DNA from: Snodgrassella alvi wkB2
GTDB lineage: Bacteria > Pseudomonadota > Gammaproteobacteria > Burkholderiales > Neisseriaceae
Assembly: GCF_000600005.1 (NCBI RefSeq)
Contig: NZ_CP007446.1
Span: forward strand, 1,762,894-1,826,893
Reading direction: 5' to 3'
Length of the DNA stretch: 64,000 nt
Below are positions 1-64,000 of the stretch, one piece after another (the stretch's first letter is position 1; each line of letters begins with the position of its first letter). The translations under genes and the position numbers were made by a program. The notes under the pieces are model-generated. The model was given only the letters and a program-made list of their open reading frames with translations, was not told the origin of the DNA and made no database searches.

Positions 1-89
1 TGGTGTGAATCTCTTTGCACTACAATCATATTAAGAGGTTTCCAGAAATATATCTGGATTATTTTTCAATAGTTTATGGAGTAAACAAC

Positions 90-1160
90 ATGAAAGCAAT
101 GGTGTACTACGGAGCAGGTGACATTCGTTTTGAAGAACGTACTAAACCAGTTATTATCGAACCAACTGATGCAATCATTCGTTTAACCCGGACAACTATT
201 TGCGGTACCGATCTGGGTATCTGGAAAGGAAAAAATCCAGAGATTGAACAAACCGCCATTCAAAAAGACGGTCAATTCAACGGTCGCATTCTCGGGCATG
301 AAGGGATTGGTATTATTGAAGAAACAGGCAGTGCGGTTAAAAATTTTAAAAAAGGCGATAAAGTCATTATTTCCTGTGTCAGCCGCTGTGGTACTTGTGA
401 AAACTGTCAGAAACAGCTTTATGCACATTGCCAGAGTGGTGGCGGCTGGATTATGGGCTACATGATTGATGGTACTCAGGCTGAATACGTACGTACTCCC
501 TTTGCAGATAATTCACTTTACCGATTACCGGCAAATTTAAATGAAGATGTGGCCGTTTTGTTGTCAGATGCCTTACCTACTGCACATGAAATCGGTGTGC
601 AATATGGTGATGTTAAACCCGGCGATACAGTAGCCATTGTCGGTGCCGGCCCGGTAGGAATGAGTTGTTTATTGACCGCACAACTATATTCTCCCTCCCA
701 GATTATCATGATTGATATGGATGATAACCGCCTGCATATGGCAAAAGAGCTGGGTGCCACGCAAATCATTAATTCTGCCAGTGAAGACGCAGTAGCACGT
801 GTTCTGGAGTACACCGGCGGCCGCGGAGTAGACTGCGCTATGGAAGCTGTAGGTCTTGAAGCCACATGGAATATCTGTCAGCGTGTGGTAAAAGAAGGCG
901 GACACTTGGCTAACGTAGGTGTACATGGGCAGTCAGTCAACTTTGAGCTGGAAAAACTCTGGATTAAAAATCTTACCATTACCACAGGTCTGGTTAATGC
1001 CAATACTACCGGCATGTTGCTGAAAACCTGTTGCTCAGGCAAACTGCCGATGGAAAAGCTGGCTACACACCACTTCCACTTTAATGAACTGGAAAAAGCT
1101 TATGATGTCTTTAAGCATGCAGCAGATGAAAAAGCCATGAAAGTTATTATTGATTATTGA
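90..1160 (+). CDS. Zinc-dependent alcohol dehydrogenase (MDR family)
   Basis: Probable NAD(P)-dependent oxidation of an alcohol or reduction of an aldehyde/ketone in the cytoplasm; substrate unknown. The 356-residue protein has catalytic-zinc ligands Cys38 (ICGTD) and His70-Glu71 (GHE). A structural-zinc lobe follows with four cysteines spaced C-x2-C-x2-C-x7-C, then a GAGPVG dinucleotide-binding loop. I chose the ATG at 90 because GGAG lies just upstream and the family begins there; the frame stays open further upstream without support. It stands alone and ends in a strong hairpin terminator. Specificity cannot be read from sequence. Confidence 0.9.
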   Translation: MKAMVYYGAGDIRFEERTKPVIIEPTDAIIRLTRTTICGTDLGIWKGKNPEIEQTAIQKDGQFNGRILGHEGIGIIEETGSAVKNFKKGDKVIISCVSRCGTCENCQKQLYAHCQSGGGWIMGYMIDGTQAEYVRTPFADNSLYRLPANLNEDVAVLLSDALPTAHEIGVQYGDVKPGDTVAIVGAGPVGMSCLLTAQLYSPSQIIMIDMDDNRLHMAKELGATQIINSASEDAVARVLEYTGGRGVDCAMEAVGLEATWNICQRVVKEGGHLANVGVHGQSVNFELEKLWIKNLTITTGLVNANTTGMLLKTCCSGKLPMEKLATHHFHFNELEKAYDVFKHAADEKAMKVIIDY

Positions 1161-1200
1161 ATACTGCCGATCAGATAACAGCTTTAAGTAAATCTGCCCT

Positions 1201-1237
1201 AATAAATAAAGCAGCCATTAAGGCTGCTTTATTTATT
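1201..1237. terminator. Bidirectional rho-independent terminator after the alcohol dehydrogenase
   Basis: A perfect 16-bp inverted repeat (1201-1216 and 1222-1237) encloses a 5-nt loop, with A/T-rich outer arms giving U-tracts in both directions. It lies between the convergent dehydrogenase and purF genes and can serve both. Confidence 0.85.
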
Positions 1238-1340
1238 ACTGTCTGTTTACAAAATGATTATCTCTTTAAATCCGCTGAAAAATCGAATATTCAGCAATTC
1301 TGTTATTTATCCGATTCGCCGTAGAATTTAAAATATCAGT

Positions 1341-2876
1341 TTATTCTTCTTCATCCTCATCTTCCTGCACGCTGACACTGTGTTCAATCAAACTGGGAAC
1401 CACAAAAGAAGTGGCTAATGCATTTTTATTCTCAGAAAGATGTTGCAGATAAGCTTCATCAACATCACCCGTAATATAACGGCCGTCAAAGCAAGAACTG
1501 TCAAAACCTTCAATTTGCGGATTCAGCTTTAAAACTACCTCTTTTAAATCATCCAGATCCTGAAATACAACACCATCGGCACCAATTTCCGCAGCCACCT
1601 GCTCTGCATTACGCCGGTATGAAATCAATTCTTCCCGGGTTGGCATATCGATACCATAAACATTCGGAAACAATACAGCCGGCGCAGCAGAAGCAAAGTA
1701 AACTTTTATCGCTCCTGCTTCACGCACCATATCCACAATTTCCCGGCTGGTTGTACCACGTACAATAGAATCATCTACCAGCAGAACTTTTTTACCACTA
1801 AACTCATAATTCATCGGATTAAGCTTTTGCCGCACAGATTTTTTACGCACAGCCTGCCCGGGCATAATAAATGTCCGGCCGATATAACGATTTTTAAATA
1901 GTCCTTCCCGGTAAGGCTTATTCAAATGCAAAGCCAGCTCCATAGCACTGGGACGGCTGGTGTCCGGTACAGGCATAATTACATCAATGTCTGCTAAATC
2001 CAGTGTCCGTTTTACCTTTTCTGCCAGTGTTACCCCCATATTCAGACGAGCCTGATATACCGATACTCCGTCGATTACAGAGTCCGGGCGGGCAAAGTAT
2101 ACATATTCAAACAGACAGGGCATCAGATGAGGTTCCTGTGCGCACTGCTGTGAAAATAACTGGCCTTCATTACTGATAAAAATAGCTTCACCGGGTGCCA
2201 CATCCCTTACCAGCTCATAATCCAGACTAGGGAAAACCACAGATTCAGAAGCAACGACATAATCTGTATGACCGTTCTCTTCCCTTTTACCCAGACACAG
2301 AGGCCGGATACCAAGTGGATCACGAAAAGCCAGTAAACCATAACCGGCAATTAATGCCACCACACCATACGCACCATGCACTCGTTTATGCAGTGCGGCC
2401 ACAGCGGCAAAAATATCCGATAAAGCCAGTGCAGTACGATTCCCAACCTGATTTTCCAGCTCTCGTGCCAGTACATTAAGTAGCACTTCAGAATCAGAGC
2501 GGGTATTTACATGGCGTAATTCAGTAAAACAGACATTTTTAAATAACTCCTCGGTATTGGTCAGATTACCATTATGTGCCAGCACAATTCCGAAAGGGGA
2601 ATTTACATAAAAAGGTTGCGCTTCAGCACTGCAATTGGCATTTCCGGCTGTCGGATAACGGACATGAGCAATACCAACATTACCTATCAGTTCTCGCATA
2701 TTACGGGTACGGAATACATCACGTACCATACCGCGACCTTTATGCATGTGAAACATAGTACCCTCAGCGGTAACAATTCCGGCAGCATCCTGTCCGCGAT
2801 GTTGCAGCATCTGTAAACCATCATACAAAAGCTGATTTACCGGTTCATGTGCCACAATACCCAATACACCACACAT
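1341..2876 (-). CDS. purF: Amidophosphoribosyltransferase
   Basis: First committed step of purine synthesis: PRPP plus glutamine gives 5-phosphoribosylamine. The N-terminal class II glutaminase domain starts with nucleophile Cys2 (MCGVLGIV); the C-terminal phosphoribosyltransferase domain carries the PRPP loop VLLVDDSIVRGTTS. At 511 residues it is family length. I chose the second ATG: the first, 12 bases upstream, overlaps the GGAGA ribosome site, while the second is correctly spaced from it and exposes the catalytic Cys. It is the last gene of the folC-SPOR-cvpA-purF series, separated from cvpA by a palindromic hairpin. An acidic tail ends the protein. Confidence 0.97.
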   Translation of the reverse strand: MCGVLGIVAHEPVNQLLYDGLQMLQHRGQDAAGIVTAEGTMFHMHKGRGMVRDVFRTRNMRELIGNVGIAHVRYPTAGNANCSAEAQPFYVNSPFGIVLAHNGNLTNTEELFKNVCFTELRHVNTRSDSEVLLNVLARELENQVGNRTALALSDIFAAVAALHKRVHGAYGVVALIAGYGLLAFRDPLGIRPLCLGKREENGHTDYVVASESVVFPSLDYELVRDVAPGEAIFISNEGQLFSQQCAQEPHLMPCLFEYVYFARPDSVIDGVSVYQARLNMGVTLAEKVKRTLDLADIDVIMPVPDTSRPSAMELALHLNKPYREGLFKNRYIGRTFIMPGQAVRKKSVRQKLNPMNYEFSGKKVLLVDDSIVRGTTSREIVDMVREAGAIKVYFASAAPAVLFPNVYGIDMPTREELISYRRNAEQVAAEIGADGVVFQDLDDLKEVVLKLNPQIEGFDSSCFDGRYITGDVDEAYLQHLSENKNALATSFVVPSLIEHSVSVQEDEDEEE

Positions 2877-2903
2877 TACTTTCTCCATTCAAGACAAATA
2901 AAT

Positions 2904-2934
2904 ACGCGCGTTTTTTGTTATTAAAAACGCGCGT
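2904..2934. promoter_or_regulatory. GC-rich inverted repeat in the cvpA-purF gap
   Basis: Two 12-base arms (2904-2915 and 2923-2934), each holding ACGCGCG next to a T/A tract, form a hairpin 28 bases upstream of purF. It could be a partial terminator between cvpA and purF or a regulator site; sequence alone does not decide. Confidence 0.5.
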
Positions 2935-2961
2935 TGTATTCGGTTACTTATGTTCATGCTG

Positions 2962-3459
2962 TTATACCGATGGTGAATTCAGCTTATCAGCAAGAAAAGA
3001 CGGCAGATAAGGCACCGCCACCATCGCCAGCCTTTCAAACATGCCTGCTGTAAATGAATCCCGCCACACAGGAGATTTCGGCAAATCAGTAAAAGAACAT
3101 ATCAGCACCACTAAAGTGACAATAATAATTCCTTTAATCGCACCGAAACAGGCGCCCAGCATACGGTTAACTCCGCCAAGCCCGATCGATTTCAATGCTG
3201 AAGTAATCACTGTGCGCATCAGACGCTGAATAATCCACAAAACACCGAATACCATCACATATGATAATGAAACAGCCAATGCCCGTGGCTGCATAGTCGT
3301 AAAAGCCATATCAGCCACAGGTGCGGCCAGCAACTTGGCTCCGACAAATGCAACCACCCAGCATAACAGTGAAGCTATTTCGCCCACCAGCCCGCGCATC
3401 ATAGCAACCAAAGTTGTTAACAATATCAGGCCGAGAGCCAGCACATCAAAAAGGGTCAT
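2962..3459 (-). CDS. cvpA: CvpA family inner-membrane protein
   Basis: A 165-residue hydrophobic protein with about four membrane segments, starting MTLFDVLALGLILL and holding the glycine-rich MMRGLVGEIASLL turn typical of CvpA (colicin V production protein). The family is linked to envelope homeostasis; no enzymatic activity is known to me. It sits 14 bases after the SPOR-domain gene and before purF, the usual neighbourhood, so co-transcription is likely. Confidence 0.92.
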   Translation of the reverse strand: MTLFDVLALGLILLTTLVAMMRGLVGEIASLLCWVVAFVGAKLLAAPVADMAFTTMQPRALAVSLSYVMVFGVLWIIQRLMRTVITSALKSIGLGGVNRMLGACFGAIKGIIIVTLVVLICSFTDLPKSPVWRDSFTAGMFERLAMVAVPYLPSFLADKLNSPSV

Positions 3460-3473
3460 GCAATACCAACTTC

Positions 3474-4652
3474 CTATAAACCAATTACCAGTCCGTCCAG
3501 TCCTGCAGCATGCACTTTATCCAGATTTTGCAAAGCCTGACTGCGATTATTATAAACCTGGCTGCGTACCCGATACAGTGTGCCTTTACTAGTCTGACTT
3601 TTACTGATACTGGTAGTGACACCGGCAACAGACAGTCTTTGCTGTACCAGATTGGCCTGCGCCTCAGTGGTATAGGCACCAATCTGAATCACCGTTCGTT
3701 CAACAGGCGGTTTATTATTGCTACTGGTAGCATTGCCTCGATTCTGACCGGAAGCAGAATTTTTAGACACCGTACCGGCTGCTTTATTTTCCAATATCTG
3801 CTGCGGTGTCAGCTTACCGCCTGCCGTATTATTTGCCGGTTTTGCTGTCGATGCCGGTTTTACGGGTACTGGATTTTTATTTATTGGTTTAGGTGTTGCA
3901 GACACAGGTTTTTTTTCTGTATTAGCAACTTCGCTTCTGTTTTTTACTACAGGTGTAGTATCAACTGTACTGGCTGGTGTTTTATTCACCGGCTTTACTG
4001 TTACAGGTTCAGTTTTAGGGCGGTTACTGCTTACCGTATTAACAAGAACCTGTTTAGTTTTTTCTGTTGTTTCTACCGGAGTTCTGTTGATAACCGGTTT
4101 TGGTTTAACAACTGGTACTGCTTCAGTATGTACTTGTTGTCTGTTATTTTTTTCAACAATCTTTCTTTCAGAAGACGGTTTGATACCTGCTGAATCAGTA
4201 TCATTCGGCCGTCGCTCTGACGGTACCGGAGTTTTTACCGGTGTATTATTTATTTTAGCCGGCAAGACAGGTTTAGGATGTGTTGTTTCTTCACGCATCA
4301 CAGGTCTGGATATACTGTTTTCCTGTTTATGTTCAGATGCCGCAGATGCATTACCCGAACCGACAGTTGTATTTACCGCAGATGATCTTGCCGCCGTTAC
4401 CGGTTCCAGTACTATAGCTGAAGCAGACTGTGCCTGCGCAACACTCGCCTGAGACACCATACCTGCTGTGCCAGAAGCTGTTTCTGACGAAGCAGTTCTG
4501 ACTTCAAGCTGCGGTGCCGGTACAGACTGAGGCGTACGACGGCTCAGCATAATAACCAGCAATATAGCAGCAATAACTACCATAATTAATGCACCTACCA
4601 AACGGCGCCTGTTGCGCCGTTTCAGCTGTTCATAATTTTCCTGTGCATTCAT
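3474..4652 (-). CDS. SPOR-domain cell-division protein, DedD/FtsN-like
   Basis: A bitopic inner-membrane protein: a short basic cytoplasmic tail (NRRRL), one membrane helix at about residues 18-37, a long Pro/Lys/Thr/Val-rich low-complexity periplasmic linker (about 45-305), and a C-terminal SPOR domain (about 312-390, beginning VIQIGAYTTEAQA). SPOR domains bind denuded septal peptidoglycan. The position between folC and cvpA matches dedD in other proteobacteria. The linker is long for DedD, so FtsN-like is an alternative name. Start ATG at 4652. Confidence 0.85.
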   Translation of the reverse strand: MNAQENYEQLKRRNRRRLVGALIMVVIAAILLVIMLSRRTPQSVPAPQLEVRTASSETASGTAGMVSQASVAQAQSASAIVLEPVTAARSSAVNTTVGSGNASAASEHKQENSISRPVMREETTHPKPVLPAKINNTPVKTPVPSERRPNDTDSAGIKPSSERKIVEKNNRQQVHTEAVPVVKPKPVINRTPVETTEKTKQVLVNTVSSNRPKTEPVTVKPVNKTPASTVDTTPVVKNRSEVANTEKKPVSATPKPINKNPVPVKPASTAKPANNTAGGKLTPQQILENKAAGTVSKNSASGQNRGNATSSNNKPPVERTVIQIGAYTTEAQANLVQQRLSVAGVTTSISKSQTSKGTLYRVRSQVYNNRSQALQNLDKVHAAGLDGLVIGL

Positions 4653-4695
4653 TAATCACTAACTCCTCTGACCTTATCGTTTCTATTTTCAGAAT

Positions 4696-6000
4696 TTACC
4701 TTGAAGATAAATCTATTATTTCTGCTACTGTATGAAACGAACCAAATACAACGATTCTATCATTCTCACCGGCCTCTGATAAAGCAGCCTGATAAGCTTC
4801 TTTAACATCAGGATAAGCTGTCACAGCAGTAATATTATGCTGAATAAATTTTTCTTGTAAAGCCTGTATAGTCATACCGCGTGGCAAAGCAAGCGGAGCT
4901 ATCAGCCAGCAATCAAACTGATCTTTAATAATTTCCAGAACCGCATCAATGTCTTTATCAGCCAGCATACTGAATACAGCCATACGTTTTTCTGCATAGG
5001 GTAAAGCAATCAAACTGCTGCGCAATGCCCTTGCTGCATGAGGGTTATGCCCCACATCCAGTACCGTAACCGGTCGTCCGGGTAACACCTGAAATCTTCC
5101 CGGATGGCGTACGCGCAACAATCCGCGTTTAATTGCACCAATATCCAGAGGCAAACGTTCAGACAAACATTCCAGCACAGTTAATGCACAAGCTGCATTA
5201 CTAAGCTGAAAATTACCGCGCAATACAGGTATCGGTAAAGCATGACGGGCATGCTCACCTGTATACAAACTACTTTTCTGCGGATGAAAACGATACGACC
5301 ACTGCTGCATTTCCATCTTATGGCAATCAAAATCTCGACCAAGCAAAAGTAAATCTGCCCCCACCTCTGCAGCATGCGATGACAGACTGTGCGGTACAGG
5401 AATCTGAGCACAAATTACAGGCTTTCCAGCACGCATAATGCCTGCTTTTTCAAATGCCACTTTTTCTACTGTATCACCAAGAAATGCCTCATGATCCAAA
5501 TCAACACTGGTAATCACCGCCACATCGGCATCAAATATATTGACAGCATCCAGCCGCCCGCCCAGCCCTACTTCCAGTATCATTACGTCTACCTGCTGGC
5601 GTATAAATACATCTACGGCAGCCAGCGTATTAAACTCAAAATAGGTTAACGGTATCTCAGCCCGTGCTGTCTCTATATGCTCAAACGCACTGACAATCAA
5701 ATCATCAGCAACAGCTTCACCATTAATCGCAATACGTTCATTAAAACGTAACAAATGCGGGCTGGTTAAGGTACCAACCCGATAACCGGCTTCATGATAA
5801 ATCTGTGTCAGATAAGCGCACACCGAACCCTTACCATTGGTTCCGCCAACAACAATCAGCGGACATACCGGCTTTAAACCCATCCGGTCACGGACAGCGC
5901 CTACCCTGGCCAGCCCCATTTCAATTTCGCCGCCGGCCACACCATTTTCCAAATGTTGCAGCCATGAAGACAAACCAGTTGCATGAAATTTTTCTGCCAT
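4696..6000 (-). CDS. folC: Bifunctional folylpolyglutamate / dihydrofolate synthase
   Basis: Adds glutamate to dihydropteroate and to reduced folates using ATP, in the cytoplasm. The 434-residue protein has the Mur-ligase P-loop (GGTNGKGSVCAYL, about residues 52-64), the metal-binding ITSVDLDHEAFLG segment, and LDVGHNPHAARAL in the C-terminal domain. It heads the SPOR-cvpA-purF series; the small membrane-protein gene upstream ends five bases before it, so translation may be coupled. Confidence 0.96.
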   Translation of the reverse strand: MAEKFHATGLSSWLQHLENGVAGGEIEMGLARVGAVRDRMGLKPVCPLIVVGGTNGKGSVCAYLTQIYHEAGYRVGTLTSPHLLRFNERIAINGEAVADDLIVSAFEHIETARAEIPLTYFEFNTLAAVDVFIRQQVDVMILEVGLGGRLDAVNIFDADVAVITSVDLDHEAFLGDTVEKVAFEKAGIMRAGKPVICAQIPVPHSLSSHAAEVGADLLLLGRDFDCHKMEMQQWSYRFHPQKSSLYTGEHARHALPIPVLRGNFQLSNAACALTVLECLSERLPLDIGAIKRGLLRVRHPGRFQVLPGRPVTVLDVGHNPHAARALRSSLIALPYAEKRMAVFSMLADKDIDAVLEIIKDQFDCWLIAPLALPRGMTIQALQEKFIQHNITAVTAYPDVKEAYQAALSEAGENDRIVVFGSFHTVAEIIDLSSR

Positions 6001-6004
6001 TATT

Positions 6005-6490
6005 TTAATTCTTATCCTTCAGCCTGAGCCTGCGGATTACCTTATTCAAGATTGATTGCCTCAAAACAGATTGTGTATTGTTTGGCTGACACCAACGTAC
6101 CCATACTTGTAATCTTCGCCATGCCTGCGCATCGGTCATATCCGGTAGCAAAAGCTGGTATACGCAGCCGCGCGAAGTTTGCCAGTGTAAAGCCATCATA
6201 TTTGCTCTGATAACAATACCACTGCAACACAGTTTAGCCGGTACTGCAGCTTTGCCCTGTGTAAATAGCAGTGAAGCCTGCCCCTGTGGACTGATTTCAA
6301 TTTTTTTGACTCTACCTTGCCGCAAGCCATAACTTGCCCATAATGCAGATAATAACCATGCCAGCAGCCATACCAGACACAACCAGCCTGTGCTGTAGAA
6401 CACAATAGCCACTAGTGTCAGTACATGCATAATCACCGCCAGATAAAAAGCACATCGGGATGGCTTCAGCCGCACAACACACGCCATCAT
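6005..6490 (-). CDS. Small membrane protein, YgfX-like
   Basis: A 161-residue protein with two close hydrophobic segments (about 14-32 and 34-52), then a soluble tail with a beta-rich stretch and LLLPDMTDAQAWRRLQVW near the end. This architecture and tail pattern resemble the YgfX (CptA-like) family, short two-helix inner-membrane proteins of uncertain role. It starts with tandem ATGs at 6490/6487, lies six bases after the next gene upstream, and abuts folC. No sdhE partner is visible. Family assignment is by eye. Confidence 0.55.
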   Translation of the reverse strand: MMACVVRLKPSRCAFYLAVIMHVLTLVAIVFYSTGWLCLVWLLAWLLSALWASYGLRQGRVKKIEISPQGQASLLFTQGKAAVPAKLCCSGIVIRANMMALHWQTSRGCVYQLLLPDMTDAQAWRRLQVWVRWCQPNNTQSVLRQSILNKVIRRLRLKDKN

Positions 6491-6496
6491 CAGATA

Positions 6497-6856
6497 CTAA
6501 ACCTGTTCTTCACCATATACCGGAGATATATGTATATTTGTATCTACCAGATCCAGTACCATATCATGTACTTCTACTGTAAAAAAATTCCAGAACTGAT
6601 CAATATCCAATACCGGCCACAGCTTACGCTCAACCTCCCATGCAGACAGCTCTGCCTCAAAAATCAGATTAAAGCGTTCACCAATATAACCAATGACCTG
6701 TTCCGGAGTTTCAAATTCCGGTACCAGCAATGTAGTACAATTACTCTGTAGCTGTGACAAAGTTAACTCAGGCAAATCATCACTGGTACTTTTCAGCCAG
6801 TCGAGAAAAGCCTGAGCAGGTTTCAGCACAACAGCACTGCGATCAACAAAATACAT
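6497..6856 (-). CDS. Conserved acidic protein of unknown function
   Basis: A 119-residue acidic protein without signal peptide or membrane helix, rich in Asp/Glu and aromatic residues (e.g. LDIDQFWNFF). I do not recognise a functional family. It is first in the run 6497-YgfX-like-folC on the minus strand and diverges from the FAD oxidase gene, so its promoter should lie in 6857-6985. The even codon pattern and tight packing support a real gene. Confidence 0.75.
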   Translation of the reverse strand: MYFVDRSAVVLKPAQAFLDWLKSTSDDLPELTLSQLQSNCTTLLVPEFETPEQVIGYIGERFNLIFEAELSAWEVERKLWPVLDIDQFWNFFTVEVHDMVLDLVDTNIHISPVYGEEQV

Positions 6857-6985
6857 GCCCTATCCTTACTAATATTACTGAATAACCATATTGTACTGTA
6901 AACGTTCAGCGATAGCGTATATTTACCGCCCCGCAATTTTTAATTACCGTACAATCAGCTTATAGTGTCTACAGAGTTAACTGCC

Positions 6986-8392
6986 ATGCCTCACACCATT
7001 CATCTAGCCCGGTTTCAGCAAATCCTTACGCCTGATGAAATCCTCACTGACAATCAGCTTATCGAACCGTTTTGTACCGACCAGCGCGGCCGTTATCATG
7101 GACAGGCTTTTGCAGTATTACAACCGCATACCGTTAGCGCTGTACAGGAGATTATGCGCTATTGCCATCAGCAGCATATTCCTGTTACTCCGCAAGGCGG
7201 AAATACCGGCTTGTGCGGCGGTGCTACACCGCATGCTTCTGTTGCCGGTAAAGGAATTATCCTTTCGTTAAGTAAACTTAACCGCATGCGCAAACTCAAT
7301 CTGGCTGACAACACCATTACCGTAGAAGCCGGCATGATACTCGCTGAAGTACAGAAAATCGCTCAAACTGCCAATCGCTATTTTCCCCTGAGTCTGGCCA
7401 GTGAAGGCTCCTGTCAGATAGGTGGAAATATTGCCTGTAATGCCGGCGGTCTGAATGTAGTGCGTTATGGCACAATGCGTGATCTGGTACTGGGTCTGGA
7501 ATATGTCCTGTCTGATGGCGAACTGGTCAGTCACCTGTATCCACTGCATAAAAACACCAGTGGCTATGAAATGCGTCAGCAAATCATTGGCAGTGAAGGC
7601 ACACTGGCGATTATTACCGCAGCCACACTAAAACTGTTTGCTCCGCCGCAAAGTGTATTAACAGCATGGATTGGCGTAGACAATATTCACGCTGCCACCA
7701 GTCTGTTAGCCGCACTGAAAAATCACTTTGCCGAGCGCCTGTCCAGCTTTGAACTAATCAGTCAGGCGGCTCTGAGTTTGTCAGCCAGCTATAGTCAGTT
7801 ACGCGAACCAACTCATGCGAGCTGGCATATTCTGGTAGAACTGAGCGATAGCCTGCCGGCACAAAATTTAACCGATCCCTTAATCAGCGTACTGGAACAA
7901 GGTAACTGGCTTAATACAGTTATTGCTCAGTCTGAAACAGAACGTCAGCATTTATGGAGCTTGCGTGAAAACATATCTGCTGCACAACGCAGCCTCGGAG
8001 CTAGTATTAAGCATGATATTGTCGTTCCGATAGAACATGTTGCTGACTTTGTCGAAAACTGCCAGCAACAACTGATTAAAACCTTTCCGCAAACCAAGAC
8101 CATTTTATTCGGCCATCTCGGTGATGGCAGTCTGCATTACAACGTTTTTATTGCCGATATTATGAATAATGATGTTTATCAATATGAAGAAAACATCAAT
8201 AAAGTCGTATATGAACAGGTATTAAACTACCATGGCAGTATAGCTGCCGAACATGGCATTGGTCAGTTAAAAAATCAGTGGCTGCCACGTGTTCGCAGTA
8301 ATGCAGAAATCAAATGGATGCAGGCACAAAAACACAGCCTCGACCCTGAAGGTATCCTGAATCCCGGAAAAGTTTTACCTGTGCATACGTGA
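6986..8392 (+). CDS. FAD-linked oxidase (D-2-hydroxyacid dehydrogenase type)
   Basis: Likely oxidises a D-2-hydroxyacid such as D-lactate or D-2-hydroxyglutarate with FAD as cofactor. The PCMH-type FAD domain (about residues 40-220) has [11 protein letters not shown] and [10 protein letters not shown]; the C-terminal FAD-oxidase domain has the [10 protein letters not shown] metal/substrate motif and ends with [11 protein letters not shown] and [12 protein letters not shown]. At 468 residues it is normal length. I prefer the ATG at 6986 over an in-frame GTG at 6965, which has no ribosome site. The exact substrate is undetermined. Confidence 0.88.
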
Positions 8393-8417
8393 TATAGTAA
8401 GCATTTTTAAATCAACT

Positions 8418-8861
8418 ATGAATATGAGTGAAGTTACTCTGTATACCGACGGTGCCTGCAAAGGCAATCCCGGCGTGGGTGGCTGGGGAGCATTTTTACA
8501 ATCCGGCAGCCACAGTAAAGAGCTTTTCGGCGGTGAGGCTAATACCACCAATAACCGCATGGAGCTCACAGCTGTAATTCAAGGACTTGCAGCATTAAAA
8601 CGCCCGTGTATTGTTAACATCTACACAGATTCACAATATGTTAAAAACGGCATGCAGGAATGGATTCATAACTGGAAAGCACGCGGCTGGAAAACTGCCT
8701 CAAAACAGCCGGTAAAAAATGCTGAACTGTGGCAGGCACTGGACAGCGAAGTAAGTAAGCATCAGGTACACTGGCACTGGGTTAAAGGTCATGCCGGACA
8801 TCCGGGAAATGAAAAAGCTGATGAACTGGCTAATAAAGGTGTACAAATTTTTTTTAAATAA
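8418..8861 (+). CDS. rnhA: Ribonuclease HI, with altered last codons
   Basis: Cleaves RNA in RNA-DNA hybrids. The 147-residue protein keeps the four acidic metal ligands: Asp11 (TDGAC), Glu49 (RMEL), Asp71 (TDSQ) and Asp135 (ADELAN). The last eight codons (KGVQIFFK) look borrowed: a second copy of the 3' end at 9854-9900 instead reads RGVEPAE before its stop, a more ordinary tail. The divergence point is near 8833, just before an AT-rich inserted gene. Function should survive because the catalytic core is complete. Confidence 0.95.
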
Positions 8862-8930
8862 TCTTTTTATTTGTAAATTTAAACAATATTATTTTGAAAT
8901 AAAATTTCTACTTCAATAAGGGAGATTTTG

Positions 8931-9641
8931 ATGGATAATTCTATTATTAATAAGGACGAAGATTTACAAAAAAAAATGCCAGAAATACTTATATGGGCAT
9001 ATAATAAGGCAGTTAATGGAGTTGGTGGTATAGGAAGAGCAGAGGATTTAGCTAAAGAATACTTACAATCAAACAACTATAATAAATTAGAAGCTATTAA
9101 TAGTCTTATAAGATGGCAAAATGCTAAAGCAGCAACAGGAGGATTTATTACAAATTTAGGAGGTATAACAACACTGCCTGTTTCAATACCAGCCAATTTA
9201 ATTTCAAGTATATATATTCAATTAAGGATGATTGCTGCTATAGCTTGCATAAGTAAATATAATTCTAGCGTAAATGAACATGAATTAAGCGAGGATCAAG
9301 TAAGAACATTATGTATTGCTTGTCTTGCAGGAAATAATACTATAGAAGTTCTAAAACAAGCTGGCGTAACAATTGCGGAAAAATGTACTGTTGCAATGAT
9401 ACAAAAATACGTAACTAGAGATATTATTAATAATATTAATAAAGCTATCGGATTTAGACTCATTACTAAAGCTGGAAAGACAGGAGTAATAAATTTGACA
9501 AAAGCTGTACCTTTTGTAGGTGGATTAGTAGGTGCAACATTTGATGGCGTTACAACAAATCTTATTGGGAATGCCGCCAGAGATTTTTTTCTAAAAGAAG
9601 TATATTCTGAGTCAAATTCCAATGTAATAGAAATTAAATAG
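8931..9641 (+). CDS. EcsC family protein
   Basis: A 236-residue protein matching the EcsC family pattern: an N-terminal helical part, then glycine-rich hydrophobic segments (GGFITNLGGITTLPVSIPAN, with IYIQLRMIAAIA) and a C-terminal VPFVGGLVGATFDG segment. EcsC proteins are membrane-associated and of unclear function; in some bacteria they occur near toxins or defence genes. The start is the ATG at 8931 behind GGGAGA. Base composition is clearly more AT-rich than rnhA, and the gene lies between the two rnhA 3' ends, so it looks horizontally acquired. A perfect terminator follows. Confidence 0.82.
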   Translation: MDNSIINKDEDLQKKMPEILIWAYNKAVNGVGGIGRAEDLAKEYLQSNNYNKLEAINSLIRWQNAKAATGGFITNLGGITTLPVSIPANLISSIYIQLRMIAAIACISKYNSSVNEHELSEDQVRTLCIACLAGNNTIEVLKQAGVTIAEKCTVAMIQKYVTRDIINNINKAIGFRLITKAGKTGVINLTKAVPFVGGLVGATFDGVTTNLIGNAARDFFLKEVYSESNSNVIEIK

Positions 9642-9682
9642 TTATTTCAATTTTCTTATTTGTTAAAATTATTTCCATTAAC

Positions 9683-9715
9683 AAAAAATCCAAATAATAA
9701 TTATTTGGATTTTTT
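9683..9715. terminator. Rho-independent terminator after the EcsC gene
   Basis: A perfect 15-bp inverted repeat (9683-9697 and 9701-9715) with a 3-nt loop starts with an A-run and ends in a T-run, 41 bases after the EcsC stop. Confidence 0.85.
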
Positions 9716-9762
9716 TGTATTTAAATGTTTAAGGTAACATTATATTTTGCCATTCATTTCAA

Positions 9763-9850
9763 CCATATCAGGAGCAGCAGGTTTATCTTCCGATAATTTG
9801 ATAATCAAACAATCAGTTCATCATCAGACCTGTAATAAAAGCTGCATACT
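9763..9850 (-). pseudogene. groEL: Degenerate groEL 3'-end remnant
   Basis: Bases 9763-9792 are identical over 30 bases to groEL at 16490-16519 (the codons around EDKPAAPDM). Similarity continues with substitutions and a 2-base deletion to about 9850, corresponding to roughly 16575. Orientation is that of the intact gene. The Gly-Gly-Met tail is absent; the frame instead reads on with MVEMNGK. It is non-functional and joins directly to an rnhA 3' remnant. Confidence 0.85.
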
Positions 9851-9853
9851 AAA

Positions 9854-9900
9854 GAAAAGCTGATGAACTGGCTAACCGTGGCGTAGAACCAGCTGAATAA
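9854..9900 (+). pseudogene. rnhA: rnhA 3'-end remnant
   Basis: The frame from 9859 reads ADELANRGVEPAE then TAA, matching the RNase HI C-terminus. Its first bases repeat the intact gene's 3' end. It probably preserves the ancestral tail that the intact rnhA lost. Confidence 0.88.
9855..9875 (+). repeat. 21-bp direct repeat shared with rnhA 8813-8833
   Basis: Twenty-one identical bases occur at 8813-8833 (inside rnhA) and 9855-9875. Between them lie the EcsC gene and the groEL remnant, about 1.04 kb from repeat to repeat, as expected if a segment was duplicated or inserted by recombination. Confidence 0.9.
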
Positions 9901-10355
9901 AGCTTTAATTTCTTTATAAATTATTATCACCCACCCACTTCTTAACTACCTTAATAGTACTATCAAGCATAGAAAACATATTGTTCGAAAAGTTTTGGTA
10001 TCGGCGTAGAAGAATTTAATATTTAGCCAAAGCTGGTAACTGTGGACTCGAAGAAATTTTATGGAAAAAACATATTAATTTAATTAAACCGTTTTTTTTT
10101 ATTTCATGCTAAAATATTTTAATATTATTGAAAAGACAATAACACAACTGCAATGATTATTTATAATTAAGCTATAAATACATGTATAAAATACCTAATT
10201 TTTCACCTAAAATATAACTCAGTATCTAGTTGAATTTTTTTTAAAATAAATCAAATTTCCATTTAAAATAATATATTAATTGAATTAAAAATATATTCAG
10301 TGTACCTGTATTTAATACAGTTTTAATCTCATTTGAGAAATATAATGGTGTGTGC
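9901..10355. other. AT-rich gene-free segment
   Basis: No plausible gene on either strand. A short open minus-strand stretch (about 9916-9982) could be the tail of a decayed gene, but I cannot assign it. From about 10080 on the sequence is very AT-rich and probably holds the promoter of the following small gene. Confidence 0.5.
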
Positions 10356-10817
10356 ATGATTAATTTTAATTTACAATCATATTATAAGAACATAGGCGGG
10401 CTTATTTTTGAATTCGCCATACCCCCTAATAAAAAAGCCGTCTACAGTACTACATCTAAATACCTGACAGAAGGAGCGTTCAGCTTTATTGAGGGCATTA
10501 TATACGAGTATGTTCCTAAATACGGTGAATATGGGCATTGGGGAATCACCGAAGTTAATACAGAACAATGGCTACTTATAAAACCGGCACTATTAAGGCT
10601 TAAGACCAGAGTTGATCAAGCCCAGAATTTAAAAGAACTTAAAAGTGATTTATTTGATTTTCGTTTTGTCTGTATGCTAGAAGACGATTATTTAAAAGAA
10701 ACGGCTCACAAGTTTTCTAAATCCAAGCCTTTGCTTTCTCAGATGATTATCGATTTTATAGCCTGGATTGATGTAACTATACAAAAGTATGGTTCATTCT
10801 ATATTATAGGCATATAA
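10356..10817 (+). CDS. Hypothetical protein, immunity-protein-like
   Basis: A 153-residue soluble protein with no signal peptide or membrane helix, many aromatic residues (YYKNIGG, EYGHWGITEV) and a helical C-terminal half. I do not recognise its family. Size, AT-rich composition, isolation and island position resemble orphan immunity proteins of polymorphic toxin systems, but no toxin gene lies beside it; that is inference only. The ATG at 10356 is preferred over the in-frame GTG at 10350; neither has a strong ribosome site. Confidence 0.6.
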   Translation: MINFNLQSYYKNIGGLIFEFAIPPNKKAVYSTTSKYLTEGAFSFIEGIIYEYVPKYGEYGHWGITEVNTEQWLLIKPALLRLKTRVDQAQNLKELKSDLFDFRFVCMLEDDYLKETAHKFSKSKPLLSQMIIDFIAWIDVTIQKYGSFYIIGI

Positions 10818-11075
10818 CTTTTTCATTTACTAAATCTATAAAGTTTTCAATTAAACTTGTAGCATTAATTTTTTATCCTATCTTTGGCAAGGTTTGTTTA
10901 TCTTTTTGGAATATATGATATTCTAGGATGATTTACATTCCCGCTATTTATTCCGTCATGATGATTGCCTGCTTTATTGATCCATGCTAAGGACAGGATT
11001 TAACCAGACTAATTACTTAACATATGAAATTAAAATGATGACGTAACAAAAATAAATAACCTATTGATTTATTAA

Positions 11076-11954
11076 TTGCTACCTTCATGCTGCTGTTCAT
11101 ATTATTTACAATTGAAATCCGTTGCTTTGATTAAACTGCTTAACTTTTTGCTGTTTTATGTACATAAACCTAATATCCGCCGTTTAACGCAGCGGTTAAA
11201 ACATAAAACTATCATTATAACAGGCGCCAGTTATGGCATTGGAGAGTCGCTTTGTTATCTTTTAGCCGATATTGATTGCAACTTAATATTGGTTGCGCGC
11301 ACAGTTGATAAACTGCGCGAATTAAAGCAACGGCTCACTATGAGCAAAGCTAAAGCTGACATTTATGCAGCTGATTTGCGTGATCAGGAACAACTTGATG
11401 GATTCATAAAATATATACAAAATTTACCTGTTGATATATTTATTAATAATGCCGGTAAATCGATTTGTCGCCCGGTCATGCAATCGTTAGATCGCCAGCA
11501 TGATTTTGAACGAACTATAAAATTAAACTACCTGACTCCGGTACAATTATGCCTTGCACTTATCCCCAAATTACAGCAAAGTAAAGGACATATCATTAAC
11601 GTTTCGGCTGTCAATGTGTTGTTTGCGCCAGCGGTAAATTGGTCAGCATATCAAGCCTCAAAAACGGCATTCGATCAATGGCTGCGTTCAGCAATGCCTG
11701 AATTACAAAACCGGCAAATCAAAGTATCGACAGCATATTTACCTTTAGTAAAAACAAGGATGATCGAGCCGACCAAAGCTTATCAGAACTTACCTGCATT
11801 ACAGCCAAAGCAAGCTGCTACAATTATAAGTTATTTATTACAAACACAAAAACGCCAATATAAACCATGGTGGGCGATGATAGTGCAATTGGCCGGCGTC
11901 CTGTTTAATGGCATCTGGTTTAAATTAAATTGTTATTACATTAAGAGAAAATGA
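11076..11954 (+). CDS. Short-chain dehydrogenase/reductase
   Basis: NAD(P)H-dependent oxidoreductase with the classical SDR signature: TGASYGIGE cofactor loop, NNAG, catalytic Ser in INVSAVN and the YQASK Tyr-Lys pair. About 44 residues precede the Rossmann fold and include a hydrophobic stretch (LLNFLLFYV), suggesting membrane association. There is no in-frame ATG before residue 89; only TTG codons (11076, 11112, 11127) could start it, none with a good ribosome site. An out-of-frame ATG at 11087 suggests a possible 1-base frameshift. It overlaps the AMP-ligase gene by four bases, so the two probably act together. Confidence 0.82.
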   Translation: MLPSCCCSYYLQLKSVALIKLLNFLLFYVHKPNIRRLTQRLKHKTIIITGASYGIGESLCYLLADIDCNLILVARTVDKLRELKQRLTMSKAKADIYAADLRDQEQLDGFIKYIQNLPVDIFINNAGKSICRPVMQSLDRQHDFERTIKLNYLTPVQLCLALIPKLQQSKGHIINVSAVNVLFAPAVNWSAYQASKTAFDQWLRSAMPELQNRQIKVSTAYLPLVKTRMIEPTKAYQNLPALQPKQAATIISYLLQTQKRQYKPWWAMIVQLAGVLFNGIWFKLNCYYIKRK

Positions 11955-13483
11955 TGATAAAAACAATCAAAGCGCTATACACCATTAAATTTTTGACTTT
12001 TAAAGGAATTTTTTATTTATTAATGAGTTTTCGTTCGGTTGGAATGAATTTAATGGCGTTGCTCTATGTACGTCAGAAGCTGAGCCCAGACCAAATCGCC
12101 ATTAATGAAAATGACAATTGTATAAATTATCATACACTTTATACGCAGTCGCAGCATTTAGCCAAAAAATTAGCAGCGCATTGTGACATAAAACCGCATC
12201 AAAAAATAGCCATAATGGCAAGTAATCATACTATTATGATTCAAACTCTCTTTGCTATTGCCCGGCTAGGTGCAGATATTTACTTACTCAATACAGAACT
12301 ATCAGCCAAGCAATTACAAAATATACAAGATGCGGTAAAATTTGATTGGATCATACATGATCCTCAAATTCCTATCTTAATTGATGTCAAATCATTACCA
12401 ACAGATCATCCGGAGCAAATTTCCATTTACTCGCTCTTAAAGGATAAGATGCCCCCCTATTCCGGCAATCTTAAAGTTACCCATTTTAATAAACTTACTG
12501 TGTTAACCAGTGGTACAACAGGACGTTTTAAAATGGCAGGACGCAATAGTAAAGCACAAAATTTTATCAGTCCTTTTTATCAATTGCTGATGAAATTAAA
12601 CCTGAGCAAATATAACAGAATCTATATAGCAACACCGATTTACCATGGTTTTGGTATTGCGACATTGTGTATGTCGGTACTATTAGGTGCCACTATATTT
12701 ATCAATAAACGCTTTGATGCCGCCAAAGTTTGTCAACTTATTAACAAACATAACATTGAAGTTATCACCCTCGTTCCCTTAATGCTCAGTCGAATGATGA
12801 ATTATTCTGTAACGCAGTTACGTAGTTTAAGATGCATCATCACCGGCGGCGCACCAATTGCTGTCACACTGGTTCAACGAACAATTAATCAACTTGGTAA
12901 AGTGTTATTTAACTTATATGGCACATCGGAAGCTGGAATATGCTTGATTGCAACGCCGGATGATTTGATCACTCACCCATCAACTCTAGGTAAGCCTGTT
13001 AAAGGACTATCAGCCAAATTAATGAACAATGGCAAAGAGGATGCGATAAAAGGTGAACTCTATATCAAATGTGCGTGGTCCACTCAGGGCAAAAACTGGA
13101 CAGCTACTGGTGATATAGTTCAAAAAGACAGTACAAATAATTATTATCTAAATGGTCGGGCTGATGACATGATAGTTTCAGGTGGTGAAAATGTTTACCC
13201 ATTCGAACTCAAACAATGCTTAGTTAACCATCCTGACATTAACGACTTAGCCGTTATTAGTGTTAATGATGAGGAATTCGGACAGAGATTAGTGGCATTT
13301 GTGGTATTAGCAGCGCATACTGAACAAACCGAAGATACTTTAATAGACTGGTTAAAACCACAAATTGCACGTTACCAAATGCCAAAAAAAATATATATCA
13401 TTGACGAATTGCCCATGACTCATATTGGCAAAGTTGACAGAAAACAACTGATCAATCGATATTATGAATTATCTAAGATCTGA
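11951..13483 (+). CDS. AMP-forming acyl-CoA synthetase / acyl-adenylate ligase
   Basis: Activates a carboxylic acid as acyl-AMP, probably then acyl-CoA. ANL-superfamily motifs appear in order: the P-loop TSGTTGRFKMAGR (Pro and Gly of the usual PKG replaced, Lys kept), YGTSEAG, TGD, the hinge GRADDMIVSGGENVYPFEL and the C-terminal GKVDRKQL with the catalytic Lys. At 510 residues it is normal length, with a hydrophobic N-terminus. It starts with tandem ATGs overlapping the SDR stop, indicating translational coupling. The substrate (fatty, aryl or other acid) is not evident. AT-rich composition suggests acquisition. Confidence 0.87.
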   Translation: MMIKTIKALYTIKFLTFKGIFYLLMSFRSVGMNLMALLYVRQKLSPDQIAINENDNCINYHTLYTQSQHLAKKLAAHCDIKPHQKIAIMASNHTIMIQTLFAIARLGADIYLLNTELSAKQLQNIQDAVKFDWIIHDPQIPILIDVKSLPTDHPEQISIYSLLKDKMPPYSGNLKVTHFNKLTVLTSGTTGRFKMAGRNSKAQNFISPFYQLLMKLNLSKYNRIYIATPIYHGFGIATLCMSVLLGATIFINKRFDAAKVCQLINKHNIEVITLVPLMLSRMMNYSVTQLRSLRCIITGGAPIAVTLVQRTINQLGKVLFNLYGTSEAGICLIATPDDLITHPSTLGKPVKGLSAKLMNNGKEDAIKGELYIKCAWSTQGKNWTATGDIVQKDSTNNYYLNGRADDMIVSGGENVYPFELKQCLVNHPDINDLAVISVNDEEFGQRLVAFVVLAAHTEQTEDTLIDWLKPQIARYQMPKKIYIIDELPMTHIGKVDRKQLINRYYELSKI

Positions 13484-13533
13484 GTTAGCGAAAACACCAG
13501 TACTGATAAGCATAATAATATTTTTAAAAATTT

Positions 13534-14415
13534 TTATTTTTCGAAAGCATTATCATTGCTTGTTACCCGCTCAACTAATCCTTTTATCGTATTTATAAAA
13601 GGATTTTTCTCCGATTTATAATACATAATATAATCAATATCTGGTAATGCCGGAAGTTTTAGGATATCGGTGTAATCGATAAATTTCTTAGACATTGACG
13701 ATCTGTTCAGGCAGCCTATGCCTAATTGAGCCTCAATAGCAGACTGCATACCAATAACACTGGAAGCATAATGAGATAAATTATAAGATATTTTATTATT
13801 TTCTAATTTATCTATAGCTAATTTTTGTAATAAGCAGCCTTTTGGCAAAGTTATAATTGGCAGCGGATCAGATCCGGTTATACTAAGATCTTTCGAGCCA
13901 GCCCAGCCGAGCGGTTCATGCCCTACAATCATAAAATTATCATTATCGGGTAATCGCTGTCCGTTTAAATGAATAAATAAAGCGATATCATATTGTTCCA
14001 GAGTATGTTCAAGAAGCATTTTTGAACTGCTCTGAATTGAGACATTAAATTGAATATTCTGACATTGGTCACGTAGCCCTCTTAATACAGATGCTATCGT
14101 GGCAGGCATAAAATAATCTGTAATTGAAAGTGTCAGCTCATATACCGAATCATGGCTTCTAATATCATTTATGATATTATCATTTAAAGATAATATCTTT
14201 TTTGCATGCTTATACATTTTTTCACCAATAGCTGTCGGTTTCGCGCCGTATCTGCCACGATGCAGCAATTGTGCATCGCAAAATACCTCAAGCTTTTGGA
14301 TTTGCTCACTGATAGCCGATTGAGATTTAAATAAAATATTCGAAGCTTTCGTGTAGCTGCCCATTTCTACAATGACAACAAATGTGTGAAGAATTTCTAA
14401 ATCAAGTTTTTCCAT
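13534..14415 (-). CDS. LysR-family transcriptional regulator
   Basis: A 293-residue LTTR: the N-terminal winged HTH (LDLEILHTFVVIVEMGSY, then SQSAISEQIQKLE) is followed by a periplasmic-binding-protein-like effector domain. I chose the ATG at 14415 because LTTRs begin a few residues before the first helix; an in-frame ATG at 14433 is possible. It diverges from the MFS transporter gene; the gap contains the short palindrome CGGATTTTCCG (14465-14475), a candidate operator. By analogy with such pairs it probably controls the transporter. A perfect uptake-sequence 12-mer lies inside the gene. Confidence 0.88.
   Translation of the reverse strand: MEKLDLEILHTFVVIVEMGSYTKASNILFKSQSAISEQIQKLEVFCDAQLLHRGRYGAKPTAIGEKMYKHAKKILSLNDNIINDIRSHDSVYELTLSITDYFMPATIASVLRGLRDQCQNIQFNVSIQSSSKMLLEHTLEQYDIALFIHLNGQRLPDNDNFMIVGHEPLGWAGSKDLSITGSDPLPIITLPKGCLLQKLAIDKLENNKISYNLSHYASSVIGMQSAIEAQLGIGCLNRSSMSKKFIDYTDILKLPALPDIDYIMYYKSEKNPFINTIKGLVERVTSNDNAFEK
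13706..13717 (-). repeat. DNA uptake sequence, Simonsiella-type dialect
   Basis: The minus strand reads AGGCTGCCTGAA, the 12-mer I recall as the AG-simDUS dialect of Neisseriaceae uptake sequences. It lies inside the LysR gene of the accessory region. Confidence 0.6.
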
Positions 14416-14554
14416 AGTGTAATCAGTCTTCATCGGTTAGTGTCATTAGATTTCTTTAATATATCGGATTTTCCGTTATAAATAAATCAAAAAATCCTGT
14501 TTTACAGATATAAAAAATTTTAGCTATTATTTTCTGGAAAAAAGGAGTTCATCA

Positions 14555-15823
14555 ATGTCTTTAAATTCAAACAAATTGCCGGATAAAAATATTTTTTCTG
14601 ATAACCATAAATGGAAAGTTTTATTTACAGGTGCATTCGCTAATACATGCTTTACTTTTGTTATCGGCGGCGTACCTGCAGCCTCCATTATTCTACGTAA
14701 TAATTACCATATCCCAACATCTGTATTAGGGCTTTTAATGGGCATTGTAGGTTTTGGAATTGCTGTAAGTGAATTACCCTGGGGAATTGCCACCGATCGC
14801 TTCGGAGATCGGCCGATATTAATTACAGGATTGTCCACAACTGCCATAGCTCTTTTCACCCTGGCTTATTTTGCAAAAATATCATCACACACTTCAATAA
14901 GTATCATTTTATGTGCCGGTTTACTAGTCGTCGGTCTTTTTGGGAGCAGTGTAAATGGTTCAAGTGGCAAAGCGATCATACAATGGTTTAAACCACAGCA
15001 ACGCGGCTTAGCAATGAGTGTAAGACAGGCAGCTGTACCACTTGGTTATGCATTGGGAGCATTATTCTACCCTTACATATCAATTCATTATGGATTTTCG
15101 ACCACACTATTTATATCGGCATTTATTTGTATTCTGGCTGCATTATTCAGCTATCTATGGATTATTGATCCAGATAGTGAGAGTGAACGCAAAACACCGG
15201 ATATAACACAATCACTCAAAAATAAATCAACTCAGCCAATGAAATCATTGAAAGTGTGGCGCATTGTATTAGCTGTAGGTATTTTATGTGCGCCACAGTT
15301 TGCATTGATGACATTTTCAATGCTTTTCTTGCACGATTTTGCCGGATTAAGTATTGGATATATCAGTATTCTACTATTTTTCATACAAATCAGTTCAATA
15401 CCAACACGTATCGGTAGTGGCTTTTATACAGATAAAAGGGGAAATAGAAAATTTTTTCTGAAAGCGGTTACAGCCCTTTCATTCATCTTATTCGCAGCCC
15501 TTACCGTATTTACTTATTTTTCATATAAACTCAATATACATCATTTTGCCTACTTTGTTAGTTTCATTATTCTTATATCTGGTATATCAATTTCTTCCTG
15601 GCATGGAATCGGATATACCGAACTGGCTACAGTTGCCGGACAAAAGAGTGTTGCAACCGTATTAGCCATGGCTAATACAGTAGTATTTTTCATTCTGTTT
15701 GCAACTCCAGCCATAATTCCATGGCTATTACATCAATTCTCCTGGGTCGGCGTTTGGGCAGTCATGGCTGTTATTTGCGCAATAAGTTATTTCTTATTTG
15801 AGAATTCATCATCTGAAAAATAA
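14555..15823 (+). CDS. MFS transporter
   Basis: A 422-residue inner-membrane protein with about 12 hydrophobic helices in two halves split by a charged loop near residues 205-225. The MFS signature between helices 2 and 3 is recognisable (GIATDRFGDRPILI), and a related motif (GFYTDKRGNRKFF) marks the second half. Substrate unknown; general similarity is to small organic-anion carriers. Start ATG 14555 follows AAGGAG. The divergent LysR gene is the likely regulator. No operon partner follows. Confidence 0.88.
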   Translation: MSLNSNKLPDKNIFSDNHKWKVLFTGAFANTCFTFVIGGVPAASIILRNNYHIPTSVLGLLMGIVGFGIAVSELPWGIATDRFGDRPILITGLSTTAIALFTLAYFAKISSHTSISIILCAGLLVVGLFGSSVNGSSGKAIIQWFKPQQRGLAMSVRQAAVPLGYALGALFYPYISIHYGFSTTLFISAFICILAALFSYLWIIDPDSESERKTPDITQSLKNKSTQPMKSLKVWRIVLAVGILCAPQFALMTFSMLFLHDFAGLSIGYISILLFFIQISSIPTRIGSGFYTDKRGNRKFFLKAVTALSFILFAALTVFTYFSYKLNIHHFAYFVSFIILISGISISSWHGIGYTELATVAGQKSVATVLAMANTVVFFILFATPAIIPWLLHQFSWVGVWAVMAVICAISYFLFENSSSEK

Positions 15824-16380
15824 TTTTTTATTCATAAGAATGTACCATCCTGCTTTACTCTGCATAAAACAGACTGAATTTTTTGTTGGTGATTTTACCG
15901 ATAAATTTAATTTATCAAATTTTGAATTGATTTATGAAGATTATTTTGAAAATAGCCAAACAGTTTTTTAGATTTGAAATTTCATTTTTCACATTATGAT
16001 AATTAGTCATTTTATGATATGAGCTGAAATATTGATAAAAGTTCCATTTAACAATATTTCAGCTATATAACGTTCTTATTGACTAAGATTTATTGAAAAA
16101 AATCAAATCGAAATAAAGATATTTTCCACAGACGTAAAAAACTAATAGCTACATTAAAAGGTATAAAGCTTATAAATCTGCTTTAAACTAAAGCATAGTT
16201 AACACATTGAAAAATTAATAATAAGCAATTACTAACAAAAGAGGTGTGGCTAATACTGTACTTTTACACAATATCATCATCAACACATTTAACAGCAAAA
16301 GAATGGTTACTTTGTCTGATATGTGGATCATAAAATCTGAAGCATCTGGCCATTATTATAGTTAAACTATTCAATATAAA
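15824..16380. other. AT-rich gene-free segment before groEL
   Basis: About 560 bases with stops in all frames and no recognisable gene, RNA or IS remnant. It separates the MFS gene from the convergent groEL and may be the right-hand end of the accessory region. Confidence 0.5.
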
Positions 16381-16414
16381 AATAGTGAGCATAACACCTG
16401 TTATGCTCACTATT
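16381..16414. terminator. groEL terminator hairpin
   Basis: A perfect 16-bp inverted repeat (16381-16396 and 16399-16414) has only two central bases. On the minus strand it is followed by a T-rich run, placing it as the groES-groEL terminator. Confidence 0.85.
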
Positions 16415-16448
16415 AGCTATATGTTGACTAGTTAGCCAGACACGACTA

Positions 16449-18104
<1,656 letters not shown>

Positions 18105-18156
18105 CTAATTTTTAATAATTAATTACGCAATAAAATTAAATTTCTGGATAAATAAT

Positions 18157-18444
18157 TTATTCAACGATACCGAAAATATCTTCTTCGCGCATTACCAGCA
18201 ACTCTTCACCGTCTACTTTAACAGTCTGGCCGCTGTATTTTCCGAAAATTACTTTATCGCCAACTTTAACATCCAGTTTCTGACGATCGCCGTTTTTCAG
18301 CAGTTTGCCATTACCTACGGCAATTATTTCACCCATATCAGGTTTTTCAGCAGCAGAACCGGGTAATACAATACCAGAAGCAGTTTTTTCTTCAGCTTCC
18401 AGGCGTTTTACGACAACGCGGTCATTCAAAGGACGAATAGTCAT
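18157..18444 (-). CDS. groES: Co-chaperonin GroES (10 kDa)
   Basis: Lid of the GroEL chamber. The 95-residue sequence begins [18 protein letters not shown], has the mobile-loop region [17 protein letters not shown] and ends [11 protein letters not shown], as expected for the family. It is first in the groES-groEL operon behind a sigma-32-type promoter 101-128 bases upstream. Confidence 0.98.
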
Positions 18445-18544
18445 ATTATCTTCTCCACATCTTTAGTGCCCGAGGCACAGCAAAGTTGGTTAATACAAAC
18501 CCGCATTTTCAGCGGGGCGTAAATATAAATTTATTCGTTACTTA

Positions 18545-18572
18545 AAGTAGGGCTGGCTCGCCGCAATTCAAG
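18545..18572 (-). promoter_or_regulatory. Sigma-32 (RpoH) type promoter of groES-groEL
   Basis: On the minus strand CTTGAAT (18566-18572) and CCCTACTT (18545-18552) are separated by 13 bases. This fits the heat-shock consensus CTTGAAA-N(11-15)-CCCCATNT and lies about 100 bases before groES. No CIRCE inverted repeat was seen, so positive control by RpoH is more likely than HrcA repression. Confidence 0.75.
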
Positions 18573-18773
18573 AGTAAGTGAAATAATTTTTTTCCTTACT
18601 CTTACAAATACTTAGCGAATTTGACAAATTATCTTAGTTATTACAGACAGATAGCTGCAATTACAAGCAAATCTCCTGCATCCCGTTTCGACCCGATAAA
18701 TTAATTTGAGACAGAGCAAATATATTACCTCAGCCCGCCGGACAGATTCCGGACACAGGTAACACATCAAGAA

Positions 18774-18814
18774 AAAAGATAGTTTATCTGCTAATTACAG
18801 ATAAACTGTTTTTT
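18774..18814. terminator. Terminator hairpin downstream of rpoE
   Basis: Arms 18781-18790 and 18798-18807 form a perfect 10-bp stem with a 7-base loop, flanked by an A-run and a T-run, so it can stop transcription in either direction. It lies between rpoE and the groES promoter. The rest of the 18445-18941 gap shows no gene. Confidence 0.75.
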
Positions 18815-18941
18815 GCATAATATTAAGTATATATACCAGATTAAAATATAAGTGGTGAAATGCCAAATAATGCTGATTAACTTAATTACCAGAATTATTT
18901 TACCAAATTCTGAAAATCAGAATTTCAATTTACAGAGGGAC

Positions 18942-19538
18942 TTATTTTCTTTCAAATCTGGTATCAATCTGGGCTGATAACGTTTCGCGGGCACGTGCAA
19001 TACGTGAACGCACTGTACCTACCGGACAGCCTAATTCCTGAGCGATTTCTTCATAGGTCAGACCATTTATCTCTGATAAAATAATCGGCTGACGCAGATT
19101 GGCCGGCAATTGATTAATTGCTTCATCAACAGCATCAATCAGCTCACGATTAAGTAATAAATCCTCCGGAGTCTGATAATCTGACAAATGTTCCAGTACA
19201 TCAGTTTCATCTCCGTCCTCATCCATAATCTCAGTAATCATTTGCGGTTCACGTCCGTAAACAGCTGCCATAGACTTAGCCGTATTCATACCAATACAGC
19301 AAAGCCACGTATAAAACTGACTTCCGGCACGAAATTGCGGCATAGCTTTATAAGCTTTAAGAAATGTTTCCTGTACCACATCCAGCGTTGTTTGCTCATC
19401 ATGAGTAAAACGACGCAGAAAGTGTTTTAAACGACGCTGATACTTTCTGACCAGCAAACTAAAAATCTGAGCATCACCCTGCTGAGCCCTTCGCACCAAC
19501 ACCTGCTCTTCCACCTGCCGGGTAGAATCATCATGCAT
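18942..19538 (-). CDS. rpoE: RNA polymerase sigma factor RpoE (ECF sigma-24)
   Basis: ECF sigma factor for envelope or oxidative stress genes. The 198-residue protein shows region 2 (DVVQETFLKAYKAMPQF, then FYTWLCCIGMN) and region 4 HTH (LTYEEIAQELGCPVGTVRSR). The ATG at 19538 follows AGAGGA. The gene usually sits next to an anti-sigma gene; none is present here, as a terminator and groES follow and tilS precedes. Control must come from elsewhere or by another mechanism. Confidence 0.93.
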   Translation of the reverse strand: MHDDSTRQVEEQVLVRRAQQGDAQIFSLLVRKYQRRLKHFLRRFTHDEQTTLDVVQETFLKAYKAMPQFRAGSQFYTWLCCIGMNTAKSMAAVYGREPQMITEIMDEDGDETDVLEHLSDYQTPEDLLLNRELIDAVDEAINQLPANLRQPIILSEINGLTYEEIAQELGCPVGTVRSRIARARETLSAQIDTRFERK

Positions 19539-19618
19539 TTTGTTATCCTCTAGTCATTATTGTTGTTGCATCAATCAGCAGCTGAATCTGCGATAAATCT
19601 AGTATCAGCCTTAAAGTT

Positions 19619-20932
19619 TTACAGCCTTAGAGGCAAGTCCTCCATAATTGGCATCCATCCGTCAGTTACACCCCTGTCAATACTAACAGCAACATTAATA
19701 ACAGCGATACACTGATTGTCTGAGTCACATAAAACCGGCCAGACAACACGCATAAAAGGAGGGATCTTCCTTTCTTGTAATAATTTTCTAACTTTTTTTC
19801 TTCCTCCTCTCAGAACAATAGTATCTTCATTATCTGCCTGACGCACTCTCCACGCAGCATCAGTTTCCGCCAAACCAAAAGGATGCCGGTTCCATTGCAG
19901 ATAACGGGCAGTAACCAGTTTCTGACTGGACACCGGTAACAATCCATACCAGTGCCACTGCCCGCTTACATCATACTTATCAATCCATAATCTGGAATCA
20001 TAATAGACCACACGCGCATGCGGTAAAGCCCATTGTGCTCCATTTTTGCTTTCCATCAACTGTCGTGCAAATTCTGTTAGAGCCGCAGACGTAGACATTC
20101 CCAAACAATGCTTTTGCGCAAATAAACGCAATTGCTGCCGACGGCGTGATTCACTTAAATTACGCCATAACGGTATTTGAAATCCTTTTTGCTGCGCATG
20201 CAGCATAGTCCAGTCAGCTTCAGCTATTTCATTTAATAAGGACAGTTCATCCTGTAAACGTTCTACAGCCGCTTCTATCTGGCTATCCAGATGTGGCAGA
20301 TGTTTGCGCCAGTATGGCAAACCGTCCAGACGCAGCCAGTTGCGTAAATAGGCACAATTACTATTACTGTCATCTTCAATATGTCCAAGTCCTGCGGCAT
20401 CTGCATATGCCTTGAGCTGTTGCCGGGAAAAATGCAATAGCGGACGCCAGATAACAGTATGTTCAGTTAATGAACGTATCGCCGGCATAGCTGAAAGCGA
20501 ACGTAAACCGCCACCGCGCAGAGCCCCCAAAAAAAAAGTTTCAATTTGATCATCTCTGTGATGCGCCAATACTACCGCATCAGCCTCACTATCAGCATAA
20601 ACCTGATAACGTGCTTTACGCGCAGCGGCTTCCAATCCCTCTCCGGCCGCACGCACATCTACCCTGACCAGTTGCAGCGGAACTGACCACAATGCGCATA
20701 ATTGCTCACAAAATGCAGCCCACTCATCCGCATATCTGCTCAAACCATGATGCACATGAATTGCAGATATCTGTATCGGCAGGCTATCACGCAACTGAGT
20801 CAGCGCGTGTAACAATACCACTGAATCCAACCCACCGCTGAGACCCACTGCCAAAATACAACGGTCAGCCATAGAGGCTGACCATTGTTGTGCAATACTC
20901 TCACATAATTTACTTACCGCTGAACTGACCAT
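19619..20932 (-). CDS. tilS: tRNA(Ile)-lysidine synthase
   Basis: Converts wobble cytidine-34 of the AUA-reading tRNA(Ile) to lysidine using ATP and lysine. The PP-loop motif is [14 protein letters not shown] near residue 30; [11 protein letters not shown] and [14 protein letters not shown] follow, then the C-terminal tRNA-binding domain ([15 protein letters not shown]). At 437 residues it is family length. The chosen ATG at 20932 lies inside the end of accA (23-base overlap), so the genes are translationally linked. Start is moderately certain. Confidence 0.94.
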
Positions 20933-21869
20933 AGCTCATCAGACGATCAAAACGCCGGCTTAGCAATGTCGACAACTGTTTGCCTTTAGCATCTTGCAGC
21001 TGACGGGTTAGCACCGATTTTACCCGTTGCATAATTTCCGGATAATTACGATGTGCTCCTCCCAGAGGTTCCTCAATCACAGTATCAATTAATTTCAAAT
21101 CATGCAGGCGTTTGGCAGTAATCCCCAGAGCCTGAGCAGCTTCCGGAGCTTTTTCTGCGGTTTTCCATAGAATAGATGCACAACCTTCAGGTGAAATCAC
21201 TGAATAAGTCGAAAATTGCAGCATATTGATGTAATCACCTACAGCGATTGCCAGAGCCCCGCCGGAACCGCCTTCACCAATCACTGTACAGATAACCGGT
21301 ACACGCAGCCGTGCCAGCTCGTATAAATTACGGCCGATGGCTTCAGACTGCCCTCTTTCTTCCGCTCCGATGCCCGGATAAGCTCCCGGTGTATCAATAA
21401 AGGTTAGCAGAGGAATTTGAAATTTTTCTGCCAGCTTCATCAGACGCAAAGCTTTACGGTATCCTTCGGGCTTAGGCATCCCAAAATTACGGCGAATTTT
21501 TTCCTTGGTATCACGGCCTTTCTGATGACCAATAACCATTACGCTTTCACCATTAAAGCGTGCCAAACCGCCAACAATGGCGGCATCGTCAGCAAACGCA
21601 CGATCCCCGTGCAATTCTTCAAAATCTGTACACAGAGCATCAATATAATCTAAGGTATACGGACGCTGTGCGTGACGGGATACCTGCGAAATTTGCACCG
21701 GCGTCAGTTTGGCAAAAAGATTTTTGGTTAAATCGTCGCTTTTCTTTTTCAGGCGCGCGATTTCTTCGGATATATCCACAGCTGATTCATCCTGTACAAA
21801 GCGCAATTCATCAATTTTCTGTACCAGTTCAGCTATAGGTTGTTCAAAATCCAAAAAAATCTGTTTCAT
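20910..21869 (-). CDS. accA: Acetyl-CoA carboxylase carboxyltransferase subunit alpha
   Basis: Transfers the carboxyl group from biotin to acetyl-CoA, with AccD; first step of fatty-acid synthesis. The 319-residue protein contains [37 protein letters not shown] and the oxyanion-hole region [15 protein letters not shown]. accB and accC are at 46.2-48.1 kb in this window; accD is not. It is followed by overlapping tilS. Confidence 0.97.
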
Positions 21870-22274
21870 TGTTAAAATATCCGCAAAAACATGTATCAGC
21901 TATGATACGCGAAGAAATGAAGCTATGCAGCCCTTATTAATAAAAACCTGATAGCACAATTATAGATTATAATAATAACAATATGATTTATATAATATAA
22001 TTATAAAAAAACATCTCTACAGCCACCTGCGCATCCGAATCACACTTTAGCGTTTTCTATCAATTTAAACAGATATAGCAACAACTTAAACCACATGCCT
22101 CAGCAGCAATGCTAATTAAATAAACATCCGATAACAAGCAGATTCGAAACACTATATACGCAACAAATATGCATTAACAGCTTGCCAAGACTAGGAATTA
22201 CCCACTAAAATTAGCGATTTTCTGTTATCTTGGCAGAATAAAATTACTTCGATTTTTTCACTAAGGAATACACT
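21870..22274. other. Intergenic region with rpsP leader
   Basis: No gene on either strand. It should hold promoters of divergent accA and rpsP. An inverted repeat (TGCCAAGA at 22183-22190 with TCTTGGCA at 22228-22235) lies 39 bases before rpsP and could fold in its leader RNA. A regulatory role is unproven. Confidence 0.45.
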
Positions 22275-22523
22275 ATGGTAGTTATCCGTTTGGCTCGCGG
22301 TGGTTCTAAACACCGTCCTTTCTATAACATTGTCGTAGCAGACTCTCACAACCGTCGTGACGGCCGCTTTATCGAACGCGTTGGTTTTTACAATCCTGTT
22401 GCCAATGAGAAACAGGAACGCGTACGTCTGAGCGCAGACCGTCTGAACCACTGGATTGGTCAGGGCGCGCAATTAAGCGAAGCTGTTGCCAAGCTGGTTA
22501 AAGAACAAAAGGCTGCGGCCTGA
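22275..22523 (+). CDS. rpsP: 30S ribosomal protein S16
   Basis: Small-subunit assembly protein. The 82-residue sequence begins [20 protein letters not shown] and contains [13 protein letters not shown], both diagnostic. ATG at 22275 follows AAGGA. First gene of the rpsP-rimM-trmD-rplS operon, with rimM 16 bases downstream. Confidence 0.98.
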
Positions 22524-22539
22524 TTTAGCAGTAAAGCAA

Positions 22540-23052
22540 ATGAATAGTACACAGCCACAATGGGTAGCAATGGGCTATATAAAAGGTGTGTTCGGAGTAA
22601 AAGGCTGGGTGAAAGTCCATTCTGATACTGAATATACCGATAGCCTACTCGACTATCCGCAATGGCAGCTGAGTAAAGATGGCCAGATTAAAACTGTAAG
22701 CATAGCCGAAAGCAAAATCAGCGGCGATGAATTACAGGTAAGATTTGACGGCATAACCGATCGTGACAGCGCAGCATTACTGCGCGGCTTTACCATCGAA
22801 ATAGACCGCGCCAACTTTGCCGAAACCGATGACAATGAGTATTACTGGACAGACCTGATCGGAATGCAGGTACATAACCGTACACAGGAAAATCTGGGGA
22901 CTGTCAGTTCATTAATGCAAACCGGTGCGCATGATGTACTGGTAGTAGATGGTGCTTTTGGCCGTAAACTGATTCCCTTTGTCTCACAGTACATTGATGA
23001 AGTTAACTTGCCTCAACAGCAAATTGTTGTTGACTGGGGCAGTGATTACTGA
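22540..23052 (+). CDS. rimM: Ribosome maturation factor RimM
   Basis: Helps 30S head maturation by binding S19. The 170-residue protein has the N-terminal [16 protein letters not shown] barrel motif and the PRC-barrel segment [12 protein letters not shown], ending with a VDWGSDY-type tail. I use the ATG at 22540; the frame is open further upstream but that part overlaps rpsP. Its stop overlaps the trmD start by one base. Confidence 0.96.
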
Positions 23053-23798
23053 TGCACATTCAGGCCATTACCCTGTTTCCGGAAATGTTTACCGCCCTTA
23101 CCGGCAGTGGCGTAACCGGTCGTGCATTACAAAAAGGTATATGGGAATTTGCCACCATTAATCCGCGCCAGTTCGCTGATAACCCGTTGGGTTATATTGA
23201 TGACCGGCCGTTTGGTGGTGGTCCGGGAATGATTATGATGGCCCCGCCCTTACAGGCAGCCATTGATACAGCCAGACAGACTTGTCCCGAAGGACGACTG
23301 ATTTATATGAGTCCGCAGGGCAAGCCACTGAATCACGCACAGACAGCAAATCTGGCCAGAGAAAAAGCTTTGATTGTACTGTGCGGCCGCTATGAAGGTA
23401 TTGATGAACGCATCCTGACCAGCAACGAAGTAACCGAAATCAGTATTGGTGATTTTGTGGTTTCCGGCGGTGAATTGCCGGCAATGATGTTAATGGATGC
23501 AGTAATCCGTTTGTTACCCGGCACACTTGGCGATACACGCTCAGCAGTAGAAGATTCTTTTGCCAATGGTTTACTTGATTGCCCACACTACACCCGTCCG
23601 GTAGAATTTCGTCAGCAGACAGTTCCCGACGTTCTACGTAGCGGTAATCATGCTTTAATCGCACAGTGGCGATTAACTCAGGCGCTCAGGCGCACACTGA
23701 CACGCCGTCCGGATTTACTGGCCGATCGTGAATTAACCCCAGAGGAATCCAGACTCTTGCAAACGATCAGACAAGAGGAACGGGATATCCCATTATAA
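23052..23798 (+). CDS. trmD: tRNA (guanine37-N1)-methyltransferase
   Basis: Methylates G37 of tRNAs with SAM, preventing +1 frameshifts. The 248-residue SPOUT enzyme shows [35 protein letters not shown] and [14 protein letters not shown], the knotted SAM-binding core. ATG overlaps the rimM stop, implying coupled translation. Followed by rplS after 13 bases. Confidence 0.98.
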
Positions 23799-23811
23799 TA
23801 GGAAGCTTAAT

Positions 23812-24177
23812 ATGAACTTAATTCAACAATTAGAGCAAGAAGAAATCGCTCGCCTGAATAAAGAAATTCCGGCTTTTGCACCAGGTGATACCGTGGTTGT
23901 TTCTGTACGTGTTACTGAAGGTAGCCGTACCCGTTTACAGGCCTATGAAGGCATTGTAATCGCCCGTCGTAACCGTGGTCTGAACAGCAACTTCATCGTT
24001 CGTAAAATTTCCAGCGGTGAAGGTGTAGAACGTACATTCCAGTTATATTCTCCAGCCGTTGAAAAAATCGAAGTTAAACGTCGTGGTGATGTACGTCGTG
24101 CCAAACTGTACTACCTGCGTGGCTTAACCGGTAAAGCAGCCCGTATCCGTGAAAAACTGCCGGCTCGTAAAGCCTAA
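23812..24177 (+). CDS. rplS: 50S ribosomal protein L19
   Basis: Large-subunit protein at the 30S-50S interface. The 121-residue sequence starts [15 protein letters not shown] and contains [27 protein letters not shown] and [15 protein letters not shown]. Last gene of the operon, followed by a terminator. Confidence 0.98.
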
Positions 24178-24225
24178 CAGTATTTACAATTACTATTAGC
24201 TGCCTGCGGCAGAGCTAATATACTC

Positions 24226-24253
24226 AGGCCGAATCATCAGATTCGGCCTTTTT
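24226..24253 (+). terminator. Terminator of the rpsP-rplS operon
   Basis: A perfect 10-bp stem (24226-24235 and 24240-24249) with a 4-base loop is followed by a T-run, 48 bases after rplS. The remaining 300 bases up to purM are AT-rich without genes and should hold the purM promoter. Confidence 0.9.
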
Positions 24254-24560
24254 CTTTATGTTTTCGGTCAAACTAGTAAAACAGAAAATGTCAGGGCTTT
24301 TAAATAGCATGAAATAATCAATAAATATTTATTGAAATAGTGTTATATAAAAAATACTGAATAGATAATTGAATTTTTAAAAATTAATTTCTCTGACAGA
24401 AATAATCCAAATCTGTGAATGCTAGCCACGCCTATCCTCTGCTCACAAACTCTAATAATTTACACACCGGCAAAAGGTGAAAAATGTTAAAATTATCCGG
24501 TTTTTGGTTTACTCCATCCTAATTTAACTTGCTTTGTCTTACCCAAAGGAAACACACCAA

Positions 24561-25595
24561 ATGAGCCAGTCCCTGAGTTATCGTGATGCCGGTGTTGATA
24601 TTAATGCTGGTGATTCTTTGGTTGAAAGAATTAAACCATTTGCTAAACGTACCATGCGGCCTGAAGTATTAGGTGATTTGGGCGGATTTGGTGCTCTGGT
24701 TGAAATTAGCCAGAAATATCGCCACCCGGTACTGGTTTCCGGTACCGATGGTGTAGGTACCAAACTGAAACTGGCCTTTGAATGGGATCAGCACGACACC
24801 GTAGGCATTGATCTGGTAGCCATGAGTGTCAATGATATTCTGGTACAAGGGGCAGAGCCATTATTCTTTCTGGATTATTTTGCCTGCGGCAAACTAGATG
24901 TTGAACGTGCCGCCGCTGTTATTAAAGGCATTGCAGCCGGTTGCGAACAGTCCGGGTGTGCACTGATAGGTGGTGAAACTGCAGAAATGCCGGGTATGTA
25001 CCCCGATGACGAATATGATCTGGCCGGCTTTGCAGTTGGCGTTGTAGAAAAAGAACAGGTAATTAACGGACGCAGCATTGTTGCAGGTGATGTTGTATTA
25101 GGTCTGGCTTCAAACGGTATTCACTCCAATGGCTACTCACTGGTTCGTAAAATTATCGAACGTGCCCAGCCTGAACTTGATGCTGAATTTAATCAGGGTA
25201 AAACATTGCGCCAGGCAATCATTGCCCCGACCCGGCTTTATGTAAAACCTATTCTGGCGGCACTAAAACAATTTACCATCAAAGGTATGGCTCATATTAC
25301 CGGTGGCGGTATCAGTGAAAATGTACCCCGCATTCTTCCTGAAAACACCGTTGCAGCCATTGATTCTCAATCATGGCCATTACCCAAACTTTTTCAATGG
25401 CTGCAACAAGCTGGAAATGTAGAAACTCAGGAAATGTACCGCACTTTTAATTGCGGTATTGGTATGGTTTTGGTAGTGAGTGCAGAAGATGCAGATGCGA
25501 TACAGAAATTTTTGCAGCAACAAGGCGAAATTGTTTATCAGATAGGTCGTATTCGTTCTCGTCAGAGTGACGAACATCAAACCCAGATAAATTAA
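24561..25595 (+). CDS. purM: Phosphoribosylformylglycinamidine cyclo-ligase (AIR synthetase)
   Basis: Fifth step of purine synthesis: FGAM to AIR with ATP. The 344-residue protein begins [17 protein letters not shown] and contains [28 protein letters not shown] and [15 protein letters not shown]. The ATG at 24561 behind AAAGGA is right; an upstream in-frame TTG is not needed. It is monocistronic, apart from purF and purC in this window. Confidence 0.97.
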
Positions 25596-25677
25596 AGGAT
25601 AATTTTAATAACTGACTTAAATTTATAAATTTCAGGTTAAGAATATTTTCTTAGTAATACTATAAACTTATAAACAC

Positions 25678-25699
25678 AGGCAGCCACGTCTGGCTGCCT
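25678..25699. terminator. Inverted repeat after purM
   Basis: AGGCAGCC (25678-25685) and GGCTGCCT (25692-25699) form an 8-bp stem with a 6-base loop between convergent purM and a small gene. It resembles half-sites of the uptake sequence placed as an inverted pair, which Neisseriaceae often use as terminators; there is no long T-run. Confidence 0.55.
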
Positions 25700-25735
25700 A
25701 TTTACTATGTTATAATAAATATTATAAATGATATA

Positions 25736-25918
25736 TTAACGCCTGCAAATTTTCTTAGAAGCGCTGTAACTGCCATCATTACATACAAATTTTGTACCGG
25801 CACAATGGGAAATACCCCCTTTTTTACCAGAACATGGTTCACGACCTCTGGCATTAGCTGGGTTAAATACACTAAACATAAAAATAGCAGCACTAAAAGC
25901 TAAAACCCAATTTTTCAT
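25736..25918 (-). CDS. Small secreted Cys-rich protein
   Basis: A 60-residue precursor: a signal peptide (about 1-23, MKNWVLAFSAAIFMFSVF with cleavage after ANA) followed by a 37-residue basic mature part with four cysteines (PCSGKKGGISHC, KFVCNDGS, KKIC) that could form two disulfides in the periplasm or outside. I recall similar short CSGKKGGISHC/FVCNDGS proteins in other proteobacteria, all without known function. A ribosome site (GGAG) lies upstream of ATG 25918. Single gene, convergent with purM. Confidence 0.78.
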   Translation of the reverse strand: MKNWVLAFSAAIFMFSVFNPANARGREPCSGKKGGISHCAGTKFVCNDGSYSASKKICRR

Positions 25919-26184
25919 TGCTTCTCCTGTTATTTATCTTTAATAAGTAAATTTATTATAATTAAATATTAAAATTAAATGCAATTTATGCATATATTAA
26001 TATTTGATTTTAATCAAACATGTATATATTAAATATTAAAATCTATTTATGAAGATTGATTATTAAGAAAATAATAGAATCAGTTAGTTGAAATAATAAT
26101 AGCTTATATTTTTTAAAAACTGTAATAATTAAATATAGCCTTTTGCCAACATCAGTTGATTGCCGACAAAAGACATATCATCGT

Positions 26185-26820
26185 TTATTTCGTCAATAAT
26201 GCAGGAAGTAGCCTTTCAATCCATTGACGCAGTAAAATCAGTTTACCATGAAAAAAATGGCCGGAACCGGGTACAACCAATACGGGCAAGTCCTGCCCTT
26301 CAGCCCAGTTCAGACTGTTCTGCAACGGTACCACTTCATCCTTTTCACCATGAATCAGTAATGTAGTAGTCGGATTATAGGCATTGGGTGCATCAATGGT
26401 ATACATACCTATAGCCGGACCCATCAGCAATAAGGCATCCGGTCTTGCAGTGAGCGCGCTGAACAAGGCTACATAGCCACCAAAAGAAAAACCGGATAAT
26501 ACCAGTTTACTAACTTCTGGATGCTGAGCACGGGCAAAGTCAACCACGGCAAGGCAGTCCGCCACTTCACCGCGACCATAATCATGCTCTCCTTCGCTAT
26601 TACCCACACCACGCAAATTAGGCAGATAACAGTGAAAACCCATTCCTGTAAGTGCTTTTGCTGCTGTCTGTACCACTTTATTGGTATTCAGCCCGCCTTG
26701 TAAAGGATTAGGATGATTAATTACAGCCACACCGCATGCAGTACCCTGCGCAGGTAAATAAATAGTTTCAAGCCGTCCTGCCGGCCCGTTAATCCAGATG
26801 TTCGGTTGTTGCTTCAGCAT
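26185..26820 (-). CDS. Alpha/beta hydrolase
   Basis: A 211-residue cytoplasmic hydrolase of the dienelactone-hydrolase-like type. The nucleophile elbow is GFSFGG (Ser near residue 111), with HGEKDEVVP carrying the acid residue and GSGHFFHG the catalytic His. Substrate unknown; similar proteins act on esters. It follows the ferredoxin gene by five bases on the minus strand, so they are co-transcribed. Confidence 0.85.
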   Translation of the reverse strand: MLKQQPNIWINGPAGRLETIYLPAQGTACGVAVINHPNPLQGGLNTNKVVQTAAKALTGMGFHCYLPNLRGVGNSEGEHDYGRGEVADCLAVVDFARAQHPEVSKLVLSGFSFGGYVALFSALTARPDALLLMGPAIGMYTIDAPNAYNPTTTLLIHGEKDEVVPLQNSLNWAEGQDLPVLVVPGSGHFFHGKLILLRQWIERLLPALLTK

Positions 26821-26825
26821 CAGAT

Positions 26826-27161
26826 TTACTCATTACTTTCATGTTTATCCATTAACAATCGTGTAACAACACGATCGTTTGCCAGTTCTTCATCCAATAT
26901 TTCCTGTAGGTCACTTTCGTCTACATAGGTATACCAGCGCCCCTGCGGATAAAGCACCATAACCGGCCCTTCATCACACCGGCCAAGACAGCCGGCACTG
27001 CTGATACGCAGCTTACCTACTCCCATCAGCCCCATGTCCTTAGCATGGCCTTTGAGATAATCAACTGCATCTGCACCAACATCATCGTCTCCACAGCTCT
27101 GGCGACACGGATTATCTCGGCGATTGGTGCAGACAAAAAGATGTTTAGCATAATAACTCAC
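26826..27161 (-). CDS. (2Fe-2S) ferredoxin, thioredoxin-like
   Basis: A 111-residue electron-carrier-type protein with the thioredoxin-like 2Fe-2S ligand pattern: cysteines in FVCTNRRDNPCRQSCG and then SSAGCLGRCDEGPV, followed by YPQGRWYTYV. The later two cysteines and the motif layout match the family; partner enzymes are unknown. It lies between a spermidine-synthase-like gene and a hydrolase gene. Confidence 0.87.
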   Translation of the reverse strand: MSYYAKHLFVCTNRRDNPCRQSCGDDDVGADAVDYLKGHAKDMGLMGVGKLRISSAGCLGRCDEGPVMVLYPQGRWYTYVDESDLQEILDEELANDRVVTRLLMDKHESNE

Positions 27162-27225
27162 GGGTTTTCCTTTATTCTTTGTTTCTGCTCACACCGGCAA
27201 TATCCATTTTGCCAGTATGAAATAT

Positions 27226-28023
27226 TTAATCATTAAATGTCAGCACACGATTACTGTGTGATTGCTGAGCTTTAATTGAAGCCAGCATAGCAGGCAAATC
27301 CAGATTAAATTCAATTGCACGCTGTGCAGCGCGTTTTTTCAGTTTATCCCAGTCACGTACTGAAGGAGGCTGCTGAAAGGCCAGTACGGCAATATTGCCA
27401 TGAGTTTCAGCCGGCACCATTAGTACTCTGTTGTCAAATACACTACGTAACCGGCGCACAAAAGTCTGAAACCGTTTGTCACCCTGCCACCAGTTAGTAA
27501 CAAAGATGCCATGCTCACTCAGTGCCTGACGACAATCCTCAAAAAAAGGTTCAGCAACCAGACTGTCAATAATCTGCTCACCATCAAAGCCATCAACCAG
27601 AATGATATCTGTATTTCCCCGCAGTATCTTGATGTATTCGGCACCGTCGTCTTCAATAATTTCGAATTTTTCGCCCTCAAATGGCAGCTCAAACATACTG
27701 CGGGCAATACTGATAACCTGAGGGTTGATATCGACAGCAGTCTGACAGGCATCAGGCAGGTAAGCATCTATCCAGCGTGCAAATGAGCCACCGCCCAAAC
27801 CTATTTGGGTAATATGCCGGGGCATACTGTCGGCAAACAATAACCATGCCATCATAGCCCGGCTATACGATAACACCAGTTCTGCCGGATCATCGACATT
27901 CATAGAACTTTGTATAGTAGACGTACCCAGATGGAGAGAACGTATATTGCCTGATTCGGATATGCCTACTTCAGGTAACTCATAGTGCGCAGGACGTAAA
28001 CGACGATAGGGGTGTTGTGGCAT
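27226..28023 (-). CDS. Spermidine-synthase-like methyltransferase-fold protein
   Basis: A 265-residue Rossmann-fold protein of the polyamine aminopropyltransferase superfamily: IGLGGGSFARW forms the nucleotide loop, followed by AVDINPQVISIAR and VDGFDGEQI. It lacks a clear N-terminal beta domain of true SpeE, so spermidine synthesis is uncertain. I chose ATG 28023 (MPQHPYRRL), which has GGAA upstream; an ATG at 28038 is also possible. It heads the minus-strand group with ferredoxin and hydrolase. Confidence 0.82.
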   Translation of the reverse strand: MPQHPYRRLRPAHYELPEVGISESGNIRSLHLGTSTIQSSMNVDDPAELVLSYSRAMMAWLLFADSMPRHITQIGLGGGSFARWIDAYLPDACQTAVDINPQVISIARSMFELPFEGEKFEIIEDDGAEYIKILRGNTDIILVDGFDGEQIIDSLVAEPFFEDCRQALSEHGIFVTNWWQGDKRFQTFVRRLRSVFDNRVLMVPAETHGNIAVLAFQQPPSVRDWDKLKKRAAQRAIEFNLDLPAMLASIKAQQSHSNRVLTFND

Positions 28024-28601
28024 AGTAATTTCCGTCATCAGATAACAATAAAGTAGCAATTGGCCGGATGGCTAATATGCAGTCTGATAATATTCAATAT
28101 CAGATTAGCAGTAAACCGTGTAAAAATAATATTAGCCTCACTGATAAGACTGGAATAAACAGCAAATATAGTGAGGCCAGTTGGTGGTGTATTATATAGT
28201 TATAACAGATTTTTTGTTTTATAAAGTATTATGTCACTTTAGATAGCAAATGGTTTATTGAATCAATTTTCTGGTACTGCAACCTATAAATCCGGTGTTT
28301 CCATTTGTATTGCTGAATCACAAACTACCTATCATAAAATTTGTAAAATATCCAAGGGGTAATTTAATAGCTATCTGTGTTGTAAGATTTAACAAGTACA
28401 GATACAGAATAAGGTCAATAGACTGATTAGTGCTGTTATCAGCAAAATCACAAGCAAAGCACAATCCGATAATGGTGCTCTAAATCAGCAATAAAAGCAG
28501 GCAAACCATCCCCGGCTACTCAATATTCCTGTCGGAAAGAGTATGAGCTGATATACATAGGATGATACTGGCAGGACCGCTTGCCTGCCATTCATAATAT
28601 T
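28024..28601. other. Gene-free segment upstream of the spermidine-synthase-like gene
   Basis: About 580 bases with no convincing gene. A 7-bp inverted repeat (TGGCAGG with CCTGCCA, about 28569-28590) lies just past the purC stop and may be a weak purC terminator; it has no T-run. Confidence 0.45.
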
Positions 28602-29468
28602 TTATGCTCCGGCAATCAGATGCAGGGCTTCTTCATATTTAGCCAGTGTTTTGGCAATTATGTCTGCCGGTATATGTGGTGCCGGTGGTTGTTTATTCCA
28701 ACCGGACTCTACCAACCAGTCACGGATAAACTGTTTATCGAATGAAGGCGGATTGCTACCAACCTGATAGCTGTCTACAGACCAAAAACGGCTGGAATCC
28801 GGGGTAAGCACTTCATCCATAAGCGTCAAAACACCATTCTCATCCAAACCGAATTCAAATTTGGTATCGGCAATAATGATGCCTTTACTGCGAGCATAAT
28901 CCGCGGCTTCTGAATATAGCTTAATCGCCTTAGCACTTACCTGCTCTGTCAGTTCTTCTCCCAGCAGAGAAGCACATTGTGACAAACTGATATTTTCATC
29001 ATGGTCGCCTACAGCAGCTTTACTTGATGGAGTAAAAATCACCTCAGGTAATTGTTCAGCTTCCCGTAATCCCGCTGGCAATTTAATTCCGCAAACAGCT
29101 CCGGTTTGCTGGTAATCACGCCAGCCACTGCCAGAAAGATAACCGCGAACAATAGCTTCTATTTTCAACGGGCTTAATTTTTTTACCACAACTGCCCGTT
29201 TGGCAATTTTGTCAGCCTGCTGGCGTGGCAGCACATCATAAACTGTTTCACCAGTAAAATGGTTAGGCATAATATGTTGCAGTTTTTTAAACCAGAAATT
29301 TGATATCTGGGTAAGAATTTCGCCTTTTCCTGTTATAGGTTCAGGTAAAATTACATCAAAAGCCGATAAGCGGTCTGTAGCTACCATCAGCATGCGTTTC
29401 TCGTCAATTGCATACAAATCGCGTACTTTACCCGAATATATTTTTTCCAGCGCCAGCTCAGTCATCAT
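28602..29468 (-). CDS. purC: Phosphoribosylaminoimidazole-succinocarboxamide synthase
   Basis: Joins aspartate to CAIR with ATP in purine synthesis. The 288-residue protein has [59 protein letters not shown] and DSSRFW. Tandem ATGs at the start leave a three-base ambiguity. Monocistronic. The length suits the yeast-like longer form of SAICAR synthase. Confidence 0.96.
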
Positions 29469-29687
29469 CTACCTCTATTCAAGCGGTTAATCGCCAATAT
29501 AATATACCTGTGCAAATCAATAACCTTGTGCTAAGGTAATCATTGTGCAACAAATGTTAGCAGCCAATGATTATTTTAACCGATATTGCAATACAACCGA
29601 CAGTCTGTTTGCCGTACTGCAAGGGTTAAGCCGGTTGCTGATGTTAAATCGTAGATAAATTCCACGCCAATTGGAAGGAGAATTGCC

Positions 29688-30002
29688 ATGGCTGATTTTG
29701 ATTCACAAAAAAAAGATTTAATGAAAGAAGTACGTTCTGTACTGGATGAAGTTGAAGATTTATATGAAAACGCCGGCGACAACGGGTCTGATCAGGCTAA
29801 AGCATTGAAAGATCAGTTTCGTAAAAAACTAAGCAATACCAAATCCAAACTGTGCGATATCGAAAGTACACTGGCAGAAAAAGCCCGTGCTACAGCTGAA
29901 CGCACTGATGAGTTGGTACATGAACAACCATACTATGCTATGGGTGTTGCTGCCGCAGTAGGCTTTCTTGCCGGTGTGTTGCTGGGACGTTGCAGACACT
30001 AA
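29688..30002 (+). CDS. DUF883 (ElaB/YqjD-like) ribosome/membrane-associated protein
   Basis: A 104-residue protein: a charged helical region (about 1-75) probably forming coiled coil, then PYYAMGVAAAVGFLAGVLLGR, a C-terminal membrane anchor with the glycine pattern typical of ElaB/YqjD/YgaM. In Escherichia coli YqjD tethers ribosomes to the membrane in stationary phase; here that is inference. First of a trio with YqjE-like and YqjK-like genes. ATG follows GGAAGGAG. Confidence 0.9.
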   Translation: MADFDSQKKDLMKEVRSVLDEVEDLYENAGDNGSDQAKALKDQFRKKLSNTKSKLCDIESTLAEKARATAERTDELVHEQPYYAMGVAAAVGFLAGVLLGRCRH

Positions 30003-30022
30003 ACAACTTACGGCATAAGTTC

Positions 30023-30059
30023 ATTCAGGCAATCTGGTCTGACGATCGGTTGCCTGAAT
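30023..30059. terminator. Hairpin between the YqjD-like and YqjE-like genes
   Basis: Twelve-base arms (30023-30034 and 30048-30059), paired with one G-T wobble, enclose a 13-base loop. It is followed by a T-rich stretch and may attenuate read-through. The right arm contains GGTTGCCTGAA, close to an uptake sequence. Confidence 0.55.
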
Positions 30060-30088
30060 ATAATTTACTTTTTAACGGATAATATACC

Positions 30089-30505
30089 ATGAGTATAGGC
30101 AATCTTGGTCGTGACCTGCGCCAGCTGAAAATCTGGCTGACTTACGGCACTGAGTTATTATGGATTCGCTTACGTATGCTGCGTCTGGATGCGATTGCCC
30201 AGCTGCAAAGTATTATTGTACTGATGGTACTTGTTGTACTTGCCGGAGTAATGTTTTTTCTGGGATTCATCAGTTTATTATTCGGTCTGAATACTGTACT
30301 TTCCCCTCAGGCTAAAGTATGGGTATTTTTTGGTCTTGCCATTCTGTTTTTACTTTTGATTCTGCTTCTGACTATATTAATTATTAAATTGTTACGCAAG
30401 CAAAGCCAGTTTATGACAAAAACACTGGATGCAATGAGTGAAGATCTAAGCTATCTCAGACATACCGGCAAGCATGAAGCCAATGGAGAACACAGACGAC
30501 CATGA
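30089..30505 (+). CDS. YqjE-like inner-membrane protein (phage-holin family 3)
   Basis: A 138-residue protein with two strong membrane helices (about 44-74 and 81-107), a basic N-terminal part and a hydrophilic tail, the usual form of the YqjE/holin superfamily III group. It is not a lysis gene here; the yqjD-yqjE-yqjK order is a known stress-related set. Its stop overlaps the next start by four bases. Confidence 0.85.
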   Translation: MSIGNLGRDLRQLKIWLTYGTELLWIRLRMLRLDAIAQLQSIIVLMVLVVLAGVMFFLGFISLLFGLNTVLSPQAKVWVFFGLAILFLLLILLLTILIIKLLRKQSQFMTKTLDAMSEDLSYLRHTGKHEANGEHRRP

Positions 30506-30789
30506 GTAAATCTGATAAGCTGAATATCGCACAGCAACGCGAATTGCTGGACATACAGGCACAAGGTACGAGATTAAAATTACTCGCAGAGCAGCTCAGG
30601 AATGGTGATAATACCCATAAATCACGTTTATGGCAGCGCTCGCTGAATATTGTGGATAAAATTCCGGCAGGAGGTTTAGCTCTTAAGCTGGCGAACAAAC
30701 CCAAACGCTGGCGCAACAAGCTGCTGGTGGGTGTTGTATTAACCGCGGCTACCCTGATAGCCAATAAAATTAGCCGCAATATACGTTAA
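30502..30789 (+). CDS. YqjK-like protein
   Basis: A 95-residue basic protein beginning MSKSDKLNIAQQRELLDIQ; a helical N-terminal part is followed by a short C-terminal hydrophobic segment (LLVGVVLTAATLIANK). Position and architecture match YqjK, third member of the trio. ATG overlaps the upstream stop (ATGA), so translation is coupled. Function unknown. Confidence 0.75.
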   Translation: MSKSDKLNIAQQRELLDIQAQGTRLKLLAEQLRNGDNTHKSRLWQRSLNIVDKIPAGGLALKLANKPKRWRNKLLVGVVLTAATLIANKISRNIR

Positions 30790-30810
30790 AATACAACAGA
30801 TAATAAAGAT

Positions 30811-30841
30811 AAAGCCTCTTACCAGCAAGTAAGAGGCTTTT
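30811..30841. terminator. Bidirectional terminator between the YqjK-like gene and dapD
   Basis: AAAGCCTCTTAC and GTAAGAGGCTTT form a perfect 12-bp stem with a 6-base loop and T-runs on both strands, serving two convergent genes. Confidence 0.88.
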
Positions 30842-30862
30842 ATTTATAAAACCTGAAAGAAC

Positions 30863-31681
30863 TTAGATTCCACGCAGTAAATCATTAACACTGGTTTTAG
30901 CACGGGTTTTGGCATCTACCTTTTTGACAATTACTGCACAATACAGACTATGGCTGCCATCTTTTGCCGGAAGGCTGCCTGAAACCACAACAGAACCGGC
31001 TGGTACCCGGCCATAACTGATTTCACCGCTTTCACGGTCATAAATTTTAGTAGACTGACCAATAAATACACCCATCGAAATTACACTGCCCTCTTCGACA
31101 ATTACCCCTTCAACAATTTCTGAACGGGCGCCGATAAAACAGTTATCTTCAATAATTGTTGGTGCTGCCTGTAAAGGTTCCAGTACACCACCTATGCCTA
31201 CCCCGCCACTCAGGTGAACATGTTTACCAATCTGAGCACAGGAACCTACCGTTGCCCAAGTATCAACCATCGTACCTTCATCAACAAATGCACCAATATT
31301 AACAAATGAAGGCATCAGTACTACATTTTTACCAATATGACTGCCGGCACGTACTACTGCACCCGGAACTGCACGGAAGCCTGCCTGCTGAAAATCTGCG
31401 CCAGTCCAGTTGGCAAATTTAGTAGGTACTTTATCAAAATAGCGATTGACTGCATCATCTGCCAGTACATTGTCACTAATCCGGAAAGACAGCAATACTG
31501 CTTTTTTGGCCCATTCATTTACCAGCCACTGATTACCCTGTTTTTCAGCCACACGCAGATGTCCGCTGTCCAGTTGCTGTAAAGTTTCAGCTACAGCTTC
31601 CTTTACTTCGGCAGTTACAGAAACCGGAGTAATTTCAGCACGGTTTTCAAAAGCAGTTTCAATTACTTGTTGTAAAGACAT
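30863..31681 (-). CDS. dapD: Tetrahydrodipicolinate N-succinyltransferase
   Basis: Succinylates tetrahydrodipicolinate in the succinylase branch of lysine/diaminopimelate synthesis. The 272-residue protein has an N-terminal helical domain and a left-handed beta helix with hexapeptide repeats (e.g. [32 protein letters not shown]). It forms a two-gene run with aat, 15 bases apart. dapB is at 33.4 kb on the other strand. An exact uptake-sequence 12-mer lies inside the gene at 30972-30983. Confidence 0.97.
30972..30983 (+). repeat. DNA uptake sequence, Simonsiella-type dialect
   Basis: AGGCTGCCTGAA on the plus strand inside dapD, identical to the copy at 13706-13717 on the other strand. Confidence 0.6.
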
Positions 31682-31696
31682 ACAATATTCCTATAA

Positions 31697-32485
31697 TCAA
31701 TAATTCAGTTCCGGATTATCTCTGGGTAAGGGTATAACACCATTATCTGCCAGTACCTGTGATTTGAAAGAGTCTGGCTGTGCCAGTGAACGCGGATTAA
31801 ACTCATGCAGAAAGGCTGCAAATTCAGCATAAGGAATTTTACGGGCACCAAAGCTGGCTAAGTAATCAGTGTAAACCTGACAATCTATCAGCGGTACGCC
31901 CTGTTGCTGCAAATAATGCACGGCATGCACAAAAGCTATTTTGGAAGCATCCGAAGCATGAGCAAACATGGATTCACCATAGAATATCTGCCCAATCAGC
32001 ACGCCGTATAAGCCTCCAGCCAGAATAGTATTGCCATCTGTATCCCGATACCAGCATTCAAATGAACAAGCATACTGCTGCTGATGTAACGAATAGTAAG
32101 CCTGCTGCATTTCTGCGCTCAGCCATGTACCGTTCTGTCCGGGGCGCGGCGTTTGGGCGCAGTTGGCAATCACCTGCCGGAAAGCATAGTTCATGGTCAC
32201 GGCATAAGGCTTATTGCGCAGATTTTTCGCCAGAGAACGACTGATTTTCAACTCTGCCGGAAATAGTACCATCCGCTGCGCAAAAGACCACCACATAATA
32301 GGCTCATCAGGTGAATACCAAGGGAAAACACCCTGCCGGTATGCAGCCAGTATTCGGGCAGGAGATAAATCGCCGCCAACAGCCACCAATCCGTCACGTT
32401 GTTGCTGTGCAGTTTCAATATCTGGAAAATCCAGATTATTCCTGCTCAGAACCGGAACACGTAAGCGGTATTCAGGCTGTTTCAT
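31697..32485 (-). CDS. aat: Leucyl/phenylalanyl-tRNA--protein transferase
   Basis: Adds Leu or Phe to N-terminal Lys/Arg of proteins, marking them for ClpAP (bacterial N-end rule). The 262-residue protein has DGLVAVGGDLSPARILAAY, GVFPWY, MWWSFAQRMVLFP, and GGLYGVLIGQIFYGESMF, the acetyltransferase-fold motifs. Upstream of dapD on the minus strand; fur lies just upstream. Confidence 0.96.
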   Translation of the reverse strand: MKQPEYRLRVPVLSRNNLDFPDIETAQQQRDGLVAVGGDLSPARILAAYRQGVFPWYSPDEPIMWWSFAQRMVLFPAELKISRSLAKNLRNKPYAVTMNYAFRQVIANCAQTPRPGQNGTWLSAEMQQAYYSLHQQQYACSFECWYRDTDGNTILAGGLYGVLIGQIFYGESMFAHASDASKIAFVHAVHYLQQQGVPLIDCQVYTDYLASFGARKIPYAEFAAFLHEFNPRSLAQPDSFKSQVLADNGVIPLPRDNPELNY

Positions 32486-32514
32486 ACTTGAATATCCTGC
32501 CCTTTATTTCAGTT

Positions 32515-32949
32515 TCAGAGATATTTATTGTCAAACTGCTGGCACTCAGTGCATACACCATACATATATAAGGCATGGTCAACAATACGGTAGCCGTTAT
32601 CATCAGCAATCTTCTTTTGCAGCTTTTCAATTTCTTCACTGCAAAATTCAGTTACCTTTCCGCATTTAATGCATACAAGATGATCATGATGACCGCCGCG
32701 ATTTAATTCATATACAGCTTTACCGGTTTCAAAATGATGGCGTAACAGAATATTAGCCTGTTCAAACTGGGTAAGCACACGATAAATGGTGGCCACACCG
32801 ATTTCCACGCCTTCATCAAGCAGGCGCCGGTATACATCTTCTGCACTCATATGCAGTTCAGGCTGGGCTTCAAATAGCTCCAGAATCTTCAGTCTGGGGC
32901 CAGTAACCTTTAAACCGTTATCTTTTAATTGAGCTACATTGCTATTCAT
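32515..32949 (-). CDS. fur: Ferric uptake regulator Fur
   Basis: Iron-dependent repressor. The 144-residue protein has an N-terminal winged HTH (GLKVTGPRLKILELF, VGVATIYRVLTQFE) and the metal-binding histidine motif GGHHDHLVCIKCGKV, followed by CTEC for structural zinc. It diverges from bamE, as in many beta- and gammaproteobacteria. A likely target with a strong Fur box is the siderophore-binding lipoprotein at 42.4 kb. Confidence 0.96.
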   Translation of the reverse strand: MNSNVAQLKDNGLKVTGPRLKILELFEAQPELHMSAEDVYRRLLDEGVEIGVATIYRVLTQFEQANILLRHHFETGKAVYELNRGGHHDHLVCIKCGKVTEFCSEEIEKLQKKIADDNGYRIVDHALYMYGVCTECQQFDNKYL

Positions 32950-33078
32950 GATGCTTATTTCACCACTAAGTAATAATACTCGCTATAATACGCACTTTTA
33001 AGGCAATTGCCCACTGGGTGTCATACAATGTCGCCATCGCCATTGCTAACTGTTTCGTCCCGGATCAGAGGTATCAGT

Positions 33079-33438
33079 ATGAAAAAAATATACTGCCTGC
33101 TGGCAGTGGCCGTTCTAGGCCTGAGCGCATGCTCCACAGCAAAACTGACACAAATTCCGTCGTACAAACTGAAAATTATTCAGGGTAACGAGCTCGACCA
33201 GAATGTTGTGAACTCTTTACAGCCCGGTATGAGCCGTGAACAAGTACAAATGCTGCTTGGCACTCCTTTACTCCGTGATCCGTTTCATGCCAACCGCTGG
33301 GATTATCTGTTTGTTATAACCCGTGCCAATGAAATTCAGGAAGAGAAGAAGCTGACTCTTTACTTTGATGCCAACGGAAAACTGATACATGCCGAAGGTG
33401 ATGCTTTAACTGCTCAGCCTGTACCTGTAACGGAGTAA
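33079..33438 (+). CDS. bamE: Outer-membrane assembly lipoprotein BamE
   Basis: Lipoprotein of the BAM complex that inserts outer-membrane proteins. The 119-residue precursor has a lipoprotein signal peptide with lipobox LSAC (lipidated Cys19) and the SmpA/OmlA domain (VNSLQPGMSREQVQMLLGTP, then RWDYLF). The start is the ATG at 33079 behind AGAGG; the longer open frame upstream would bury the signal peptide. It is divergent from fur and three bases from dapB. Confidence 0.95.
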   Translation: MKKIYCLLAVAVLGLSACSTAKLTQIPSYKLKIIQGNELDQNVVNSLQPGMSREQVQMLLGTPLLRDPFHANRWDYLFVITRANEIQEEKKLTLYFDANGKLIHAEGDALTAQPVPVTE

Positions 33439-34254
<816 letters not shown>

Positions 34255-34274
34255 AGCAATCTGACTAACACAGT

Positions 34275-34310
34275 AAACAGGGTTAGCTATTAATCTGGCT
34301 AACCCTGTTT
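34275..34310. terminator. Terminator after dapB
   Basis: A perfect 13-bp stem (34275-34287 and 34298-34310) with a 10-base loop is followed by a T-rich stretch, 20 bases past dapB. Confidence 0.88.
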
Positions 34311-34434
34311 ATTTTAGACATTTTAAAACTAAAAACGGTATAGAATTAATTATATTTTCAATAACATAACAACCATAAAAAAAGCCATTGACAGAAACAA
34401 TGGCTTAAAAATTTTGCAATACATACTTCATTAC

Positions 34435-34764
34435 TTATGCAGCCATAGCCATACATTTATCCGCGCAGGCATTACAAGCTTCAGCGCAGCGCTGACAGTG
34501 ATCCATTTTAAAACGACCACATTCCTGAGCACAGGCACGGCAAACTTCAGCACACAGCTGACACACCTGTACGATAAAAGCACTGTTCATGCACATAAAA
34601 TTAACAGCAAGTGTGCACATAGCCGCACATTGCATATCCAGATGAATACACTTAGCCATCATTTTGACATCATCTTCCTGCAGACAGGCAGTAGAACAAT
34701 ATTGGCATAAAGCAATACAGCGGTTACAGGCTTCTATACATTCTTTAAATTTCTGGGCATCCAT
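34435..34764 (-). CDS. Four-helix-bundle copper-storage protein (Csp3-like)
   Basis: A 109-residue protein with 20 cysteines, mostly in CxxxC and CxxC spacing (ECIEACNRCIALCQYC; CQLCAEVCRACAQEC), the pattern of Csp/DUF326 four-helix bundles that line a core with Cys to hold many Cu(I) ions. No signal peptide is present, which fits cytosolic Csp3 rather than exported Csp1. The ATG at 34764 follows AGGA; an upstream in-frame TTG is less likely. No copper regulator or pump is adjacent. Confidence 0.88.
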   Translation of the reverse strand: MDAQKFKECIEACNRCIALCQYCSTACLQEDDVKMMAKCIHLDMQCAAMCTLAVNFMCMNSAFIVQVCQLCAEVCRACAQECGRFKMDHCQRCAEACNACADKCMAMAA

Positions 34765-35213
34765 GGTTGATATCCTATTCAGCAATATTTTGATTTAACA
34801 AGAGAAATCAAAATCAGTCTATAAAACCATAGCGCATATTGCAATCCATTTACAGGTAAATAAAATTATGATTTAGATAGATTAATTTAAGTTTTATCCG
34901 AATCTGTATTTCATATGCCAAATAACAGGTGAAAATTGTTTATTCACGTAAGTAAGCAAAATATAATAGAAAAATAATTTCAGAATATAAATTTTTATTT
35001 TCTAATTAGCCATTCATAAAGCAGATTGATTATTTTCAAAGTAAAATATTAAAACCGTTTCAATGATTAACTTTATGTTTGATCATAAAAATCCAGTAAT
35101 CCAGATTCGTCCCCTCTTTACATTATCAATAAATATCTATATTAATCAGTAATATATTGAAATAAGACAATATAACTCCATATTAATAACCTATTATTTT
35201 GAAGGAGTTTATT
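34765..35213. other. AT-rich gene-free segment
   Basis: Roughly 450 bases without a gene; should hold promoters of the divergent copper-storage and TraR/DksA-type genes. No clear operator was seen. Confidence 0.5.
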
Positions 35214-35486
35214 ATGGCCGGCGGCTGGGCATCAGATGATGCGGTAAATCAGCAGATTGAAAGCACAATAGAAGATGCCATCAATCATGTTCGCCAGCAA
35301 ATAGATACAGCAGATGAAAGCGCAGAATTTTGTGAAGAATGTGGCGAAGCAATTCCTATCGGACGTCGTCAGGCTATTCAGGGTGTTCGTTTTTGTGTTC
35401 ACTGTCAGGCCGAACGCGATAAGGAAATGCAGAAAACATTCAGTTTATATAACCGGCGTGGCAGCAAAGACAGCCAGTTACGCTAA
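35214..35486 (+). CDS. TraR/DksA-type zinc-finger protein
   Basis: A 90-residue protein beginning MAGGWASDDAV with a helical first half and a C4 zinc finger (FCEECGEAIPIGRR, FCVHCQAERD). It resembles the short YbiI/TraR branch of DksA-like proteins, common in phages and plasmids, which may modulate RNA polymerase. A strong GGAG site precedes the ATG at 35214. The neighbouring phage-type repressor suggests both are prophage left-overs or domesticated genes; that link is inference. Confidence 0.83.
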   Translation: MAGGWASDDAVNQQIESTIEDAINHVRQQIDTADESAEFCEECGEAIPIGRRQAIQGVRFCVHCQAERDKEMQKTFSLYNRRGSKDSQLR

Positions 35487-35718
35487 ATTCAGTATAAATA
35501 ACAAAATGAAAATACATTTGCCAATTTTGTATATTTGATTGAATAAAATAAATAATACTGAGTATTATAAGTATTAAAAGTAAAAAATAAAGCAGTTTGT
35601 CTGTTTTAATCCGCTTACAGAGATTTTGCCGGTAATGATCTGATTGTGTATTAATACCGCCATATAAATTGAGTCAGACAATAACACCTCATTTCAATGC
35701 CGGAATTATCAGTACCAT

Positions 35719-36480
35719 TCAGATTTTTCTGCAGTACCATTCTACTTTACCAATGATTTCAAAATTTTCCTCAGGATTATTCAGATCAATAGTAAATGCT
35801 TCGTATTCTTTATTAGCAGAAGTAACCAGTAATTGATTATTCGGTTTCAGCTGTGTACGCTTAACCTGTATATTATTTCCTATACGCAATACATACAGAC
35901 CATCACCACCTTCTTTTTTATCATGATTAATCAGTACATGATCTCCGTGATTAAGTATTCCGGCCATACTGTCATCTTTGATAATAAAGGTACTCAGTTT
36001 TTGCGGATCTACATTCAGGATATTTTTCAGCCAGATACGATTAAATGCAAATGTGCATAAAACATTACTCTCACTTGCATTGACTTCATATGAATTCTGC
36101 AAAGAATACTCTGGAATAAATGCATAATCTCCGGCATATATTTCATTTGAGCGGCCGGCATAATCACAACTGCTTTCACTGAGGTGAGCACCGGTATTCA
36201 CAGATAAAGGATTGGACAGCGTTGCATAGCAATCTTTTTGATTATTTTCTCTGTCCTTTTCAAATTTAGGTCCTTCACCTTTTGCTAACCATAATAGATT
36301 TACCTGTGCAGCATCAGCTATTTTAATTAAATTTTCGGCACCTGGTTCCGCACCATCTTTAACCCATTTAGATGCAGTCGGATAAGCAACCCCTACTCTT
36401 CTTGCTAATTCAGAAACACTTTTCAGAATATCTACTACTTCCTGCATTCTAGAGGCAAAGCCGACGTTAAAATTTTCCAT
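35719..36480 (-). CDS. Phage-type repressor with XRE HTH and S24 LexA-like peptidase domain
   Basis: A 253-residue CI-like repressor. The N-terminal HTH (residues about 10-65, VSELARRVGVAYPTASKWVK) binds DNA; the C-terminal LexA/UmuD-like domain has the nucleophile in DDSMAGI and the general-base Lys in IQVKRTQ, so RecA-stimulated self-cleavage after DNA damage is possible. ATG 36480 follows GAAGGTAA; the open frame upstream is AT-rich leader. No phage structural or lysis genes accompany it. Confidence 0.85.
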   Translation of the reverse strand: MENFNVGFASRMQEVVDILKSVSELARRVGVAYPTASKWVKDGAEPGAENLIKIADAAQVNLLWLAKGEGPKFEKDRENNQKDCYATLSNPLSVNTGAHLSESSCDYAGRSNEIYAGDYAFIPEYSLQNSYEVNASESNVLCTFAFNRIWLKNILNVDPQKLSTFIIKDDSMAGILNHGDHVLINHDKKEGGDGLYVLRIGNNIQVKRTQLKPNNQLLVTSANKEYEAFTIDLNNPEENFEIIGKVEWYCRKI

Positions 36481-36601
36481 ATGGGAATTACCTTCAAATA
36501 AAAAATATGTAAGGTCAAATTTAAAATATATTTGCAAACAATAATTTACAATTTTAAAATTATAAAAAAGCAACATTTTGGTACATTATTTAAATTAAAA
36601 C

Positions 36602-36629
36602 TTGCAAAATATAACTTTTACTATATAAT
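36602..36629 (+). promoter_or_regulatory. Candidate sigma-70 promoter facing away from the repressor gene
   Basis: TTGCAA (36602-36607) and TATAAT (36624-36629) are separated by 16 bases, pointing right. This is where a cro-like gene would start beside a CI-type repressor, but no coding sequence follows. Confidence 0.5.
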
Positions 36630-36682
36630 TTAGTATGTAAATATATTAGGAGCATTAACTAATTACTTTAATATAATTAAAT

Positions 36683-36706
36683 TTAACGTTAAATTTTTAA
36701 CGTTAA
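36683..36706. repeat. Twin TTAACGTTAA palindromes
   Basis: Two identical 10-bp perfect palindromes (36683-36692 and 36697-36706) are separated by four bases. This tandem arrangement is typical of paired operators; the neighbouring repressor is the natural candidate to bind them. Confidence 0.6.
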
Positions 36707-36736
36707 TGCAATACTATTCACTTACAGTATTGCATT
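36705..36736. terminator. Hairpin beside the twin palindromes
   Basis: AATGCAATACT (36705-36715) and AGTATTGCATT (36726-36736) pair perfectly over 11 bp with a 10-base loop. It could end a short transcript from the promoter at 36602. No strong T-run follows. Confidence 0.5.
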
Positions 36737-37755
36737 TAATATTAAATAACGTACATTGGCTAAACATTCACTTTGCTTGCTTGGCACTGAATGAATAATA
36801 CCATTTTGTCATGCGCAAGGAAATGCCAGAAAATGGGTGACTTCGTGTCTTTGTACTTTTTTTGTATAAAAAAATTGACCAAATAAAATAAAATATCACA
36901 TTTTCTGAAACAATTGTTTAACCTAAAGCAATATTTTTCAAGTCATTATATGTGAATTTTTTGTTAAACATATAGTATTTTACTATTATTTCAAAATAAA
37001 TACTCTTAAAATAAACCTCCATAAAAACCCTTTAAAACTTAATTTTTGATTAATTTTTAAATAAATTTCAATCAGTAAATTTATATTTATATTTATAGTT
37101 TTATATTTCCAATACTAAAATTTTCTTTAATATACAAATAAAACTTCCAAAATTTTTTTGGAAAATTAAATTGTAAACAAAAACAGCAAATTCATTTATT
37201 TTTCATTGATTTTGATTATACTATTAAATTTTTTTATTATAACTAAAAAGTATATATAAAGTTAACACTTCACTTTTTATATTAATTTTTTAATGTGTAA
37301 CTATAAATCAAGTTACAACCTACAAATGCATAGATAAATCATAGCGAAATCAAACTATTAACTCATTATCAGTATAAATTTGAAGATTCAGATAAGCGGA
37401 AATTTTTTATTCAGCGTTCTGTTTAATCAACACGCTTTGTATTTAATAATAATTAAATTAGATACGAGAAGACAGGCGAAGCTTTCAAATAGCAGAGAAT
37501 TAATTTAGGTGACTTACAGATTGGCTTTGCTGGATTTAATGATAATACTGATGCAATCCATCTGTAGCAGAATAGGATCTAAGACAATTTATCTTCAATG
37601 TTATAGACGGTTTGAGTACAGTTTATTACCATAGCTATTTTATTATTAGTAACTTTGCTTATTTAAAGTCACTGACAGAATATTTCTAAGACTAAATTGC
37701 TCAGGCAACTATTTTATTTTTCAGTGACTATTCGTTTATATTTATTTTAGCAGTA

Positions 37756-38241
37756 TCAGGACTGGCGATGCCAGGTACCGGACTGACCGCCCTCTTTGTG
37801 TTGTAGACAGATATTGCTGATAATCATACTGCGATCTACTGCCTTGAGCATATCATAAATAGTAAGCAGTCCGACACTGGCAGCAGTTAATGCTTCCATT
37901 TCAACTCCGGTCTGCCCCGTATTTTCTGTTTGTACACAAATAGTAATACTGCGTTTTTCATCATCAAGACTGAAATCAACATTAACCCGGGTAAGTGCTA
38001 TCGGATGGCATAAAGGTATTAAATTACTGGTTTGTTTAGATGCCTGTATTGCGGCAATTCGTGCAATACCGAGCACATCCCCTTTTTTACTGTCACCATT
38101 GCGTATTTTATTAAACGCAGTTTCATTGACACTGATAATACCAGTTGCAATGGCAATGCGCTTACTATGCGGTTTGGCTCCCACATCTACCATATGAGCT
38201 TCGCCACGGTTATTGAAATGTGTTAACTCGTCTGAATTCAT
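37756..38241 (-). CDS. moaC: Cyclic pyranopterin monophosphate synthase
   Basis: Converts the MoaA product to cPMP in molybdenum cofactor synthesis. The 161-residue protein contains [44 protein letters not shown] and [20 protein letters not shown], all conserved. It diverges from mog, 71 bases apart, so the two cofactor genes likely share a regulatory gap. Other moa genes are outside the window. Confidence 0.97.
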
Positions 38242-38312
38242 CTTGCTTCACTGACAGGCTAAAGGGTCTATATTACAATAATTGTCTTTGTAATGCTGGA
38301 TGAGCTCTGAAA

Positions 38313-38888
38313 ATGGATACATTGTCTTTATTAAAAATTGGTCTGGTTTCTATCAGTGACCGGGCCTCTACTGGCGTCTACACGGATCAGGGTTTGCCTG
38401 AACTGAAAAAATGGTTACAGCGTGCGGTATTGAATCCTCTGGAATTTGTTGAGCACCTGATTCCGGATGAACAGCCACTTATTGAAAGTATTCTGACTCA
38501 GCTTGCCGATGAAGATGCCTGCCCTCTGATTCTGACTACCGGCGGCACCGGCCCTTATTTACGCGATGTAACTCCGGAAGCAACGCTGGCAGTAGCCGAC
38601 CGGGTAATTCCGGGCTTTGGTGAATTAATGCGGCAAATTAGTCTGCATTTCACTCCTACTGCTATTTTATCGCGTCAGGTAGGGGTACTGCGTGGCAATA
38701 GTCTTATTCTGAATTTACCCGGTAAACCATCTGCAATTGCAGAAACGCTGGGGGGCGTAAAAGATGAACAGGGGAAAACCCTGATACCGGGTATTTTTGC
38801 TTCAATACCTATTGCAGTAGATGCAGTTGGCGGCCCGCTTATCCGTACAGATTCCGATTTTTGTCCGGTAGTATTACCCAAGCGCTGA
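38313..38888 (+). CDS. mog: Molybdopterin adenylyltransferase
   Basis: Activates molybdopterin with ATP before metal insertion. The 191-residue MogA-type protein has GLVSISDRASTGVYTDQG, LILTTGGTGPYLRDVTPEA and the LNLPGKPSAIAETL motif. Divergent from moaC. A broken HxlR regulator follows within eight bases of the stop. Confidence 0.95.
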   Translation: MDTLSLLKIGLVSISDRASTGVYTDQGLPELKKWLQRAVLNPLEFVEHLIPDEQPLIESILTQLADEDACPLILTTGGTGPYLRDVTPEATLAVADRVIPGFGELMRQISLHFTPTAILSRQVGVLRGNSLILNLPGKPSAIAETLGGVKDEQGKTLIPGIFASIPIAVDAVGGPLIRTDSDFCPVVLPKR

Positions 38889-38895
38889 TTAGATA

Positions 38896-38991
38896 ATGCC
38901 TGATGTTCACAGACCAATTAATTTGGCAATGAATTTAATTGGCGGAAAATGGAAAGGTGTGATTCTTTATCCAATAAATAACATTCTGTAA
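38896..38991 (+). pseudogene. Truncated HxlR-family regulator
   Basis: A 31-codon frame starting at ATG 38896 contains LAMNLIGGKWKGVILYP, the hallmark N-terminal winged-helix stretch of HxlR/MarR-like regulators (usually about 100 residues), then stops. The rest of the gene is missing, so it is a 5' fragment of a decayed gene. Confidence 0.75.
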
Positions 38992-39061
38992 TTTTTAGCA
39001 GATAGGATAATATCCAGATTTATTTTGAATTTCTTAAGATTTGTATTGATCGAGCTTTAAT

Positions 39062-39096
39062 AAAAAACAGTCTGGTAAATGACCAGACTGTTTTTT
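39062..39096. terminator. Terminator of pntAB
   Basis: A perfect 15-bp stem (39062-39076 and 39082-39096) with a 5-base loop and A/T runs on both sides, six bases beyond the pntB stop. Confidence 0.92.
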
Positions 39097-39101
39097 CACT
39101 G

Positions 39102-40481
39102 TTAAATATTTTTATCCACTTCATCCAGCGTAGCTTTGGCATCACCAAAACACATTCTGACATTTTCTTCATAAAACAGTGGATTATCTACACCTGCATA
39201 ACCGGATTGCATGGAACGTTTAAATACAATCACGTTTTTGGCTTCCCAGACATGCAATACCGGCATACCGGCAATAGGACTATTCGGATCGGTTACTGCT
39301 GCCGGATTGACTGTATCATTGGCACCAATCACCAGTACCACATCAGTATCGCTGAGATCATCATTGATTTCGTCCATCTCCAGTACAATATCATAAGGTA
39401 CTTTTGCTTCAGCCAGTAATACATTCATATGTCCGGGCAGGCGTCCGGCTACCGGATGAATCCCGAAGCGGACATTAATACCTTGCTGGCGCAGTTTGGC
39501 GGTAATGCTGGCCACTGCATTTTGTGCATGAGCTACCGCCATACCGTATCCCGGCGTAATAATGACGCTATGTGCATTTTTCAGTGTATCTGCTACCTGC
39601 TCCGGTTTGATTTCCTGAACTTCGCCGGCTGGTACATTGTCACTGTTTGCGGCTAGCGGCGCTGAGCCGAAACCACCGCCAATTACAGACAGAAATTTGC
39701 GATTCATCGCCTGACACATGATATATGACAAAATCGCACCGGACGAACCGACTAATGCACCGGTAACAATCAGTAAATCGTTATCAAGCATAAAACCGGC
39801 AGCAGCAGCAGCCCAGCCTGAATAAGAATTCAGCATGGAAATGACCACCGGCATATCTGCTCCGCCAATCGAAGCGACCAGATGATAACCGAATACCAGT
39901 GCAATCAAAGTCATGACAATCAGGGCAAAACCGGAACCGCCAACACCTACGAACCACAGCATCAGTAAAAATGACAATACCAGTGCGCCCAGATTGAGCA
40001 GGTGCCGGTGTGGCAGTTGCAGGGGGCTGCTGGCAATCTTACCATTCAGTTTTCCCCATGCTACTAATGAACCACTAAAGGTTACTGCACCAATAAATAC
40101 CCCCAGAAATACTTCAACCAGATGGATGGTGAACATGTCTGAGTCTACATCATGAGGGTCGATATAGCTGTTGAAACCCACCAGTACGGCAGCTAATCCG
40201 ACAAAGCTGTGCAGCATAGCAATCAGCTCCGGCATCTGGGTCATTTCCACTTTCTTAGCCTGTTGCAGACCCACTGCACCACCAATAACCATGGCAATAA
40301 TCACCCAGCCCAGACCATGCGCATTTTCACTGAAAACCGTAGCAATCAGCGCAATAGCCATACCTGCTATGCCCAGATAACAGCCACGTCTGGCACTTTC
40401 CTGCTGTGAGAGTCCGGCCAGACTCAGAATAAACAATACTGCAGCAACGATGTATGCAGCAGTTACGATACCTTGAGACAT
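39102..40481 (-). CDS. pntB: NAD(P) transhydrogenase subunit beta
   Basis: Membrane subunit of the proton-translocating transhydrogenase, which makes NADPH from NADH using proton-motive force. The 459-residue protein has about nine membrane helices (1-270) and a C-terminal NADP(H)-binding domain ([43 protein letters not shown]). It lies 12 bases after pntA and ends at a terminator. Confidence 0.97.
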
Positions 40482-40493
40482 ACCGTTTCCCCC

Positions 40494-42029
40494 TTATTTA
40501 CGAAACATATTGAGCATACGGCGGGTAACAGCAAAGCCACCGAAGATATTAACGCTGACTATCGCTACTGCAATAAAGGCCAGCAACGATACAAAACCAT
40601 GTCCCTGCCCGATTTGCAGCAATGCACCTACTACAATAATACCCGATATGGCATTAGTTACCGACATTAACGGGGTATGCAGGGCGTGGTTCACGTTCCA
40701 TACCACAAAGTAACCCACTACACAGGCAAGTACAAATACCATGAAGTGATTCAGAAAAGCTACCGGAGCAACCGCACCTATCCACAACATCAGTATGACT
40801 GCAATTGCTGCCCAGATGATTTTTTTGTTTGCTGATGCCGGCTGTGCTGTCGCAACAGGAGCCGGAGCTGTAGCTTTCGGCTCGGCTTTCGGCGCGGCGG
40901 ATACCTGAATCGGTGGTGGCGGATACATGCTGTTGCCTTCATGAGTAACAGTCATGTTACGGATAATCACATCTTCGAAGTTTAATGCCAGCTCACCATC
41001 CTTATTTGGTGTAAGCAGGCGTGCCAGATTAACCAGATTTGTGCCATAAAGCTGTGAAGACTGGCCGGCCAGACGGTTAGCCATATCGGTATAACCAATT
41101 ATTTTCACCCCATTGGCTGTAGTAATAATTTTACCGGGTTCGGTATATTCGCAGTTACCACCGGTAGCAGCGGCCAGATCCACGATTACCGAACCTTCAC
41201 GCATACTGTCTACCATCTCCCGGGTAATCAGTTTGGGAGCAGGTTTTCCTGGAATCGCAGCAGTTGTAATAATAATGTCAACTTGTCTGGCCTGTTCGGC
41301 AAACAGTTTCATTTCTGCTTCAATATAAGCAGCACTCATGGTTTTAGCATAGCCGTCACCACTACTGCTTTCTTCTTCCTGATAGTCCAGTTGCAGAAAG
41401 TTACCACCCATAGACTCAATCTGGTCAGCAACTTCAGGGCGGGTATCGAATGCATTAACCACGGCACCAAGCTGACGGGCTGTACCAATAGCGGCCAGAC
41501 CAGCCACCCCTGCACCTATCACCAGCACTTCTGCCGGAGGAACTTTACCGGCAGCAGTAATCTGGCCGGTAAAGAAACGGCCAAAGTTTTCAGCAGCTTC
41601 AATTACCGCCCGATAGCCACTGATATTAGCCATTGACGACAATGCATCCATTGCCTGTGCACGTGAAATCCGCGGTACCATGTCCATTGCCAGTACGGTA
41701 ATTTTTTTCGCCTGTAACTGCTGTACCAGCTCTGGCTGCTGCGCCGGCATGATAAAGCTGACCAGTATCGTGCCGGACTGCATGGCGGCAATTTCTTCTT
41801 TATTCGGTGCATTTACCTTAAATATTAGCGGACACTGCCAGACAGTGCCTGCATCGGCCACTGTTGCGCCTGCTTCCTGATACAAACCGTCAGACAAGCT
41901 GGCGGCCTTACCAGCATCATGCTCAATAACAACTTCATGCCCCAATTTAATTAGCTGGGTAACGGTTTTCGGCGTAGCCGCTACTCTGGTTTCACCGGCA
42001 AGAGATTCGCGTGGAATACCTATCTTCAT
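40494..42029 (-). CDS. pntA: NAD(P) transhydrogenase subunit alpha
   Basis: NAD(H)-binding subunit of the transhydrogenase. The 511-residue protein starts [20 protein letters not shown], has [20 protein letters not shown] in the Rossmann domain, an Ala/Pro-rich linker (about 375-405) and four C-terminal membrane helices. The single-chain alpha1-alpha2 form is as in enterobacteria. First gene of pntAB. Confidence 0.97.
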
Positions 42030-42320
42030 TCTTATTCCTTTCCGAGGAAGGTGCCGTAAAATAGTTTTAACTGTAAATATTTGTCTGCTCTGATATATTT
42101 GCTCTGAGTTAATCAGTATAGACTGCCTGCCTAACCCATAACTATCAGAAGATAATATTTTTTGTTGTTTACAACCACTATATTATCGAAAACACAGCAA
42201 TAAAACCTTTATTCAGGTCATTATTTGTGTCTTATTTAAAAAATTTAACAATTACATTTACATATAATATGTCTTTATCAATAATGTTTATTATCAGGAT
42301 AGGCTATTATCTGTTTTCAA
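42030..42320. other. AT-rich gap with pntA promoter
   Basis: Nearly 300 bases without a gene, between the lipoprotein terminator and pntA. Promoter elements of pntAB must lie here; I cannot single out a site with confidence. Confidence 0.4.
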
Positions 42321-42354
42321 TAAAAAAGCCAGCCATTAGTAATAACGGCTGGCT
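42321..42354 (-). terminator. Terminator of the siderophore-binding protein gene
   Basis: AGCCAGCC and GGCTGGCT (42327-42334, 42347-42354) form an 8-bp stem. On the minus strand it is followed by a run of Ts (42321-42326), 22 bases past the stop. Confidence 0.88.
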
Positions 42355-42375
42355 ATAATGTGACAAGAACAAAAT

Positions 42376-43317
42376 TTAATTCATGCTGTTCAGCGGCCGG
42401 ATAACTTCATCAATCTGACGGTTCAGACTTTCCAGCCCGTTGCCGGATAAATACCACAAGTCAGCACTAAGATTAACGATTTGTGTACCTGCATTCTGCA
42501 TAACTTTATTATCAAAATAATCGCTGCGCATCGGTGTATTGCCTATTGCTTTACTGCGGTCAACAACGTAAATAATATCCGGATGATATTGAGCAATAAA
42601 CTGATTATCAACCATTATACGTGCCGGCCGGCCATTTTCAGCTTTATCCGGTACAGGCAGAGCATTGGCATTTACAGCCCGTTTTACATGTAATTCATCG
42701 AATATCAGCGCAGCATAGCTACCCTGATTCATCAGCATCACATTTCCATCATTATGTAATACCACGATGGCTTTTTTACCGGATTGCTGCGCGAGCTGAC
42801 GGGCTGCATCCATTTTTAAATCCAGTGCATTCAACTGCTCCTGCGCCAGTACTTCTTTGCCGGCAATTTTCCCCAGCAATCTGATCTGATTCTTGACCGC
42901 AGAATAATAATTTTCACCGGCATTAACTGAATAATTGAGTGTAGGTGCAATGGCACTTAAATCTTTATAGAAATTATTCTGCCTTCCGCTCATGATTATC
43001 AGATCCGGACTGGCAGCTTTAATACCGGTAATATTCGGCTCCTTCATTTTGCCTGAATCCTGTACCCGTGCATTATGATATTGTTGCAGATAAGCCGGAA
43101 TATTACTTACCGGCGCAGCAATAACGCGGTTGCCGGCACCCAGCGCATCCAGCGTATCTAAAGCACCGAAATCCATCACAACAATTTTTTGCGGTTGTAC
43201 CGGTATCTTAATTTCTTCGCCAGCCTGAGTAAGGTTAATTGACGGTGCAGTGCTTTGACAGGCACTTAACCCCATCATCAGAGCCGATGCCACAGCCAGC
43301 GTTATTATTTTTTTCAT
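42376..43317 (-). CDS. Iron-siderophore ABC transporter substrate-binding lipoprotein
   Basis: A 313-residue periplasmic binding protein of the FecB/CeuE/FetB type. A lipoprotein signal peptide ends in LSAC (Cys20), followed by two lobes: KIVVMDFGALDTLDALGAGNR, then PDLIIMSGRQNNFYKDL and HPDIIYVVDRSKA. It should capture ferric siderophore for an ABC importer. No permease or ATPase gene is adjacent; partners must be elsewhere. A strong Fur box lies 28-62 bases upstream, so iron repression is very likely. Confidence 0.92.
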   Translation of the reverse strand: MKKIITLAVASALMMGLSACQSTAPSINLTQAGEEIKIPVQPQKIVVMDFGALDTLDALGAGNRVIAAPVSNIPAYLQQYHNARVQDSGKMKEPNITGIKAASPDLIIMSGRQNNFYKDLSAIAPTLNYSVNAGENYYSAVKNQIRLLGKIAGKEVLAQEQLNALDLKMDAARQLAQQSGKKAIVVLHNDGNVMLMNQGSYAALIFDELHVKRAVNANALPVPDKAENGRPARIMVDNQFIAQYHPDIIYVVDRSKAIGNTPMRSDYFDNKVMQNAGTQIVNLSADLWYLSGNGLESLNRQIDEVIRPLNSMN

Positions 43318-43344
43318 AACTGAATTACCCCTTGAATTTTAAAT

Positions 43345-43379
43345 TATTAAATAATGATAATTATTATCATTATTTAATA
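43345..43379. promoter_or_regulatory. Fur box
   Basis: A perfect palindrome with 16-base arms (43345-43360 and 43364-43379) around three bases contains ATAATGATAA and TTATCATTAT, close to the Fur consensus GATAATGATAATCATTATC. It lies 28 bases before the siderophore-binding lipoprotein start. Confidence 0.88.
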
Positions 43380-43459
43380 TAAATGTCCAGCTTTGCAATA
43401 CAATCCGGCTTAATATAAATTTAATAAGCGGATATTATAACTTACCGGACAGTATGAAT

Positions 43460-43777
43460 TTAGTGTGCGCCCAGTTTCAGACCAATAATACCGGCAATAA
43501 TCAGTGTCAGGCTAATCAGACGCATGGCACCAGCCGGTTCTTTAAAAGCAATGATACCGACAATGGTTGCTCCAACAGCGCCAATACCAGTCCAGACTGC
43601 ATAAGCTGTACCTACCGGTAATGAACGCATGGACTGTGCCAGCAGAAGAAAGCTGCCAACCAGAGCAGCCAATGTAATGATACTCGGAGTGAATTTAGTA
43701 AAATTCTGTGAATACTTAAGACCAATTGCCCAGACTATTTCAAGTATGCCGGCCAGCAATAATGACACCCAAGCCAT
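43460..43777 (-). CDS. sugE: SMR-family guanidinium exporter SugE/Gdx
   Basis: A 105-residue four-helix small multidrug resistance protein starting [20 protein letters not shown], with the essential membrane Glu13 in helix 1 and [19 protein letters not shown] in helix 3. This subtype (Gdx) exports guanidinium in exchange for protons. I chose ATG 43777; the longer open frame upstream is occupied by a guanidine-II riboswitch, which identifies the substrate independently of homology. Confidence 0.94.
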
Positions 43778-43799
43778 AATGATTCCTGTTAAGGCTGAT

Positions 43800-43846
43800 G
43801 CAGGCCGTCCTGCGTGAGAATCTACCGGCCGGGTCGTCCCGAACGG
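43800..43846 (-). promoter_or_regulatory. Guanidine-II riboswitch (mini-ykkC)
   Basis: On the minus strand two short hairpins precede sugE. CGGGACGACCCG (43830-43841) has loop ACGA and GCAGGACGGCCTGC (43800-43813) has loop ACGG. Two stem-loops with ACGR tetraloops joined by a short linker are the diagnostic structure of this riboswitch class, known to control guanidinium exporters. The proximal hairpin lies 22 bases before the start codon, so ligand binding probably frees the ribosome site. Confidence 0.9.
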
Positions 43847-44016
43847 ATGCATAAATAAGCATATGAATAATGGCATCATAATAGGCAGTCTGAATCAGCG
43901 TCAAGCAATCAAAACTCCATTGGAACAAAAACAGATGGCTATAAACCATCTGTCAGGATATAGATACTGATCGCAGTTCAGTCTGCCACAGTTATAATCA
44001 ATATAATGCTGCGAAC

Positions 44017-44403
44017 TTATTTCTTCTTCTGAATGAATTCAATTTTATAGCCATCAGGATCTTCCACAAATGCGATGACAGTAGTGCCATGCTGCATGGG
44101 TCCGGCCTCACGGGTTACACGACAGCCCTTAGCGCGCACAGCATCACAGGCAGCATAAGCATCATCTACCTCAATAGCAATATGTCCGTATCCTGTACCT
44201 AGATCATAAGTAGGTGTATCCCAGTTATAGGTTAATTCCAGTACGGTACTGTCAGATTCTTCACCATAGCCGACAAAAGCCAGAGTAAAACGTCCGCCGG
44301 GAAAATCTTCCCGTCGCAGCAGTTTCATACCAAGCACATCCTGATAAAACGCCAGTGATTTATCCAGATCACCTACTCGCAGCATAGTATGCAACATTCT
44401 CAT
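44017..44403 (-). CDS. gloA: Lactoylglutathione lyase (glyoxalase I)
   Basis: Detoxifies methylglyoxal as its glutathione hemithioacetal. The 128-residue protein has [20 protein letters not shown] with the metal-ligand His5, [25 protein letters not shown] with further ligands, and [14 protein letters not shown] at the end. The size fits the nickel-type bacterial enzyme. It ends before queA's partner strand region and follows queA by 17 bases, so both are likely co-transcribed. Confidence 0.96.
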
Positions 44404-44420
44404 GTTATGTTCCTTATATC

Positions 44421-45461
44421 TTATTCTGTTTTTGTTTTTGCCAGATTACCCAGCAGCATGGCATCGCCATAACTGAAAAAGCGGTATCCGGCACCAATGG
44501 CATGCTGGTAAATGGCACGAATTTCATCATAACCGCTAAATGCGCTTACCAGCATGAGTAAAGTTGATTTAGGCAGGTGAAAGTTGGTAATCATGCGGTC
44601 AATTACCTTAAACTCATAGCCCGGCGTAATAAAAATATTGGTATCGCCCTGGCCTGCCTGTAATTTTCCGCTGCGTGCTGCAGACTCCAGTGCGCGAACT
44701 GCTGTTGTGCCTACCGCCCAGATTTTATTTCCTCGCGCCTGTGCCGCTTCAATCTCTGCTACAACTTCCTCACTCACGTCATACCATTCACTATGCATAT
44801 GATGTTCAGCAATATTTTCTACCCGCACCGGCTGAAAGGTGCCTGCACCCACATGTAAAGTTACTTCGGTCAGGTGCACGCCTTTATCTCGCAATTGTTG
44901 CAAAATAGTATCGGTAAAGTGCAAACCGGCGGTAGGGGCAGCTACTGCTCCTTCATATTTAGCATAAATCGTCTGATAGCGTTCATCATCGTCGTGATCA
45001 GCCGAACGGGTAATGTATGGTGGTAATGGCAAATGGCCGTGAGCTTCCAGTAGCTCCCATACAGTTTTGTCGCCGGAAAAATGCAGTACAAATAACTCAC
45101 CTTGTCGCGCCTGCATCTGTGCATGTAATCCGCCTTCGAAAATCAGTTCTGTACCCGGTTTGGGCGACTTAGACGAACGCACATGCGCCAGAGCAGTATG
45201 GTTATCCAGCACTCGTTCAATCAATGCTTCAATCTGACCGCCACTGGCTTTACGGCCAAAAAGGCGGGCTTTCATTACACGGGTATTGTTAAATACCAGA
45301 ACATCACCGGCTGCCACATAATCTGCCAGCCGGATAAATTCACTGTCTGCCGGAGACTGCCCGGGCAAAGCCACCAGCAGACGGCTACTGCCGCGCTCAG
45401 CCGGAGGATGCTGGGCAATCAGTTCCGGTGGCAAATCAAAATCAAAATCATTAATATGCAT
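44421..45461 (-). CDS. queA: S-adenosylmethionine:tRNA ribosyltransferase-isomerase
   Basis: Makes epoxyqueuosine in tRNA by transferring the ribosyl part of SAM. The 346-residue protein begins [19 protein letters not shown] and contains [37 protein letters not shown] and [18 protein letters not shown] start at 45461 where the family begins; the frame is open upstream to 45548 with no similarity expected. gloA follows. Confidence 0.96.
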
Positions 45462-45714
45462 GTATATGTGCCCGAAAAAGGCAAAAGACATATTATAAGC
45501 CGGCTTGCACAGACTGCGAAGCAGTAGCATATTACCCTTATCAGCCACAGTTTAAATATCCGGCTTATCAGTTTATTAAGCACGCAAAATAAGGCTGCCA
45601 GACTATTATACGGGAAAACAGTTGTAGTTTATATAGTGAATTTTTACGAAAATACTGGACATTTGCGCGCATTTTCGGCAAAAATGGCGCAATTTTGCGA
45701 TAAACAATTAATTT

Positions 45715-46173
45715 ATGAGTGCCTCAATTCTGGTTTTAAACGGCCCCAATCTGAATCTTTTAGGGTTACGGGAGCCGCATATATATGGCCATACCACACT
45801 GGCAGACATTAATCAGAAACTGCTTGTACAGGCACAGGCAGCCGGCCTAACACTGGAAACACTGCAAAGTAATGCCGAACATGTTCTGACAGAACGCATT
45901 CAGGCTGCATTAACTGATGATACCCGGTTTATTATTATTAATCCGGGTGCATTTACTCATACCAGCGTAGCCATTCGTGATGCTTTTGCAGCTGCCGGCA
46001 AACCATTTATTGAGATACACATTTCAAATGTACATGCACGCGAAGCGTTCCGGCGCCATTCCTATCTGTCCGATATTGCCATGGGGGTAATCTGTGGTCT
46101 GGGCGTATACGGTTATGAGGCAGCGTTACACCGCGCAATTGAATACATTCAAGAGACAGATCGCCAACACTAA
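45715..46173 (+). CDS. aroQ: 3-dehydroquinate dehydratase, type II
   Basis: Third step of the shikimate pathway. The 152-residue protein has [20 protein letters not shown] with the catalytic Tyr, [17 protein letters not shown], and [18 protein letters not shown]. First gene of the aroQ-accB-accC series; accB starts 41 bases downstream. Confidence 0.97.
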
Positions 46174-46214
46174 TACCTATTGCGATCAGGTCCAATCACA
46201 CAAGGGTTCATAAT

Positions 46215-46676
46215 ATGGATTTACGTAAACTTAAAAAACTCATTGATTTGGTAGAAGAGTCAGGCATTGCTGAAATCGAAGTGACTGAAGGTGAGGAAAA
46301 GGTACGCATTACCCGCACTACTGCTGCTCAGCCAGTATATTCTGCACCAGTACAACAACAGCCGGCTGTTATGGCTGCACCAGCAGCAGTTCCGGCAGAA
46401 GCTGCTCCCGCAGCAGCCGTACCGGCAGCCGGTCCTGATCTGAGCAAAGCGATGAAATCACCGATGGTCGGAACTTTTTACCGGGCAGCAAGTCCGACTT
46501 CTGCACCGTTTGTTGAAGTGGGGCAAACCGTTAATGCCGGCGACACTCTGTGTATCATCGAAGCCATGAAACTGATGAATGAAATTGAAGCTGATCACAG
46601 TGGCGTGGTCAAAGAAATTCTCGTATCCAACGGGCAGCCTGTAGAGTTTGGTGAACCGCTGTTTATTATTGAGTAA
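46215..46676 (+). CDS. accB: Biotin carboxyl carrier protein of acetyl-CoA carboxylase
   Basis: Carries biotin between AccC and the AccA/AccD carboxyltransferase. The 153-residue protein has an N-terminal helical part, an Ala/Pro-rich linker (about 45-78) and a biotinyl domain with [10 protein letters not shown], where Lys119 is biotinylated. accC follows after 45 bases. Confidence 0.97.
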
Positions 46677-46721
46677 TCTTAATATCAGTCATAACTCCCC
46701 TTTTTTACAAGGTACTGCCTC

Positions 46722-48080
46722 ATGTTAAAAAAAGTTCTTATTGCCAATCGTGGCGAAATTGCGCTGCGCATTCTGCGCGCCTGCCATGAAATGGGTATTG
46801 CAACCGTGGCTGTGCATTCAGAAGCCGACAGTGATGCTCTGCACGTTAAGCTGGCTGATGAATCTGTTTGTATTGGTCCGGCCAGTTCCGCCCAAAGTTA
46901 CCTGAATATCCCTGCTCTGATTTCCGCTGCTGAAGTTACCGATGCTGATGCCATTCACCCCGGTTATGGATTTCTGGCAGAAAATGATGGTTTTGCAGAA
47001 CAGGTGGAGCAGTCCGGTTTCGTTTTTATCGGTCCGCGTCCGGAAACCATACGTCAGATGGGCGACAAAGTTTCTGCGAAAAAGGCAATGCAGGCTGCCG
47101 GTGTTCCCTGTGTACCCGGTTCAGATGGTGCATTACCGGAAGATCCGCAGGAAATTGAAAAAATCGGTGCTGCGGTAGGCTATCCGGTCATTATTAAAGC
47201 ATCAGGCGGCGGCGGCGGTCGCGGTATGCGCGTAGTTGAAAAGGCTGAGGATTTACTGGCCGCAGTAGAAATGACCCGTACTGAAGCCGGTGCTGCTTTT
47301 GGTAATCCTGCAGTGTATATGGAGCGCTATCTGCAGAAACCGCGCCATATTGAAATTCAGGTACTGTGTGATGAACATGGCAATGCCATTTATCTGGGTG
47401 AGCGTGACTGCTCTATGCAGCGCCGCCATCAGAAAGTCATTGAAGAAGCACCGGCGCCATTTATCACTGCGGAAGAACGCGAACGTATTGGTAGCGCGTG
47501 TGTGGCTGCATGTCAGCGCATCGGCTACCGTGGTGCAGGTACATTTGAATTTCTATATGAAGATGGTGAGTTCTTCTTCATTGAAATGAATACCCGTGTA
47601 CAGGTTGAGCATGCTATTACTGAGCTGATTACCGGTGTGGATATTGTGCAGGAGCAAATCCGTGTAGCTTCCGGTCTGCCTCTATCCTACACTCAGGCAG
47701 ATATCCGTTTACAAGGACATGCTTTTGAATGCCGGATTAATGCCGAAGACCCGTATACTTTTGTTCCCAGCCCCGGCCTGATTACCAGCTGCCATCAGCC
47801 CGGTGGTAACGGTGTGCGCATTGACAGCCATATTTATCAGGGCTATACCGTACCTCCTTATTACGATAGCATGATTGGTAAGGTTTGTACCCACGGGCGT
47901 GATCGTAATGAAGCTATCGCCAAAATGCGTGTTGCCCTGCAGGAGCTGGCCATCACCGGTATTAAAACCAATACCAACCTGCACCGTGATATTTTTGCTG
48001 ATCCGGGTTTCATTCATGGTGGTGAAAGTATTCATTATCTTGAACAATGGTTACAAAAACACAAAGAATCACAAAAATAA
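46722..48080 (+). CDS. accC: Biotin carboxylase subunit of acetyl-CoA carboxylase
   Basis: ATP-dependent carboxylation of biotin on AccB. The 452-residue ATP-grasp enzyme begins [18 protein letters not shown] and has [28 protein letters not shown] and [20 protein letters not shown]. It is followed by an uptake-sequence-like terminator. Confidence 0.98.
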
Positions 48081-48112
48081 TTTACAATAAGCATACATTG
48101 CGCTTTTGTTTG

Positions 48113-48142
48113 CAGGCAGCCGCGGTGGCTGCCTGAAGTTTT
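48113..48142 (+). terminator. Terminator built on an inverted uptake-sequence-like repeat
   Basis: CAGGCAGCC (48113-48121) and GGCTGCCTG (48127-48135) pair over 9 bp with a 5-base loop and are followed by AAGTTTT. The right arm plus flanks reads TGGCTGCCTGAA, 11 of 12 matching the uptake 12-mer found elsewhere here. Confidence 0.75.
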
Positions 48143-48171
48143 ATAAAACATCCAGTTACGGTAAAAAAGCC

Positions 48172-49068
48172 ATGCACTACCAACAAGTTGTTATTACAGT
48201 TACACAAGATCAGGTGGATAAGCTCTCCGATGCACTGATTGAAAACGGCGCATTAAGTACAGCCATTGAAGATGCCAATGCAGGCAATGATAATGAACAG
48301 CCGATTTTCGGCGAACCTGATATGCCAACCGAACAGGTGTGGCAGCAAAGTAACATTGTGGCACTGTTTGATGAAAATACTGATATTGATTCCGTTGTCT
48401 CTACAGCGGCACAGGAATGTGCTATTTCCAAACCACAGTACTATCTTGAAACCATTCCTGAGCAGGACTGGGTACGGCTGACCCAGTCTCAGTTTGACCC
48501 GATTCAGATTTCTTCGCGCTTATGGATTACGCCATCATGGCATAACCAGCCAACTCAACCGGGGGTCATCAATCTGCAACTGGATCCGGGGCTGGCTTTC
48601 GGTACCGGGAGTCACCCCACTACCCGGCTGTGCCTGCAATGGCTGGATAAGCATGTGCGCAGTGGTGAAACTCTGCTGGATTATGGCTGTGGTTCAGGTA
48701 TTCTGACGATTGCCGCACTGAAACTGGGTATCGGCCGTGCCTGTGGTGTAGACATTGATCCGCAGGCAATCCGTGCCAGTCAGGATAATGCTGCACAAAA
48801 TCAGGTTAGTGCTGAATTTTATCTTCCGGATAATTTGCCAGCCGGTCAGAAATTTGACATCGTTGTTGCAAATATTCTGGCTAATCCGTTACGCATGCTG
48901 GCTCAAATGCTGGCAGAACGTACCCGTACCGGTGGTGAAATTGTCCTGTCAGGTATTCTGGCAGAACAAACAGAAGAGCTCAGTGGAATATATCGTCAGT
49001 GGTTTGATTTGAACTCACCTAAAACACTGGACGGGTGGGTATGTATTAGTGGCCGTAAAAGAGCATAA
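48172..49068 (+). CDS. prmA: Ribosomal protein L11 methyltransferase
   Basis: Trimethylates L11 with SAM. The 298-residue protein has an N-terminal ferredoxin-like domain and a Rossmann domain with LDPGLAFGTGSHPTTRLCL, LLDYGCGSGILTIAALKLG and VVANILANPLRML. ATG 48172 follows the accC terminator; the frame open before it overlaps that hairpin and is not coding. Confidence 0.96.
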   Translation: MHYQQVVITVTQDQVDKLSDALIENGALSTAIEDANAGNDNEQPIFGEPDMPTEQVWQQSNIVALFDENTDIDSVVSTAAQECAISKPQYYLETIPEQDWVRLTQSQFDPIQISSRLWITPSWHNQPTQPGVINLQLDPGLAFGTGSHPTTRLCLQWLDKHVRSGETLLDYGCGSGILTIAALKLGIGRACGVDIDPQAIRASQDNAAQNQVSAEFYLPDNLPAGQKFDIVVANILANPLRMLAQMLAERTRTGGEIVLSGILAEQTEELSGIYRQWFDLNSPKTLDGWVCISGRKRA

Positions 49069-49189
49069 TTGTCCGGTTCTGCTATTTATCTGAAAATACC
49101 GGCATGACATGCTAATGCGATAACACGGCTATCTGCTTCTGACAGTACTTAATTGCTTCCTTTTTAACTATTTGGTTTGCTGAAAAATC

Positions 49190-49990
49190 ATGTCTAAAAC
49201 AATTACTGTTATTTGTCCCAAATGCCATGCAGAAAATATCGTAGCAACACCGCCACGTGATGGAGGACGTGTTGTGTGTGAACAATGCCAGCACAGATTT
49301 ACAGTTGTATCCAAAATCCGTACGAATAAAAATGTCACCCCACCGGTCGGAAGCAAAAATAATACGGCAGCTTCCGGACAACAGGTACCCAGTGCCAGTG
49401 AAGTAATGGATTTACTGCAAAATGCTCTGAATTTAAATCAGACCAACAGCAGAAATGCCCAGAGTCAGATATTTACCAGTGCACCAACACCAAAAAATAC
49501 TGCGGTTATTGATAAAAGACCGAATCTGAATACTTTATTAAATCAAGTAGCCAATAAAGTTGAAATCCGCGTGCCAACGGTAATTGAACCGGAACCGGAA
49601 CACTCGTCTGCGCCGCAGCCGCAGCTGGCCAGCAGTGAATTACTGCGCAACCCGCCACCTGTAGCAGAGCCGGTAAAAGAAGCTCCGCCAATAGTCAATA
49701 CACCAGTCCATGTGCCTGAAGAAAACACCACCAGCATCTCCATGAACAGTAATGTGAATAACCTGAATAATCTTGTTTTTACCTTACTGCCTAATGACAA
49801 TCCAAATCAGGCAGATGTACCATTACTGCTTAATGATGCAATCGAAAAAACCGATGCCATCCATGCCAAAACCGAATTTTTACATCATCAGCAGGATAAA
49901 CTGTCCAAAGAATTTAACTGGACTCTGGCAACCATTGTTGCGTTAACTGTACTGATGATGCAGTTATTTTATTTAATGGCAGTAAAATGA
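49190..49990 (+). CDS. Zinc-ribbon protein with C-terminal membrane anchor
   Basis: A 266-residue protein starting with an MJ0042-type zinc ribbon (CPKCHAENIV ... CEQCQHRF, residues 10-38). A long Pro/Asn/Thr-rich disordered middle (about 50-200) follows, and one membrane helix near the C-terminus (about 244-263). The zinc ribbon should be cytoplasmic. DUF3426-like proteins share this plan; function unknown. Its stop overlaps argA's start by four bases (ATGA), so the two are translationally coupled. Confidence 0.8.
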   Translation: MSKTITVICPKCHAENIVATPPRDGGRVVCEQCQHRFTVVSKIRTNKNVTPPVGSKNNTAASGQQVPSASEVMDLLQNALNLNQTNSRNAQSQIFTSAPTPKNTAVIDKRPNLNTLLNQVANKVEIRVPTVIEPEPEHSSAPQPQLASSELLRNPPPVAEPVKEAPPIVNTPVHVPEENTTSISMNSNVNNLNNLVFTLLPNDNPNQADVPLLLNDAIEKTDAIHAKTEFLHHQQDKLSKEFNWTLATIVALTVLMMQLFYLMAVK

Positions 49991-51324
49991 ACATTCATGC
50001 AGGTAATCAAGAAATTTTTAAAAGTAACCAGTTTGTTCACGATTTTCGTCAGGCCTCACCTTATATCCACCATCTGAATGGTAAAACGCTTGTTTTAGCA
50101 ATTAGTAGCCATGTTTTGGTAAGCGACAAACTCGCAGCACTGGCCGCCGATATACTTTTATTAACCAGCCTCGGTATGAGGCTGGTTCTTATTCACGGTT
50201 GCAGTCAGTATATTCAGGCCATAGCTGGCAGTGATACTGCAATCAGCATAGATGAAAATCCGGTTACGGATAATGCTGCTCTGGAATTAGTCAAACAGGC
50301 CAGCGGAATTGCACGCTTCAATCTGGAAGCAGCACTATCTATGATACCTACACAGGTTATGGAGCACAGCACTCCGAACCTGCGTATTGCTGCAGGGAAT
50401 TTCCTGCGCGCCAAGCCTCTAGGCGTAATTAACGGAACAGATATGGGCTACAGCGGCTGTGTTCGCAAAGTAGATTCGGCCGCTATCGAAGAGCGTCTGG
50501 CTCACAATCAGCTGGTATTAATCAGCCCGATCGGTCATTCGCTTAGCGGTCAGTCATATCGTTTGCAGGTAAATGAAGTTGCACAGGCTGTGGCAGAAGC
50601 CATCAGCGCAGAAAAACTCATCTTTCTGGGCACACAGCAGGGTTTACTGGATGAACAGCAACAAACCATCAGTGAACTGAACTGTGTTGAAATTGCCAGT
50701 CTGCTGGCACAAAACACCGGAAGCAGACGCCAGACAGAGCTGTTACAGACAGCAGCCCATGTACTTGAACACGGCGTTCAACGGGTGCATGTTCTGTCCG
50801 GTCTTCAGGATGGCAGCCTGTTACAGGAATTATTTACCCGTGAAGGCAGCGGCACAGCCATGGCTAAAGCGCCCTTTATGCGTATCCGGCCGGCTGCTAA
50901 TAAAGATATCGGTGATATCCTGCAACTGATTGCGCCACTGGAAGCAGCCGGTATTTTATTACCGCGTGACAGTGAATACATGGAAAACCATATTCATGAA
51001 TTTTCTGTGCTTGAGCAGGATTGTTATGTTTATGGCTGTGTTGCTTTACATGTTTATCCTGAAGCAAATGCCGGTGAGCTGGCGTGTCTGATTGTTTCAC
51101 CGAATGCCCGCGCCCGCGGCTACGGAGAACTGCTGCTGACTCATGTTATTAAACAGGCACAGCAATTACAGCTAAAAGAACTGTTTGCTCTGAGCACACA
51201 TACTGGTGACTGGTTTGTCGAACGCGGATTTATCAGTGCTCACCTGGAACAATTACCATTAGAGCGGCAGCAACAGTACACCAGTAACAAACGCCAGTCG
51301 AAAATATTTTGCCGCCAGCTTTAA
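49987..51324 (+). CDS. argA: N-acetylglutamate synthase
   Basis: First step of arginine synthesis. The 445-residue protein has an N-terminal amino-acid-kinase-like domain (about 15-290; RLVLIHGCSQYI, HSLSGQSYRL) and a C-terminal GNAT acetyltransferase domain (about 300-445; LACLIVSPNARARGYGELLL, FALSTHTGDWFVERGF). This is the classical fused ArgA, probably feedback-inhibited by arginine. Coupled to the zinc-ribbon gene upstream. Confidence 0.95.
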   Translation: MNIHAGNQEIFKSNQFVHDFRQASPYIHHLNGKTLVLAISSHVLVSDKLAALAADILLLTSLGMRLVLIHGCSQYIQAIAGSDTAISIDENPVTDNAALELVKQASGIARFNLEAALSMIPTQVMEHSTPNLRIAAGNFLRAKPLGVINGTDMGYSGCVRKVDSAAIEERLAHNQLVLISPIGHSLSGQSYRLQVNEVAQAVAEAISAEKLIFLGTQQGLLDEQQQTISELNCVEIASLLAQNTGSRRQTELLQTAAHVLEHGVQRVHVLSGLQDGSLLQELFTREGSGTAMAKAPFMRIRPAANKDIGDILQLIAPLEAAGILLPRDSEYMENHIHEFSVLEQDCYVYGCVALHVYPEANAGELACLIVSPNARARGYGELLLTHVIKQAQQLQLKELFALSTHTGDWFVERGFISAHLEQLPLERQQQYTSNKRQSKIFCRQL

Positions 51325-51386
51325 ACCAACTCCTGCAAAATATTCTACAATCTGTATTTTTCCCTGAATGACACAAAGGAAAACAC

Positions 51387-51659
51387 ATGAGCCATATGGT
51401 GCATTGCGTTAAACTGGGCAAAGAAGCGCCCGGATTGAAATTTCCGCCATTTCCCAATGAACTGGGTAAACGCATATACAATAACGTATCACAGGAAGCC
51501 TGGGATGGCTGGTTACGTTATCAAACCATGATTATTAATGAAAACCGCCTTAGTCTGGCCGACCCCCGCGCCCGTCAGTACATTACACAGCAAATGGAAA
51601 ATTATTTCTTCGGCGAGGGTGCCGATCAAATCAGTGGTTATACACCGCCTCAGGAATAA
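51387..51659 (+). CDS. yggX: Fe(2+)-trafficking / oxidative-damage protection protein YggX
   Basis: A 90-residue protein with [43 protein letters not shown] and [10 protein letters not shown], the whole YggX signature including Cys7. The family protects iron-sulfur clusters from oxidants. A terminator immediately follows. Confidence 0.95.
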
Positions 51660-51667
51660 AAACTAAT

Positions 51668-51706
51668 GGCTGTTCGATTTCACAGAGACGAACAGCCTTT
51701 TATTTT
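51668..51706 (+). terminator. Terminator after yggX
   Basis: GGCTGTTCG (51668-51676) and CGAACAGCC (51689-51697) form a perfect 9-bp stem with a 12-base loop and a T-rich tail. It overlaps an in-frame ATG (51666) of the next gene, arguing against that start. Confidence 0.85.
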
Positions 51707-51728
51707 CCCGACATCTTTGCACTGTTTT

Positions 51729-52280
51729 ATGGTTATCGAGCTTATTAAAAGTGATTTGTTTCGTTATAGCGGCCGTACAGACTGGTCTAGTTTTATTCGT
51801 CATTATCTGTTTAACCGGGGGTTCCGCTTTACTTTCTGGCTCAGGCTGGCCTCCGTACCGGGAATATGGCGCAAACTTGCCTACCCCATGTATGCATGGC
51901 AAAAACGCCGCAGCGGCATCATTATCAGCCCGCGCACAGCAGTGGGTTATGGTTTGTACATTGGTCATGGCGGCCCGCTGATTATCAATAGCAGTGCCCG
52001 ACTGGGTAATAATGTCAATCTTTCCCCCTATACAGTAATTGGCGCTAACAACGGACCTGCAGCCTGTATCGGTAATAACGTCTACATCGGACCCAATTGT
52101 AATCTGATTGAAAATGTACAGATTGGTGACAATGCCACTATTGGCGCCGGCAGTGTTGTGACTAAAAATATTCCGGCAAATGCCACAGCTGCCGGCAATT
52201 ACGCTAAAGTACTGAATTACCAGAATCCGGGACAATATATCCACAACCGCTGGCCGACAGAAAATACAAATGAAGCTTGA
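51729..52280 (+). CDS. Serine O-acetyltransferase-like hexapeptide acetyltransferase
   Basis: A 183-residue left-handed beta-helix enzyme: an N-terminal helix (IELIKSDLFRYSGRTDW), then hexapeptide repeats (LYIGHGGPLIINSSARLG, CIGNNVYIGPNCNLIENVQI, IGAGSVVTKNIP). This short class resembles CysE-related transferases encoded in surface-sugar loci; the acceptor is unknown. I chose ATG 51729 because homologues begin at this helix and the upstream ATG at 51666 lies in the yggX terminator; the ribosome site is weak. Confidence 0.8.
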   Translation: MVIELIKSDLFRYSGRTDWSSFIRHYLFNRGFRFTFWLRLASVPGIWRKLAYPMYAWQKRRSGIIISPRTAVGYGLYIGHGGPLIINSSARLGNNVNLSPYTVIGANNGPAACIGNNVYIGPNCNLIENVQIGDNATIGAGSVVTKNIPANATAAGNYAKVLNYQNPGQYIHNRWPTENTNEA

Positions 52281-52366
52281 CCTGTCAGCAAAACAGTGCC
52301 AATGTTAGTAACATTAACACCAGACTGACAAATTCTTACCCTTAATGACAGTTACAGGTATAGCCA

Positions 52367-54427
52367 ATGTCCGAAATTCAGCCACATCTACTTTGCCGTG
52401 AACTTAGCCTGCTGGCTTTCAATCGTCGCGTTCTGGCACAGGCACAGGATACACAGGTACCCTTACTCGAACGTTTACGGTTTTTATGTATCGTTTCTTC
52501 CAATCTGGATGAATTTTTTGAAGTAAGGATGGCATGGCTGCGGCGTACCCGTGAACTCTCACCACATATTCCTCTGGCCAATGGCGAACTACCGGATACA
52601 GTCATTGCCAATGTAACCGAAGAAGCTCACGCCATTATTGCCGAGCAATACAGATTGTTTAACGATGAGCTGATTCCGGCACTGCGTAGTGAAGGCATAT
52701 CTTTTTATCCGCGCAGTGAATGGAGTGAGGCACAACGCCAGTGGGTGGCTGATTACTTCCGAAATGAACTGTTACCCATTCTGACCCCTATCGGACTGGA
52801 TCCTTCGCATCCTTTTCCGCGTTTACTGAATAAATCACTGAATTTTGCAGTAGAACTGGAAGGTAAAGATGCTTTTGGGCGTACCGGTGGCATGGCCATC
52901 GTTCAGGCTCCGCGTATTTTGCCAAGAGTACTGAAAATGCCTAAGGAATTATGTGACGGACATGATGGTTTTGTATTTCTGTCGTCAATCCTGCATGCTC
53001 ATGTGCATACACTCTTCACCGGAATGAGCGTTAAAGGCTGCTATCAGTTTCGCCTTACCCGCGACAGCGACTTAAGTGTTGATGAAGAAGATCTGGAAAA
53101 TCTGCGCACGGCAATTGCTGGTGAATTACAGGGAAGACAATATGGAGATGGTGTCCGGCTGGAAGTAGCCGATAATTGTCCGGCACACGTTTACGATTTC
53201 CTGCTTAGCCATTTTCATCTGGGGCGCGACGAATTATACCGGGTAAACGGTCCGGTAAATCTGGTACGACTGATGGCCGTACCGGATATGGTTGAACGCA
53301 ATGATTTAAAATTTCCGCCATTTATTCCCGGCACACCGGCCATTCTGAATAAAAATCGCGATATGTTCAGCATCATCAGCCAGCGCGATATCTTACTCTA
53401 TCATCCCTATCAGTCTTTCGAACCTACAGTTCGTCTGATTCAGCAGGCAGCTGATGACCCTCAGGTTATTGCGATAAAAATGACCATTTACCGCACTGGC
53501 AGTAACTCTGACCTGGTAAAAGCACTGATGAAAGCAGCACTGACAGGCAAACAGGTTACTGTGGTGGTTGAACTGATGGCCCGTTTTGATGAAGAAACCA
53601 ATCTGAACTGGGCAGGTCAGCTTGAAGCTGCCGGTGCCCATGTCGTATACGGAGTCTTCGGTTATAAAGTTCATGCCAAAATGGCACTGATAGTCCGTCG
53701 TGAAGACGGCAGGCTGAAACGCTACGCTCATGTCAGTACGGGTAATTATCATCAGGGCACCAGCCGTATTTATACTGATCTGGGTCTGATGACCTGCAAT
53801 CAGGATATCAGCGTGGATGTTAATACCGTATTTATGGAAATCACCGGTCTGGGACAACCCAATAATCTGCATAAAATAGCACAAAGCCCGTTTACTCTGC
53901 ACAAAATGCTTCTCAACAGCATTAATAACGAAATTGAGCAGGCAAAAGCCGGCAAAACAGCTCGTATTATTGCTAAAATGAACGCACTGGTTGAGCCTTC
54001 TATTGTCGATGCCCTATATACAGCCAGCCAGGCCGGTGTACAAATTGAGCTGATAGTACGCGGAATATGTGTGCTGCGTCCGGGTGTTAAAGGCTTATCA
54101 GAAAATATCCGTGTACGTTCTATAGTCGGCCGGCTGCTGGAACATGCGCGAGTATTTTATTTTGAAAATGGCGGTGATTCTAAACTATGGATATCCAGCG
54201 CCGACTGGATGGGGCGAAATCTGTTCCGTCGTGTAGAAATTTGTACACCGATTGAAACACCTGAGCTAAAACAACGTATAATCAAGGAAACTCTGATGCT
54301 TGCGCTGGCTGATAATCAGTGTGCATGGCTGATGCAGCCGGATGGCCAGTATGAACGCATTAAACCAGCAGAGAAAGAGTCAGTAACCAATATGCAGAAT
54401 ATGCTTATTGAGCGTTATCGCCAGTAA
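52367..54427 (+). CDS. ppk: Polyphosphate kinase 1
   Basis: Makes and consumes polyphosphate with ATP at the membrane. The 686-residue protein has the N-terminal helical domain (RELSLLAFNRRVLAQAQD), a head domain, and C-terminal PLD-like domains with HAKMALIVRRE and YAHVSTGNYHQGTSR carrying the autophosphorylated His. Stands alone with its own terminator. Confidence 0.97.
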   Translation: MSEIQPHLLCRELSLLAFNRRVLAQAQDTQVPLLERLRFLCIVSSNLDEFFEVRMAWLRRTRELSPHIPLANGELPDTVIANVTEEAHAIIAEQYRLFNDELIPALRSEGISFYPRSEWSEAQRQWVADYFRNELLPILTPIGLDPSHPFPRLLNKSLNFAVELEGKDAFGRTGGMAIVQAPRILPRVLKMPKELCDGHDGFVFLSSILHAHVHTLFTGMSVKGCYQFRLTRDSDLSVDEEDLENLRTAIAGELQGRQYGDGVRLEVADNCPAHVYDFLLSHFHLGRDELYRVNGPVNLVRLMAVPDMVERNDLKFPPFIPGTPAILNKNRDMFSIISQRDILLYHPYQSFEPTVRLIQQAADDPQVIAIKMTIYRTGSNSDLVKALMKAALTGKQVTVVVELMARFDEETNLNWAGQLEAAGAHVVYGVFGYKVHAKMALIVRREDGRLKRYAHVSTGNYHQGTSRIYTDLGLMTCNQDISVDVNTVFMEITGLGQPNNLHKIAQSPFTLHKMLLNSINNEIEQAKAGKTARIIAKMNALVEPSIVDALYTASQAGVQIELIVRGICVLRPGVKGLSENIRVRSIVGRLLEHARVFYFENGGDSKLWISSADWMGRNLFRRVEICTPIETPELKQRIIKETLMLALADNQCAWLMQPDGQYERIKPAEKESVTNMQNMLIERYRQ

Positions 54428-54520
54428 TAATACTGGTTTCAAACCTAAAACTACCGAATGGCCGGTCAGAATGCTGAATTAATTGTGTAGTAAGCAGTTT
54501 TAGCCAGTGCCATGGCAAAA

Positions 54521-54555
54521 AAAAGCAAGGTTATCCATCCGGATACCTTGCTTTT
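54521..54555. terminator. Terminator between ppk and dut
   Basis: A 15-bp stem with a single-base bulge (left arm 54521-54536, right arm 54541-54555) encloses a 4-base loop, with A- and T-runs giving use from both strands. Confidence 0.88.
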
Positions 54556-54573
54556 CGTTTACTTAAATAAAAA

Positions 54574-55035
54574 TTACTGATGTCCGGTACTACCAAAACC
54601 GCCTTCTCCGCGGCTGGTTTGCGTAAATTCATCAACCACGGTAAAAGCTGCCTGCATAACCGGCACAATAATCATCTGAGCAATCCGTGCCAGAGGTTCA
54701 ATCACATACGCTTCCTGACTGCGATTCCACAACGATACTTTTAATTCTCCCTGATAATCCGAATCAATTAAACCAACCAGATTACCCAGTACAATTCCAT
54801 GTTTATGCCCCAGACCGGAACGCGGCAATATCAGAGCTGCATATCCCGGATCAGCCAGATGTATGGCCAGTCCGGTCGGTAGCAGAAAGCTTTCTCCCGG
54901 CTGCAAAGTAACCGGTGCTTCAATACAGGCACGTAAATCCAGTCCGGCCGAACCAATCGTCGCATATTCAGGTAATTGTTCTGCCATTGACGGATGTAAT
55001 ATTTTAATTTGTACAGATAACTCAGAAGCACTCAT
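54574..55035 (-). CDS. dut: dUTP pyrophosphatase
   Basis: Hydrolyses dUTP to dUMP, keeping uracil out of DNA. The 153-residue trimeric dUTPase has the five motifs: [40 protein letters not shown] and [10 protein letters not shown]. Upstream gene on the same strand is coaBC, 82 bases away. Confidence 0.97.
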
Positions 55036-55117
55036 AAAAACCAGTCTTTAAATAATAGATCATTAAAAATATCAGGACAGCACGCCCTTATAACACATCA
55101 GTAACAGCCTTTTACTG

Positions 55118-56314
55118 TCACGGCAATAATTGTGCCAGCCGTTCAACAATAGCCGCAGCCGTATCCGCTTTACTCATTTGCGGTAAAGCCGTTTCCTGCT
55201 CGTCATCAAGTAAAATTACCTGATTGGTCGTTTTACCCATAGCCTGACTCACATCATTGGCTACCAGTAACGGCACACCTTTTTTCAGCCGTTTAGCACG
55301 CGCATGTTCCAGAACATGCTCACTTTCTGCTGCAAAGCCGACACAGAAAGGAGCATCCGGCCGGCCGGCTACAGTTGCCAGTATATCGGCATTTTCAGTC
55401 AGTTCGATTACAGGAACAGCCTGCCCCGGCTGTTTTTTCAGTTTTTGTACACTGCGGTTTTTTACTTTGTAATCAGCCACTGCTGCTACAGAAATAAACA
55501 CATCCTGCTGTGGCAATAAACGCTCGACTGCATTCAGCATAGAATCTGCGCTGACAGCCTGTTCAGTGTAAGCCAGCCCTGCTGCCACTGACGTATTAAT
55601 CTGTCCGTAAACCAAAGATACACTTGCTCCGGCCGCACGGCAGGCACGTGCCAGAGCCATACCCATCTGTCCGCTGGAAATATTGGTAATACCGCGTACC
55701 GGATCAATGGCTTCAAAGGTTGCCCCGGTTGTAATCAGCACACGTTTACCAGCCAGCACCGGCAGTGTCCAGACATCTGCCAGCAATTCCGCCAGTTCAG
55801 CCGCTTCCAGCATCCGTCCGCTGCCAGTTTCGCCACAGGCCTGCTCACCAACTGCCGGTCCGAGTATTTTTATCTGATCCTGACGTAATAAAGCCAGATT
55901 GCGCTGATTAGCCGGATTATTCCACATTTGTACATTCATTGCCGGCGCAACAGCCAGCGGACAGGTACGGGCTGCTACCAGAGTTGTCAGCAGATTATCA
56001 GCCATTCCATGCGCAATTTTCGCCAGCGTATTGGCAGAAGCCGGTGCAATCAGCATCACATCTGTCTGACGACTCAGATTGATATGAGCCATCCCGTTGC
56101 CACCGGCAGCATCATGAGTATCCAGTAATACCGGTTCTCCGCTCAGTGCCTGAAAAGTAGTGGGACTGACAAAATCAGTAGCTGCCTGTGTCATCACAAC
56201 ATTAACCTGATGTCCGGCTTTTTTAAGCAGTCGCACCAGTTCACAACATTTATATGCAGCAATACCACCACAAATACCCAGCAACACCTTTTTCTTCATT
56301 ACTTTTACATCCAT
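55118..56314 (-). CDS. coaBC: Phosphopantothenoylcysteine decarboxylase / ligase
   Basis: Two coenzyme A steps in one chain. The N-terminal FMN-dependent CoaC domain has GICGGIAAYKCCEL, the catalytic His in HINLSRQ and PAMNVQMWNNP; the C-terminal CoaB ligase domain has ITTGATFEAIDPVRGITN and KLKK. At 398 residues it is normal. Two starts are possible, ATG 56314 and ATG 56299 (MKKKVLLG). dut follows on the same strand. Confidence 0.95.
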   Translation of the reverse strand: MDVKVMKKKVLLGICGGIAAYKCCELVRLLKKAGHQVNVVMTQAATDFVSPTTFQALSGEPVLLDTHDAAGGNGMAHINLSRQTDVMLIAPASANTLAKIAHGMADNLLTTLVAARTCPLAVAPAMNVQMWNNPANQRNLALLRQDQIKILGPAVGEQACGETGSGRMLEAAELAELLADVWTLPVLAGKRVLITTGATFEAIDPVRGITNISSGQMGMALARACRAAGASVSLVYGQINTSVAAGLAYTEQAVSADSMLNAVERLLPQQDVFISVAAVADYKVKNRSVQKLKKQPGQAVPVIELTENADILATVAGRPDAPFCVGFAAESEHVLEHARAKRLKKGVPLLVANDVSQAMGKTTNQVILLDDEQETALPQMSKADTAAAIVERLAQLLP

Positions 56315-56837
56315 CGTTCTGACCGGCCGTTAACAGATATCTACCGAATTTTCATTTAACCCAGTCAGAAAAAATAAAACAAACTATTTAATTATAAGGA
56401 AAATTTTTTGCATAATCCATTTATACTCACATTCACATTTTATAATTGAAATCAGTACAATCTCATTATCAGATACAACCGCTGAGTAGATCAGATTTAA
56501 ATGAATATAGCAGCCAATAATTACATGATACACTAGGCAATATTCAGCCTGCCAGACAGCATGTTCTCTGTCAGACCGTACTTTAGCTCAATCCTAACAA
56601 AATTTTATTCAATTTAAAAAGTACCGCTAAATCCCTGTTTACATACAAAGTTATACTCTAAGTGGAGAATTTAAACGTATTAACACTTAAATTTCATTGC
56701 CCCATACTAAATGCTTGCATACAATGCGTCCCCTAAAGCAGGAGCAGAATCGTTTTTGCACCGTTCTTTAAACATTACAGTAAACATCCATATGCCGAGC
56801 ATTGGCTGGAACGATTTTTCTGGAGTAACCTTTAATT
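56315..56837. other. Gene-free gap between coaBC and potG
   Basis: About 520 bases, AT-rich near coaBC. A 61-codon frame beginning at 56711 overlaps potG and has no supporting features. The potG promoter and leader must lie here; no riboswitch or clear operator was recognised. Confidence 0.45.
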
Positions 56838-57968
56838 ATGAGCGAAAACGCAATCACCAGACCCGGTGCCGATCCAGCACATTACTTACAGATTAAAGAC
56901 ATCGTCAAGACCTATGGCGATAATTACGCTGTAGACCATATTAATCTGACCATCAAAAAAAACGAAATATTCGCCTTGCTCGGCAGCTCCGGCAGCGGTA
57001 AATCGACTTTATTACGCATGCTCGCCGGTATGGAAACACCAACTCAGGGACAGATTATCCTTGATGGTGAAGATATTACTAAACTGCAACCCTACGACCG
57101 CCCTATCAATATGATGTTTCAGAGCTATGCCCTGTTTCCGCATATGACGGTCGAACAAAATATCGCTTTCGGATTAAAGCAGGACAAACTGCCCAAAGAT
57201 GAAATCAGTGCACGGGTAGAAGAAATGCTGCGTCTGGTACAAATGAGCAAATACGCCAAACGCAAACCTCACCAGCTTTCCGGTGGTCAGCAGCAACGCG
57301 TTGCGCTGGCACGCAGTCTGGCAAAACGCCCTAAATTGCTTTTATTAGATGAGCCTCTGGGCGCTCTGGACAAAAAACTGCGCCAGCAAACCCAGCTGGA
57401 ACTGGTGAATACTCTCGAAAAAGTAGGTGCTACCTGTATTATGGTTACTCATGATCAGGAAGAAGCCATGACAATGGCTTCACGTATTGCCATCATGTCG
57501 GACGGACAGTTGCAACAGGTTGGCACACCTTCTGATATTTACGACTATCCGAATAGCCGCTTTACAGCTGAATTCATGGGCGAAACCAATATTCTGGAAG
57601 GCAAAGTGACTGAAGACGGTGCCGACCATACCATTATTCACTGCCCCGAAATGCAGCAACTGGTTTATCTGGGGCACGGTATCAGCGGACCGGAAGATCA
57701 GAAAATCTGGCTGTCTATTCGTCCTGAAGATATCAACATCTATCGCGAGCAACCTCAGCAGGAATATAACTGGTCAGCCGGAATTGTCAAAGAAATTGCC
57801 TATCTCGGCAGCTTCGGTATTTTTCATATCCAGCTGCCTTCCGGCAAAATTATCAAAAGTCAGGTGTTGTCCTCATACTGGGAACAATACAGCATTCCTA
57901 TGCCCACCTGGGAAGAAAAAGTTTACATCAGCTGGCCGGATAATCAGGTCAGTCCTCTGACCCATTAA
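56838..57968 (+). CDS. potG: Putrescine ABC transporter ATPase
   Basis: ATP-hydrolysing subunit of a PotFGHI-type polyamine importer. The 376-residue protein has Walker A GSSGSGKST, the segment RPINMMFQSYALFPHMTVEQ found in PotG, signature LSGGQQQR, Walker B LLLLDEP, and a C-terminal TOBE domain (about 270-370). ATG 56838 follows GGAG. It starts the potG-potH-potI run. PotA is the closest alternative name, but the central segment fits PotG better. Confidence 0.93.
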   Translation: MSENAITRPGADPAHYLQIKDIVKTYGDNYAVDHINLTIKKNEIFALLGSSGSGKSTLLRMLAGMETPTQGQIILDGEDITKLQPYDRPINMMFQSYALFPHMTVEQNIAFGLKQDKLPKDEISARVEEMLRLVQMSKYAKRKPHQLSGGQQQRVALARSLAKRPKLLLLDEPLGALDKKLRQQTQLELVNTLEKVGATCIMVTHDQEEAMTMASRIAIMSDGQLQQVGTPSDIYDYPNSRFTAEFMGETNILEGKVTEDGADHTIIHCPEMQQLVYLGHGISGPEDQKIWLSIRPEDINIYREQPQQEYNWSAGIVKEIAYLGSFGIFHIQLPSGKIIKSQVLSSYWEQYSIPMPTWEEKVYISWPDNQVSPLTH

Positions 57969-57987
57969 TTGGCGCGGGAGCTTAAAC

Positions 57988-58956
57988 ATGAACTGGTTTA
58001 ACCGCCTCAAAGGCTTGCGCCCGACACAGGGACTGGTTGTCGGCATCCCTTACATCTGGCTACTGGTACTTTTCCTTATCCCATTTTTTATCGTACTTAA
58101 AATCAGCTTTGCCGAACAGGATATTGCTATCCCGCCCTATACTCCGCTGTATCATGTAGATGCAGAAATGGGACGGGTAAATATTCTGGTCAGCTACCAG
58201 AATTATGCCGACATTTTCAATGATTTCTGGCATTCTCTCGGACAAATGTTTATTGGCAATCTAGGCGATAACATTTACCTGCTGACTTACTGGTTATCAA
58301 TTAAAACAGCTTTCACTACAACACTTATCTGTTTGCTGGCGGGTTATCCGATAGCCTATGCTATCGCCCGGGCTCCGGAAAGGATCCGTAACGGTCTGCT
58401 GCTTACCATTATGCTGCCTTTCTGGACATCATTTCTGCTGCGTGTATATGCATGGATGAGCCTGCTCGGCCATAACGGTATTATTAATACTTATCTGATC
58501 AAATGGGGACTCATCAGCAACCCGATGAATATGCTATACAACTCATTCTCACTGAATCTGGTTATGGTATATACCTATCTGCCCTTTATGATTCTGCCTC
58601 TGTACACTCAGCTGGTAAAACTGGACAACCGCCTGCTGGAAGCCGCTGCCGATCTCGGTGCCGGTCCTATTAAAGCGTTTGTTTCCATTACTCTGCCACT
58701 ATCCAAAGCTGGGATTATCTCCGGTTCGATGCTGGTCTTTATTCCGGCAGTTGGTGAGTTTGTGATACCCGAACTGATAGGCGGACCAAAAAATCTGATG
58801 ATTGGTAAAGTACTGTGGCAGGCTTTCTTCGATCAGAATAACTGGCCGCTGGCGTCAGCAGTTGCTGTTATTATGGTGCTGTTACTGGTGATTCCGATTA
58901 CCTTGTTCCATCGTTATGAAAACCGGGAAATTGAAGAAGGAGCCAGCCATGCATAA
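57988..58956 (+). CDS. potH: Putrescine ABC transporter permease PotH
   Basis: Inner-membrane permease with six helices. The 322-residue protein contains IPYIWLLVLFLIPFFIVLKI, then IPPYTPLY, and LEAAADLGAGPIKAFVSITLPL, the EAA loop that contacts the ATPase, followed by SMLVFIPAVGEFVIPELIGG typical of PotH. Nineteen bases after potG; its end overlaps potI by eight bases. Confidence 0.94.
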   Translation: MNWFNRLKGLRPTQGLVVGIPYIWLLVLFLIPFFIVLKISFAEQDIAIPPYTPLYHVDAEMGRVNILVSYQNYADIFNDFWHSLGQMFIGNLGDNIYLLTYWLSIKTAFTTTLICLLAGYPIAYAIARAPERIRNGLLLTIMLPFWTSFLLRVYAWMSLLGHNGIINTYLIKWGLISNPMNMLYNSFSLNLVMVYTYLPFMILPLYTQLVKLDNRLLEAAADLGAGPIKAFVSITLPLSKAGIISGSMLVFIPAVGEFVIPELIGGPKNLMIGKVLWQAFFDQNNWPLASAVAVIMVLLLVIPITLFHRYENREIEEGASHA

Positions 58957-59830
58957 AAACATATCATCCTGGTTTCTCAGAGTAATGCTGTTTCTGGGGC
59001 TGGCATTTCTGTATATACCCTTGGTTGTCCTGATTATCTACTCATTCAATAATTCGCGACTGGTCACTGTCTGGGGAGGTTTTTCCACTCAGTGGTACAG
59101 TAAATTATTACAAAATGAACAGATACTTGATGCTGCGTGGCTTTCAGTACGCATTGCTCTGTGCTCGGCGGCAGCCGCAGTCATTCTGGGAACACTTGCC
59201 GGCTACGCACTGGCCCGCATCAAACGTTTCCGTGGTAATACCTTGTTTGCCGGTATGGTTTCTGCACCAATGGTTATGCCGGACATCATTACCGGTTTGT
59301 CCATGCTGCTGTTAATTATTCAGGTACAGATATTGCTGCAAAACAGTGTTTTTAGCTTTCTGTATTTTGAACGCGGTTTTTTTACTATCTGGCTTGGTCA
59401 TACCACCCTGTGTATGGCTTATGTAACTGTTATTATCCGCTCACGTTTGTCTGAGCTTAATCAGTCACTGGAAGAAGCAGCCAAGGATCTTGGTGCGAGG
59501 CCATTAAAGGTATTTTTTCTGATTACACTGCCTTCAATTGCTCCGGCTATTGCATCCGGCTTTCTGCTGTCCATTACGCTGTCGCTGGATGATTTAGTCA
59601 TTACATCATTCCTGTCCGGTCCGGGTTCTTCCACTTTGCCAATGATTATATTTTCAAAAATCAAACTGGGTCTGGATCCGCAAATGAATGTACTGGCCAC
59701 CATCATCATTGCACTGGTAGGTACATTGGTTATAGGTATTAATTACTTCATGATGCGGCAAAATACCCGACGTGAACGGGAAATGGCAGAAGCCTATCGA
59801 CAGAGCCAGTTACTTGAGGCTAACAAATAA
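58949..59830 (+). CDS. potI: Putrescine ABC transporter permease PotI
   Basis: Second permease of the importer: 293 residues, six helices, beginning MHKNISSWFLRVMLFLGLAF, with EEAAKDLGARPLKVFFLITLPS as EAA loop and LSLDDLVITSFLSGPGSSTL. The start at 58949 overlaps potH's end; an in-frame ATG upstream (58916) is inside potH. No gene for the substrate-binding protein PotF is found next to it; a terminator follows. Confidence 0.93.
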   Translation: MHKNISSWFLRVMLFLGLAFLYIPLVVLIIYSFNNSRLVTVWGGFSTQWYSKLLQNEQILDAAWLSVRIALCSAAAAVILGTLAGYALARIKRFRGNTLFAGMVSAPMVMPDIITGLSMLLLIIQVQILLQNSVFSFLYFERGFFTIWLGHTTLCMAYVTVIIRSRLSELNQSLEEAAKDLGARPLKVFFLITLPSIAPAIASGFLLSITLSLDDLVITSFLSGPGSSTLPMIIFSKIKLGLDPQMNVLATIIIALVGTLVIGINYFMMRQNTRREREMAEAYRQSQLLEANK

Positions 59831-59841
59831 AAATGCATACA

Positions 59842-59877
59842 TGGCAGCTATCTGATTTCGGTTAGCTGCCAGTTTTT
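59842..59877 (+). terminator. Terminator of potGHI
   Basis: TGGCAGCTA (59842-59850) and TAGCTGCCA (59863-59871) form a perfect 9-bp stem with a 12-base loop followed by GTTTTT. Confidence 0.88.
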
Positions 59878-59907
59878 CATCTTCCTAATCAGTTTAATCA
59901 TGTAACT

Positions 59908-61224
59908 ATGTCTACCTACATACCGCCAGATACAGAACGCATTGACAGCTACTATACAGCCAGCTGTAATGACCACAGCCACTATCCAAGTTTAAAAGGT
60001 ACTGTTGAAGTGGAAACCTGCATCATTGGTGGCGGACTGAGCGGAATCGGTACTGCATTGCCACTGGCACAACAGCAGCATAGTGTAGCACTTATCGAAG
60101 CCGCCCGAATCGGTTATGGCGCCTCCGGCCGTAACGGCGGTCAGGTCATTTATGGTTACGCTGCTGAAATGAGCAATCTGGCCGGCATGATCGGACTGAA
60201 AAATGCACAAACACTCTGGCAGTGGAGCCGTGAAGCTGTCACTCTGATTGAACAACAGATTCAAACCTACCAAATCAGCTGTGACTGGCAACGCGGTTAC
60301 GCTCATGCAGCTATCCGGCCGCGCCAGCTGCGTGCCTTAACTGAATGGGTGAAAGAAGCTGCAGAACACTACCATTTTCATGATTATGAAGTATGGAATT
60401 CAAACCAGCTGCAACAGCAACTGGCCAGTGAACGCTATACCGGCGCGATTTTTGACCATCAGGCCGGACATTTACATCCACTTAACTACTTACTTGGACT
60501 GGCTCGTGCAGCTGCCCGTGCCGGAGCATTGCTGTTTGAACATTCCCCTATGCTTTCGCTGGAAACATGGCAGCACGGATACCGGATTACCACACCAAAC
60601 GGGAATATCATTGCCAAAAATCTCGTGATTGCTGTCAATGCCTTTACCCGCAGTCTCCGGCAAGCACCTATAAAGGCACTCGAAGCCAAAATCCTGCCTG
60701 TAGGTACATACATGATTGCAACCCAGCCGCTTGGGGAACGTGCTCAGCAACTCATCAAAAATAACATGGCAGTATGTGATACCCGTTTTGTACTTGATTA
60801 TTATCGTCTGAGTGCAGACAACCGCCTGTTATTCGGAGGTAAAGTGAATTATTCCGGTCGTGAACCAGGCCGGCTGCAACTCATTCAGAGTATGCGCCGT
60901 GACATGCTTAAAGTATTTCCACAACTGGCTGATGCAGAAATTGATTATGCCTGGGGTGGTCTGGTTGATATCAGCATGAACCGCCTGCCCCATTTCGGGC
61001 GTCTTAACCCGCAACTCTATTTTTTACAAGGATTTTCAGGACATGGCGTGGCTGCTGCCGGTATGGGCGGGCAGATTATTGCTGAGGCAATCAGTGGTGA
61101 TGACAGCCGCCTGAGCATGTTTGAAAAAATTATACATCACAACTTTCCCGGTGGCAGTTTACTGCGCCTGCCCATACAATGGGCAGGAACAGGTTATTAC
61201 CGTCTAAAAGATTTATTACCTTAA
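59908..61224 (+). CDS. FAD-dependent amine oxidase, PuuB-like
   Basis: A 438-residue DAO-family flavoprotein with N-terminal IIGGGLSGIGTALPLAQ (FAD ADP-binding), RIGYGASGRNGGQV, and a C-terminal HFGRLNPQLYFLQGFSGHGV segment closing the FAD site. The pattern matches gamma-glutamylputrescine oxidase (PuuB) and relatives. Its place after the putrescine transporter supports polyamine catabolism, but other puu genes are absent here, so the substrate is inferred. Confidence 0.85.
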   Translation: MSTYIPPDTERIDSYYTASCNDHSHYPSLKGTVEVETCIIGGGLSGIGTALPLAQQQHSVALIEAARIGYGASGRNGGQVIYGYAAEMSNLAGMIGLKNAQTLWQWSREAVTLIEQQIQTYQISCDWQRGYAHAAIRPRQLRALTEWVKEAAEHYHFHDYEVWNSNQLQQQLASERYTGAIFDHQAGHLHPLNYLLGLARAAARAGALLFEHSPMLSLETWQHGYRITTPNGNIIAKNLVIAVNAFTRSLRQAPIKALEAKILPVGTYMIATQPLGERAQQLIKNNMAVCDTRFVLDYYRLSADNRLLFGGKVNYSGREPGRLQLIQSMRRDMLKVFPQLADAEIDYAWGGLVDISMNRLPHFGRLNPQLYFLQGFSGHGVAAAGMGGQIIAEAISGDDSRLSMFEKIIHHNFPGGSLLRLPIQWAGTGYYRLKDLLP

Positions 61225-61291
61225 TTTTAAGAGTTATAAACTTAACTATAGTACAATCAATACCCGTTTTTGAATTCAAGCAACAGGCTTC

Positions 61292-62074
61292 ATGACCGCT
61301 TCCGACTCTTCTGCCTTTTATCAGCATGCATTACAACAGTGCCTGCTCATACAAACCGGCCTGATGCAAAGCCATATACTGACTAACGGCGAAAAAGTAT
61401 GGGTACGGCAAGCTGGTGCACGCAATAGTGCCTGGCGCTATCACTTATTAAAAATAGCTCAGAAAATAAGTGGTATTCACATGCTGCAACCTGTACCCAA
61501 TTTGGGCGGAATACCTGCACTGCAAACCGAAGCATCCCGTCTGCGGGCTCTGGCCTCAGCAGGAGTGCGGGTTCCTGCCATTCTGGCGCAACAACCGGAT
61601 GCACTGATGATTAGTCATATTGGCGATCACAATCTGGAAAAAGAATGGAAACACTGTAAGCATCAGCCTGAACTTCTGTTGCAACGCTGGCAGCTTGGTC
61701 TTAACGCCATCGAAGATGTACATAAACGCAAGCAATACCTGAGTGAAACTTTTGCGCGCAATATGATTTACATTAATCAGGACAGCATAGGCTTTATCGA
61801 TTTCGAAGATGATCCTTTATCCGCGATGACATTAACGCAATGCCATTCCCGCGACTGGCTATGCTATCTGCACTCAGGTGCACGTTTAATGCAGGAATTC
61901 GGCGTAACTGTTCCGGCTAAAGAATTATGGCATAGCGTACTGCATAATCAACCTGATGAAGTAAGCAGTATTGTCAACAAAAGCTTACATAAAATCCGCT
62001 GGATGCGTCATCTAAAGGCTAAATTTTATGGTAAAGACACACTTAAGCTTGCCGCGATGGCCGGATACGCCTGA
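61292..62074 (+). CDS. Bud32/lipopolysaccharide-kinase-fold protein
   Basis: A 260-residue cytoplasmic protein with a degenerate protein-kinase-like layout: an N-terminal basic segment with KVWVRQAG (possible ATP Lys), LQTEASRLRALASAGVRVP, and FARNMIYINQDSIGFIDFEDDP where Asn and Asp would bind metal. Similar proteins in Neisseria carry vague kinase or phosphatase names. Target unknown. A terminator follows and convergent fnr ends nearby. Confidence 0.68.
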   Translation: MTASDSSAFYQHALQQCLLIQTGLMQSHILTNGEKVWVRQAGARNSAWRYHLLKIAQKISGIHMLQPVPNLGGIPALQTEASRLRALASAGVRVPAILAQQPDALMISHIGDHNLEKEWKHCKHQPELLLQRWQLGLNAIEDVHKRKQYLSETFARNMIYINQDSIGFIDFEDDPLSAMTLTQCHSRDWLCYLHSGARLMQEFGVTVPAKELWHSVLHNQPDEVSSIVNKSLHKIRWMRHLKAKFYGKDTLKLAAMAGYA

Positions 62075-62148
62075 AATAAGCCCGGCTAACGCACAATCAT
62101 GATCGATATTGCAAACTCAGGTATATAAAATAATTTTTCTCATCAAGC

Positions 62149-62187
62149 AAAAAAGCTGTAGCAACAATAACATGCTACAGCTTTTTT
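62149..62187. terminator. Bidirectional terminator between the kinase-fold gene and fnr
   Basis: A perfect 15-bp stem (62149-62163 and 62173-62187) with a 9-base loop and A/T runs at both ends, lying between convergent genes. Confidence 0.92.
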
Positions 62188-62202
62188 AAGCATTAACTGA
62201 AT

Positions 62203-62943
62203 TCAGCTTGCAGCCCGCTGACAATGCATCACCATTTTCTGCAACATCCATGGTTCTAATAACTGAATATGCTTGTGCTCAACTTTTATCCAGCCTTCAT
62301 GCTGAAATTTAGACAAAGTACGGCTTACTGTTTCCAGCTTTAGCCCCAGATAGCTGCCAATTTCTTCACGTGACATACGCAAAATAAAATCATTTGCAGC
62401 AAAACCACGAAAACTCAGACGATGAGATAAATTCACCAGAAACGCAGCCAGACGCTCTTCTGCACGCATATTACCCAGCATCAGCATCAGCTCCTGAGTA
62501 CGCAGAATTTCCTGACTCATCAGACGATAAAAATGTATTTGTAATGAAGGCAAAATATTACCGGCATCTTCCATATTAGTGAATGGTAGCTCACATACCT
62601 CACTATCTTCCAGAGCTACTGCATCACAGCCATGAACATTATGACAAATACCGTCCAGCCCCAACAATTCACCTGACATAAAAAAACCAGTTACCTGATC
62701 TCGTCCGTCCCGGCTATTAACCATGGTTTTAAAAAAACCGGTTCGTATGGCAAATATTGCATCAAACGGTTCACCGGCACGAAACAGATACTCCCCTTTT
62801 TTTAAACGACGACTCTGACGAATAATCGCTCCTAAATCGGTTAGTTCCCGCTCTTTAAGCATTACCGGCATACAGAGAATATGCAAAGAACATTTTTCGC
62901 ATAATTTCTGTACTATTTCACCCTGTTTATACAATCTAATCAT
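62203..62943 (-). CDS. fnr: Anaerobic regulator FNR
   Basis: Oxygen-sensing 4Fe-4S activator of the CRP/FNR family. The 246-residue protein has cluster ligands Cys15, Cys18 and Cys24 (CEKCSLHILC) plus Cys117 (EVCELPF), a cyclic-nucleotide-like beta-roll, and a C-terminal HTH with SREEIGSYLGLKLETVSRTL, whose ETVSR reads the FNR half-site. Divergent from hemN across a gap with a consensus FNR box. Confidence 0.96.
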   Translation of the reverse strand: MIRLYKQGEIVQKLCEKCSLHILCMPVMLKERELTDLGAIIRQSRRLKKGEYLFRAGEPFDAIFAIRTGFFKTMVNSRDGRDQVTGFFMSGELLGLDGICHNVHGCDAVALEDSEVCELPFTNMEDAGNILPSLQIHFYRLMSQEILRTQELMLMLGNMRAEERLAAFLVNLSHRLSFRGFAANDFILRMSREEIGSYLGLKLETVSRTLSKFQHEGWIKVEHKHIQLLEPWMLQKMVMHCQRAAS

Positions 62944-62999
62944 AATATATTTAATAATTACTGATTACACTTTGCCCAGAACATCATATAACAAACATA

Positions 63000-63013
63000 T
63001 TGATATAAATCAA
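63000..63013. promoter_or_regulatory. FNR box
   Basis: TTGATATAAATCAA matches the FNR consensus TTGAT-N4-ATCAA perfectly. It lies 57 bases upstream of the fnr start and 193 bases upstream of hemN, so it could control either or both. Confidence 0.9.
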
Positions 63014-63206
63014 TTTTTTAAAAACTATCCAATATAGTATTGTTATAGACAAAGTGAATTGAATTTCCTTCAGACCCTGATTTAATAAAAAAATTGGCTT
63101 ATTATGTTTTCACTGCTTTACTTTACTGCCGGATGTATTCTACCATAAATAGTTATCACTCCTATCTATTTCACCAGACCAACACAAGAATAACCATCAT
63201 TATCCA

Positions 63207-64000
63207 ATGAACACACCACGCATCAACATAGAATTCGACCGTACCCTTATTGCTTCCTTACCGTCTTCCGGCCCGCGTTATACTTCCTACCCTACAGCAG
63301 ACCGTTTTAATACTTCATTCACCGCAACTCAGTTACAAACTGCTTTACAGCAAAATATTGGTGACAAACCAGTTTCCCTGTACGTACATGTGCCTTTCTG
63401 TAATACCATCTGTTACTATTGCGGCTGTAATAAAATTATTACCAAAGATACCAGCCGTGCCGATATATATATCCGGTATCTGGATAAAGAACTGGCACTG
63501 CTGGCACAAAACTGGCAGGGTAAACCGCTGCTGGCACAATTACATTTCGGCGGCGGTACACCAACCTTTCTGAATGATGACCAGCTCAGTCATATCTTTG
63601 CCAGTATCAGCCGCTACTTTACCCTGTCAGAGCAGGGGGAATATTCAATTGAAATCGACCCGCGTAAAGTGACAGCTGAAACTGTAGCTCATCTGGGCAG
63701 ACTCGGTTTTAACCGGATGAGCGTCGGTATTCAGGATTTCAATCCGGCGGTACAACAGGCCGTTAACCGCATCCAGAGCGAAGCTGAAACCCGGACAGTC
63801 ATTGAGGCAGCCAGAGCTAATGGTTTTCACTCTGTCAGTGTCGACTTAATCTATGGTTTACCGCACCAGACTGAAGCCTCTATGCGCTGCACACTGGATC
63901 ACGTACTGACTCTGCAGCCGGATCGCATTGCCATGTATCACTATGCGCATCTGCCGCATCTGTTCAAACCACAGCGGCGTATTGACACATCAGCCGTACC
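63207..64000 (+). CDS. hemN: Oxygen-independent coproporphyrinogen III oxidase (5' part)
   Basis: Radical-SAM enzyme of anaerobic heme synthesis. The window holds the first 264 codons without a stop; the gene continues beyond the edge. The frame starts MNTPRINIEFDRTLIASLPS at ATG 63207 and has SGPRYTSYPTADRF, the cluster motif CNTICYYCGC, LHFGGGTPTFL and VDLIYGLPHQT. The protein family is about 455 residues. FNR-dependent expression is likely given the upstream box. Confidence 0.96.
   Translation, partial: MNTPRINIEFDRTLIASLPSSGPRYTSYPTADRFNTSFTATQLQTALQQNIGDKPVSLYVHVPFCNTICYYCGCNKIITKDTSRADIYIRYLDKELALLAQNWQGKPLLAQLHFGGGTPTFLNDDQLSHIFASISRYFTLSEQGEYSIEIDPRKVTAETVAHLGRLGFNRMSVGIQDFNPAVQQAVNRIQSEAETRTVIEAARANGFHSVSVDLIYGLPHQTEASMRCTLDHVLTLQPDRIAMYHYAHLPHLFKPQRRIDTSAV

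What the first reader, a model, noticed from the sequence alone, without database searches (positions are those of the whole stretch)
43460..43846. Guanidine-II riboswitch controlling a guanidinium exporter
Two ACGR-loop hairpins precede sugE, which gives a ligand-level assignment of the transporter as a guanidinium exporter rather than a general drug pump. It suggests that this organism meets guanidine, possibly in its host niche. Some pipelines would wrongly extend the coding frame across the riboswitch.
Basis: partly seen in the sequence, partly recalled or inferred. Interest (0 to 1): 0.55.

Follow-up and report, generated by a model that had tools for sequence, protein, structure and literature searches.

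The report
Guanidine riboswitch before a guanidinium exporter
A bee-gut bacterium carries a short RNA switch of a well-known kind that most likely turns on a pump for the toxic ion guanidinium when guanidine is present; it is a real but ordinary member of a known family.

Summary
On the minus strand, 22 nt upstream of sugE (43460-43777), two ACGR-loop hairpins lie at 43800-43846. Rfam's Guanidine-II model (RF01068) aligns end to end: 30.9 bits, E 2.4e-4 over the whole genome, just under the curated cut-off of 32. Other evidence carries it over that shortfall. Shuffles of the window (0 of 200, 0 of 100) never hold the motif. In the genus (Snodgrassella), 8 of 14 genomes have a sugE ortholog and all 8 have the match at the same distance; the other 6 have no ortholog and no match above chance level. 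In two of those six, gene and hairpins remain only as a joint remnant. Of 80 named sugE homologs, 35 have an above-cut-off Guanidine-II riboswitch upstream. The protein has the Gdx residues E13, W16, S42, Y59, W62, while another SMR gene in the genome is of EmrE/Qac type. Guanidinium export is thus the best assignment, though NCBIfam names it a quaternary-ammonium pump. Translational ON control is inferred; linker-to-Shine-Dalgarno pairing lacks covariation support here. That the organism meets guanidine in its host is untested. New member of a known kind; low interest.

The parts
43875..43904 (-). predicted sigma-70 promoter TTGACG-18-TATGAT of the sugE leader
   Evidence: consensus scan, 10 of 12 matches, which is not evidence of function; similar stretches are visible by eye in the 8 genus leaders
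43825..43846 (-). hairpin P1, GGG-ACGA-CCC core with imperfect lower stem; loop 43834-43837
   Evidence: sequence; RF01068 alignment; pairs vary on both sides across genera
43814..43824 (-). linker between P1 and P2; contains UUCU, complementary to the Shine-Dalgarno region (candidate anti-SD)
   Evidence: leader-only minimum-energy fold; not supported by covariation
43800..43813 (-). hairpin P2, GCAGG-ACGG-CCUGC; loop 43805-43808
   Evidence: sequence; RF01068; the 5 pairs are invariant in 8 of 8 genus leaders
43784..43787 (-). Shine-Dalgarno-like AGGA, 6 nt before the start codon
   Evidence: sequence
43460..43777 (-). sugE/gdx, SMR-family guanidinium exporter of the Gdx subtype, 105 aa
   Evidence: NF008512 141.2 bits over cut-off 126; Pfam PF00893; closest solved structure 6wk5; E13 W16 S42 Y59 W62 present
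43930..43954 (-). intrinsic-terminator-like hairpin between the upstream gloA and the sugE leader
   Evidence: pattern scan

Best explanation
It is a guanidine-II (mini-ykkC) riboswitch in the 5' leader of a gdx (sugE) gene. Guanidinium binds the two ACGR loops, P1 and P2 kiss through the loops, the Shine-Dalgarno becomes accessible and translation of the exporter rises, so the cell pumps guanidinium out in exchange for protons. Shown here: the two hairpins, their family match, their conservation and joint decay with the gene, and the exporter's Gdx residues. Inferred from published members: ligand binding, loop kissing, translational ON control, proton-coupled guanidinium export.
For: RF01068 matches end to end, 30.9 bits, the only match in the genome at E <= 0.001. 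0 of 200 and 0 of 100 shuffles contain the motif. In the genus, 8 of 14 genomes have a sugE ortholog at 88-100% identity and all 8 have the match, each 22 nt upstream, at 23.2-32.2 bits. Four loci of another genus of the family also have the match directly before a SugE-like ORF. Of these 12 leaders 11 have two ACGR hairpins with at least 4 of 5 pairs. 35 of 80 named sugE homologs have Guanidine-II over the cut-off just upstream and 2 of 80 have Guanidine-I. In 19 leaders (8 of the genus, 11 picked from those 35) 90.4% of pair cells are standard pairs and 41 cells have changes on both sides, 0 of 500 shuffles as high, 32.5-53.4% paired when slid. W16, conserved in Gdx and Gly or Ala in Qac according to PMC7695847 (passages), is Trp here and in 79 of 80 named homologs by a loose pattern. 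Literature: ACGR loops, kissing and translational control (PMC9094411 passages; PMC9561414 passages; PMC12186494 passages and section 5).
Against: The score is below Rfam's gathering cut-off; only 1 of 8 genus members is above it. One of the 12 leaders (L091) keeps only the inner 3 of the top 5 pairs of P1. The leader folds only slightly better than its shuffles (z = -1.20). Within the genus alone covariation is no better than shuffled. In the 19 leaders the number of pairs with changes on both sides (7 of 11) was reached by 152 of 500 shuffles, and the outermost pair counted in each stem is unpaired in 8 of 19. The linker-to-SD pairing is not supported: 56.3% of cells paired, fewer than when slid by one column towards the 5' side, 72.9%. 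With 30 nt of coding sequence included, the thermodynamic ensemble for this leader breaks P1; restoring P1 and P2 costs 3.3 kcal/mol, against 0.1 to 0.4 in 3 of the 8 genus leaders.
Confidence: 0.93

Rival explanations
1. The leader is a guanidine-II riboswitch but the SD is controlled differently from the linker anti-SD model, for instance by P1's 3' arm pairing with codons 7-10 of sugE, which would break P1 in the unbound state.
For: With coding sequence included the minimum-energy fold of this leader pairs P1's 3' arm with the coding sequence around codons 7-10; P1+P2 then cost 3.3 kcal/mol here and up to 5.7 in one relative. Linker pairing lacks covariation.
Against: The effect is not conserved: cost 0.1 to 0.4 kcal/mol at the same length in 3 of 8 genus leaders. 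P1 is transcribed first and can fold first (inference).
Confidence: 0.15
2. The gene is a general drug (quaternary ammonium) pump and the riboswitch-like hairpins are incidental.
For: NCBIfam NF008512 names the family quaternary ammonium compound efflux SMR transporter SugE; the review PMC12186494 (section 5) reports QAC resistance by some Gdx proteins.
Against: W16 and the other Gdx residues are present; the closest solved structure (6wk5, Gdx-Clo by recall) has E 1.5e-34, EmrE 7.5e-12 at best; the genome has a separate EmrE/Qac-type SMR with Ala where Gdx has W16; hairpins and gene are kept and lost together.
Confidence: 0.04
3. The conserved leader is protein-coding: a 139-aa SugE with an N-terminal extension.
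For: The frame is open for 139 aa from ATG 43879, and 6 of 8 genus leaders have a frame open for about 39 codons upstream.
Against: 2 of 8 genus leaders have a stop inside P1; the in-frame ATG at 43852 is found in 1 of 8; ATG 43879 lies inside the predicted -10 hexamer; the solved homolog 6wk5 aligns from its first residue to the downstream ATG.
Confidence: 0.02

Closest known systems
Guanidine-II riboswitch (mini-ykkC), Rfam RF01068
   Same: Two hairpins with ACGR loops and GG/CC closing pairs, short linker, directly before the SD of an SMR exporter gene; full-length model match.
   Different: Weaker lower stem of P1 (mismatch or bulge), score 1.1 bits under the cut-off; an A-U pair in P2 where the 11 other members aligned have G-C.
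E. coli gdx (sugE) leader
   Same: P1 loop ACGA and P2 loop ACGG, as stated for E. coli in PMC13064478 (passages).
   Different: The E. coli sequence itself was not aligned here; Citrobacter, Lelliottia, Enterobacter and Atlantibacter leaders were, with a GGGG-ACGG-CCCC P2.
Gdx-Clo (PDB 6wk5 and others; the link of code and name is recalled), SMR Gdx subtype
   Same: 105 aa, aligned without gaps over residues 1-102, same E13/W16/S42/Y59/W62 set.
   Different: Gdx-Clo is from Clostridiales oral taxon 876 (PMC9574504 passage); transport was not tested for the present protein.

Membership tests
Guanidine-II riboswitch RF01068 | Two hairpins, each with an ACGR tetraloop | tested here: met
Guanidine-II riboswitch RF01068 | Score over Rfam gathering cut-off (32 bits) | tested here: not met
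   30.9 bits; the ortholog in G077 of the same genus is over it at 32.2, the other 7 of 8 are under. The cut-off is a curation threshold, not a structural feature; genome-wide E is 2.4e-4, so I still file it as a member
Guanidine-II riboswitch RF01068 | Conserved base pairing of both stems in relatives | tested here: met
   90.4% of cells paired in 19 leaders, 41 cells with changes on both sides, 0 of 500 shuffles as high; 11 of the 19 were chosen among matches to the same model; not visible within the genus alone
Guanidine-II riboswitch RF01068 | Lies upstream of a guanidine exporter or guanidine-metabolism gene | tested here: met
   sugE starts 22 nt downstream
Guanidine-II riboswitch RF01068 | Anti-SD in linker sequesters the SD | tested here: inconclusive
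   complementary in the leader-only fold, no covariation support
Guanidine-II riboswitch RF01068 | Binds guanidinium and undergoes loop kissing | not testable with these tools
   needs in-line probing or a reporter
SMR Gdx subtype | E13, S42, Y59, W62 and the Gdx-specific W16 | tested here: met
   residue roles from PMC7695847 passages
SMR Gdx subtype | Transports guanidinium | not testable with these tools
   needs a transport or toxicity assay
SMR Qac subtype | Gly or Ala at the position of W16 | tested here: not met
   Trp in SugE; the EmrE/Qac-type SMR gene of the genome has Ala

The most novel reading that the evidence does not exclude
The riboswitch-gdx unit is an accessory trait of Snodgrassella that tracks differences in guanidine exposure between hosts or strains: kept intact in 8 of 14 species-level genomes, decayed as one unit in two, not found in four; and the unbound state may be set by pairing of P1 with the sugE coding region rather than by the usual linker anti-SD.
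Probability: 0.12. Interest if true: 0.4.

Novelty: new member of a known kind. Interest (0 to 1): 0.17.

Why it matters
It gives a bee-gut symbiont gene a substrate-level annotation (guanidinium export) where automatic naming says quaternary-ammonium pump, and marks a riboswitch that the standard cut-off misses in 7 of the 8 genus members that have it. The patchy retention makes a simple ecological question testable: which bee-gut bacteria need to expel guanidine, and where does it come from.

Tried and rejected
A coding extension of sugE across the leader was rejected (stops in 2 of 8 genus leaders, start codon inside the predicted -10). Linker-SD pairing was tested as the expression platform and not supported by covariation; a P1-coding-region pairing was found and is not conserved. 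Guanidine-I and Guanidine-III were sought in the whole genome: no match at E <= 0.001. A urea/guanidine carboxylase (TIGR02712) was sought: 9 matches, none over the cut-off, the best at the position of the window's own accC-like gene at 46722-48080, so no sign of guanidine breakdown by that route. Guanidinase and Guanidine-IV were not sought genome-wide.

In one search the P2 columns were set one column off; one search is the corrected count and is the one used. The reversed control of the motif search was not empty: the pattern read backwards gave 7 matches in G000 and 0 to 2 in each of the other 13 genomes, so the motif alone is weaker evidence than the family model. The exact motif was found in 7 of 14 genomes; it misses G068, which has the unit but whose P1 has a G-U pair next to the closing pair.

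Literature: 'Snodgrassella' with 'riboswitch' gave 1 paper, a broad synthetic-biology review seen only in the listing; 'guanidine', 'riboswitch', 'Snodgrassella' (two of three) gave 247 papers of which 25 were listed, none of those with Snodgrassella; a four-term search with Snodgrassella alvi gave 3,802 papers of which 15 were listed, none of those with Snodgrassella; 'guanidine' with 'honey bee gut' gave 18 papers of which 12 were listed, the top one holding the phrase only in its reference list; 'mini-ykkC' with 'Neisseria' gave 1 paper on Burkholderia small RNAs, seen in the listing. So no report of this riboswitch in Snodgrassella was found in these searches of the held library; most subscription papers are absent from it.

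Full report
What is there. The minus strand carries, in order, gloA (44017-44403), an intrinsic-terminator-like hairpin (43954-43930), a promoter-like site TTGACG-18-TATGAT (43904-43875), two hairpins, a Shine-Dalgarno-like AGGA, and sugE from ATG 43777 to its stop at 43460. The hairpins are CCGUUCGGG-ACGA-CCCGGCCGG (P1, 43825-43846) and GCAGG-ACGG-CCUGC (P2, 43800-43813), separated by an 11-nt linker.

Is it more than chance. Rfam at the gathering threshold reports nothing in the window. With an E-value threshold, RF01068 Guanidine-II aligns over its whole length at 30.9 bits, 1.1 bits under the curated cut-off. Over the whole 2.53 Mb genome it is the only match at E <= 0.001, E = 2.4e-4. The two-hairpin motif occurs once in the window and in 0 of 200 dinucleotide shuffles; the stricter core pattern occurs once, and in 0 of 100 shuffles. 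Single ACGR hairpins are not enriched, and the fold itself is unremarkable (z = -1.20). The core pattern read backwards occurs 7 times in the genome, so the motif alone should not be over-trusted.

Whose genome. The best named hit is Snodgrassella alvi SCGC AB-598-O02 (94% protein identity). Its record L002 is identical over the 415 nt compared to L091 from genome G073, which the tool places in the same genus as the window's genome. The genus is therefore Snodgrassella, family Neisseriaceae. That these bacteria live in bee guts is recalled knowledge.

Conservation in the genus. Fourteen genomes are held. A sugE ortholog at 88-100% identity is present in 8; the other 6 have only more distant SMR proteins, at most 44% identical over the full length. 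All 8 have the Guanidine-II match 22 nt upstream, at 23.2 to 32.2 bits, one of them over the cut-off. Of the other 6, five have no match at E <= 10 and one has a match at E = 7.5. In the 8 leaders the five P2 pairs are invariant and P1 varies, without covariation beyond shuffles. Across the family, 9 of 83 genomes, in 2 of 12 genera, have a match at E <= 0.001 under stricter filters that lose some weak ones; the four from the other genus also lie directly before a SugE-like ORF. By a criterion of at least 4 of 5 pairs, 11 of these 12 leaders show both ACGR hairpins; in L091 P1 keeps its loop but only the inner three of those pairs.

Joint decay. gloA was found in 13 of the 14 genomes at the threshold used, at 14 loci; G073 had none. 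In 7 of the 14 loci gloA is followed by the hairpins and sugE, and in 6 of those 7 by the substrate-binding protein gene; the seventh (G077) shows no binding-protein match in the stretch held. In G071 and G072 gloA and the binding-protein gene flank a remnant. tblastn sees only SugE residues 12-46 at 57% (G072, E 5e-5) or 3-48 at 35% (G071, E 0.58), and no ACGR hairpin meets the criterion there. Local DNA alignment of the interval to an intact unit scores 194 (G071) and 170 (G072), against a maximum of 76 in 200 shuffles of the G072 interval, and both loops are changed or missing in the alignment. In G078, G079 and G080 gloA is followed by pntA with no sugE or binding-protein gene found between; in G076 no sugE, binding-protein or pntA match was found in the stretch held; the second gloA-like locus of G077 has none either. 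Gene and riboswitch are thus kept or lost together, which is what functional coupling predicts.

Relatives elsewhere. The other 43, including the Snodgrassella record itself, show no guanidine riboswitch at the gathering threshold. Nineteen leaders (8 of the genus and 11 of the 35, picked by hand) were aligned. 90.4% of cells are standard pairs and 41 cells have changes on both sides, with 0 of 500 shuffles as high and 32.5-53.4% paired when slid; the count of pairs with changes on both sides (7 of 11) was reached by 152 of 500 shuffles. The P2 changes mostly separate Snodgrassella from the rest, so they count few events, and the 11 were found with the same model.

The protein. The product scores 141.2 bits against NF008512 SugE (cut-off 126) and matches PF00893. 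Its nearest solved structures are 6wk5 and 8vxu (E 1.5e-34 and 5.6e-34), far ahead of EmrE (7.5e-12); that 6wk5 is Gdx-Clo is recalled. It has E13, W16, S42, Y59 and W62. PMC7695847 (passages) says W16 is conserved in Gdx and replaced by Gly or Ala in Qac. By a loose pattern W16 is present in 79 of 80 named homologs, the other not being parsed. Another SMR gene in the same genome has Ala at that place and scores best against Qac/EmrE models, all under their cut-offs. The guanidinium-exporter reading is thus well founded, while the curated model name still says quaternary ammonium compound efflux.

How it probably works. Published members bind two guanidinium ions, are proposed to kiss loop to loop, and expose the Shine-Dalgarno (PMC9094411 passages; PMC9561414 passages; PMC12186494 passages and section 5). 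PMC13064478 (passages) reports that a deletion covering P2 goes with constitutive gdx expression in E. coli. Here the leader-only fold pairs linker GAUUCU with the SD region, as in the published anti-SD idea, but this pairing has no covariation support within the genus. When coding sequence is added, P1's 3' arm can pair with the coding region near codons 7-10 in this genome, but not consistently in relatives. The direction (ON) and level (translation) of control are therefore inferred from the class, not shown.

Frame extension. An in-frame ATG at 43879 gives a 139-aa ORF through the riboswitch. It lies in the predicted -10 element. Two of 8 genus leaders have a stop inside P1. Of the other in-frame ATGs, one directly follows 43879 and also touches the -10, and the one at 43852 is found in 1 of 8. 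The start at 43777 is the likely one.

Host niche. No evidence for guanidine in the bee gut was found in the searches made (listings of a part of the papers in the first three). Plants can make guanidine (PMC11018352, abstract and passages), which would fit a pollen diet, but endogenous production is equally open. The patchy retention argues that the need is not universal in the genus.

Verdict.

Noticed in passing
43353-43371: A Fur-box-like inverted repeat (AATGATAATTATTATCATT) lies before the siderophore-type substrate-binding lipoprotein gene at 42376-43317 (minus strand), which has a terminator-like hairpin after it and no transporter partner gene directly beside it. Fur-box identity is recalled, not tested.
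   Followed up: no
L128 and L129 (genomes G071, G072), between gloA and the binding-protein gene: Decayed remnants of the whole riboswitch-sugE unit at the syntenic place, with no ACGR hairpin left.
   Followed up: yes
L104 (G000:C1:1337336-1337635): An EmrE/Qac-type SMR transporter in the same genome, with Ala where Gdx has W16, scoring below the curated cut-offs of all Qac/EmrE models.
   Followed up: partly
L098 (G076:C4:95054-95362): A distant SMR homolog (44% identity to SugE) in a genus member that has no sugE beside gloA and no Guanidine-II match; its subtype was not worked out.
   Followed up: no
43800-43846 and orthologs: 7 of the 8 genus members with this riboswitch score under the Rfam gathering cut-off, so standard annotation would miss it in them.
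   Followed up: yes
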